This document shows, in pieces, positions 1 to 36,862 of a stretch of 36,862 nt of DNA. Made by a program: the position numbers and the translations under genes. The stretch's first letter is position 1, and the number at the start of each line of letters is the position of its first letter. The notes beneath the pieces are model-generated. The model worked only from the letters and a program-made list of their open reading frames with translations. It had not been told where the DNA came from and did not search any database. This DNA comes from Candidatus Stahliibacteriota bacterium (GTDB lineage Bacteria; Hydrothermota; UBA3073; JACQXS01). Where the stretch lies: the NCBI GenBank assembly GCA_016208615.1, contig JACQXS010000004.1:1-36862 (forward strand), given 5' to 3'.

Positions 1-99
1 ACAAAGGATAATAGTAAAGGCGAAGACAACCTTTCTTCCCGGATAGCAGTTGTCAAACTCCGTTACCTTTTCCTTCTATAATTTTTCCTATAATTTTAC
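1..99 (+). other. Window edge, possible 3' end of an upstream gene
   Basis: No start codon-bearing gene is visible here. Frame 1 is open from base 1 to a TAA at 79-81 (26 codons ending KLRYLFLL) and frame 2 is open to a TAG at 44-46 (14 codons). Either could be the C-terminus of a gene beginning outside the window, and I cannot choose between them. Bases 82-99 are an AT-rich spacer before the promoter of the next gene. Confidence 0.25.
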
Positions 100-127
100 T
101 TGACCGAAGTTAGTTTGCCTCTAATAT
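100..127 (+). promoter_or_regulatory. Leaderless-type promoter of the HhH-barrel gene
   Basis: The -35 box TTGACC is at 100-105 and the -10 box TAATAT at 122-127, with a 16-base spacer. Only seven bases separate the -10 box from the ATG at 135, so the expected transcription start falls on or one base before the start codon. There is no Shine-Dalgarno sequence. The geometry matches the comF, lolA and purC promoters in this window. Confidence 0.6.
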
Positions 128-134
128 GAAATAG

Positions 135-1958
135 ATGCTTTTATTTATACTTTTCTTGGGGGTTCCTGAATTTGATGGTGAAAGTGGGAATGAAGTTTTG
201 ATTGAAGAATTGCAAGAGCTAAGTCGTAAGCCCATAGAAATTAACTCTGCCGGGGAATTGGATTTTCTCAAACTATACTGGGTTTCACCTACTTTGGCAC
301 ATTCAATAATAAAAACAAGAGAGCAGATGGGAGGATTCAAAACCATAGATGATGTATTAAAAGTACCCGGTATGTCAGACGAACTTTTTAATACAATTCA
401 GCCCTATATTACATTAGAAGTGCCTAATAAATCGGCAACACAATTTGCAGGGTTAATGATGCCCTGCGCTTCGTTTGAGTTCAGGGCAAGAGGTCAACAG
501 GGATTACCTATTGAGCAATCTTCTAATCTTGGGTCCCCGTTGAAGTTATACGAGCGAGTTAAAATTGGGATGCCTAAAATAAAAGGCGTGATGATAGTAG
601 AAAAAGATGAGTATGAGCCAAGTTATACGGATTTTATGAGTGGTGGGATAGCGATTAGAGTAAATGATAGATTTCCCAATCTTCTACTTGGTGATTACAA
701 GATTGAGGCGGGTGAGGGCTTGATATTTGGGTATGCACCGGTAATTACTTTTAAGACCCAAGGAGTGATTAAAAATAGAGAACGAGGAGTGCAGCTATAT
801 ACGAATACGGGAGAGAATAACTTTCTCCGCGGCGTATGTGGTGAGATAGGAATTAATAGATATATCAGGAATTATATCTTCTTCTCTGATGCTAAGCTTG
901 ATAGCAAAGTAGAATATAGTACAGTTTCTGCTAATTATATCTATGATGCTGACCATTCCACGGAATCAAGTGTAGCCAATAAAGATAGGATACGGGAGCG
1001 ATTAGTTGGGGCGAGACTTGAATATAAAAGGGAGGTAAAAATTGGTGTCACTGGATATAATACTACGCATTATTTAGAGAGCAATGAGAGAGGTGCACCT
1101 CTTGGTAGGTATTCTATCTTGGGTACTGATTTAGCATTGCATTTTAAGAAGATAGAATGTTTTGGCGAGATTGCTCGATATGATGAAAATTATGCTTGGG
1201 TTTTAGGTGGCGAATATAAAACAAAGGAAATAAAGCTGGGTGTATTATCTCGCTATTATCCATCAGAGTTTTTTAGTTTTCATTCTTCGCCCTGGTCAGA
1301 TGGGGCAAGATTGGCAGAAAAGGGTAACTATATTTATATTGGATACAAAGGACTAAAGAATACAAAATTAATAGCATATTTTGATTACTTTACTCGATTG
1401 CAAGACCTAATTACAAGAAGTACTGAATACTCTTGTGAATTAGAGCATTTGTTCACAAAATATTTAACCTTTACTGGCAGATATTATTATGAGGATGCAG
1501 AAGAGACAAAGTGTCAAAAGATTAGGGTACAGGTGGATGCGAGTATCAATAATATTAACCTACGAGTACGAGGAGAGAAGATTTATGAAGCCCCCGAATC
1601 TCATTTCCCGCTGGGTCGGGATTTCCGCTTCGCTACAACTGGCGAGCTTATATATGGAGATATAGGAGTTAAGATTTTTAGGGCATTGCAAGTATCTGCC
1701 AGATTGATTTTATTTGCTTCAGAGCTACAGGAGTTTAGAATGTATGAATATGAACAAGATTTACCAGGGGTTATGCGGAATCAAATTATATCAGGCATCG
1801 GTAGACGGTTCTATCTGTTGATACAGGATAAGATTAATGCTTTTTGTATGTTGAGTGGTAAATATGAGATAACAGCAAACGAAGTGCAGGGCAGCAGTAA
1901 CCCTGCAAAGGATGAAATTATCCAACAATACAGTATTCAGATAGATGTAGAGTTATAA
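135..1958 (+). CDS. Helix-hairpin-helix protein with beta-barrel-like body
   Basis: The protein has 607 residues. It begins with a short hydrophobic signal-like segment (residues 1-10). Residues about 32-95 form a ComEA-type helix-hairpin-helix unit: INSA near 37, a basic IIKTRE helix, GGFKTIDDVLKVPGM, and a final TIQPYIT. The remaining roughly 500 residues are rich in alternating aromatic/polar strands with short turns and end in a strand (SIQIDVEL), as in outer-membrane barrels. HhH units usually bind DNA, although in envelope proteins they may be purely structural. The ATG at 135 has no ribosome site but sits directly under a promoter, so the transcript is probably leaderless. rtcB follows after 28 bases and is probably co-transcribed. 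Bases 1618-1639 are nearly identical to a repeat at 15098-15119. Barrel topology and function are inferred. Confidence 0.7.
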   Translation: MLLFILFLGVPEFDGESGNEVLIEELQELSRKPIEINSAGELDFLKLYWVSPTLAHSIIKTREQMGGFKTIDDVLKVPGMSDELFNTIQPYITLEVPNKSATQFAGLMMPCASFEFRARGQQGLPIEQSSNLGSPLKLYERVKIGMPKIKGVMIVEKDEYEPSYTDFMSGGIAIRVNDRFPNLLLGDYKIEAGEGLIFGYAPVITFKTQGVIKNRERGVQLYTNTGENNFLRGVCGEIGINRYIRNYIFFSDAKLDSKVEYSTVSANYIYDADHSTESSVANKDRIRERLVGARLEYKREVKIGVTGYNTTHYLESNERGAPLGRYSILGTDLALHFKKIECFGEIARYDENYAWVLGGEYKTKEIKLGVLSRYYPSEFFSFHSSPWSDGARLAEKGNYIYIGYKGLKNTKLIAYFDYFTRLQDLITRSTEYSCELEHLFTKYLTFTGRYYYEDAEETKCQKIRVQVDASINNINLRVRGEKIYEAPESHFPLGRDFRFATTGELIYGDIGVKIFRALQVSARLILFASELQEFRMYEYEQDLPGVMRNQIISGIGRRFYLLIQDKINAFCMLSGKYEITANEVQGSSNPAKDEIIQQYSIQIDVEL

Positions 1959-1986
1959 AATCAGAAATCAGAAAAAGGGAGGCAAG

Positions 1987-3432
1987 ATGAAAGAAAAGAT
2001 AAAAAAGTTATCCGACTATAAGTGGTTAATACCAAAAGAATTAAGAGCTGGGATGCGAGTTGATGCTTTGTTTTATGCCAACGATGACATATTTACCACA
2101 ATAGAGGATACAGCAGTTGAGCAACTGACTAATGTAGCTTGTCTGCCCGGTGTAATAGAACCTGTGATTGGTATGCCTGATATGCATTGGGGTTATGGAC
2201 TGCCAATGGGTGCCGTCGGTGTATTTGACAAAGATGAGGGCATAATTTCAGCCGGCTGCACAGGATTTGATATAAATTGCGGCATCCATCTTTTACGCAC
2301 TAACCTAACTGCTAATGCTATCAAGCCAAAGCTGCGGCAATTAGTAGATACATTATTCAAAAATATCCCTTGTGGAGTAGGGGCAAGCAGTAAGTTGCGG
2401 TTAAACAAACAAGAGCTGAAAGAAGTTCTAATACACGGAGCGGAGTGGGCAGTTAAACAGGGATATGGGATACCGGATGATTTAACCCATATAGAAGAAA
2501 ATGGCTGTCTCAGAGGAGCTGACCCGACAAATGTTTCTCGTGAAGCCTTTTCACGAGGAGCGCCACAACTCGGTACACTTGGTGCAGGGAACCATTTTCT
2601 TGAAATCCAAGCCGTAAGTCACATTTATGATCCCGAAATAGCTAATAAATTTGGCATTATAGAAGAGGGACAAATAACTATAATGGTCCATTGTGGGTCA
2701 AGAGGATTAGGGCATCAGGTGGCATCGGATTATCTTGAAATTCATAAGGCGGCGGCTAAAAAGTATGGTATCAAGTTGCCAGACCCTCAACTTGTCTGTG
2801 CGCCGGCTAACTCTAAAGAGGGACAGGCATATTTTGCGGCTATGAAGGCAGCAGCTAATTATGCCTTCTGTAATCGGCAAATTATTGCTCATTGGATTAG
2901 AGAAAGCTTTGCCACCGTATTAGAGAAGAAATGGGAAGAATTAGATATGCACACTATTTATGATGTTTGCCACAATATATGCAAACTGGAGAAACATACG
3001 ATAAACGGTAAGCAGCGCGAGGTTTATGTTCATCGTAAAGGAGCAACGCGTGCTTTTGCGGCCGGACATAAAGAGGTGACCGAAGTATATCGTGAGGTAG
3101 GACAGCCCGTCTTAATTGCCGGGTCTATGGGTACGGCTTCTTATATTCTTGTAGGAACTGAATTGGCAATGCAGGAAGCTTATGGTAGTTCCTGTCACGG
3201 TGCAGGTAGAGCAGCAAGTAGGCATGGAGCTATTAAGAAATATCGTGGCGAAGACATTAAGCGTGAATTGGAAGCCAAGGGCCAAATAATAAGAGCAACA
3301 CATCCTAAGATTTTAGCCGAAGAGGCACCCGGTGCCTATAAAGATGTAGATGCAGTAGTTGAATCAGTGCATCAGGCAGGAATTTCAAAGAAAGTAGCAC
3401 GGATGATACCGCTTGGCGTAGCCAAAGGCTAA
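1987..3432 (+). CDS. rtcB: RNA-splicing ligase RtcB
   Basis: This is a 481-residue GTP- and Mn2+-dependent RNA ligase that joins 2',3'-cyclic phosphate or 3'-phosphate ends to 5'-OH ends in RNA repair or tRNA splicing. Length and motifs fit the archaeal/bacterial RtcB family. Metal ligands lie at the usual places: D95 and C98 in GFDINCG, H203 in GAGNHFLE, H235 in MVHCGSRG and H329 in DVCHN. The guanylated histidine is H404 in SCHGAGR. The loop before DINCG reads SAGCTG rather than the common SPGGVG, and the residue after INCGI is H101 where Arg is usual. The ATG at 1987 has a GGGAGG site just upstream. No archease gene is adjacent. The 3' end converges on pth with a 33-base gap. Confidence 0.95.
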   Translation: MKEKIKKLSDYKWLIPKELRAGMRVDALFYANDDIFTTIEDTAVEQLTNVACLPGVIEPVIGMPDMHWGYGLPMGAVGVFDKDEGIISAGCTGFDINCGIHLLRTNLTANAIKPKLRQLVDTLFKNIPCGVGASSKLRLNKQELKEVLIHGAEWAVKQGYGIPDDLTHIEENGCLRGADPTNVSREAFSRGAPQLGTLGAGNHFLEIQAVSHIYDPEIANKFGIIEEGQITIMVHCGSRGLGHQVASDYLEIHKAAAKKYGIKLPDPQLVCAPANSKEGQAYFAAMKAAANYAFCNRQIIAHWIRESFATVLEKKWEELDMHTIYDVCHNICKLEKHTINGKQREVYVHRKGATRAFAAGHKEVTEVYREVGQPVLIAGSMGTASYILVGTELAMQEAYGSSCHGAGRAASRHGAIKKYRGEDIKRELEAKGQIIRATHPKILAEEAPGAYKDVDAVVESVHQAGISKKVARMIPLGVAKG

Positions 3433-3450
3433 TCTTTAGCAAAGATTAAG

Positions 3451-3483
3451 TAATAAGAATTAATCTTAATCCTTATTATTTTT
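3451..3483 (+). terminator. Possible terminator after rtcB
   Basis: TAATAAG at 3451-3457 pairs with CTTATTA at 3472-3478 and is followed by a run of T, as expected for a weak intrinsic terminator of rtcB. The stem is AT-rich and overlaps the 3' end of the convergent pth gene. A second small hairpin, AATCTTT/AAAGATT, lies at 3431-3447. Confidence 0.35.
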
Positions 3484-4026
3484 GACATTGCAGACTTCAA
3501 TTGCGCGATTTATTCCTTCAGCAATGAATATATGGATTGAGAGAATTACACGGTCCAATACTTCATCCAATACTTGTAATTCTTGTTTTGTAAAGTCAGA
3601 TAAGACAAAATCCGTAGGGATACCAATTTTAGGTCCTATGCCGATTCGGAGTCTTGGGAATTCGCGTGTCTCTAAATGATAGATGATAGATTCCAATCCT
3701 TTATGTCCACCGCTACTGCCTTTTGGTCTCATTCTTACAGTTCCAAGCGGAAGAGAGAAATCATCTACGACAACAAGGAAGTCAGATAATTCAAAATTTA
3801 ATTCTTGTTTTAATTGTTTAGCTACTACGCCACATTCATTGACAAACGATAATGGCTTGATGAGATAATACTCTATTCCATTTTCATTTTTTATCCCTTG
3901 TAGCCAATTTTTTCTTAGCTTCAGAGCAGTCGTTGATGCCAATCTGTCTATAACCGTAAATCCTACATTATGCCTTGTCTTATTATATTGAGCACCGGGA
4001 TTACCAATCCCGAAAATTATCTTCAT
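3466..4026 (-). CDS. pth: Peptidyl-tRNA hydrolase
   Basis: Pth cleaves the ester bond of peptidyl-tRNA released from stalled ribosomes in the cytoplasm. From the ATG at 4026 the protein is 186 residues, the usual bacterial length. It opens with the family signature MKIIFGIGNPG, followed by YNKTRHNVGF with catalytic H19. The DD pair near 88-89 (VVVDDFSLPLG) holds the conserved Asp, and KGSSGGHKGLES matches the glycine-rich lid. The usual PxTYMN is PLSFVN here. The frame stays open upstream to an ATG at 4029 and a TTG at 4041, but family alignment favours 4026. No Shine-Dalgarno site is visible. The upstream spacer holds a tandem TAGAAACT-like microrepeat. Confidence 0.93.
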   Translation of the reverse strand: MKIIFGIGNPGAQYNKTRHNVGFTVIDRLASTTALKLRKNWLQGIKNENGIEYYLIKPLSFVNECGVVAKQLKQELNFELSDFLVVVDDFSLPLGTVRMRPKGSSGGHKGLESIIYHLETREFPRLRIGIGPKIGIPTDFVLSDFTKQELQVLDEVLDRVILSIHIFIAEGINRAIEVCNVKNNKD

Positions 4027-4125
4027 CATAAATACAAACAAGCAGAAATTAATAGAAACTGGTAGAAACTAATAGAAATTTGATGATTACATCACTTCGT
4101 TTGTTTAGAATTTAGGGTTTCTGAT

Positions 4126-4584
4126 TTAGAATTTCCTATTATCTACCGGGTCATATAACTTATTCCCACGCTTCTCTATCCACTTAACTTTATAATACTT
4201 ATCCTTATATTGCCAGGCAGAGTAATTACACCGCTCAAGTCTATCAGCTGCTATGATTACTCCCAATAGTCCATACTTTTCAATTGCTTGGTGGGCATAA
4301 TTAGAACAGCTGGGTGTAAAATTACATACTTCACCCTGACGAGTAGAAAAAACAACCTGATAGAGACGAATAAGAGTTTTACCCAGAAAGGTAAAGATAT
4401 CTCGCTCGGCTTTGAAAAATTGATTCTGATGAGCCAAACATTCCTGCCTGACCTCGCTATCTGTCGGTTTGCGTAAAAGATAAGTCTCTACGTCTGTAGT
4501 ATCAACACTCAGCAAGCCAATTAAAATTAAGAACAATATAATTAAATACTCTAAAAAGCTAATTTCTAAAAACCTATTTCCCAA
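4126..4584 (-). CDS. yidD: YidD-like membrane protein insertion factor
   Basis: The C-terminal two thirds match the YidD family, a small membrane-associated protein that assists YidC/Sec in inserting inner-membrane proteins. Diagnostic features are LIRLYQ, then CNFTPSCSNYAHQAIEKYG with the paired cysteines, then AADRLERC. An N-terminal hydrophobic segment (LEYLIILFLILIGLL) and a linker of about 40 charged residues precede the domain, so the protein is longer than the 70-90 residues typical of YidD. The start is uncertain: I chose the TTG at 4584 (152 residues), which slightly overlaps the upstream stop. The frame remains open to an ATG at 4662, but that would overlap the upstream gene by about 90 bases. 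It lies in one orientation with lolA and the small secreted protein, suggesting an envelope-assembly operon. Confidence 0.8.
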   Translation of the reverse strand: MGNRFLEISFLEYLIILFLILIGLLSVDTTDVETYLLRKPTDSEVRQECLAHQNQFFKAERDIFTFLGKTLIRLYQVVFSTRQGEVCNFTPSCSNYAHQAIEKYGLLGVIIAADRLERCNYSAWQYKDKYYKVKWIEKRGNKLYDPVDNRKF

Positions 4585-5020
4585 GATGTTCTTGTGACTC
4601 AATCTCTGACATAGTCTTGCCCTGATATGCCTCAAATACCATAATAAGCCAAGGAACACCAAGCAGAGGGGTAAGCCATTCCATCATTCTTGGATTCCGA
4701 GTATCATATTGTCTGCCTACTCTTGGTCCAAGGAACTCTTCCAAAAGACAGCCAACACAACCATTCTGCTGAAATGCTTGGTAATCATTAATAATCACCC
4801 CTATTCCTATAAGTCTAAGCCATTCTGCCATCTCTATAGATTTGCCGTCATTCATCTCTATCCCAACTCTTGGTCCTATAAAAAGAGCTGCACATCCTGG
4901 ACCACATCCACCTTTTGCACCTCCGCCTCCTGAGCCTCCTACTGGCTCTACTTTTACTGCTGATAACTCTGATAGAGTCGCAGCACATAAAATAACTACT
5001 GCTAAAAAGTACTTCATCAT
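4574..5020 (-). CDS. Secreted protein with duplicated GPRVG unit
   Basis: I do not recognise a named family. The 148-residue product has a signal peptide (MMKYFLAVVILCAATLSELSA) and then a glycine/cysteine-rich stretch (GGSGGGGAKGGCGPGC). Two copies of a unit of roughly 38 residues follow: the first starts LFIGPRVG (about 46) and the second EFLGPRVG (about 94). Each continues with a charged stretch, a MxEWL motif, a hydrophobic segment and an AFQ or AYQG end. The hydrophobic segments could be short membrane or re-entrant helices. A strong GGGAGGTG site, encoded in the last codons of lolA, precedes tandem ATGs at 5020 and 5017; the second has the better spacing. It follows lolA without a gap and overlaps the chosen yidD start, so the three genes are probably translated from one mRNA. 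Confidence 0.7.
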   Translation of the reverse strand: MMKYFLAVVILCAATLSELSAVKVEPVGGSGGGGAKGGCGPGCAALFIGPRVGIEMNDGKSIEMAEWLRLIGIGVIINDYQAFQQNGCVGCLLEEFLGPRVGRQYDTRNPRMMEWLTPLLGVPWLIMVFEAYQGKTMSEIESQEHLGK

Positions 5021-5716
5021 TCACCTCCCTTTTTTTTCTTCAAATATCTTTACCCCTTCTGGGGGTGTAAAATTAAATTGCTGCTCGTCAATTTCGCCAT
5101 TTACTTTAAGATATTGAAAACTCTGCTCTTCTTTTAACTTTTCACCCCCGACATATATCTCTGAAATTACCTTCTGCGGTAACCATACGGAATCTATTTT
5201 TTGCCAATTCTCGTAATTAGTGGAACTCAATAAGCTATCTTTTAGGTCAAATATTTTACCCCGCAGTATAACTTTTCGTAGTGTATCAACAGCAAAGACA
5301 ACCTTACTCATAATATTAGCTTTTGTTTTGGGCTTGGCTACTATTGTAGAATTATCTTGGGACTCAAATTCATATGCCCCCTCAAGCCCACGAATAGGGT
5401 TAAGCCCTAAAAACGACTCCATCCCTAATATCTGTTTTTCTAAATCACTTAACTCTGTGTAGTTCTTTTTCATAGCTCTCTTGTCTAATGGGAAATAGAC
5501 CCACAAAACACTATCATTCAGAATAATAGTCTGTTCCGGCTTGGCACATTTAATCAATAGTTTATTTGGGGGCTTTAAATAAAATTTGGTTATAGTGGTA
5601 TGGGTAGTTTTAGCCGTAGAAAAACTTTTAGTTACTTCACCTTGTAGCGTGTGAATCAAACTATAATTAGAATTTAGCTCTCCCATCCCACATCCCAAAA
5701 CTATGTAAAGCCACAT
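5021..5716 (-). CDS. lolA: LolA-like outer-membrane lipoprotein carrier
   Basis: The 231-residue protein has an N-terminal hydrophobic signal (MWLYIVLGCGMG) and the LolA pattern. That pattern is an initial helix with SLIHTLQGEVTKSF, then strands FYLKPPNKLLIKCAKPEQTIILNDSVLWVYFPLDKRA, then a half-barrel ending in FNFTPPEGVKIF. LolA shuttles lipoproteins across the periplasm to the outer membrane, so the gene implies a diderm cell. The open frame extends to 5779 and would overlap topA. I prefer the ATG at 5716 because a TTGACA/TATTTT promoter ends seven bases before it. The last codons supply the ribosome site of the next gene. Sequence identity to characterised LolA is probably low, so the assignment is by pattern. 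Confidence 0.75.
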   Translation of the reverse strand: MWLYIVLGCGMGELNSNYSLIHTLQGEVTKSFSTAKTTHTTITKFYLKPPNKLLIKCAKPEQTIILNDSVLWVYFPLDKRAMKKNYTELSDLEKQILGMESFLGLNPIRGLEGAYEFESQDNSTIVAKPKTKANIMSKVVFAVDTLRKVILRGKIFDLKDSLLSSTNYENWQKIDSVWLPQKVISEIYVGGEKLKEEQSFQYLKVNGEIDEQQFNFTPPEGVKIFEEKKGR

Positions 5717-5723
5717 CTTGACA

Positions 5724-5751
5724 AAAATACACCCTATCAAATAGATGTCAA
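5724..5751 (-). promoter_or_regulatory. Leaderless-type promoter of lolA
   Basis: On the minus strand, TTGACA (5751-5746), a 16-base spacer and TATTTT (5729-5724) are followed by only seven bases before ATG at 5716. It lies within and just beyond the topA 3' end, so lolA can be expressed independently of topA. It fixes the lolA start at 5716 rather than 5779. Confidence 0.6.
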
Positions 5752-5768
5752 GCAAAAAAAGTCGTAAG

Positions 5769-7928
5769 CTATAAGTCATAAGCAGTAAAAGTTCTTTTCT
5801 TTCTCTCTACCATAATAGGGTAGCCACAAGAGGGGCATTTTTTATCTACTGGCTTATACCAGAGTGCAAATTTGCACTTCGGGTAATTAGAACAGCCATA
5901 AAATAATCTCCGCCTTTTAGTATGACGCTCTATAATATCGCTACCGCACTCGGGACATTTAGCTACCACTACTTTTGGCTTATTGATGGGCTTAGTATTC
6001 TTGCATTCAGGGAAGCCAGAGCAAGCGAGAAACTTACCATATTTTCCAGATTTAATAACCATCTGTTTACCGCAGTGCTCACATTTTTCATTTGTTATTT
6101 CTGTTTGTTCCTCAGACTTATTGATAGGTTTGGCATTCTTGCATTCAGGGAAGCCGGAGCAGGCAAGGAATTTGCCATGCTTACCCCACTTAATAACTAA
6201 TGGTTTGCCGCATAGTTCGCATTTTTCATTTGTTATTTCCGTAATTTCAGTTCGCACCTCTTTTTTAGTTTGACTAAACCGTATAACATCTTCTTTGAAT
6301 GGCTTATAGAATGAATTAAGCACTGTAAGTCGGTCAGTAGTTTTAGCTTCTATTTTATCCAAATTCTCTTCCATCTCGCGAGTAAAATTAACATTAAATA
6401 TATCCGGGAACTGTGAAGTTAGTACCTTATTAACTGCCTCACCCAGTTCAGTAGGTGTAAGCTTACCCTCAATTTTATTAACATAGCTTTTTTCAATTAT
6501 TCTTGATATTATATTGGCATATGTAGAAGGTCTGCCAATTCCATTAGATTCCAATTCCTTTACCATAGTGCCTTCTGTATATCTGGGTTTAGGTTGAGTA
6601 AATTTTTGTTCCTTTAATACCTCGCGTAAATTAAGTTTAGTTCCTTTGACTAATTCTGGTAAAGTTTCTTCTTTCTTAATCTCTGGGGCATAAATTTTTG
6701 TGAAACCCGCAAATTTTAAGTTCTCGCTCTCTGCCGTTAGTTCATATTTACCAGCACTAATAGTTAGTTTTCTATGCTCATATATTGCATTTTGTATCTG
6801 TGAAGCCACAAATCTATTCCAGATAAGAGAATAGATCCTAAACTGCTGTCCACTTAAATATTGTTTTACTGCTTCCGGTGTTCTATACACGGAAGTAGGC
6901 CTAATCGCTTCGTGAGCTCCCGCCACCTTCCCATAGCTACGCGGTTTAGCAGGTAAATATTCTTTACCAAGTTCTTTTAAAATATAGTCTCTTGCCTCAT
7001 TAATGGCATGTGGTGCTATTCTAAATGAGTCAGTCCTCATATAAGTAATAAGGCCAACCCTACCCTTTTCGCCAATCTCTATACCCTCAAATAATTGTTG
7101 TGCCATCATCATAGTTTGCTTGGTGCTAAATTTTAGCTTAGACGAGGCATCTTGCTGAAGAGTTGAGGTAATATAAGGAGGAGAGGGTGATTTTTGCTTA
7201 TCTTTCTTACTGAAAGATTTAACTATAAAATCCTGTGCTTTTAGCTCTTTTTCAATTTGTGTTGCCTCTTTTGCATTGGGGATTTCTATTTTTATAAGCT
7301 TTCCGTTGGGGGGTTCTATTTTTATGAGATTAGCCGTAAACTCATTCTTACCATTAAGATTGCACTTTATTTCCCAGTATTCTTCGGGCTTAAAATTCTT
7401 TATCTCTTGTTCTCTTTCACATATAAGTCTTAAAGCCACTGATTGTACCCTACCGGCGGAAAGGCTAGGCTTATGAAAAATAGACCATAAAAATGGTGAA
7501 GTATCATAGCCAACTATTCTATCCAATATCCTACGAGCCTGTTGTGCCTCTACCTTATCCATATTTATGGAATTAAGATTATCAAGAGACTTGATTACTG
7601 CGTCCTTAGTTATTTCATAAAATAGTGCACGCTTGGCAGGAGATTTAATTAATGACTTTATATGATACGCTATTGCTTCACCTTCTCTATCCGGGTCAGT
7701 GGCTAAAATCACAAGCTCGGCTTTATCTGCCGAATCTTTAAGTTTATTAGCAATGTCTTTTTTTAATATTACATATTGTGGGGCAAAATCATTATCAACA
7801 TCTACTCCAAATTTCTTTGGCGGTAAATCTATTATATGACCCATTGAACTAATTACCTCGTATGATTTAGTCAAAAATCCCTGTATGGTCTTCGCCTTTG
7901 TAGGTGATTCCACTATTATAAGCTTCAT
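5769..7928 (-). CDS. topA: DNA topoisomerase I (type IA)
   Basis: TopA relaxes negative supercoils by cutting one strand through a 5'-phosphotyrosine. The 719-residue protein starts with the Toprim domain (E7 in VESPTKAKT and the DPDREGEA acidic triad at D78/D80/E82). The catalytic tyrosine is Y296 in LITYMRTDS. The C-terminus carries Cys4 zinc ribbons: two nearly identical copies (CELCGKPLV and CEHCGKQMV) with a 46-residue period, a third (CPECGSDII), and a fourth half-ribbon (CPSCGYPIM) that ends before its second cysteine pair. The 138-bp DNA duplication behind the first two ribbons lies at about 5982-6257. A small internal repeat, LIKIEPPNGK/LIKIEIPNAK, occupies residues 201-220. No Shine-Dalgarno site precedes the ATG at 7928; a promoter lies immediately upstream. 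Confidence 0.97.
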   Translation of the reverse strand: MKLIIVESPTKAKTIQGFLTKSYEVISSMGHIIDLPPKKFGVDVDNDFAPQYVILKKDIANKLKDSADKAELVILATDPDREGEAIAYHIKSLIKSPAKRALFYEITKDAVIKSLDNLNSINMDKVEAQQARRILDRIVGYDTSPFLWSIFHKPSLSAGRVQSVALRLICEREQEIKNFKPEEYWEIKCNLNGKNEFTANLIKIEPPNGKLIKIEIPNAKEATQIEKELKAQDFIVKSFSKKDKQKSPSPPYITSTLQQDASSKLKFSTKQTMMMAQQLFEGIEIGEKGRVGLITYMRTDSFRIAPHAINEARDYILKELGKEYLPAKPRSYGKVAGAHEAIRPTSVYRTPEAVKQYLSGQQFRIYSLIWNRFVASQIQNAIYEHRKLTISAGKYELTAESENLKFAGFTKIYAPEIKKEETLPELVKGTKLNLREVLKEQKFTQPKPRYTEGTMVKELESNGIGRPSTYANIISRIIEKSYVNKIEGKLTPTELGEAVNKVLTSQFPDIFNVNFTREMEENLDKIEAKTTDRLTVLNSFYKPFKEDVIRFSQTKKEVRTEITEITNEKCELCGKPLVIKWGKHGKFLACSGFPECKNAKPINKSEEQTEITNEKCEHCGKQMVIKSGKYGKFLACSGFPECKNTKPINKPKVVVAKCPECGSDIIERHTKRRRLFYGCSNYPKCKFALWYKPVDKKCPSCGYPIMVERKKRTFTAYDL

Positions 7929-7937
7929 AGTATTATG

Positions 7938-7965
7938 ATGCTATCAACAGTTTGCAAAAAGTCAA
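7938..7965 (-). promoter_or_regulatory. Promoter of topA, near-leaderless
   Basis: On the minus strand, TTGACT (7965-7960) and TAGCAT (7943-7938) are separated by 16 bases. The -10 box ends nine bases before the topA ATG at 7928, predicting a 5' leader of about three bases. The -10 match is weaker than in the comF, lolA and purC promoters. Confidence 0.4.
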
Positions 7966-7972
7966 CTAAAAT

Positions 7973-8692
7973 TTATACTGCCCTGGCAACTACTGCGGCA
8001 TAAACATCTGATGCTCCTGCGTTGTAAAGCTCGCCGGCACACTCATCAAGAGTAGCCCCAGTGGTGCAAACATCATCTACAAGAATTAACTTTTTGCCTT
8101 TCACTCGCTCGTTCTTTTTTACCTTAAAAGCATCCTTAACATTTAACTTCCTTTTTTCTCTTTGTTCATCAAGCGAAGATTCAGGTGAGCCAATGCTCTT
8201 CTGTGGCTTGGTAGGTCTTTTTTGTAGGAGTACACCGGTTATAGTTGGAATATTAGTGAGGGTTGAAATTTCGGTACATAGTATTTCACTTTGATTATAT
8301 CCACGCACCCGCTTAGCTACCGGATACAATGGAACAGGAATAATTGCATCCGCCTTGGCTAATAGTTCATCATTCTGAATAATCTTACCTAATAGAGTGC
8401 CAAGTTTTCTGCCGATAGATATTTTTCTCCTGTATTTAAATAACAGCACTAAGTCCCTTAAAATATCTGTATATTTACCAATCGCTCTTGCTCTTGTGAA
8501 CTTATGAGGATGAAGGATACAATCGTTGCAAACCGCATCCCCCGGACTACCGCATCGTTCACAAAAAGGCGGCACTATTACAGAAATACTATTGAAACAA
8601 TTCTCGCACACTGCTTTCTCTTTGGATGCAAGTAAATTACTGCATACACTACAATGTGGAGGAAGAATAAAATCAAGAATAGCTTTTAACAC
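7973..8692 (-). CDS. comF: ComF family phosphoribosyltransferase-like protein
   Basis: The protein has 239 residues from the GTG at 8692. It begins LKAILDFILPPHCSVC, followed by two Cys-x2-Cys pairs (CSVC...CENC and CERCG...CNDC) of the ComF zinc ribbon. The C-terminal phosphoribosyltransferase fold has the PRPP loop LVDDVCTTGATLDECA and the RGYNQSE motif. ComF/GntX proteins take part in DNA uptake during transformation, though their enzymatic activity is unclear. An open frame reaches 8827 but would run through the upstream gene's terminator and overlap its stop. The GTG at 8692 sits seven bases after a -10 box and aligns with family N-termini. topA begins 44 bases downstream. Confidence 0.9.
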   Translation of the reverse strand: MLKAILDFILPPHCSVCSNLLASKEKAVCENCFNSISVIVPPFCERCGSPGDAVCNDCILHPHKFTRARAIGKYTDILRDLVLLFKYRRKISIGRKLGTLLGKIIQNDELLAKADAIIPVPLYPVAKRVRGYNQSEILCTEISTLTNIPTITGVLLQKRPTKPQKSIGSPESSLDEQREKRKLNVKDAFKVKKNERVKGKKLILVDDVCTTGATLDECAGELYNAGASDVYAAVVARAV

Positions 8693-8699
8693 TGAACTA

Positions 8700-8727
8700 T
8701 ATTTACATAAATAGGATGAAAAGTCAA
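8700..8727 (-). promoter_or_regulatory. Leaderless-type promoter of comF
   Basis: On the minus strand, TTGACT (8727-8722), 16 bases, then TAAATA (8705-8700) are followed by seven bases and the GTG start at 8692. The promoter lies just after the terminator of the upstream gene. It decides the start, because the longer reading frame would begin upstream of the transcript. Confidence 0.6.
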
Positions 8728-8751
8728 GAAAAACCGACGCCCCCAATAAGT

Positions 8752-8793
8752 TAAAAAACAAATGCCGCCGGGAAGGATAGCTCCCGACGGCAT
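8752..8793 (-). terminator. Intrinsic terminator after the LysM-barrel gene
   Basis: A GC-rich inverted repeat spans 8761-8793 (AATGCCG-C-CGGGA pairing with TCCCG-A-CGGCATT, loop of about eight bases). On the minus strand it is followed by TTTGTTTTTT at about 8760-8751. It lies 18 bases past the stop of the 8811-10058 gene and separates it from comF. Confidence 0.85.
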
Positions 8794-8810
8794 TCCCTAA
8801 TAAATATCGC

Positions 8811-10058
8811 TTATTTCTTACCAACACATAGCTCTGGGGGTAATTTCAATATATTGAGCTGCTGACCAGGATAAATGAAACGAGGCCTCTTTATCTGTCC
8901 CTTATTTGTGTGATAGATAAGAGACCAAAGATAACCATTCCCTTTACCATACACTTCAGGAGACCCAGCTATCTTCCATAAGCATTCGCCTTTCTTTACC
9001 TGATGGATTTCGTATTTTAACTGCATTGCAGATTCGTCAAACTTTTGTTGCAAAGCGAGTAGGTCTGCTTTTAATTTAGCACTCTCTGACTCTAAAGTAG
9101 TGTACTCATCACCTTTCTGGGTAAGTTCATCTTTTGTTTTAGCAAGTTCTGCTTCCAATTCCTTTGCCCTCGCCAAAGCAGCAATTTCTTCCTTGGATTG
9201 TATATGAACCGTAGGAGAGTAAGAAAGACCCAAAGTAACTGCCCACGGATACTCTTCTGCCTCATAGTATCCTTTATACCATACATTCAATGGTGGGTCC
9301 AATGTGCCCCATGTCCCTGCTTCCGCACTTAATAAGAACTTAATACGAGGCGAAAGGTTACGATTTATACCAACAACTACTGTTTTGGGATTCTCAGTAA
9401 CCGCAACCTTATCCCCATACGAATTTACATCAGTCTCACCCTCAATAAATAGCCCAAACGGTAAAGATAACCCTATTCCAAGAGGCACACGAGTATCAGA
9501 AATAGGATTAAGTGTATCCTGCAAATCCCCGATATTCTTAAGAAAACCAATATTCAAGTGAAGCATAATAGACTTGATACACTTTTGAGTAAAAACTAAC
9601 TTTGCTCCACCACCCACTTCTTCGTTTGAAAATTTAGGACACCATTTATCGTATAATGGTAGGTCTGACGCTCCTGTTGGAAGTCTGGCAAATGCATAAG
9701 CTCCTAATAAAGTAACACACTCACCCGTAGGACACTTGCCACAAGTGGGCTGCTTCTTAAAGAAAATAATCTTGCCACCTATATCAGCATCTCCTACACC
9801 AACTTGCGCATCAGAACCAAGTCCCAAATGATACCTAATTAGTGGTGGATTGAGATACAGTTCTAAATTATCAAGAGCAGTCCAACTAATTCCATACTTC
9901 ACAGCTAACTCACGATGTGGCGTACCCACAACCCACTCATCTTGATAGCCCTTGAAGTAACTATAGACCTCAACCGCCCCTTTGGGATTAAGGGTTCCCG
10001 TAACCACATAATCCCCATATAATGGAAAAACTGCTAAAAAGAATCCTACAATAGACAT
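8811..10058 (-). CDS. Envelope protein with barrel-like body and LysM
   Basis: The protein has 415 residues. A signal peptide (MSIVGFFLAVFPLYG) is followed by about 270 residues of barrel-like strands with many aromatic and glycine residues (VTGTLNPKGAVEVYSYFKG, LSLPFGLFIEGETDVNSYG). Residues about 290-345 form a coiled coil (EEIAALARAKELEAELAKT and following heptads). The end is a LysM-like module (VKKGECLWKIAG...YPGQQLNIL) of the type that binds peptidoglycan. This plan, barrel, coiled-coil spacer, then cell-wall binder, suggests a tether between outer membrane and wall, analogous to OmpA-like proteins, but that role is inferred. A strong AAGGAGGG site precedes the ATG, and a terminator follows the stop. 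Confidence 0.75.
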   Translation of the reverse strand: MSIVGFFLAVFPLYGDYVVTGTLNPKGAVEVYSYFKGYQDEWVVGTPHRELAVKYGISWTALDNLELYLNPPLIRYHLGLGSDAQVGVGDADIGGKIIFFKKQPTCGKCPTGECVTLLGAYAFARLPTGASDLPLYDKWCPKFSNEEVGGGAKLVFTQKCIKSIMLHLNIGFLKNIGDLQDTLNPISDTRVPLGIGLSLPFGLFIEGETDVNSYGDKVAVTENPKTVVVGINRNLSPRIKFLLSAEAGTWGTLDPPLNVWYKGYYEAEEYPWAVTLGLSYSPTVHIQSKEEIAALARAKELEAELAKTKDELTQKGDEYTTLESESAKLKADLLALQQKFDESAMQLKYEIHQVKKGECLWKIAGSPEVYGKGNGYLWSLIYHTNKGQIKRPRFIYPGQQLNILKLPPELCVGKK

Positions 10059-10077
10059 TTTACCCTCCTTGAATATA

Positions 10078-10105
10078 ATTAAATATTAAATTTTACCCTT
10101 GTCAA
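10078..10105 (-). promoter_or_regulatory. Promoter of the LysM-barrel gene
   Basis: On the minus strand, TTGACA (10105-10100) and TTTAAT (10083-10078) are separated by 16 bases. Transcription should start near 10071, leaving a short leader that contains the AAGGAGGG ribosome site. This is a leadered contrast to the leaderless promoters. Confidence 0.5.
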
Positions 10106-10878
10106 GTCTTTTTTTGTTTTTTATATAAAAATTGCATAAACCATAGAGAAAACAAGAATAAAGACATAGAAGTGATTTGATTATGCGTAAGTCCTAATAA
10201 TACATAAGCTTTGGAATCATAGTGCCTTAGGAAATCAACAAAAAATCTCCACCCCCCATATAGAGCTAAAAATAAACCGAATAAGTAACCATTTGGTCTA
10301 TTTTTCTTCTCTACTGTCAATAGAATTAAGAACATACACACCGCAGCAAGAGTTTCATAAATTTGAGTCGGATGTACCCGAATAACTTTTCCAAAGGCCC
10401 ATCCAGCAGGCGAATCAGCAGGAAATATTACACCCCACGGGAGATGAGTATGTTTGCCAAAGCAACAGCCATTTAAGAAGCACCCTATCCTTGCAATCCC
10501 CAATCCCAAAGCCACCGAAGGTGCTACTATATCTATAACTTTAAGAACATTAACCTGCCTCTTTTTTAAGAATATAATCCCAAACAGAACGGCAGCTGCA
10601 AATCCGCCATAAAAAATAAGCCCACCTTCCCAGACTTTAAATATTTGACCGGGTGATTTAGCATAATAGTCCAAATTCTCAACTACATAACTGATTCTAC
10701 CCCCTACTATCGCCGCTATTATAAGTACAAGAGAGAGGTCAGAGATAATAGACTTGGGTATCTCGTATTTAATTGCACGGCGCTCAGCAATCCATGTACC
10801 TACTACAAAAGCTATGGCTACCATCGTCCCCCAAGAGGTGATGGATAAACCGCCGAGCTCAAAAATTACCCTGTGCAT
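10102..10878 (-). CDS. lgt: Prolipoprotein diacylglyceryl transferase
   Basis: Lgt transfers diacylglycerol from phosphatidylglycerol to the lipobox cysteine of prolipoproteins in the inner membrane. The 258-residue protein has about seven hydrophobic segments. It shows family motifs: GGLIFYGGFAAA near the periplasmic face, GIARIGCFLNGCCFGK (the Lgt signature), and HPTQIYE. RFFVDFLRHYD near the end contains the conserved Arg-rich region. The stop lies close to the -35 box of the next gene. It sits 93 bases downstream of rodA in the same orientation, and the spacer contains short TTAAAT repeats. The ATG at 10878 has no clear Shine-Dalgarno site. Confidence 0.95.
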   Translation of the reverse strand: MHRVIFELGGLSITSWGTMVAIAFVVGTWIAERRAIKYEIPKSIISDLSLVLIIAAIVGGRISYVVENLDYYAKSPGQIFKVWEGGLIFYGGFAAAVLFGIIFLKKRQVNVLKVIDIVAPSVALGLGIARIGCFLNGCCFGKHTHLPWGVIFPADSPAGWAFGKVIRVHPTQIYETLAAVCMFLILLTVEKKNRPNGYLFGLFLALYGGWRFFVDFLRHYDSKAYVLLGLTHNQITSMSLFLFSLWFMQFLYKKQKKT

Positions 10879-10884
10879 AATGCG

Positions 10885-10957
10885 AATAGTTAAATAGTGA
10901 ATGGTAATTAGTTAAATAAATTTAGGTCAATATTTAACCATTTAACTATTTAACCAA
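10885..10957. repeat. TTAAATAG/TTAAATGG inverted repeat array
   Basis: Units AGTTAAATAG and GTTAAATAAA on one side face ATTTAACCATTTAACTATTTAACC on the other, forming an AT-rich inverted array between rodA and lgt. The same unit recurs at 18443-18515. A possible -35 TTGACC (10929-10924, minus) with TACCAT (10906-10901) is embedded in it and could serve lgt. Confidence 0.55.
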
Positions 10958-10971
10958 TTGAAAATATGTCT

Positions 10972-12189
10972 TTAATACTCATACCTATGTTTAGCAACAT
11001 TTAAGAGCAATCCCATCATTGCAGACGAAACTATCATACTTGACCCACCATACGATATAAAGGATAAAGGAACTCCCACTGTTGGTACAAGCCCAGTAGT
11101 CATTCCCACATTTATAAGTATTTGAATTCCCAAAATACTAACTATTCCAATAGCAAGGAAGCTATTAAATTCTGACCTTGCCGCCCTTGCCATCTTAAAT
11201 CCTCTCCATAAAGCCAAAAAGAAACAAATAAGAACTACGCAACAGCCCAGGAATCCAAATTCCTCTCCTATAGCAGAAAAAATGAAATCCGTATGCACCT
11301 CCGGTAAAAAGTCAAATCCCTTCTGCGTACCTTTTAGAATCCCCTTGCCTAAAAAACTACCCGACCCAATAGCAATTTTGGATTGTAAAATCTGCCACCC
11401 ACTGCCCTGTAAATCACGAGAAGGGACAAGGAAATTTGTAATCCGAGCCTGCTGATAGGGCTTCAAGTGGCCCCAAAGAATAGAATGAGAAAGCCCAACC
11501 GCTAAGTTAATAGCAAAGATAAGGATGAACTCATTCAAAGGAAGGCGATTAAAATAGAAAATTAAAATCGCTAAAATTAAAAATCCAATTAAAGAAATCC
11601 AGTGTACACCACAAATTAAAGCCAAAACAGGCGAAATAATTACAAAAAGATATACTAATGGAGTACCTTTGTAAAAGAGTAACGAAAGCCCAAAGAATAA
11701 AAAAATAAGCGAAGTACCTAAATCCGGCTCTACTAACACAAGGAAAAAAGGGACAACAACAATTAGAACAGGAAGAATTAAGTGTCTTAATTCTGTAATA
11801 CGGAACTTTTTATTACATAAGAAGCTGGTTAAGAAAAGCAGAGTACCCAGTTTAGCTATCTCGGAAGGCTGTAATCTTATACCCCCTATATCAATCCATC
11901 TCTTCGCACCATGCGACCCCGTACCTATAACAAAAACAAGAATCACTCCAACCAAAGAAGCTAAATAAAACACCCAAGAAAATGCATCCCAAGCTCTTAA
12001 TGGGACTAAATAAAATATAATACCTACAATTAACCCTATAAATACCCACAATAATTGACGCAGAAAAATGGACGAAGATTCGCCGTATGTTGTGCTATAT
12101 ACAGATATTAGGCCAACAAAAACTAAAAATAAAGTTAGTCCAAGTAAGACAAAATCAAAATCCCTAAATACATTCCTGTTTAATATCAT
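10972..12189 (-). CDS. rodA: Rod-shape-determining protein RodA (SEDS)
   Basis: This is a 405-residue SEDS-family peptidoglycan glycosyltransferase with about ten membrane segments. Motifs include LQPSEIAKLGTLLF, then LVEPDLGTSLIF, the QILQSKIAIGSG loop, FLPEVHTDFIFSAIGEEFG, and the terminal VPTVGVPLSFISYGGSSM. These patterns are shared by RodA, FtsW and SpoVE. The length, the YSTTYG start and the absence of FtsW-type extensions favour RodA, which works with a class B PBP in lateral wall growth. No partner PBP2 or MreB gene is present in the window. The stop is followed after 93 bases by lgt. No ribosome site is evident before the ATG. Confidence 0.88.
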   Translation of the reverse strand: MILNRNVFRDFDFVLLGLTLFLVFVGLISVYSTTYGESSSIFLRQLLWVFIGLIVGIIFYLVPLRAWDAFSWVFYLASLVGVILVFVIGTGSHGAKRWIDIGGIRLQPSEIAKLGTLLFLTSFLCNKKFRITELRHLILPVLIVVVPFFLVLVEPDLGTSLIFLFFGLSLLFYKGTPLVYLFVIISPVLALICGVHWISLIGFLILAILIFYFNRLPLNEFILIFAINLAVGLSHSILWGHLKPYQQARITNFLVPSRDLQGSGWQILQSKIAIGSGSFLGKGILKGTQKGFDFLPEVHTDFIFSAIGEEFGFLGCCVVLICFFLALWRGFKMARAARSEFNSFLAIGIVSILGIQILINVGMTTGLVPTVGVPLSFISYGGSSMIVSSAMMGLLLNVAKHRYEY

Positions 12190-12280
12190 AGACAGTAATA
12201 ATTAACTATTCTAAAATATCCCCACATCAAAAATCAAAAAGAATGCCACAGATTCACAGATACAAAAACCTAATTCCTAA

Positions 12281-13297
12281 TTAATGTCGTAGCCTCCTTA
12301 ATCCGATACCATATACTACGCCGATTATCTGAAAATCATCATCAGGAGTAACAATAATTGGAGAATACTGGGGATTGGAAGACTTTAAGACTATATGCTC
12401 CTTTTTGCGCTCAAATTCTTTTATCATTGACTCGCCGTTTAGTCTGCAAACTACAATATCCCGATTTTCAGCGCTCCTTTGAGCGATTACTATAGCATAA
12501 TCACCCAAAAGAATAGATGGAGACATTGAATCACCATTTACGCGGACACCAAAAACCTCCTTACCTTGTTTAATTAATGCACCATCAGGCACCCATATCC
12601 AATCTATGACATCGGCTGGCAATATTTCAACAGGATGACCCGCAGGTACATTAGCAATCACTGGAATCTTGGGACGCAATTCTACTAAATTAAGGGGCAT
12701 AATCTCCTTAGTAGAGGGCTTTACTCTTACCTTGAGCTCCTCTGATAAAAATTTCTCGAGCGATTCAAGTTTACGCTCAAGTTTGTTAAGTTTATCATTA
12801 TCTGAAAGCACATTGCCCTCACCAGTAGTTCTGCCAAGAACAATAAAATCAACCGTTACGCCAGATAGCTCTGCAAAACGAGTAACAATAGAAAAAGAAG
12901 GCAATAATGTACCACGCTCATAACCTAATACACGAGCTTCATCTATGCTTAGTCGAGCAGCAAGATCACGACGAGAAATATGCAACCCTGCTTCCCTTAA
13001 ATACTCTATCCGCTTACCCACATCACTTAAATCTAATAGATTAAATATTCTATCAGAATACCCCCCGGGAGACTTGCCCCTACCTTCCAAAAGCCAATCT
13101 ACCGAACACTCTCCCAACTCAGCCATCTTAATCAATATCTCACCCTTAGGCTGCCTTACTCCCCGCTCCCAAGTACTTACCGTATCTTGCGAGACACCAA
13201 GCAGACCACCAAATTTATCCCCACTAAGCCCTAATACCTTTTCCCTTACATACCTTAACCTATTCTTACCCTGCAATAAATCTAAATCTTTTTTCAT
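12281..13297 (-). CDS. LexA-like S24 repressor with two HTH domains
   Basis: The 338-residue protein has an XRE-type helix-turn-helix at about 12-66 (FGGLLGVSQDTVSTWERG), a second at about 93-150 (DLAARLSIDEARVLGYERG), and a charged coiled coil at about 165-190. The C-terminal LexA/S24 peptidase domain has the Ala-Gly cleavage site A219-G220 (VPAGHP), nucleophile S257 in NGDSMSP and general base K293 in ESMIKEF. All parts needed for RecA-stimulated self-cleavage are present, so it probably senses DNA damage. Two HTH units in one chain are unusual for a LexA or CI repressor. The upstream region holds opposed promoters and a palindrome, suggesting autoregulation. No phage structural genes are nearby, so a chromosomal SOS-type regulator or a prophage remnant are both possible. 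Confidence 0.85.
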   Translation of the reverse strand: MKKDLDLLQGKNRLRYVREKVLGLSGDKFGGLLGVSQDTVSTWERGVRQPKGEILIKMAELGECSVDWLLEGRGKSPGGYSDRIFNLLDLSDVGKRIEYLREAGLHISRRDLAARLSIDEARVLGYERGTLLPSFSIVTRFAELSGVTVDFIVLGRTTGEGNVLSDNDKLNKLERKLESLEKFLSEELKVRVKPSTKEIMPLNLVELRPKIPVIANVPAGHPVEILPADVIDWIWVPDGALIKQGKEVFGVRVNGDSMSPSILLGDYAIVIAQRSAENRDIVVCRLNGESMIKEFERKKEHIVLKSSNPQYSPIIVTPDDDFQIIGVVYGIGLRRLRH

Positions 13298-13333
13298 AAA
13301 TATTATAGGATATTAACTTTTAGACGAAAAGTG

Positions 13334-13351
13334 AAAAAATTACGATTTTTT
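13334..13351. promoter_or_regulatory. Palindrome, candidate repressor operator
   Basis: AAAAAAT (13334-13340) and ATTTTTT (13345-13351) form an inverted repeat around TACG. It sits between the repressor start at 13297 and the TTGACA at 13354, within the region where an autoregulated LexA/CI-like protein would bind. The AT-rich arms also make chance occurrence possible. Confidence 0.35.
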
Positions 13352-13374
13352 ACTTGACAAGGCATATTGGGAGT

Positions 13375-13402
13375 ATTATATATGGGTATGGTCGGTTGTC
13401 AA
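13375..13402 (-). promoter_or_regulatory. Consensus promoter of the S24 repressor
   Basis: On the minus strand, a perfect TTGACA (13402-13397), 16 bases and a perfect TATAAT (13380-13375) point toward the repressor gene, giving a leader of about 70 bases. On the plus strand a TTGACA at 13354-13359 faces it, with a poor -10, so two polymerases would overlap here. A second TATAAT (13307-13302, minus) lies four bases before the repressor ATG but lacks a -35. Confidence 0.6.
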
Positions 13403-13409
13403 GGGGAAA

Positions 13410-13493
13410 ATTGGAAAAGCAGTATATTTTACTTTCTTTTTTTGTTTTTTAAGGATTAACTAATTGGAGGGGAATTGGAAAAGCGGTATATTT
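13410..13493 (+). repeat. Direct repeat of a small gene's start region
   Basis: Bases 13410-13429 and 13474-13493 agree at 19 of 20 positions (ATTGGAAAAGC-A/G-GTATATTT), 64 bases apart. Both follow a purine-rich ribosome-site-like stretch. The upstream copy reads TTG GAA AAG and continues for 13 codons before a stop at 13450, so the start of the 13475 ORF looks duplicated. Confidence 0.6.
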
Positions 13494-13726
13494 CAGTGGG
13501 GGCAGATAAGAAAGTATGGTTGAAATTGTCTCCTCGGTTGCGGGGCAAAGAGTTTAGGGTGCCGCGCGGATGGAGGGAAGGGGCATATTTAGATTACAGG
13601 GATTGGAAATTGTTGGTAAGGTATGGAGTGGTAGGGAAAACAGTATATGTACAGAAGAATAAGAGAATTGATTACAGGGAAATAGTAGCTGGGGGGAAAT
13701 TTTCGCTTGACAGCGCAGAACAATAG
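13475..13726 (+). CDS. Small basic protein, unknown
   Basis: This 83-codon ORF starts with TTG at 13475, four bases after GGAGG (13466-13470). The product is rich in Lys and Arg (MEKRYISVGADKKVW, SPRLRGKEFRVPRGWREG) with hydrophobic strands (WKLLVRYGVVGKTVYVQ) and no signal peptide or cysteine. I recognise no family. It diverges from the S24 repressor gene, an arrangement in which a small gene is often the repressor's first target. The lipA -35 box lies inside its 3' end. It may not be a real gene: the start is TTG and no homologue is known to me. The divergent context and good ribosome site are the arguments in favour. Confidence 0.4.
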   Translation: MEKRYISVGADKKVWLKLSPRLRGKEFRVPRGWREGAYLDYRDWKLLVRYGVVGKTVYVQKNKRIDYREIVAGGKFSLDSAEQ

Positions 13727-13734
13727 CATAATAA
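13707..13734 (+). promoter_or_regulatory. Possible lipA promoter
   Basis: TTGACA at 13707-13712 lies inside the 3' end of the small ORF. The best -10 candidates are TAATAA at 13729-13734 (16-base spacer) or TAATAT at 13732-13737 (19-base spacer). Either gives a leader of roughly 15 bases to the lipA ATG at 13758, which has no Shine-Dalgarno site. Confidence 0.4.
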
Positions 13735-13757
13735 TATGGTAGCTTTCTAAGACATAA

Positions 13758-14651
13758 ATGAAAGTTCCCGAGTGGATAGGTCGCCGAGCTTTTAGTAGTA
13801 ATACACATATCAAATCCCTATTAAAAGAGTTATCGCTTAACACTATTTGTGAATCTGCCAAGTGTCCCAATATTAACGAATGCTTTGGCAAGGGAAGTGC
13901 TACTTTTTTAATTCTCGGTAATATCTGTACAAGGAATTGCGGTTTTTGTAATGTTAAACATGGGGTACCTACTCCGATAGATAAGTCTGAGCCATATCGT
14001 GTAGCAGAAGCAGTAAAAAGACTCGGGTTATTATATGTAGTCATAACTTCTGTGACCAGAGATGACTTGCCTGATGGTGGGGCATCACAATTTATAACTA
14101 CCGTAGCGGCAATCCGAAAACAGAAGACAGAAGACAGATGTCAGAAGTCAGATGTCAGAAGCCAGAAGACGGAAGACGGAAGACAGGGACCAGACATTGA
14201 ATTACTTTTGCCGATACTTGAAAACAGGTGGCTTAACCAAATCGTAGCTATTCAGCCCAAGGTTATGGCTCACAATATAGAAACCGTGCCACGGCTTTAT
14301 GCACAAGTAAGACCTTGCTTCAATTACTCGGAGGCAATTAAGTTTTTGAATTATGTAAAAAGGGCAGATAATTCTATTCTTACTAAATCTGGTATTATGG
14401 TTGGATTAGGGGAAACACAAAAAGAAGTCATAGAAGTAATGAATGATTTAAGAGCACAGGGGGTAAATATTTTAACTATCGGTCAGTATCTCAAGCCTTC
14501 TGGCAGGCAATTACCCGTAGTAGAGTATGTGCAGCCGGCTCAATTTGACGAATACAAGAGAATAGGACAAGAAATGGGGTTTAAGTATGTAGCTTCTGCT
14601 CCGTATGTCAGGAGTTCATACAAGGCCTGGGAAGGTGAAAGCTGTTCATAA
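13758..14651 (+). CDS. lipA: Lipoyl synthase
   Basis: LipA is a radical SAM enzyme that inserts two sulfurs into octanoyl groups on lipoate-dependent proteins. Both iron-sulfur sites are visible: the auxiliary cluster motif CESAKCPNINEC and the radical SAM motif CTRNCGFC. Other family marks are TSVTRDDLPDGGA, MVGLGE and the C-terminal YVRSSYKAWE, whose RSSY serine ligates the auxiliary cluster. The 297-residue length is near normal. The loop after AAIRKQ contains about 24 foreign residues (QKTED-type repeats, DNA 14117-14188) from an in-frame microrepeat insertion, before the family pattern resumes at DIELLLPI. Its 3' end overlaps the sigma-factor ORF on the other strand by 112 bases. Confidence 0.93.
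   Translation: MKVPEWIGRRAFSSNTHIKSLLKELSLNTICESAKCPNINECFGKGSATFLILGNICTRNCGFCNVKHGVPTPIDKSEPYRVAEAVKRLGLLYVVITSVTRDDLPDGGASQFITTVAAIRKQKTEDRCQKSDVRSQKTEDGRQGPDIELLLPILENRWLNQIVAIQPKVMAHNIETVPRLYAQVRPCFNYSEAIKFLNYVKRADNSILTKSGIMVGLGETQKEVIEVMNDLRAQGVNILTIGQYLKPSGRQLPVVEYVQPAQFDEYKRIGQEMGFKYVASAPYVRSSYKAWEGESCS
14117..14188 (+). repeat. AGAAGACAG microrepeat inside lipA
   Basis: The segment is built from variants of CAGAAGACAG, GACGGAAG and CAGATGT. Related sequences occur at 18728-18780 (inside the GT4 gene), 22669-22700 (inside tilS) and 21951-21966 (intergenic). It keeps the lipA frame open and encodes a hydrophilic Lys/Glu/Asp/Arg/Gln loop. Confidence 0.75.
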
Positions 14652-14920
14652 TTTTTACTCCTCTTAAGTCGATTAAGACATAAATTACGCGTAATTCTCA
14701 TTAGCCAGCCACCAAATCTATCAGGATTTGAAATTTGGTCTAACTTTTGATATGCCCGGATAAAGCTTTCCTGTGCTATATCCAGCGCATCATCTCTATT
14801 TTTCATCATAGACAACGCCACACCGAACACCGCATCTTTATATCGCTCTACAAGGGTATTAAAATGAGCTGTTTCGCCGCCTAAAATCAACGCCACAAGT
14901 TTAGCATCTCTAATTTTCAT
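14540..14920 (-). pseudogene. Truncated ECF-type sigma factor (region 2 only)
   Basis: Residues 1 to about 92 match sigma-70 region 2 of ECF factors: FNTLVERYKDAVFGVALSMM, DALDIAQESFIRAYQKLDQ and FGGWLMRITRNLCLNRLKR, which cover core binding and -10 recognition. After about residue 92 the frame crosses the lipA 3' end on the opposite strand. The last 35 residues are therefore antisense to lipA and contain no region 4 (the -35-binding HTH). The ORF stops at 126 residues, against roughly 160-200 for a complete factor. Most likely a deletion or rearrangement fused the gene's 5' half to lipA's tail. A functional region-2-only protein is less likely but has precedent in split sigma systems. No anti-sigma gene follows. 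Confidence 0.7.
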
Positions 14921-14949
14921 CTCTATATGTAAGACACAAAAAAGAAAAA

Positions 14950-16479
14950 TTATATTCGCTGACTTATTTTAATCTTTCGGGTCAGGAGACCCCCGCCACA
15001 GCGGGATCCCGAAGAAAGCGGGACCGAATCTACCCTTAACCTTTTCCATCGCCCGCATATCCCACCCCGCCGAAGCCACCGCCGGAGCGGGACAAACGGG
15101 ATTTTCGCTTCGCTACAACATCCTGCAAGTATTGAGATATAGGGTTCTATGGGAACGCGGAATCTACCATCTCCTACGGGGCCTGGAAGGAAAGAGAAAT
15201 ATAGGATGGTGAACATAAGTAACCAAAATACATTGCTGTTAGCTCTAAAAATATATTTTGCCCCAAAGAAAGCGACAATATAAACCCCTAATTCAAAAAA
15301 CGAAATGAATATCCACAATAAAATCAATCCTCCGGGCATTACTTTTAGTCTTTCGTTATACATCAAGTCACCCGCGCTTTTTATCTTACCACTCATTACC
15401 AGAGATAACACATTTTTTGATATAGGGTTCATCGCTTTTAATCTTTCTCTTTCATATCCGTAAAGTAATCGCGCCCAGTAGGCAAGTTCAGAATGCACAA
15501 ACACTTTCACGAAGCCCAACAAATGTTCTTTGGCATAGAGAAACGGATGATTGCGTATAATTTCAATCCCCACTTCTCTCATCAATTTACTAATTTCCGG
15601 GTCATCGCCAAACATTTTAACTCTTTCATCGCTGACTTTGTATTTTGCTGTAATGCGTTCCAATATTCTTTGGCGAGCCGTTTCGTCACTAATGCCTTCT
15701 ATTTGAGCCAGTACGGGTGCGGCGTTCCAATGTGCAATGTTGATATCTGCCATAGTTGAAATAAAGAACTTACCAAAACACTTGTAATTCCTTATTCCCC
15801 AAGGAGCAATCACACTTATAAAAACAACTCCCAATATAGCGACCCATTTAATAGCGAGTTTAAGTTTTGCTCTAAAAGCAATCATCATCCAAATAGCCAC
15901 AATAATAGGGAAATAAATCCCAATCTGCCGTATAAAAGCACTAATCCCAAGTAAAAAAGCAGATAGAATGAAAAAAGTTGGCTTCCGAATTGAAATGCAA
16001 AGAAATAATATACTTAACATAAGGAATAAGGTAAAGCTCGTTTCAGTCAGGATTTGCGTAGTATATAATGCCTGATGTAAAGAAAGGGCATACAAAAGTC
16101 CCGATATAAAGCCGGCCGTAGGTGAAATCATTAAAGCAACGCACTTAAAAATTAGAACCGCAGTGAATGAGTCTAATAGTGCTTGTACCAACGCTACTGC
16201 CCAGGGATAGGGGCCAAAAATCTTATATATTAAGTATAATAGGACAGGATATCCGGGCATACGGGCAGGCTCAGGGAGGTAAGATTCTTTGGGATATACA
16301 GAAAATCCGCCATATTCTATCATTCGTGTAGCTAAATCGTGATAGCAATACGAATCCGCTCCTGGTCCAAACGCACGCTCAGGATAGGTAAAGACAAATA
16401 GTGAACACCCTACCCTGATGATAATGGCAACAATAAAAACAATGATTATTTGTTTTCTCATAGTCTTACTGCTGTTCAA
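14950..16479 (-). CDS. GT39-like membrane glycosyltransferase
   Basis: The 509-residue protein has an N-terminal membrane helix and the GT-C signature of ArnT/PMT-type enzymes. The first periplasmic loop contains FGPGADSYCYHDLA with an acidic pair, then PEPARMPGYPVLLYLIYKIFG. Multiple membrane helices follow, including the TQILTETSFTLFLML segment. Such enzymes move sugars from polyprenyl phosphate to lipids or proteins at the outer face of the inner membrane. The natural C-terminus seems to be near PIEPYISILAG (about residue 450). The last 55 or so residues (Arg/Gly/Cys-rich) are translated from a GC-rich repeat at 14979-15118. It lies 142 bases downstream of the aminotransferase gene and upstream of the sigma fragment. 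Confidence 0.8.
   Translation of the reverse strand: MNSSKTMRKQIIIVFIVAIIIRVGCSLFVFTYPERAFGPGADSYCYHDLATRMIEYGGFSVYPKESYLPEPARMPGYPVLLYLIYKIFGPYPWAVALVQALLDSFTAVLIFKCVALMISPTAGFISGLLYALSLHQALYTTQILTETSFTLFLMLSILFLCISIRKPTFFILSAFLLGISAFIRQIGIYFPIIVAIWMMIAFRAKLKLAIKWVAILGVVFISVIAPWGIRNYKCFGKFFISTMADINIAHWNAAPVLAQIEGISDETARQRILERITAKYKVSDERVKMFGDDPEISKLMREVGIEIIRNHPFLYAKEHLLGFVKVFVHSELAYWARLLYGYERERLKAMNPISKNVLSLVMSGKIKSAGDLMYNERLKVMPGGLILLWIFISFFELGVYIVAFFGAKYIFRANSNVFWLLMFTILYFSFLPGPVGDGRFRVPIEPYISILAGCCSEAKIPFVPLRRWLRRGGICGRWKRLRVDSVPLSSGSRCGGGLLTRKIKISQRI
14979..15119. repeat. GC-rich inserted element in a GT gene 3' end
   Basis: This stretch is much more GC-rich than its surroundings and is packed with inverted pieces (CCCGCCACAGCGGG, GATCCCG, AGCGGGAC, CCGCCGGAGCGGG). 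It ends in GGGATTTTCGCTTCGCTAC (15098-15116). The 22 bases at 15098-15119 match 1618-1639 at 21 of 22 positions. It supplies the odd tail of the GT39-like protein. Confidence 0.65.
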
Positions 16480-16506
16480 GGGTTTAAAGGTTCAAGGGTT
16501 CAAATG

Positions 16507-16600
16507 TCAAAACCTAAATACGATGCCACGAAATCACAAAAACACTAAATTACACTAAAAAGTCAAAACTCAAAGTTCAAGAGTCAAAGTTCAAAGGTTC
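16507..16600 (+). repeat. Dispersed repeat family A, copy
   Basis: The copy has the order CCTAAATAC, TGCCACGAA, CAC-AAA, CACTAAATTACAC, then AGTCAAA and TTCAAAG units. The same order appears at 19881-19946, 21968-22070, 22255-22320 and, inverted, at 29021-29088 and 30250-30335. Confidence 0.75.
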
Positions 16601-16621
16601 ATAAGAGCTTTTTTATGGGAA

Positions 16622-17776
16622 CTATTTAACAAACTGCCTAATCCTTTTAAGTGCTTCAAGGATATTGGATTCAGAGTTGGAATAAGTAAATCTAATATAG
16701 TCCTCGCCAAATCTGCCAAACACGGTGCCGGGCAAACACGCTACACCTGTCTCGTGCAATAATTTCAAGGCAAGTTCCCTTGAAGGTAGCCCATAAGCCT
16801 TGACATTAGGGAAAGCATAAAAAGCCCCTTTTGGCATAGCACACTTAAATCCCGGTATCTGATTAAGTCCATTAACTATAATATCTCTTCGTTTTCTATA
16901 AGTTTCAAGCCTTTCATTTAATATATTTTGCTGTCCTGTGAGTGCTTCAATTCCTGCGGCTTGAATAAATGGAGGGGTACAAGAATTACACTGAATTAGT
17001 AGCGAAGTAACCTGATTCGCTAATGTTTTATCCATTACTCCATACCCCAGTCTCCATCCTGTCATAGCATAAGTTTTAGAAAAGCTGTCTATGATTATAG
17101 TTTTGTCTTTCATCTCCGGGTAAGAAGCAATTGAGCAAAACCCTCCATCATATACCATTTCAGAATATACTTCATCAGAGAGCACCCAAATTTTTTTGTC
17201 TCTTAATACCCGAGCCAATTCTTCCATCTCTTTGTGTTCAATCATCCCGCCCGTAGGGTTATGAGGAGAGTTGAGAATTAAGAGTTTTGTTTTCGGTGAT
17301 AGTTTAGATTTTAGCTCCTCTATATCAATACCGAATCCGTGTTCGTGCACAAAACGAATAGGTTTAGGGATACCGCCCGCAAACACGGTTACTGGCTCAT
17401 ATGTAAAGAAACCTGGGTCCGGATAAATAACTTCATCTCCCTGCTCAACTAATGTTGTAATACAATAAAAAATAATAGAACTTGCGCCGACACCGACTAC
17501 TACTTCATCTGGAGTTATGTTTATTTTTCTCGTAGCAGCTATATGTGTGGCTATAGTTTTGCGTAACTCTGGGATACCCTGACTAATTACATATCCCGTA
17601 AAGTTGTCCTTGATAGCTTTTATAGCTGCATCTTTAATATTGTCTGGTGTATGGAAGTCGGGTTCTCCTATCTCCAAATGTATTATTGATTTTCCTTGTG
17701 CCTCAAGTGCTTTTGCTTTACCTAAGAACTCAAATGCCCCAGTAGGCACCAAATGCGATACTTTTTTAGCAAACAT
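16622..17776 (-). CDS. PLP-dependent class I/II aminotransferase
   Basis: The 384-residue cytoplasmic enzyme belongs to the aspartate/branched aminotransferase fold type I group. Marks are the N-terminal IIHLEIGEPDFHTP, NSPHNPTGG with the conserved Asn, LSDEVYSEMVYDG with the Asp and Tyr that hold the cofactor, SFSKTYAMTGWRLGY with the Schiff-base lysine, and FIRFTY-type Arg near the end (EDYIRFTYSNS). The pattern resembles AspC/PatA-type enzymes that act on aspartate or aromatic substrates, but the substrate cannot be fixed from sequence. The ATG at 17776 lacks a ribosome site and lies nine bases after a candidate -10 box. The GT39-like gene follows after a 142-base repeat-filled spacer. Confidence 0.9.
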   Translation of the reverse strand: MFAKKVSHLVPTGAFEFLGKAKALEAQGKSIIHLEIGEPDFHTPDNIKDAAIKAIKDNFTGYVISQGIPELRKTIATHIAATRKINITPDEVVVGVGASSIIFYCITTLVEQGDEVIYPDPGFFTYEPVTVFAGGIPKPIRFVHEHGFGIDIEELKSKLSPKTKLLILNSPHNPTGGMIEHKEMEELARVLRDKKIWVLSDEVYSEMVYDGGFCSIASYPEMKDKTIIIDSFSKTYAMTGWRLGYGVMDKTLANQVTSLLIQCNSCTPPFIQAAGIEALTGQQNILNERLETYRKRRDIIVNGLNQIPGFKCAMPKGAFYAFPNVKAYGLPSRELALKLLHETGVACLPGTVFGRFGEDYIRFTYSNSESNILEALKRIRQFVK

Positions 17777-17785
17777 TATTAGAAT

Positions 17786-17812
17786 ACTATAACATAAAAA
17801 TTAGGATGTCAA
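17786..17812 (-). promoter_or_regulatory. Promoter of the aminotransferase, near-leaderless
   Basis: On the minus strand, TTGACA (17812-17807), 15 bases and TATAGT (17791-17786) are followed by nine bases and the ATG at 17776. The predicted leader is only two or three bases. Confidence 0.5.
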
Positions 17813-17820
17813 ATATTTTA

Positions 17821-17920
17821 TTTCAGGATGCCGAAACAAGAGATGCTGAACCACTCCTGCCCTGAGCAAGATTCTTCGGCTTTGCCTAAGAATGACAAGC
17901 GAAGGGTTCAGCCTGACAAT
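17821..17920. repeat. Palindromic intergenic element
   Basis: Nested inverted repeats are visible: GCTGAACC (17845-17852) with GGTTCAGC (17905-17912) outside, and ATTCTTCGGC (17871-17880) with GCCTAAGAAT (17884-17893) inside. The whole could fold into a cruciform or RNA hairpin. It sits between the pilin terminator and the aminotransferase promoter, and resembles a REP/MITE-like unit with no ORF. Confidence 0.6.
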
Positions 17921-17921
17921 T

Positions 17922-17959
17922 AAAAGACAAAGGGGCTCTCCAAAGAGAACCCCTTTGTC
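17922..17959 (-). terminator. Intrinsic terminator of the pilin gene
   Basis: A near-perfect stem of 15 bases, GACAAAGGGG-C-TCTC (17926-17940) against GAGA-A-CCCCTTTGTC (17945-17959), has a four-base loop. On the minus strand it is followed by TTTTA. It lies 15 bases after the pilin stop. Confidence 0.92.
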
Positions 17960-17974
17960 TATATCCTATAGAGC

Positions 17975-18388
17975 TTAGTGGTAAGTCTTCGTAGGTATCC
18001 CTGTTACAAGCGTACTTCTCGTATCTTTTGCGTTCACAGTTATAGTATATGTAGAGTCGGTTCCCGTATAAGTAAAGGTATTAAAATTAACAGTATCTGG
18101 CAGGTCCATATAAGGAGTACCGTCTGGCTGCAATAATAGGGCTGTAAATCCACCAGTATAATCAGTTGTACTATAACTACCGCCATGTGCTTTAGTCAAG
18201 TCATATGTTGCATAATCAATTTCAAACAACCCGACTGCTTGTCTCATTTTAGTAACTTCTGCTTCTGCCGCCCCTATTCTTGCTCTATCCTGTGCTCCCA
18301 TAAATCTTGGTATAGCGATAGCCGCCAAAATACCAATAATCACGATTACCACGATAAGCTCGATGAGCGTAAATCCTTTGTTTTTCAT
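17975..18388 (-). CDS. Type IV major prepilin-like protein
   Basis: The 137-residue product has the class III signal MKNKG followed by FTLIELIVVIVIIGILAAIA. The prepilin peptidase cut would fall between G5 and F6, with the conserved Glu at mature position 5. Residues 6-30 form the membrane/assembly helix. A helical stretch (RARIGAAEAEVTKMRQAVG) and a Thr/Ser/Gly-rich head follow, resembling type II secretion pseudopilin GspG in length and in the QAVGLFEIDYATY region. It could therefore be a short pilin or a GspG-like pseudopilin. A strong AAGGAGGTG site, a candidate sigma-54 promoter and a strong terminator make this a monocistronic, highly expressed gene, which favours a major pilin. Confidence 0.9.
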   Translation of the reverse strand: MKNKGFTLIELIVVIVIIGILAAIAIPRFMGAQDRARIGAAEAEVTKMRQAVGLFEIDYATYDLTKAHGGSYSTTDYTGGFTALLLQPDGTPYMDLPDTVNFNTFTYTGTDSTYTITVNAKDTRSTLVTGIPTKTYH

Positions 18389-18418
18389 TTGATATCACCT
18401 CCTTCTACTTTATTGATT

Positions 18419-18435
18419 AGCAAATCCTGTGACAG
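18419..18435 (-). promoter_or_regulatory. Candidate sigma-54 promoter of the pilin gene
   Basis: The minus-strand site CTGTCACAGGATTTGCT matches the -24/-12 consensus YTGGCACGRNNNTTGCW at 15 of 17 positions with exact spacing. Mismatches are T for the second G of the -24 element and A for the following G. The predicted start near 18408 lies just upstream of the ribosome site and about 20 bases before the ATG. No good sigma-70 promoter was found for this gene. Confidence 0.6.
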
Positions 18436-18442
18436 ATTGGGA

Positions 18443-18515
18443 ATAGTTAAATGGTTAAATAGTTAAATGGTTAAATAGTAATGCTCTACGAATACCATTT
18501 AACTACTCACCATTT
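18443..18515. repeat. TTAAATGG/TTAAATAG array upstream of pilin
   Basis: At least four TTAAAT-G/A-G units (18446-18480) face inverted copies (CCATTTAACTA, 18496-18506, and CCATTTAATCA just after). The same family occupies 10885-10957. Here it lies immediately upstream of the sigma-54-like promoter and could double as an activator-binding region, though its presence elsewhere argues for a generic repeat. Confidence 0.6.
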
Positions 18516-18602
18516 AATCAATTACCCATCTTTAACGGAACTATTGCCGTTAATTTCCCTTAATTTGCCGTTATTCTATTACTTGTTATGTGCAGAATAA
18601 TC

Positions 18603-18630
18603 TTGACCTTTGACTAAAAAGCGATATTAT
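18603..18630 (+). promoter_or_regulatory. Promoter of the GT4 gene
   Basis: TTGACC (18603-18608) and TATTAT (18625-18630) are separated by 16 bases. The ATG at 18653 is 22 bases beyond the -10 box, giving a leader of about 16 bases without a Shine-Dalgarno sequence. Confidence 0.55.
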
Positions 18631-18652
18631 TAACTGCGTATATCCCAAAAAG

Positions 18653-19807
18653 ATGAAAATATTGCATATAAATTGGTCAGGAAGGCTGGGAGGTGCGGAA
18701 AGATTTGTGTGTAGTTTGGCATTATATCAGAAGGCAGAAGACAGAAGGCAGAAGACGGAGGGCAGAAGACAAAGGACGGTGAATAGAATTACCATTGCTT
18801 ATATGAGTGATAAGTCAGTATTGGGGGTAGAGACTGAGTCAAAAGATATAAAGGTAGTGGAATTCAAAATGAGGTCTGGATTTGATATTCTAAATTTTAT
18901 TCGTTATGTATTTTTTATTCTGCGAGAGCAGTTTGATGTTATACACGACCATAATGGTCCGCCTCTTGTGCGGTTGAGCAAACTTTTTTCTCGCCGCTCT
19001 ATATTCATCCAACATATTCATGGGACTAAATTTGGTAATCAGAAGTGGGAGCGTAGCTATGTGATTTTATGGAATCGCCTTACTTGTGGGCTGGTGGACC
19101 ATTATATAGCTAATTCCTCGCATACTAAGAAAATAGTTTCTGCCAAAGAAAACATTCCCTTATCTCGTATCTCTGTTGTCTATAATGGTATCGATTTAGC
19201 CGAATTCACGGGCATCGGAGACGATAAACGAATAAGTATTAGGAAAGAGTTGGGGCTGGCTGAAAATGAGTGGGTAGTAGGTATAGTTGGCAGGTTGACC
19301 TTACAAAAAGGGATAGATAAATTTATTCAGGTTGCCGAGTCCTTTTTCTTCAATAAGAATATGAGATTCGTAATAGTAGGCGAAGGCGAGATAAGGGAAG
19401 AGTTGGAGCGGTTAGTAAAATCCAAAGGGCTAACGGGTAGGGTAATTTTTACAGGCGGAAGAAAAGATATATCAGCTGTGCTTAAAATCTTTGATATCTT
19501 TTTGTTGACAAGCAATTGGGAGCCATTTGGGATTGTTTTAGTAGAAGCAATGGCGAGTGGGATTCCCGTAGTTGCTTTTAATGTAGATGGAGTATCTGAA
19601 GTAGTAGATGAGGGCTGTGGAATGCTTATTCCACCGGATATAGATGAAGCGGTTAAATCTATATTGTTTTTGAAAGAAAACCCATCTGTCGCCCGGCAAA
19701 TGGCAATAAATGGGCTTAAATTAGCAAATCAAAAGTTTGATATCCAAAGAAAAGTAAAAGAGATAGAAGATATTTATCTCTCATTGTACAAGAGTTCAAG
19801 AGTTTAA
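18653..19807 (+). CDS. Glycosyltransferase family 4
   Basis: This is a 384-residue GT-B fold enzyme. The N-terminal half opens MKILHINWSGRLGGAERFV with the glycine-rich acceptor loop. The C-terminal half has VVGIVGRLTLQKGIDKFI, VIVGEGEIREELERL, and the donor-binding stretch FLLTSNWEPFGIVLVEAMASGIPVVAF with the E-x7-E motif. Such enzymes build lipopolysaccharide, capsule or other glycolipids from nucleotide sugars at the cytoplasmic membrane. After LALYQ an insertion of about 18 residues rich in Lys, Arg, Glu and Gln (AEDRRQKTEGRRQRT) comes from a CAGAAGAC microrepeat at 18728-18780. The fold probably tolerates it because it lies in a surface loop between the first helix and second strand. Confidence 0.92.
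   Translation: MKILHINWSGRLGGAERFVCSLALYQKAEDRRQKTEGRRQRTVNRITIAYMSDKSVLGVETESKDIKVVEFKMRSGFDILNFIRYVFFILREQFDVIHDHNGPPLVRLSKLFSRRSIFIQHIHGTKFGNQKWERSYVILWNRLTCGLVDHYIANSSHTKKIVSAKENIPLSRISVVYNGIDLAEFTGIGDDKRISIRKELGLAENEWVVGIVGRLTLQKGIDKFIQVAESFFFNKNMRFVIVGEGEIREELERLVKSKGLTGRVIFTGGRKDISAVLKIFDIFLLTSNWEPFGIVLVEAMASGIPVVAFNVDGVSEVVDEGCGMLIPPDIDEAVKSILFLKENPSVARQMAINGLKLANQKFDIQRKVKEIEDIYLSLYKSSRV
18728..18780 (+). repeat. AGAAGGCAGAAGAC microrepeat inside the GT4 gene
   Basis: Tandem variants of CAGAAGGCAGAAGACGGAG are inserted in frame near the 5' end. The unit is that seen in lipA and tilS, all on the coding strand in the same reading register (AGAAGACAG giving QKTED/AEDRRQ). Confidence 0.7.
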
Positions 19808-19880
19808 GAGTCTAATAGTTTAAGAGTTCAAAGGGCAAATCAAAGGAAAGCTGAAAGCCAAAAGCTGAAAATAAGAAATT

Positions 19881-19946
19881 CAAAGGTCAAAAGACAAATA
19901 CATTGCCACGAAGACACGAAGGCACAAAGGGACACTAAAAGTTCAA
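19881..19946 (+). repeat. Dispersed repeat family A, copy
   Basis: The copy contains AAATACATTGCCACGAAG, GACACGAAGGCACAAAG, GGACACTAAAA and flanking TTCAAAGGTCAAA units. It lies between the convergent GT4 and purC genes. No clear intrinsic terminator was found in this spacer. Confidence 0.75.
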
Positions 19947-19950
19947 GAGT

Positions 19951-20865
19951 TTAGGGAATGGGGGTCCCGACAGATTCCGTTGGGATTTCTGACGGAATAA
20001 GTAATTTTTCTGCTTGTTCGTATTTTTCTTTTGTTTTTGTAACTATATCTGGCGGGATGTGTGGTGCGGGTGGTTTTTTATTCCAACCTATTTGTTCTAA
20101 ATAATCGCGTACAAATTGTTTATCATAGCTTTTTTGTGCCCTGCCTGGCTCATACTCTTTTAGGGGCCAGTATCTTGACGAATCGGGTGTAAATATTTCA
20201 TCTACAATTATAATTTCATTCTCTATTCTGCCGAACTCAAACTTAGTATCCGCAATGATAATATCTCTTTGTGCAGCATAATTGACTGCAAATTTATATA
20301 GCTCTATGCTTTTGGATTTAAGCCACTGTGCCGTCTGCTTCCCTATTAGGTTTTGCAGTTCTGCCTCGGTTAAGGGTAAATCGTGTCCTTCGGTAGCTTT
20401 AGTAGTGGGAGTAAAGATAGGTTCCGGCAGTTTATCAGCTTCTCTTAATCCTTTTGGTAATTTTATGCCGCACACGGCACCGCATTCCCTATATTCTTTC
20501 AATCCTGACCCGGCTAACCAGCCCCTTACAACACATTCTACCGGTATAATAGTTGCCTTTTTAACTAACATAGAACGGGCTGCTAATTTGTCTTTATATT
20601 TTTTTGCTTCTATAGGGAATTCGGAAATATTAGTTGTTATTTTGTGGTTTTGGATGATGTGAGTAGTTAAGTCAAACCAGAATTCACAAATCCTTGTTAG
20701 AATTTTGCCCTTATCAGGTATGGGAGTGGGTAGCACTATATCAAAAGCCGATACTCTATCAGTGGCAACAATAAGCAGATTTGCACCTAAATCATATACA
20801 TCTCTGACTTTGCCTTTTTTGAATAATGTTAGTCCTGCCAAGTTAGTATCAGAGAAGGTAACCAT
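19951..20865 (-). CDS. purC: SAICAR synthase
   Basis: PurC joins CAIR and aspartate with ATP to form SAICAR in purine synthesis. At 304 residues it fits the longer, yeast-like class. Motifs are FKKGKVRDVYDLG for ATP binding, TDRVSAFDIVLPTPIPDKG, VECVVRGWLAGSGLKEY, TPTTKATEGHDLPL, IADTKFEFGR and DSSRYWPLKEYEPG. The last 13 or so residues (SEIPTESVGTPIP) are atypical; their DNA holds a short inverted repeat, ATTCCGT/ACGGAAT (19974-19998), so the 3' end may have been extended by a repeat. No other pur genes are adjacent. The ATG at 20865 lies six bases from the -10 box, implying a leaderless message. Confidence 0.95.
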   Translation of the reverse strand: MVTFSDTNLAGLTLFKKGKVRDVYDLGANLLIVATDRVSAFDIVLPTPIPDKGKILTRICEFWFDLTTHIIQNHKITTNISEFPIEAKKYKDKLAARSMLVKKATIIPVECVVRGWLAGSGLKEYRECGAVCGIKLPKGLREADKLPEPIFTPTTKATEGHDLPLTEAELQNLIGKQTAQWLKSKSIELYKFAVNYAAQRDIIIADTKFEFGRIENEIIIVDEIFTPDSSRYWPLKEYEPGRAQKSYDKQFVRDYLEQIGWNKKPPAPHIPPDIVTKTKEKYEQAEKLLIPSEIPTESVGTPIP

Positions 20866-20871
20866 AAGAGG

Positions 20872-20899
20872 ATATTATCAATTAGCAGAGAAGAGTCAA
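20872..20899 (-). promoter_or_regulatory. Leaderless-type promoter of purC
   Basis: On the minus strand, TTGACT (20899-20894), 16 bases and TAATAT (20877-20872) are followed by six bases and ATG at 20865. The expected +1 is the A of the start codon itself. Confidence 0.6.
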
Positions 20900-21013
20900 C
20901 TAAAAAAGTTAAAATTCAAAGGTTCAAAGTTCAAAGAAGTCTAAAAGTTTAAGGGTTCAAAAGTTCAATAGTTTTCACGCTAAAATGTGGGGGTATTTGA
21001 TTTAAGCATTATT

Positions 21014-21754
21014 TCATTTGATTTGTATAATGTAGATGGGAGAGGGGATAGAGGAGAGGCCGTTTTCAGCAATATTTCTAATTTGAATTTTCACTTGGCA
21101 TGGAATTAAGTCTTTTATGTTTCTTTCTTCTGTTTTATTTTTTGTAGTTTTAATTTTTTCTATTGTAATTATTTGTGGTATTTCAGTAATTGGTTCCCTT
21201 TTAGCAACATATGGAGGGCTCCATTCGCCAGTTTTTTTGACCCATATTTGGGCTATCATTTTGGGCATTAGCCCGCTTTGTTTGCTTTTGTAATGTGTTT
21301 TTGTCCATATTTTAAATTCAATAGGTGTACTGTAAGTACCGTATTGTTTCAAATCGCAGCAAGGAGTAGGCGGTATTTTATCATTAAATGGGGGTTTGCT
21401 TATCATTTTAAATCCTGCCATCATAATCATTTGATTTATTCCTGTGAAAGCATGGAATCCGTCTACCCATCCCTTATTATTTGCTTTTATCATTCTATTT
21501 CTACCTGTTTTTATCTTATTTCTTTTTTGTTTTGCATAATCTTGCCATAATACTTGTTCTATTATCTCTAATTGTTTCCATTTATTTGTAATTTTAGTAA
21601 ATATTTTTCTTGCTTCTTTTTGTTTTTCAGATTTAGGGTTTTTGGGTTTAACTTTTTGTCTAACATAAATAGTTCTTCTGCCTCTGACGAAGACTACATT
21701 GCCCAGCTTGCCATGGATAGATTGTAATAATCCGCATAAAGTAACATTAGCCAT
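21014..21754 (-). CDS. Unknown protein with GKLGNVVF N-terminus
   Basis: I do not recognise a characterised family. The 246-residue product has no signal peptide and is strongly basic. The N-terminus IHGKLGNVVFVRGRRTIYVRQ followed by PKNPKSEKQKEARKIF and a helix ending QVLWQDYAKQ resembles short-repeat proteins seen in Bacteroidota and related uncultured lineages (DUF6266-like in style), whose role is unknown. WVDGFHAFTGINQMIM continues this pattern. The C-terminal half is strand-rich with a Lys/Glu-rich linker and could be an Ig-like or fibronectin-like fold. A very strong AAGGAGG site precedes the ATG at 21754. Neighbours purC and tilS give no functional hint. The spacer on its 5' side carries GACTATAGACATTA repeats. 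Confidence 0.65.
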   Translation of the reverse strand: MANVTLCGLLQSIHGKLGNVVFVRGRRTIYVRQKVKPKNPKSEKQKEARKIFTKITNKWKQLEIIEQVLWQDYAKQKRNKIKTGRNRMIKANNKGWVDGFHAFTGINQMIMMAGFKMISKPPFNDKIPPTPCCDLKQYGTYSTPIEFKIWTKTHYKSKQSGLMPKMIAQIWVKKTGEWSPPYVAKREPITEIPQIITIEKIKTTKNKTEERNIKDLIPCQVKIQIRNIAENGLSSIPSPIYIIQIK

Positions 21755-21775
21755 TTTTATTCCTCCTTTTTTAAG

Positions 21776-21812
21776 AGACTATAGACATTAGACTATAGAC
21801 ATTAGACTATAG
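21776..21812 (+). repeat. GACTATAGACATTA tandem microrepeat
   Basis: Two and a half copies of a 16-base unit, GACTATAGACATTA with AG, lie between the ribosome site of the 21754 gene and tilS. A related version, GACCATAGACTATAGACC, lies inside tilS at about 22917-22943. Confidence 0.75.
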
Positions 21813-21918
21813 TTTAAAGCTAACTATTTATCCTATTCATCCTGTTTATAATATAGGGATAAGATTTATTTTTCATTATGTATTTTTATGCAATTTTAGG
21901 CATATAGTTAAAAAAGTC

Positions 21919-21947
21919 TTGACTTTCTTTTAGTAGTAAGATATAAG
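21919..21947 (+). promoter_or_regulatory. Promoter of tilS operon
   Basis: TTGACT (21919-21924), 17 bases and TATAAG (21942-21947) lie 47 bases before the tilS ATG. This is the only good promoter before the tilS-ftsH-cdaA-DUF2723 run. Confidence 0.5.
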
Positions 21948-21967
21948 AATACGGAAGACAGAAAAGA

Positions 21968-22070
21968 AAGTTCAAAGTTCAAAAGTTAAAAGAAATGCAA
22001 ACCTTAAATCCTTTGCCACAAAGGCACAAAGGCACTAATTTACACAAAAATGAAAGTTCAAAGTTCAAAA
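21968..22070 (+). repeat. Dispersed repeat family A, copy at tilS start
   Basis: The copy (CCTTAAATCC, TTTGCCACAAAGGCACAAAGG, CACTAATTTACACAAAA, then AAGTTCAAAGTTCAAAA) supplies the first 25 or so codons of tilS as annotated. It implies that the gene's original start was displaced or that translation really begins further downstream. Confidence 0.75.
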
Positions 22071-23566
22071 ATCAAGCATTAAAAGATATATTGGCGACTA
22101 TAAAGAAGTATAGGATGCTTGAAGATGGGGATAAAGTATTAGTGGCGGTCTCAGGAGGAGCAGATTCTATTTTTTTATTGCGGTTTCTGCATACTTTGGC
22201 GACTGGCCCATTCTATAATTTAGAAAATGAACTACAGATTAAAAACTCGGAAGTCAAAAGTCAAAACCTAAATACAATGCCACAAAGGCACCAAGGCACT
22301 AAGTTACACCAAAATACTGATGTAACTAAGTCATTCTATAATTTAGAGCTTCGGGTAGCTCATTTAAATCATTGTCTTAGGGATGGTGCGGGTGAAGATG
22401 CTGCATTTGTTCGTGCGGAGTGTGATAGATTAGGTATTCCTTGTACTATTTCGTCCATAGATGTTCGGTCTTATTGTCGTGAGCATAGACTTACCTTAGA
22501 AGAAGGTGCGAGAGAGGTGCGGTATAATTTTTTATTAGAAGTATCTTCTGTTTATGGGATGAATAAGATAGCTACCGGTCATACGGGTTCTGACCAGGCC
22601 GAGACTTTTCTTTTGCGGGTAATGCGAGGATGTGGGGGTAGGGGACTTTTACTTATTCCGCCAATACGGAAGACAGGAGACGGAGGACAGAAGACAGAAG
22701 AGAAAGTTCAAGAGTTCAAGAGTTTAAGAGTTCAAGAGTTCAAGAGTTCAAGAGTTCAAGAGTTTAAGAGTTCAAGGTTCAAAATAGAAATTATTAGGCC
22801 TTTGATAGAGATAGGGCGTGAGGCAGCGCCTGATTTTTGCGCTAAGATTACCAGACTACATAATATATTAGAAGAAGAGGAGCAAGTTTTGGATGAGCTG
22901 ACCGAGGATAGACTAAAGACCATAGACTATAGACCGAAGACTAAAGACCAAAGATCAATAGATAATGGTGAGTTTGATTTAGATAAGTTCCTATCTACAC
23001 CTTTGGCAATAAAGAGAAGGATAATAAGAAAGGTGGTGGGTCATAATTTTTTTGCTCCCAGTTTTGAAGAGGTTGAGAATGCGCTTAGGTATATAGAAAA
23101 TAATAGAGGAGGCAAAGAATTTGAGTTGGGGGAAGTAAAACTAATTAAAAGTTGTGGCAAGATTAGGATTGTTACTCAGCAAGAAATAAGGAGCAAAAAG
23201 CTTTTACTTGAATTACCTGTTCCGGGCGAAGTAGAACTGAATGGCTACAAAATAAAATCCAAACTCCAAAAGCTAAAAGCTAAAATCCAAAATCCAAATG
23301 GGGGAGTAGAATATTGTGATTTCGCTCATCTTACTCTGCCGCTCTTTGTAAGGACTGCTGAATTGGGGGATAGGATACGGTTAAAAGAAGGGCATAAAAA
23401 GTTAAAAGCATTGTTTATTGAGGCAAAAATTCCAGTCTGGGAGCGAAAGGGTATCCCTTTAGTTGTAGATGGGGGAGGCATTTTGTGGGTTGTGGGTTGG
23501 CGTAGGGCTTATAGGGCAATGATAGGGAAGGAAACAACTAAGATAGTGGAATTAAGTATCTTTTAG
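21995..23566 (+). CDS. tilS: tRNA(Ile)-lysidine synthase with repeat insertions
   Basis: TilS attaches lysine to C34 of the AUA-reading tRNA(Ile) using ATP. The PP-loop VLVAVSGGADSIFLLRFL, then VAHLNHCLRDGAGEDA, TGHTGSDQAETFLLRVMRGCGGRGL, and the C-terminal RTAELGDRIRLKEGHKKLKALFIEAKIPVWER identify it. At 523 residues it is longer than usual (roughly 320-470). The excess comes from in-frame repeats: the first 25 residues, a 41-residue insert in the N-domain (22225-22347) bracketed by a duplicated FYNLE, a VQEFKSSR tandem (22699-22780), an IDYRPKTKDQ stretch (22917-22955) and an IKSKLQKLKAKIQNPN stretch (23257-23302). The core motifs survive. The ATG at 21995 is the first in frame; M42 (MLEDGDKVLVAVSGG) is a plausible alternative start. 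ftsH follows after about 40 bases. Confidence 0.93.
   Translation: MQTLNPLPQRHKGTNLHKNESSKFKNQALKDILATIKKYRMLEDGDKVLVAVSGGADSIFLLRFLHTLATGPFYNLENELQIKNSEVKSQNLNTMPQRHQGTKLHQNTDVTKSFYNLELRVAHLNHCLRDGAGEDAAFVRAECDRLGIPCTISSIDVRSYCREHRLTLEEGAREVRYNFLLEVSSVYGMNKIATGHTGSDQAETFLLRVMRGCGGRGLLLIPPIRKTGDGGQKTEEKVQEFKSLRVQEFKSSRVQEFKSSRFKIEIIRPLIEIGREAAPDFCAKITRLHNILEEEEQVLDELTEDRLKTIDYRPKTKDQRSIDNGEFDLDKFLSTPLAIKRRIIRKVVGHNFFAPSFEEVENALRYIENNRGGKEFELGEVKLIKSCGKIRIVTQQEIRSKKLLLELPVPGEVELNGYKIKSKLQKLKAKIQNPNGGVEYCDFAHLTLPLFVRTAELGDRIRLKEGHKKLKALFIEAKIPVWERKGIPLVVDGGGILWVVGWRRAYRAMIGKETTKIVELSIF
22209..22347 (+). repeat. Repeat insertion in tilS flanked by 16-bp direct repeats
   Basis: CATTCTATAATTTAGA occurs at 22209-22224 and again, identically, at 22332-22347, 123 bases (41 codons) apart. 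Between them lies a family A copy (22255-22320). This is the structure expected when an element inserts with a target-site duplication or by template switching, and it preserves the reading frame. Confidence 0.85.
22699..22770 (+). repeat. AGTTCAAGA nonamer tandem in tilS
   Basis: About eight copies of AGTTCAAGA (with AGTTTAAGA variants) encode VQEFKSLR/VQEFKSSR repeats. It is preceded by a CAGAAGACAG-type run at 22669-22700. Being a multiple of three, the 9-mer can change copy number without frameshift. Confidence 0.85.
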
Positions 23567-23607
23567 GTAGTAGGTTGTATCTTTTTAGGAAGGGAGGTAA
23601 GTTAAAT

Positions 23608-25476
23608 ATGGATAAGCGTAGATTAAAGCAAAGGCCTAAGAAATCTAATAAATCTTCTTTTTGGAGTGGGTTGGCATTATGGGGAATTATTTTTGTTTTT
23701 CTTTCAATTGTCCTGCTGTATAAGAAAGATGAAAATGTGAAGCAGATTTCGTTTTCTCAATTTTATAGCGAAATAAGTGCCGGGCATATAAGAAGCGTCA
23801 TCATAGCGGATAGAGAGGTATTGGGAGAATTCAAGCTTCCCGTAAAGATAGAGGGACTAAATTATGTCAAGTTTCGTACCCTGATGCCGTACGAGGATGT
23901 GGGATTTGTAAATACTTTAATTGCTCAAGGGATAGAGGTTCAAGCAAAGCCATATGTAAGTATCTGGAGTAAGGTATGGCCCTTTTTGCCATTTCTACTT
24001 TTAATTGCCTTTTGGTTTATTTTGCTTTCTCGTGCGAGTGGTATTCCTAAGCAGGCATTGAGTTTTGGACAGAGTAGGGCGAAGCGTTATTTGGGAGGCG
24101 AGAAGGTGACTTTTAATGATGCGGCGGGATGCGATGAGGCGAAAGCAGAGCTTAAAGAGATAGTTGAGTTTTTGAAATCACCTGCCAAATATGAGCGTCT
24201 TGGTGCTAAAATACCTAAGGGAGTGCTTTTATTGGGAGCGCCTGGGACGGGTAAGACTTTACTTGCTCGTGCTACGGCGGGCGAGGCGGGTGTTCCATTT
24301 TTCTCGATGTCGGGGAGTGATTTTGTAGAACTTTTTGTCGGAGTAGGTGCTTCACGGGTACGGGATTTATTTGAAAAGGGCAAGAAAAATAAGCCCTGTA
24401 TTATATTTATTGACGAATTGGATGCGGTTGGTAGGCATCGTGGAGCAGGGATAGGAGGTGGACACGATGAGCGAGAGCAAACTCTAAATGCTTTACTTGT
24501 AGAGATGGACGGCTTTGAGGCGAATAAGGGGATTATTGTAATGTCCGCAACTAATAGGCCTGATATACTTGACCCGGCATTGCTGCGCCCAGGCAGATTT
24601 GATAGGCGAATTGTAGTGGATAGGCCTGACTTGCGTGGAAGGGAAGAGATATTTAAAATACATACAAGGAAAGTACCTTTATCTAATAGTGTAAAGTTTG
24701 ATGTTCTTGCTCGTGCAACTCCTGGGTTTTCGGGTGCAGATATAGCCAGTACAGTAAATGAGTCGGCTCTGCTTGCGGCAAAGAGGGGTAAAAATAAAGT
24801 AGAGATGCTGGATTTTGAGGAAGCACGGGATAAAGTTTTAATGGGGACTGAGAGAAAAAGTCTTTTAATTTCTGAATCTGAACGCCGTAATACGGCTTGC
24901 CATGAGGCAGGGCATGTGCTGGTAAGCAAATTTATACCCGAGACCGACCCGATTCATAAAGTGACTATTATACCAAGAGGTATGGCATTGGGAATAACAC
25001 AGCACCTACCCATAGATGAGCGTAGAAATTATTCCAAAGAATACTGTTTAGCCCAAATTGCAGTACTATGTGGTGGAAGGGCAGCTGAAGTTATTATGCT
25101 TAATACTTCTACTACTGGGGCGAGAAATGATATAGAGGAAACAACTATATTAGCCCGCAAAATGGTTTGCAGTTGGGGGATGAGCAATGTTATTGGACCG
25201 ATGGCATTGGGAGAGAAGCAAGAAGAAATATTTCTTGGCCGCGAAATAGCACAGCATAGAGATTATTCAGAAGAGATGGCTCGGCTTATTGATAAGGAGA
25301 TAACTAAAATAGTCAGAACCGCAGAAGAGAGAGCTAAAAAGATAATTACCGAACACCGGAGCGATTTAGAGAAAATAGTAAATCGATTGTTAGAAAAAGA
25401 AGTCTTGACAGGAGACGAGATAGATAATATATTGAAGCCAAAAGTAAAACCTAAAAAGTCAAAAATATCAAAATAA
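23608..25476 (+). CDS. ftsH: ATP-dependent zinc metalloprotease FtsH
   Basis: FtsH is a membrane-anchored AAA+ protease that degrades misfolded membrane proteins and selected regulators. From the ATG at 23608 the protein is 622 residues. Membrane helices lie at about 19-37 and 122-141 with a small periplasmic domain between. The Walker A motif is GAPGTGKT (210-217), Walker [12 protein letters not shown], the second region of homology [21 protein letters not shown], and the zinc site HEAGH (432-436). The frame is open to a TTG at 23575, but AGGGAGGT at 23591-23598 is well spaced only for 23608. The tilS-ftsH order is widely conserved. cdaA follows after 19 bases, so the run is likely one operon. 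Confidence 0.97.
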
Positions 25477-25495
25477 CAAGTACTCTTTAAATTAG

Positions 25496-26233
25496 ATGGA
25501 GTTTATTAAATTTAGGATTACAGACGCGATAGATATTATACTTGTGATGGGGGGTATTTATTATTTCCTGTCGTTTATAAGAGGAACTAAGGCGATTCAA
25601 ATGATTTTGGGACTGCTCAGCGTATTGGTGTTAGGCATTGCTGCTGACTTCTTAAAGTTTGAAACCCTTTCTTTTATAGCCAAAGGCTTCGGTGCTGTAT
25701 GGATAATAATATTTGTAATCCTTTTTCAGCCCGAGCTAAGAAATGCATTCGCCAGAATAGGCAGAACGAGAATAGGCAGGCTATTCAATACTGAGACTAA
25801 AGATGTGATGGATGAACTAATTAAATCCGCTATTCTTTTATCTGATATGAAGCACGGCGGTATAATAGTTATTGAGCGTGATATAGCGTGCAAAAATTAC
25901 ATTGACACAGGGCATAAAATAGAAGCCAAAGTATCATCTGAACTTATAGCTACTATATTTAATCCCACTTCACCGCTCCATGACGGTGCTATTATAGTCA
26001 AGGGTGATTTAATAATCGCATCTTCTTGTATTCTACCGCTTTCAGAACGAATAGTTAATCCATCTATTGGCACAAGGCACCGCGCCGCCCTTGGGCTGGT
26101 TGAAGAAACTGATGCCATTTGTATAGTGATTTCAGAGGAAACGGGAAATATAAGCATTGCCGCTCACCGGGAGCTAATGACAAATATATTAAGAGATAAA
26201 TTAAAAACTGAACTAACAAAGGAGCTATTATGA
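25496..26233 (+). CDS. cdaA: Diadenylate cyclase CdaA
   Basis: CdaA makes cyclic di-AMP from two ATP. The 245-residue protein has three N-terminal membrane helices (about 13-30, 34-50 and 60-77) and a DAC domain. The active-site DGA is at 163-165 in LHDGAIIVKGD and the RHR motif at 194-196 in GTRHRAALG. Length and layout match the CdaA (DacA) membrane class. The usual partner cdaR is absent; the next gene, a DUF2723 membrane protein, overlaps its stop by four bases (ATGA), implying translational coupling. Linking c-di-AMP to FtsH and to an envelope glycosyltransferase-like protein suggests regulation of envelope stress or turgor, but this is inference. No clear ribosome site precedes the ATG. 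Confidence 0.95.
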   Translation: MEFIKFRITDAIDIILVMGGIYYFLSFIRGTKAIQMILGLLSVLVLGIAADFLKFETLSFIAKGFGAVWIIIFVILFQPELRNAFARIGRTRIGRLFNTETKDVMDELIKSAILLSDMKHGGIIVIERDIACKNYIDTGHKIEAKVSSELIATIFNPTSPLHDGAIIVKGDLIIASSCILPLSERIVNPSIGTRHRAALGLVEETDAICIVISEETGNISIAAHRELMTNILRDKLKTELTKELL

Positions 26234-29019
26234 GTAAAAAAGAGCATTTATATTGGTTTATAGCCACTTTTTGCGCCACATTTGGGATTTTTCTTTACAC
26301 TGTCGCACCTACTTTATCATTCTGGGATTGTGGAGAATTAATTGCATGCGGATATTCACTCGGTGTACCACATCCACCAGGCTCACCTTTACTCACTCTA
26401 ATTATACGGGTATTCACGCTAATACCTTTTGGAAAAGAAATCGGCTTTAGAGCCAATATGCTTGGAGTTATCTGTTGCGCACTATCCGCCGCTTTCACTT
26501 GGCTGATTATCGTCAAAGTAATAGAAAGGATTAAAAAAATAGATACACGACAAGAAAAAATAATCGCCTGGATGGGCGGGATATGCGGGGCTTTTATTAG
26601 TGCCTTTTCTTATACTTGTTGGTGGCAAGCAGTAGAGGCGGAAACTTACGGAATTACACATACTATTCTGATGCTCTGCCTCTGGTTAGCGATGAAATGT
26701 GAAGAAAACATAAAAACCGGAGAATGGAAAAAATATCTCGTCCTTATCGCATACATTGTAGCGCTTTCATCAGGAATCCACCTAACTCCATTACTCGTTA
26801 TGCCGGGAGTATTGCTGTTTATATTTTTGAGAAATAGACAGGAAACAAGAGATACAGGACTTTTGAGATTTATAGCTCTTACTCTACCCTTTTTTGCTCT
26901 ACTTGCCACAGTGCCGTTGCCTATAATTTTTGCCCTCACTGCCTTTGCTATCGGGTTTATTATCTGGCCTACGCCGGGGAGACCAAAAGATACCAAGTTC
27001 TTCGCCTTAACAGCTTTGGTAATGGTTTTAGGATTTACAAACTATGGCTACTTAATTATTAGGGCAAGACAAAATCCAAGAATAAATGAAGTCGCTCCTA
27101 CTAATATGCCAATTTTGTGGGAAGCATTCTCGAGACAACAATACGGACCAAGCGGATTCGCCGTTATGTTTCAAAGACGCACACAGACAAAAGAGACGGG
27201 ATATAACTTTATAGAAGCATTAGGATGGCAGGGTAAGTTTTTTACAGATTACCTTATTTGGCAATGGGCACCTTATCCAAGAGAGGAAAGATGGGAAGGA
27301 AAAGAGTTATCTAATTTTGTGAAGTTCAGCAGCGTTGCTGTCAATGCTATTTTTATATTGCTCGGCTTATTTGGGATGTGGTGGCATTATAAGCGAGAAA
27401 AATTTACCTTCTACCTTATCTGGATTACTTTGTTTGTCACCAGCGTTCTGCTGTTATTTTATTGTAATTTTAAGTTCTCACCTTCTGACCCTAACCCGCT
27501 TCACAAGGCAGTTGCAGAAGTAAGGGAACGGCATTATTTCTTTACCGATGCTTTTGCATTATTCGGATTATACATTGGATTTGGACTATGGGGACTGATT
27601 TCAAGAGTGAAGCCCAAATGGCAATTACCAAACTCAATCATCGGACTAATAGCCCTAATTCCCATCTTTGGCAACTGGTACTCTAATGTAAATAGGCACG
27701 GTCACTGGATGGCAGATGACTATGGTTATAATATTTTGAACAGCTGCGATGACGGAGCCACTATTTTCACTAATGGAGATAATGATACTTTCCCCCTATG
27801 GTTTGCCCAGGAAGTAAAAAGAATAAAACCCTCTGTGAATGTGGCTAACTTATCTCTCCTGAATACTGACTGGCACATAAAACAGATTAAACAACAAGGT
27901 ACACCAATGTCTATCACAGACTGGGAAGCAGCAAATATCGTCCCATATCCAGTGATTAAGAATGGACAAGCTGACCGCACCCAAATGCTAATAGTAAAAG
28001 ATTTTGCAGTCCGTGATATAATAGCTACAAGCGGCGGCTTCAAGTTTCAGAAAAAAGTCTTTATGCCTGTTAAACGCAAACTACTGCCTAAAGAGTTGCA
28101 AAATAAGTTCCCAAAAGAGATGGAGATTATTGCGCCGTCTTACTATGTTAGACGAATACCTGAAAAATACTGGGTCAGATTACCCGAAGAATACTTCCTC
28201 CCCAACCAAGAGTTCGCTGACCTTATATTGAAAAATGGATACCATCCCACAAAGCCCGTGTATTTCGCTGTTACTGTATCAGAGGGCAATATGGATGGGA
28301 TGAGACCTTACTTGAGAATGGAGGGATTAGTTTTTAGGGTTGCTGGACCAGAAGGACCGAGATTTGATGTTGCGCTGACAGATTCATTGCTAAATAAAGT
28401 ATTTAAGTATCGCGGCATTTTTGACCCTAAGGTTTATCTGGACGAAAACACTAAACGCTTACTTACTAATTATGCAGGCGATTACTTTGCATTAGGAATG
28501 GCTCACAGGAATGAGGGAAAAGTCAACAAAGCGATAGAAGATTTGGAAAAAGGAAGAAAATTCAAAGTAGGTGAAAGCTTAATACCCGTTACTCAACAAT
28601 TAGCTTATCTTTATGAAGTCACGGGCAACCACGAAAAAGCAGAAGAATATCTTAAAATCGCTTGCAAAGAAAATAATAAAGACTCTGACTGGTACGGATT
28701 GGGAAGAGTTTATCTGCTACGAGGACTTACAGACAAAGCAAAAGAATCTTTCGAAAAGGCAATTAAAGTTAATCCTACGGCACCATCACTTGGGTATGCA
28801 GGACTGATACAACTTTATTCTGAACTACAAAATACGGATGAGATAAATAAACTACTTGCCAAATGTAGCCAGGACCCTAAAATGGTAGGCGAAATCTTGA
28901 GAACCTTCAGGATGGAAGGACAAAATACACTCGCACAATCACTGTTGAAAAGCTGGCTCCTCTATCACCCACAAGATACTTTGGCTCAAAAATTGCTGGA
29001 TGAAATAGGAACAGATTAG
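26230..29019 (+). CDS. DUF2723 membrane protein with TPR tail
   Basis: The 929-residue protein begins with the DUF2723 signature: LYTVAPTLSFWDCGELIACGYSLGVPHPPGSPLLTLIIRVF, with acidic D and E in the first outer loop as in GT-C glycosyltransferases. Some 10-12 membrane helices fill the first 480 residues, then a soluble domain, then TPR repeats at about 760-900 (KAIEDLEKGRKF, HEKAEEYLKIAC, DKAKESFEKAIKVNP). The human DUF2723 protein TMEM260 is a protein O-mannosyltransferase, so a protein-O-glycosylation role is plausible here, as proposed for Bacteroidota homologues. The start ATG overlaps the cdaA stop. A family A repeat in inverted orientation follows the stop, and no terminator is clear. 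Function remains inferred. Confidence 0.85.
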   Translation: MSKKEHLYWFIATFCATFGIFLYTVAPTLSFWDCGELIACGYSLGVPHPPGSPLLTLIIRVFTLIPFGKEIGFRANMLGVICCALSAAFTWLIIVKVIERIKKIDTRQEKIIAWMGGICGAFISAFSYTCWWQAVEAETYGITHTILMLCLWLAMKCEENIKTGEWKKYLVLIAYIVALSSGIHLTPLLVMPGVLLFIFLRNRQETRDTGLLRFIALTLPFFALLATVPLPIIFALTAFAIGFIIWPTPGRPKDTKFFALTALVMVLGFTNYGYLIIRARQNPRINEVAPTNMPILWEAFSRQQYGPSGFAVMFQRRTQTKETGYNFIEALGWQGKFFTDYLIWQWAPYPREERWEGKELSNFVKFSSVAVNAIFILLGLFGMWWHYKREKFTFYLIWITLFVTSVLLLFYCNFKFSPSDPNPLHKAVAEVRERHYFFTDAFALFGLYIGFGLWGLISRVKPKWQLPNSIIGLIALIPIFGNWYSNVNRHGHWMADDYGYNILNSCDDGATIFTNGDNDTFPLWFAQEVKRIKPSVNVANLSLLNTDWHIKQIKQQGTPMSITDWEAANIVPYPVIKNGQADRTQMLIVKDFAVRDIIATSGGFKFQKKVFMPVKRKLLPKELQNKFPKEMEIIAPSYYVRRIPEKYWVRLPEEYFLPNQEFADLILKNGYHPTKPVYFAVTVSEGNMDGMRPYLRMEGLVFRVAGPEGPRFDVALTDSLLNKVFKYRGIFDPKVYLDENTKRLLTNYAGDYFALGMAHRNEGKVNKAIEDLEKGRKFKVGESLIPVTQQLAYLYEVTGNHEKAEEYLKIACKENNKDSDWYGLGRVYLLRGLTDKAKESFEKAIKVNPTAPSLGYAGLIQLYSELQNTDEINKLLAKCSQDPKMVGEILRTFRMEGQNTLAQSLLKSWLLYHPQDTLAQKLLDEIGTD

Positions 29020-29020
29020 C

Positions 29021-29088
29021 GAACTTTTAGTGTAATTTAGTGCCTTTGTGTTTTAGTAGCAGAGTATTTGGGTTTTGACTTTTGATTA
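29021..29088 (-). repeat. Dispersed repeat family A, inverted copy
   Basis: In this orientation it reads TTTTAGTGTAATTTAGTGCC, TTTGTGTTTTAGTAGC, AGAGTATTTGGGTTTTGAC. The TTGACT at 29075-29080 belongs to the repeat and has no -10 box before the ATG at 29092. Confidence 0.75.
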
Positions 29089-29091
29089 AAC

Positions 29092-30240
29092 ATGCAAACA
29101 AGACAAGAAATAGAAAAAGTAGAACACCAAATTCTCGCCCATTATGCGATGAAATCAGACGAATCACAAGACAGAAAGCATAAAGAACCCCAAGACCCTT
29201 ATAGAACCCTATACCAAAGAGATAGAGATAGAATTATCCACTCTGCCGCCTTCAGAAGATTAGAATATAAGACACAAGTCTTCATAAACCATGAGGCAGA
29301 TTATTACCGCACACGGCTAACCCATACAATAGAAGTTAATCAAATTGCCAGAACTATTGCCCGAACCCTAAAACTAAATGAAGACCTTGTAGAAGCCATT
29401 GCACTTGCTCATGATATTGGACATACGCCATTCGGACATGCAGGAGAAGAAGCCCTTAACGAAAGGATGAAAGAACACGGTGGATTTGAACACAATCATC
29501 AAGGACTTAGAGTAGTAGATGAATTCGGTGGCAGATACCCAGAGTTCAATGGTCTTAATCTGACTTTTGAAACAAGAGAAGGTATTATTAAGCACACCAC
29601 TAAATATGATAAAACGCCTACACATCGGCTTGGAGAGTTTTCGCCCCGCCTCACTCCTACAATGGAAGCACAAGTGGTAAATATAGTGGACGAAATAGCA
29701 TATAATTCGCACGACCTGGATGATGGACTGAAAGCTAATTATATTACTACGGAACAGCTACGAAAAAAAGTGAAATTATGGGAGAAAATATATTCCCAAA
29801 TAGAAATTGAAGATATAAGATTACGACAGTATAAAACTATTCGCGAACTTATAAATAAGCAGGTCCACGATGTTATTAGACATACACAAAAACAAATAGA
29901 TAAATATAAAATTAAATCCGTTACTGATGTCAGGAATTATGGAAAACCTATTGTCTCCTTCAGCACACAGCATACTGAACTACACAAAGAATTGCAATAC
30001 TTTTTGCACCAATACTTATATAAGCATTACAAAGTAGTTAAATTGCATAATAAAGCTAAAAGATACTTGAAAGCTCTATTTGACACCTACATTGCAGATA
30101 TACACCAGTTGCCACCTTATTTTTATGAAAAATCTAAAAAAGATAAATACCAAGCCGTATGCGACTATATCGCCGGGATGACTGATAGATTCGCACAAGA
30201 AGAATACGAAAGACTATTCCTGCCATATACTAAAATGTAA
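29092..30240 (+). CDS. dgt: dGTP triphosphohydrolase-like HD protein
   Basis: The 382-residue enzyme belongs to the dGTPase family of HD phosphohydrolases, which release triphosphate from deoxynucleotides. Motifs are RDRIIHSAAFRRLEYKTQVF, the first metal His in RTRLTHTIEV, the HD pair in AIALAHDIGHTPFGHAGEEAL, and the distal Asp in VDEIAYNSHDLDDGL. The length suits the shorter class lacking E. coli Dgt extensions; substrate may be dGTP or several dNTPs. The start lacks a ribosome site and has no separate promoter outside the repeat, so it may be read from the upstream operon. An NCS2 purine permease follows, which fits purine salvage. Confidence 0.92.
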   Translation: MQTRQEIEKVEHQILAHYAMKSDESQDRKHKEPQDPYRTLYQRDRDRIIHSAAFRRLEYKTQVFINHEADYYRTRLTHTIEVNQIARTIARTLKLNEDLVEAIALAHDIGHTPFGHAGEEALNERMKEHGGFEHNHQGLRVVDEFGGRYPEFNGLNLTFETREGIIKHTTKYDKTPTHRLGEFSPRLTPTMEAQVVNIVDEIAYNSHDLDDGLKANYITTEQLRKKVKLWEKIYSQIEIEDIRLRQYKTIRELINKQVHDVIRHTQKQIDKYKIKSVTDVRNYGKPIVSFSTQHTELHKELQYFLHQYLYKHYKVVKLHNKAKRYLKALFDTYIADIHQLPPYFYEKSKKDKYQAVCDYIAGMTDRFAQEEYERLFLPYTKM

Positions 30241-30249
30241 TTTGATTTC

Positions 30250-30335
30250 TTATGTACTTTGAATTTTGACTCTTAGACTTTTGTGTAACTTAGTGTCTTT
30301 GTGCCTTCGTGGCACCGTATTTGATTTTTAATTTT
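30250..30335 (-). repeat. Dispersed repeat family A, inverted copy
   Basis: The copy reads TTTTGACTCTTAGACTTTTG, TGTAACTTAGTGTCTTTGTG, CCTTCGTGGCACCGTATTTG. It lies between dgt and the permease gene, in the same orientation as the 29021 copy. Confidence 0.75.
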
Positions 30336-30377
30336 ATTTGACATTTGAGTTTTAACAATTAAGCTTTATTTAAGTAG

Positions 30378-31679
30378 ATGATAGAAAGATTATTTAAATT
30401 AAAAGAGCATAAAACCAACATCCGCACTGAAGTCATAGCCGGACTTACCACTTTTATGACTATGGCTTACATAGTGGCGGTCAACCCAGCTATACTTGAA
30501 GCCGCCGGCATTCCAAGAGGTCCATCTATGGTAGCTACTATTATAGTTGCATTCTTTGCCACTTTCGCTGTCGGGATTTATGCTAATAGACCTTTTGCTA
30601 TGGCTACTTATATGGGCGAGAATGCCTTCGTTGCCTACACAGTCGTCAAAGTACTCGGTTATTCCTGGCAAACAGCTCTCGGTGCTATATTTATAGGCGG
30701 AATTATTTTCACTATTATTACTATTCTTAAATTAAGGTCCTGGTTCGCTAATGCAATTCCGGTTGGACTTAGTTACTCTTTTGCCGTGGGCATTGGGTTA
30801 TTCCTTACTTTCATTGGCTTAAATGATACGGGAATTGTAACCATAGGAGTACCGGGCACACCCGTCCATATAGGCAATGTCAGAAGCCCAGAAGTGCTTA
30901 TGGCAGTATTTGGAATCTTGTTGATAGCCATTCTTATGGTCAAAAAAGTAAGAGGTGCTATTTTAATAGGGATGCTCGGGACTACATTTCTAACTTTCAT
31001 CTTCGGAATTGCAAAACCGCCTACTCAATGGGTTAGTCTTCCACCGTCTATTGCACCTATTTTTATGAAATTAGATATTGTAGGGGCTTTATCTTGGGGA
31101 TTCTTTGCGGTTATTCTTTCTATGTTTGTGCTGGATTTCGTGGATACAATTGGCACAATGATTGGAGTATCGGCAAGAGCGGGATTCTTGAACGAAAAGG
31201 GCGAGCTACCCAATATAGAAAAACCACTACTTGTTGATGCTCTTTCTACGGTACTCGCTCCTTTAGTTGGCACCACTACATCAGGCACTTTTATTGAATC
31301 AGCCGCAGGTATTGAAGAAGGCGGCAGAACTGGCTTGACCGCTGTTGTATGTGCAACCCTATTTTTAGGTTGCTTATTCTTTGCTCCTATATTTACAGCC
31401 ATACCGCCACAAGCATATGGACCAGCACTTATTATCGTCGGAATGATAATGATTTCAGTCGTCGCTAAAATTAACTTCCAAGACTATACAGAACTAATAC
31501 CCGCTTTCTTTGTCATCATACTTATGAGTTTTACTTACAACATTGGCATAGGAATAACAGCCGGCTTCGTCTTATACCCTATATTTAAACTCATATCCGG
31601 AAGGAAAAAAGAAATCCACCCAGGACTATGGGTACTCTTTGTATTATCGCTCATCTTCTATATCTTCTACCCCTACTAA
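30378..31679 (+). CDS. NCS2 purine permease (AzgA/PbuG type)
   Basis: This 433-residue inner-membrane transporter has about 12-14 hydrophobic segments. The opening MIERLFKLKEHKTNIRTEVIAGLTTFMTMAYIVAVNPAIL is the hallmark of AzgA-type guanine/hypoxanthine permeases. ATYMGENAFVAYTVV, VLDFVDTIGTMIGVSARAGFL and the LVGTTTSGTFIESAAGIEEGGRTGLTAVV signature follow. It probably imports guanine, hypoxanthine or adenine by proton symport. A TTGACA at 30338-30343 and weak -10-like sequences (TAAGCT or TATTTA) upstream may provide its own promoter, but none is convincing. Context with dgt suggests purine salvage. The region beyond its stop has a base composition shift into the restriction-modification genes. 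Confidence 0.93.
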   Translation: MIERLFKLKEHKTNIRTEVIAGLTTFMTMAYIVAVNPAILEAAGIPRGPSMVATIIVAFFATFAVGIYANRPFAMATYMGENAFVAYTVVKVLGYSWQTALGAIFIGGIIFTIITILKLRSWFANAIPVGLSYSFAVGIGLFLTFIGLNDTGIVTIGVPGTPVHIGNVRSPEVLMAVFGILLIAILMVKKVRGAILIGMLGTTFLTFIFGIAKPPTQWVSLPPSIAPIFMKLDIVGALSWGFFAVILSMFVLDFVDTIGTMIGVSARAGFLNEKGELPNIEKPLLVDALSTVLAPLVGTTTSGTFIESAAGIEEGGRTGLTAVVCATLFLGCLFFAPIFTAIPPQAYGPALIIVGMIMISVVAKINFQDYTELIPAFFVIILMSFTYNIGIGITAGFVLYPIFKLISGRKKEIHPGLWVLFVLSLIFYIFYPY

Positions 31680-31766
31680 CCCAACCCCTCATACCTTTGA
31701 ACTTTTATACTTGACTTTTCCCATCCCCACTTTAATAGTATAACATATCGTTAGCTAATAATTATT

Positions 31767-32978
31767 ATGGTTGAAAAAATACCTATTTCATTCAGAAAAG
31801 AAGTTTCTGAGATTCCCTCTACCACCTACGGTACATTTGCCATTTACAAGTATCCTGCTAAATTTATACCTCAAGTAATTGCATTTGTTATCAAGAAATA
31901 CGCAAAACCAGGCATGAAAATATTTGACCCTTTTGCTGGATATGGAACAGTGGGAGTAGTTTCAAAAGCTTATGGGTACAATTATATAATGTGGGATTTG
32001 AATCCCATTATAAATTTAATTCATGATGTTGCTACAATAGATGAAATAAAATTAAATGTTTCGGTTCTGCTTAAAGATATCAGAGATTCGCAAAAGAAAT
32101 TTATTCCAGAATGGTCTAATTTGGATTATTGGTTTCCAAAAGAGTTTTTACCAATGCTTTCCAAAGCATGGGGATATGTCTATTCGCTTCCCAAAAAACA
32201 ACATCAAGTGTTGTTAATTCCATTACTTAAGGTTACCAGGTACTTTTCATATAGTGATGAGAAGGTTCACAAATTATATAAATCTAAACATTCAAAAGAA
32301 AAGGTTAACAATCTTTTAAAAAATGATTGGAGAGAAGAGTTTTATCGTAGATTGGGAAAAGAAATAAACCTACTTGTAAAACGGGTTGAAGAATATAGTC
32401 ATCTTAATCATAAGCAAGTAGAATCTACCATAGAATCTGGGAAGGATATATTCGACTTAAAATTAAACCAGAAAGTTGATATTCTGGTTACTTCTCCACC
32501 TTATCTACAGGCACAGGAATATATCAGATCCACTAAACTTGAACTATTCTGGCTTGGATACAAAGAAAATCAAATAAAGGGATTAAGTAAGAAGGAAATC
32601 CCATACAGACAAGTTGAAAGAATAAAAATATATTCACCTACTTACCATATATACAGGGACAAAATAAAAGAACCCCATTTGATAGAACTATATGAGAGAT
32701 ATTTTCATTCTATATTAAAAATATTTACTGACCTGGGGGAAAATGTAAAGAGATATATGTGTATCTTTGTAGGACCAGCGAAGATAAGAAATTTTTCTAT
32801 ACCTATTGATGATATTGTCATAGAACATTTACAAAAATTTGGATGGAACCATAGAGTCACATATATTGACACAATAGTATCAAGAAATATGTTCCAGTCA
32901 AAAATAAACCCAGCTTCTGGATTAGAAGATGAAAGAATAAAAACAGAGAATCTGGTTGTCCTGGAAAGGATAAATTGA
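31767..32978 (+). CDS. N4/N6-type DNA methyltransferase
   Basis: The 403-residue protein has an N-terminal motif X-like YPAKFIPQVI (29-38), SAM-binding motif I FDPFAGYGTVG (53-63) followed by WDLNP (76-80), and catalytic motif IV TSPPY (242-246) within TSPPYLQAQEYIRSTKLEL. The SPPY form favours amino methylation of cytosine (N4), though adenine N6 is possible. Some 180 residues between motif I and IV are more than in a compact amino-methyltransferase and may hold an inserted, possibly target-recognition, domain. It overlaps the next gene by one base (TGATG), so the two are co-translated and form a restriction-modification pair. A TTGACT at 31711 is a possible -35. No ribosome site precedes the ATG. 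Confidence 0.85.
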   Translation: MVEKIPISFRKEVSEIPSTTYGTFAIYKYPAKFIPQVIAFVIKKYAKPGMKIFDPFAGYGTVGVVSKAYGYNYIMWDLNPIINLIHDVATIDEIKLNVSVLLKDIRDSQKKFIPEWSNLDYWFPKEFLPMLSKAWGYVYSLPKKQHQVLLIPLLKVTRYFSYSDEKVHKLYKSKHSKEKVNNLLKNDWREEFYRRLGKEINLLVKRVEEYSHLNHKQVESTIESGKDIFDLKLNQKVDILVTSPPYLQAQEYIRSTKLELFWLGYKENQIKGLSKKEIPYRQVERIKIYSPTYHIYRDKIKEPHLIELYERYFHSILKIFTDLGENVKRYMCIFVGPAKIRNFSIPIDDIVIEHLQKFGWNHRVTYIDTIVSRNMFQSKINPASGLEDERIKTENLVVLERIN

Positions 32979-34129
32979 TGAAATTCAAATTATTTTATCC
33001 AACACAAGAAGAAAAAAGCAAACAGAAATATAAAAAGCTTCTATATGGAGTATCACAAGCCAGTAAGCTTTTTAGCGAGAGCAAAAAACCCTATATTCAT
33101 TACAGAACAGCTGAAAACATATTCTGTAAAAGCTTTATAGCAAAAAATGTCGGCAGAAAGGACTGCTCTGTAGATGCTATCAAAATTGACTATGGAATAG
33201 GAATAAAAACATTTGTCAGTAATGGAAAATTACGATTCGAAAAAATAGCGGAGTTTGATGATAGAAAAAAATATCCATTAGATTATAAGGATGGCTCCAA
33301 GTTGATTAAACAAATTGCCTCTTACAGAAATAAACGACTCGAAACTACAGTAAAAGATTTCGGTCTTGATAATGTAGTATATCACTATATCATCCGGGAC
33401 ATTGGTAAAATTTTTATATACGAATGTCCTATGATACCAATCAATGAAAAATTAATCAGTATAAGAAAAACCAGAAGAGCTTCAGAGCATATATTGAATT
33501 TCAACGATAAGTGTTATGATTACCTTTTCAATTTAAGTAAGCATACTTTATATCAGGGATTTTTAACTATTAATCCTTTAGATATAATAGAGTTACCAAC
33601 TAAAATTGACAATAAATCTTTGACTGATGCATTAGAAGAATTAATTGGAGAAGAAAAAAGTGCGGAATCTTCTCTTCTCGAAACCAAAGAATATGTGATT
33701 CTCCCTTTATATAGCATTCGGATGGGTGAAGTGCCAGAGAGAAGCGGTCTTAATCAATGGCATGCACGTGGAAGACCGCGAGATTATGACGAAGTATACA
33801 TTCCAATTCCTATAATAGTTCATAAACAGAAACCAGGATTCTTTCCCGGGCGAGACCATAAATTTAGACTCAAGACAGAAGATGGTAGGGAATTTTTGGC
33901 AAAAATATGTCAAGAAAATAATAAAGCTCTTATGACAGATCCTAACAAAGATTTAGGCGAATGGCTCTTAAGAGATACTCTTGGCTTAAAGAAAGGAGAA
34001 ATAGCTACTATTGAGTTCTTGCGGGGAAAAAACGCTGATACGGTGATTATCTATAAGCTTTCAGAAAATGTCTACCAAATTGCCCTTCATTCATTCGGTA
34101 GATTTGAAGAAGAGTACAAGAGTATTTAG
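32978..34129 (+). CDS. Type II restriction endonuclease, B3-like C-terminus
   Basis: The 383-residue protein starts at the ATG overlapping the methylase stop; GGAAAGGA lies upstream. Its C-terminal part (about 256-375: RSGLNQWHARGRPRDYDEVYIPIP, LAKICQENNKALMTDPNKDLGEWLLRDTL) matches my recollection of the NgoFVII/BfiI-type B3-like DNA-recognition domain. The N-terminal half lacks the HxK motifs of the PLD nucleases that normally carry this domain. Instead it has D66...GIGIKTF (K77) and KIAEFD (E92), compatible with a PD-(D/E)XK-like nuclease. It would cut sites left unmodified by the partner methylase. Target and cut position cannot be read from sequence. The domain assignment is by motif memory and needs a profile search. 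Confidence 0.75.
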   Translation: MKFKLFYPTQEEKSKQKYKKLLYGVSQASKLFSESKKPYIHYRTAENIFCKSFIAKNVGRKDCSVDAIKIDYGIGIKTFVSNGKLRFEKIAEFDDRKKYPLDYKDGSKLIKQIASYRNKRLETTVKDFGLDNVVYHYIIRDIGKIFIYECPMIPINEKLISIRKTRRASEHILNFNDKCYDYLFNLSKHTLYQGFLTINPLDIIELPTKIDNKSLTDALEELIGEEKSAESSLLETKEYVILPLYSIRMGEVPERSGLNQWHARGRPRDYDEVYIPIPIIVHKQKPGFFPGRDHKFRLKTEDGREFLAKICQENNKALMTDPNKDLGEWLLRDTLGLKKGEIATIEFLRGKNADTVIIYKLSENVYQIALHSFGRFEEEYKSI

Positions 34130-34151
34130 CAAGTAAAGACCTATTAATCCT

Positions 34152-34238
34152 TTGAATGTATTGGAATACATTGCAGAGCGAATAGGACAAGATAGTTGGA
34201 GATTGAAAAAACAAGGACAAAAAATACTATTTGAATAA
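34152..34238 (+). pseudogene. Short relic ORF after the R-M genes
   Basis: A frame open from 34137 (first start-like codon TTG at 34152) encodes LNVLEYIAERIGQDSWRLKK and eight more residues, ending at a TAA at 34236-34238. It has protein-like composition (amphipathic helix, Trp, charged residues) but no ribosome site and is too short for a domain. It looks like the surviving C-terminus of a gene decayed at the edge of the restriction-modification island. It could also be noise. Confidence 0.35.
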
Positions 34239-34278
34239 AATTCTTAAAACTGCAACCCTTTGAACTTTTAAACTCTTT

Positions 34279-36000
34279 TTACCGTATTCTTATTGCTTTT
34301 TGTACTTTTGTACCACTGGCTGTGCAAATCTTGTAAAAATAGATTCCTGGGGATACTTTTTTACCCGCCGTATCTTTGCCATCCCAACTAATACTGTGTT
34401 TGCCTGCATTCATAGATTTATCGACAAGAGTACAAACTGCTCGTCCCGCTAAGTCGTAGATAGCAATGCTAACCTTACTATTAGTTGCCAAAGTATAATG
34501 GATAACGGTCTTGGAAAGACTGGGATTAGGCATACTATACACACCAGAAAGCAATCCAATTTGCTCTTCTTCAACGCCTACTGAAAGTCCACATATCAAT
34601 GTATCACGGACATAGACATCAGCAGAGACGATGGGTAATGTATCCATTCTAATTGCCTGCTCAATTCCTGAAGTATCAATAAAGACTTCGGGTGAATCAA
34701 CGATTGTTTCAACATCCCCAAGACAAGTATCCGAAGATAGAGGGCAAGAAATATAGCCATTGGCATCTACTTTAGCCACAAGTAGATTAGTAGGGAACCA
34801 CGCTTGTGCTGGCCACTGTGTATAGCCGACAGAGGCATAAAAACTATTAGGATATTCTATAATATACTGACCATAGTCATCAAAATTCATCCAAGTTGCT
34901 GGGCACCCCGTCAATACTCTTGACCAGATTAAAGCTCCTGTGGGGTCTATTTTAGTCATCAGAAGGTCAAAAGGACCGGGAATACCGGGATTAGCGCTGC
35001 CTGTAAAAACATAATTACTATCCGAAGTCGGCTGAATACAACGCGAATTCGCCATCATTGGAATAGTATAAGTTCTGCACTTCCCGCCCCAGCCAACCGT
35101 TAAGTTAGGGTTCAATTTCATAACAAGGATGGTCGTATCTATATCACCAGTTAATATGTAGCCGGGTTGGTGGTCGTTTTTGATGTTATAGGCACATTTA
35201 TTTTGTCCTGCAAGAATAGGATAATTACATAATCCTTGTAGATTATTACCATTTAAGTTGATACCCTTAAAAACTAAAGGACTAAACGGTATCTGTGGAT
35301 TACCCGTCTTGCCTGCAACAACAAAAGATTGGCATGGGATCATAGTAGAATCTTCTATAATAGAATATAGATAGTCATCCGTATGCGCATACCCATACAT
35401 CATTGCCCCATATACCCATACCCAGTTCACCGCCCCATTCAAACTATTTACGCTCATAACTAAAGCATCTGACTGGCCCCCACAAGGGGCAGGCTCTACA
35501 TTCCCGGCAACTAAATAACTACCCCCAGTATTAGTAATAGAATATGCATAATCGTTAAGTAGCATCTGCTCAAACATCCCGCTATACAGAAAGCCCCAGA
35601 CTAACATACCGTCTTTGGCAATTTTGAATACTATAATATCAGCAGTATCAACAGGGGAGCCGGAAAATCCAGGTGTAGCATAGCCAGTTACCACATAATA
35701 AGTAGTCTCCTTATCCACATAATCAACTATAACGGAACGACCATGCTCATTACTCATAGGACAAGGAAAGGCGTATGCTTTTGACCAAAGTACACTACCG
35801 TCTGAAACTTTTATCTTAGTAACAAGAATATCATTATTATTCCCTATAGGACCTGGCGTTGTATGTCCAACAACTATATATGCATCGTCAATAGCGTCGT
35901 AGGCAATACAATAAGCAGTATCATTATGAGATTTCTCCTGCGTGAAATTATCATAAGCCTTTGACCACACCTGACTTATCAAGAAAATTATTCCTATCAT
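34279..36000 (-). CDS. Secreted repeat protein with T9SS-type sorting domain
   Basis: The 573-residue protein has a short signal peptide (MIGIIFLISQVWS). Several repeats of roughly 50-60 residues built on the pattern GDG-LVTKI...G-VLWSKAY follow, consistent with a beta-propeller or delta-60-like solenoid (LVTKIKVSDGSVLWSKAY, VFKIAKDGMLVWGFLYSG, VMSVNSLNGAVNWVWVYG, LMTKIDPTGALIWSRVLTG). The C-terminal 85 residues are a FlgD-Ig/T9SS type A module: YSMPNPSLSKTVIHY, VSIAIYDLAGRAV, GKHSISWDGKDTAGK, VSPGIYFYKI. In T9SS organisms this directs outer-membrane export, but related modules occur in lineages without proven T9SS. A GGGGGT ribosome site and a TTGACA element lie upstream. Ligand and role are unknown. 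Confidence 0.85.
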   Translation of the reverse strand: MIGIIFLISQVWSKAYDNFTQEKSHNDTAYCIAYDAIDDAYIVVGHTTPGPIGNNNDILVTKIKVSDGSVLWSKAYAFPCPMSNEHGRSVIVDYVDKETTYYVVTGYATPGFSGSPVDTADIIVFKIAKDGMLVWGFLYSGMFEQMLLNDYAYSITNTGGSYLVAGNVEPAPCGGQSDALVMSVNSLNGAVNWVWVYGAMMYGYAHTDDYLYSIIEDSTMIPCQSFVVAGKTGNPQIPFSPLVFKGINLNGNNLQGLCNYPILAGQNKCAYNIKNDHQPGYILTGDIDTTILVMKLNPNLTVGWGGKCRTYTIPMMANSRCIQPTSDSNYVFTGSANPGIPGPFDLLMTKIDPTGALIWSRVLTGCPATWMNFDDYGQYIIEYPNSFYASVGYTQWPAQAWFPTNLLVAKVDANGYISCPLSSDTCLGDVETIVDSPEVFIDTSGIEQAIRMDTLPIVSADVYVRDTLICGLSVGVEEEQIGLLSGVYSMPNPSLSKTVIHYTLATNSKVSIAIYDLAGRAVCTLVDKSMNAGKHSISWDGKDTAGKKVSPGIYFYKICTASGTKVQKAIRIR

Positions 36001-36016
36001 TTTACCCCCTTTTTAG

Positions 36017-36045
36017 GATAATGGTTTAACTATTCAATTTGTCAA
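36017..36045 (-). promoter_or_regulatory. Promoter of the sorting-domain gene
   Basis: On the minus strand, TTGACA (36045-36040) with a weak -10 (ATTATC at 36022-36017 or CATTAT at 36023-36018) drives the 36000 gene. It is back-to-back with the promoter at 36058. Confidence 0.4.
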
Positions 36046-36057
36046 GTAAATTTTTTA

Positions 36058-36085
36058 TTGACAGCCGGTATTATTGGGATATTAT
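36058..36085 (+). promoter_or_regulatory. Promoter of the metallo-hydrolase gene
   Basis: TTGACA (36058-36063), 16 bases and TATTAT (36080-36085) give a predicted start near 36092 and a leader of about 33 bases that contains AGGAGG at 36115-36120. It illustrates the leadered promoter class. Confidence 0.65.
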
Positions 36086-36124
36086 TTAACTAATCTATGA
36101 AAATTAAATACCAGAGGAGGCGAA

Positions 36125-36769
36125 GTGAAAGTTACTTATTTAGCCCATTCAAGCTTTTTATTAGAAACAAGCGGAGGAGCGAGAATAATCACCGACCCAT
36201 ATGAAGCAGGAGGATTTGGCGGTGAAATAGGATACAAGCCCATAACTGAAAAGTGCGATGCTATCAGTATTTCACACGAACACGCAGACCATAATTGGAC
36301 AAAAGATATACCGGGGAAGCCGACCATAATTAAAAGAAATAACTCGGTATGGGGGATAACATTTAAGAGTATTTCTTCTTTTCATGACCCAATAAAAGGA
36401 AAGCAAAGGGGCAAGAATACTATTTTCGTCTTCAATGCTGATGGGATTAATTTTTGTCATCTGGGAGATTTAGGGCATACGCTAAATGAGGAATACAAAA
36501 AGAAAATAGGTTTGCTTGATGTCCTGTTTCTGCCAGTGGGTGGACTATTTACTATTGGACCGGAAGAGGCAACACAAGTGATGAATCTGTTATCGCCCAA
36601 ACTCGTTATCCCTATGCACTATAAGACAAAGAGCATCGGTTTCCATCTTGCTTCGGTTACACAATTCACAAAAGATAAAAAGAGAGTAAAAGAAACAGGT
36701 GGGCAGGGAAGTGAAATTACGCTACCCGCAGAACAAGAGATTTGGGTATTCACACCCACACTTTTATAA
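36125..36769 (+). CDS. UlaG-like MBL-fold metallo-hydrolase
   Basis: The 214-residue cytoplasmic protein has the MBL motif order of the UlaG/YtkL-like branch. It starts MKVTYLAHSSFLLE, then D24 in IITDPYEAGG, the metal motif HEHADH (H51, H53, D55, H56), HLGDLGH with the bridging Asp, and PMHYKT near the end. Such enzymes are often annotated UPF0173 metal-dependent hydrolases or L-ascorbate-6-phosphate lactonase-like, but their true substrates are mostly unknown. The start is GTG at 36125, four bases after AGGAGG. A probable yajC gene follows after 13 bases with its own AAGGAGGAG site, so the two are co-transcribed. Confidence 0.9.
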   Translation: MKVTYLAHSSFLLETSGGARIITDPYEAGGFGGEIGYKPITEKCDAISISHEHADHNWTKDIPGKPTIIKRNNSVWGITFKSISSFHDPIKGKQRGKNTIFVFNADGINFCHLGDLGHTLNEEYKKKIGLLDVLFLPVGGLFTIGPEEATQVMNLLSPKLVIPMHYKTKSIGFHLASVTQFTKDKKRVKETGGQGSEITLPAEQEIWVFTPTLL

Positions 36770-36782
36770 GGAGGAGAAAATT

Positions 36783-36862
36783 ATGAATTCACTTTATGCG
36801 ATGATGCCTCCATCAACGGGGGGAACACAAACCGGAGGGGGATGGATGACTATACTACCTTT
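36783..36862 (+). CDS. yajC: Probable YajC translocase subunit, 5' end only
   Basis: The window ends after 26 codons. The ATG at 36783 follows AAGGAGGAG at good distance. The start MNSLYAMMPP, a glycine-rich spacer (GGTQTGGGWM) and TILP just before the cut resemble the N-terminus of YajC, whose single membrane helix follows a short Gly-rich lead. YajC accompanies SecDF at the Sec channel. The call depends on the missing helix. Confidence 0.55.
   Translation, partial: MNSLYAMMPPSTGGTQTGGGWMTILP

Follow-up and report, generated by a model that had tools for sequence, protein, structure and literature searches.

Our sequence comparisons indicate that the insertion in tilS is real: it is derived, it lies in frame, and 16 bp of the gene were duplicated with it. 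It is a clean derived event whose empty state we could identify, which bears on the multiplication of very small non-coding repeats in bacterial genomes. The 16-bp duplication is not a general signature of the repeats to which the insert belongs.

The tilS insert and its empty state

The duplicated sequence, CATTCTATAATTTAGA, stands identically on both sides of a repeat, with 123 bp (41 codons) from start to start and 107 bp between the copies (Table 1). The protein reads FYNLE, 36 residues and FYNLE again in a single open frame; the coordinates, the identity and the intact frame given for this arrangement in the sequence-only reading all proved correct. These are the only two copies of the 16-mer in the 2,118,742-base host assembly (G000; 2.12 Mb in 126 contigs, 83% complete). 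We put the chance expectation of a 16-bp direct repeat within 400 bp, estimated from composition, at ~0.01 for a sequence as long as the window, that is, the whole stretch of 36,862 nucleotides that was analysed. The window holds 18 exact direct repeats of at least 12 bp within 400 bp, and the tilS pair is the sole one among them of at least 14 bp that flanks a repeat array without consisting of repeat sequence itself or of a tandem gene segment. The rest of the window's short-range exact repeats of at least 14 bp belong to arrays or to tandem gene segments, except for a 14-mer at 32615/32930 with no array between its copies.

To the TilS sequence we aligned the TilS proteins of 24 relatives within its phylum, candidate division WOR-3. 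The 41-residue insert was present in none of the 24; in these relatives the first helix runs straight into one strand (KTQYNLQLKVVHLNH, KDIYSLELSIAHLNH and similar sequences), equivalent to the single FYNLELRVAHLNH of the query. Since the strand is uninterrupted in all 24, the insert and the second 16-mer are derived, and the reading in which both 16-mers and the segment between them are ancestral to tilS has next to no chance of being right. The closest TilS shares ~62% identity with the query, so the empty site is known at the protein level. At that level, this single-copy empty state supports the earlier claim that a non-coding repeat was inserted in tilS with a target duplication. Plain replication slippage, which had been offered beside it, is insufficient by itself because it supplies no 107 bp of foreign sequence.

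Table 1. Coordinates of the features of tilS and its insert, with the basis on which each was placed
Feature	Position	Strand	Basis or content
tilS, tRNA(Ile) lysidine synthetase, 523 aa	21995..23566	+	Pfam ATP_bind_3 / TilS_C; NCBIfam TIGR02432 / TIGR02433; alignment
Composite repeat array, tilS 5' end	21960..22075	+	Repeat copy provides in-frame ATG at 21995
Left 16-bp copy, CATTCTATAATTTAGA	22209..22224	+	Exact search
107-bp insert	22225..22331	+	Missing from all 24 relatives aligned
Left insert part, 29 bp	22225..22253	+	Degenerate AAACTC/GTCAAAAGTC-type array and ~10 other bp
Dispersed repeat core	22254..22314	+	GCCAC(NAARNCAC)2NAARNTACAC family, conserved 5' flank TCAAAAGTCAAAACCTAAATACAAT, boundaries common to ~29 copies
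Right insert part, TACTGATGTAACTAAGT, 17 bp	22315..22331	+	Holds GATGTAACTAAGT, 11/13 inverted copy of the core's ACTAAGTTACACC
Right 16-bp copy, CATTCTATAATTTAGA	22332..22347	+	Exact search
Second in-frame tilS array	22667..22784	+	CAGAAGA heptamers, then GTTCAAGA octamers
Junction of ~45-residue deletion, IIRPLIEIGRE / AAPDF	22812..22826	+	Alignment, TIGR02432
Third in-frame tilS array	22905..22955	+	AGACTATAGACC heptamers

When the whole 139 bp of insert and 16-mers was compared with the genome, other copies aligned only over its positions ~45 to 106. This sets the length of the conserved repeat element at ~60 bp and places it 29 bp away from the left 16-mer and 17 bp away from the right one. 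The family of the segment 22254-22314 counts ~29 genome copies by BLAST and 26 exact pattern matches. The left 29 bp resemble the AAACTC/GTCAAAAGTC arrays of this genome and had no match of their own genome-wide, no terminal inverted repeats were found at the insert ends, and an Rfam search over 21400-23600 gave nothing at gathering threshold. The fold in which GATGTAACTAAGT pairs with ACTAAGTTACACC is weak (z = -2.3; 5 of 200 shuffles equal it). In two relatives (G002 and G003) the core makes up one of the two arms of an ~80-bp palindrome. The tilS copy may therefore be such a palindrome cut short, in which case GATGTAACTAAGT would be the start of the truncated second arm. A candidate donor at G000:C24:23550, with a 16-nt match across the left junction, was rejected (E-value 0.26, unrelated surroundings).

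Elsewhere, many species carry the repeat as a palindromic pair with arms of ~35 nt and an AT-rich centre (L062, L107, L136, L206-L230), and the copies that we looked at in the host assembly are mostly single-armed. At L058, L061, L077, L225 and L227, GC-rich hairpins of ~24-30 bp are nested inside the repeat core, so that the core itself provides the empty site for comparison, and around them we saw no target duplication.

The tilS gene is single copy in the assembly and bears several repeat-derived insertions together with a deletion of ~45 residues. The missing segment (REExxxFL...DxSNxxxxYxRNxVRHxIVP) is present in the aligned relatives, and the TIGR02432 match ends at profile position 140 of 189. 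This loss may be a real deletion at GRE/RE; alternatively, the gene may be decaying or the assembly may be wrong here. It is also one of the points in favour of an artefact of assembly or strain mixture, in which the duplication and the neighbouring deletion would both stem from misassembly of a metagenome-derived genome: a tilS without a segment that its relatives conserve is odd for a normally essential gene, and the assembly is incomplete and in many contigs. Against it, the 523 codons stay open despite several arrays and the deletion, and the inserted copy has a sequence of its own, not that of a perfect repeat by which an assembler would be confused; we consider such an artefact very improbable.

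Short repeat-like insertions also occur in G001 and G002, in the same loop as the second tilS array, and further in-frame repeat copies lie in L054 and L078. The tilS ATG falls within a repeat copy (MQTLNPLPQRHKGTNLHKN, 21995-22075), from which the start codon may come, and an hdrA-like gene in L038 likewise starts in a repeat copy. Two more arrays of CAGAAGA heptamers, at 14107-14200 and 18728-18793, lie in frame in a lipA-like and a glycosyltransferase-like gene.

Target sequence at other repeat copies

We examined the flanks of ~50 repeat arrays within ~106 kb of the host's own genome. Duplications of host sequence were found at two of them, the perfect 16 bp of tilS and one at an hdr operon junction (L038), versus 4 of 2000 control positions at comparable scores, so such duplications are above background yet belong to a small minority of arrays. 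The duplication at the hdr junction is imperfect, with 36 identical positions in 43 bp (~84%) on both sides of the array; of its two copies, one forms the end of the upstream hdr gene and the other carries a ribosome-binding site and the start for the downstream gene. On contig C62 (L048/L055), a flanking duplication of ~85 bp is itself repeat sequence. When all the genomes fetched were considered, across many phyla, exact flanking direct repeats were rare: those of at least 11 bp accompanied 15 of 150 distinct core copies versus 15 of 450 controls; those 15 are mostly array-internal or tandem duplications, and a modest excess over controls appears only at lengths of at least 14 bp.

We also compared fetched stretches of the sister pairs G002/G003 (~95% identity) and G004/G007 (~87%), plus G001, and obtained 22 distinct filled/empty sites. 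The pairs are mostly unpolarised and a filled site is not always a gain, so some of these sites may be deletions. The target overlaps were -12, -12, -11, -11, -11, -10, -8, -8, -8, -7, -5, -4, -3, -3, -3, 0, +1, +1, +3, +8, +12 and +17. Sixteen of the 22 thus lack a duplication, with an overlap of 0 or with 3-12 target bases missing or replaced at the filled site; three have 1-3 bp duplicated, and the remaining three have 8, 12 and 17 bp. The +17 site is a small ORF and not a repeat, and the +12 site is a 684-bp segment that includes arrays. Among the sites without duplication are a 162-bp array with an overlap of 0 (G007:C6:72444), a 95-bp octamer array with 5 bases replaced (L276:8566) and a 132-bp palindrome with 8 bases replaced (L268:2445). 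The sequence-only reading had taken the tilS duplication as the best clue to how these repeats move and had named a lack of flanking duplications at other recent copies as a refutation. Such a lack is largely what the sister sites and the host's own arrays show, and this part of the reading is unsupported.

These sites weigh directly on the proposal that the repeat is a MITE-like element whose transposase leaves target duplications of long or variable size, of which 16 bp would be one. The 16-bp and 43-bp duplications that flank repeat arrays, the paired arms of the palindromic element in relatives and the precedent of YPAL/RU-2, whose duplications vary between 3 and 26 bp (PMC2229807), all agree with this proposal. 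It is nevertheless unlikely in view of the 16 sites of 22 that show no duplication, of 16-mers that are not abutted by the conserved element, of insert ends that are not inverted repeats and of a transposase family that does not track the repeat. The family tested was Y1_Tnp: G003 and G004 carry repeats without it, and G009 has 15 Y1_Tnp genes and no exact repeat. The tilS repeat, then, shows neither the constant duplication nor the abutting inverted-repeat ends of a transposon or MITE. A transposase with a fixed stagger is unlikely as well, since the duplication length varies (16 bp in tilS, ~43 bp in L038, -12 to +17 at the 22 sister sites) and further bases lie between the conserved element and the 16-mers. 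The sister-pair sites already speak against a fixed-duplication transposase, and DNA-level sites in G002/G003 and G004/G007 can discriminate between transposition, RNA-mediated spread and break repair.

Probable capture at a break or template switching

Capture at a break and template switching form the class of mechanism that probably explains the tilS event. Repeat-bearing DNA would have been captured at a break or at a stalled replication fork, and a 107-bp fragment, made of a copy of the GCCAC-repeat element and its array flanks, would have been joined into tilS in one event. Either a break with a 16-nt stagger would have been filled in before the fragment was joined, or the polymerase would have switched to a repeat template and returned 16 nt upstream. 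A blunt or trimmed break, or a return point further downstream, would leave no duplication or cost a few target bases, as seen at most of the sister-species sites, and selection would keep those in-gene insertions that are in frame and in tolerant loops. The variable outcome at the target, which may be loss, no change or a duplication of variable length, is what break capture would give, as would a template switch whose return is imprecise. Against capture count the two tilS junctions, at which we found no microhomology of the kind that template switching often leaves, and a tally of two known host-sequence duplications.

We found no Ku in G000-G009 and no RVT_1 reverse transcriptase in G000-G020, a set that includes repeat-carrying members of the order, although such absences are no proof, given incomplete assemblies (83% complete for the host). 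As neither was found in repeat-carrying genomes, Ku-dependent joining and RVT_1-dependent copying are unsupported, and end joining would need a Ku-independent route. The missing RVT_1 likewise stands against an RNA-mediated spread of very small elements by reverse transcription into broken sites, as proposed for the small dispersed repeats (SDR) of cyanobacteria. The tiny hairpins nested in the repeat at L058, L061, L225 and L227 resemble the nested insertions of SDR, and yet we give this route little credence.

Breadth of the repeat and comparison with known systems

A 31-bp pattern, GCCACNAARNCACNAARNCACNAARNTACAC, had 0 matches in the reversed control. Within WOR-3 it is confined to the host's order, save for one copy in G028. 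Across GTDB, the matches listed include Bacteroidota, Acidobacteriota, Aminicenantes, Ignavibacteria/Chlorobiota, Desulfococcaceae, Phycisphaerae, Nitrospira and others, and the pattern also occurs in one viral contig. A partial literature search found no published description of the repeat sequence or of WOR-3 repeats. Conceivably, though we hold it doubtful, all these copies belong to one family of GCCAC and 8-nt CAC motifs, often in palindromic pairs, that spans many phyla and spreads into breaks or forks in an unrecognised way, free of transposase and reverse transcriptase, with variable numbers of target bases replaced or duplicated and with essential genes among its targets.

The SDR and heptameric arrays (STRR) of cyanobacteria combine tandem arrays of 7-8 nt with tiny nested hairpin insertions. 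The WOR-3 repeat is alike in its 7-8-nt arrays and nested small hairpins, and differs in its host phyla, its sequences and its longer, often palindromic element. Heptameric arrays in general are known yet little studied (PMC4692102).

Rickettsia palindromic elements (RPE) are dispersed non-coding repeats of ~100 bp, both intergenic and in frame within conserved genes (PMC2229807). Like them, the tilS repeat sits in frame in a conserved protein gene that stays open; unlike them, with their long terminal inverted repeats and unsettled target duplication, the tilS copy is a piece of a composite array with a 16-bp duplication. The YPAL/RU-2 elements of Yersinia have, besides their variable target duplications, internal inverted repeats (PMC2229807), and inverted repeats of this kind are also seen in the WOR-3 repeat. 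The 16 bp of tilS fall within their range, whereas most sister sites have no duplication or have bases replaced, and the WOR-3 element differs in being ~60 bp with tandem 8-nt motifs. By behaviour we would liken the WOR-3 repeat to both systems, and we would class it as a member of neither. The REP/REPIN elements with their RAYT transposases resemble the WOR-3 repeat as short palindromic pairs scattered through non-coding DNA (PMC3116915, PMC3733652); the WOR-3 repeat differs from them in that it is uncorrelated with Y1 genes, lies inside coding sequence and has a tandem 8-nt structure. Small variable segments of 20-500 bp are attributed to illegitimate recombination in bacteria, often lie in genes and have short flanking direct repeats in 10-18% of cases (PMC2884548). 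The commonness of such segments tempers the surprise of the tilS case, although they are mostly non-repeat sequence and the tilS insert belongs to dispersed families.

Other duplications and repeats were seen along the way. At G007:C5:186000-200000 (L289), repeat arrays are associated with near-perfect tandem duplications of ~200 bp in which a gene start is included. Within the window, a 34-nt inverted repeat (444-477 / 1876-1909; 91% complementary) has both arms within the first ORF, and a 138-bp tandem duplication (5979-6242; 79%) in the zinc-finger region of a topA-like gene is probably ordinary.
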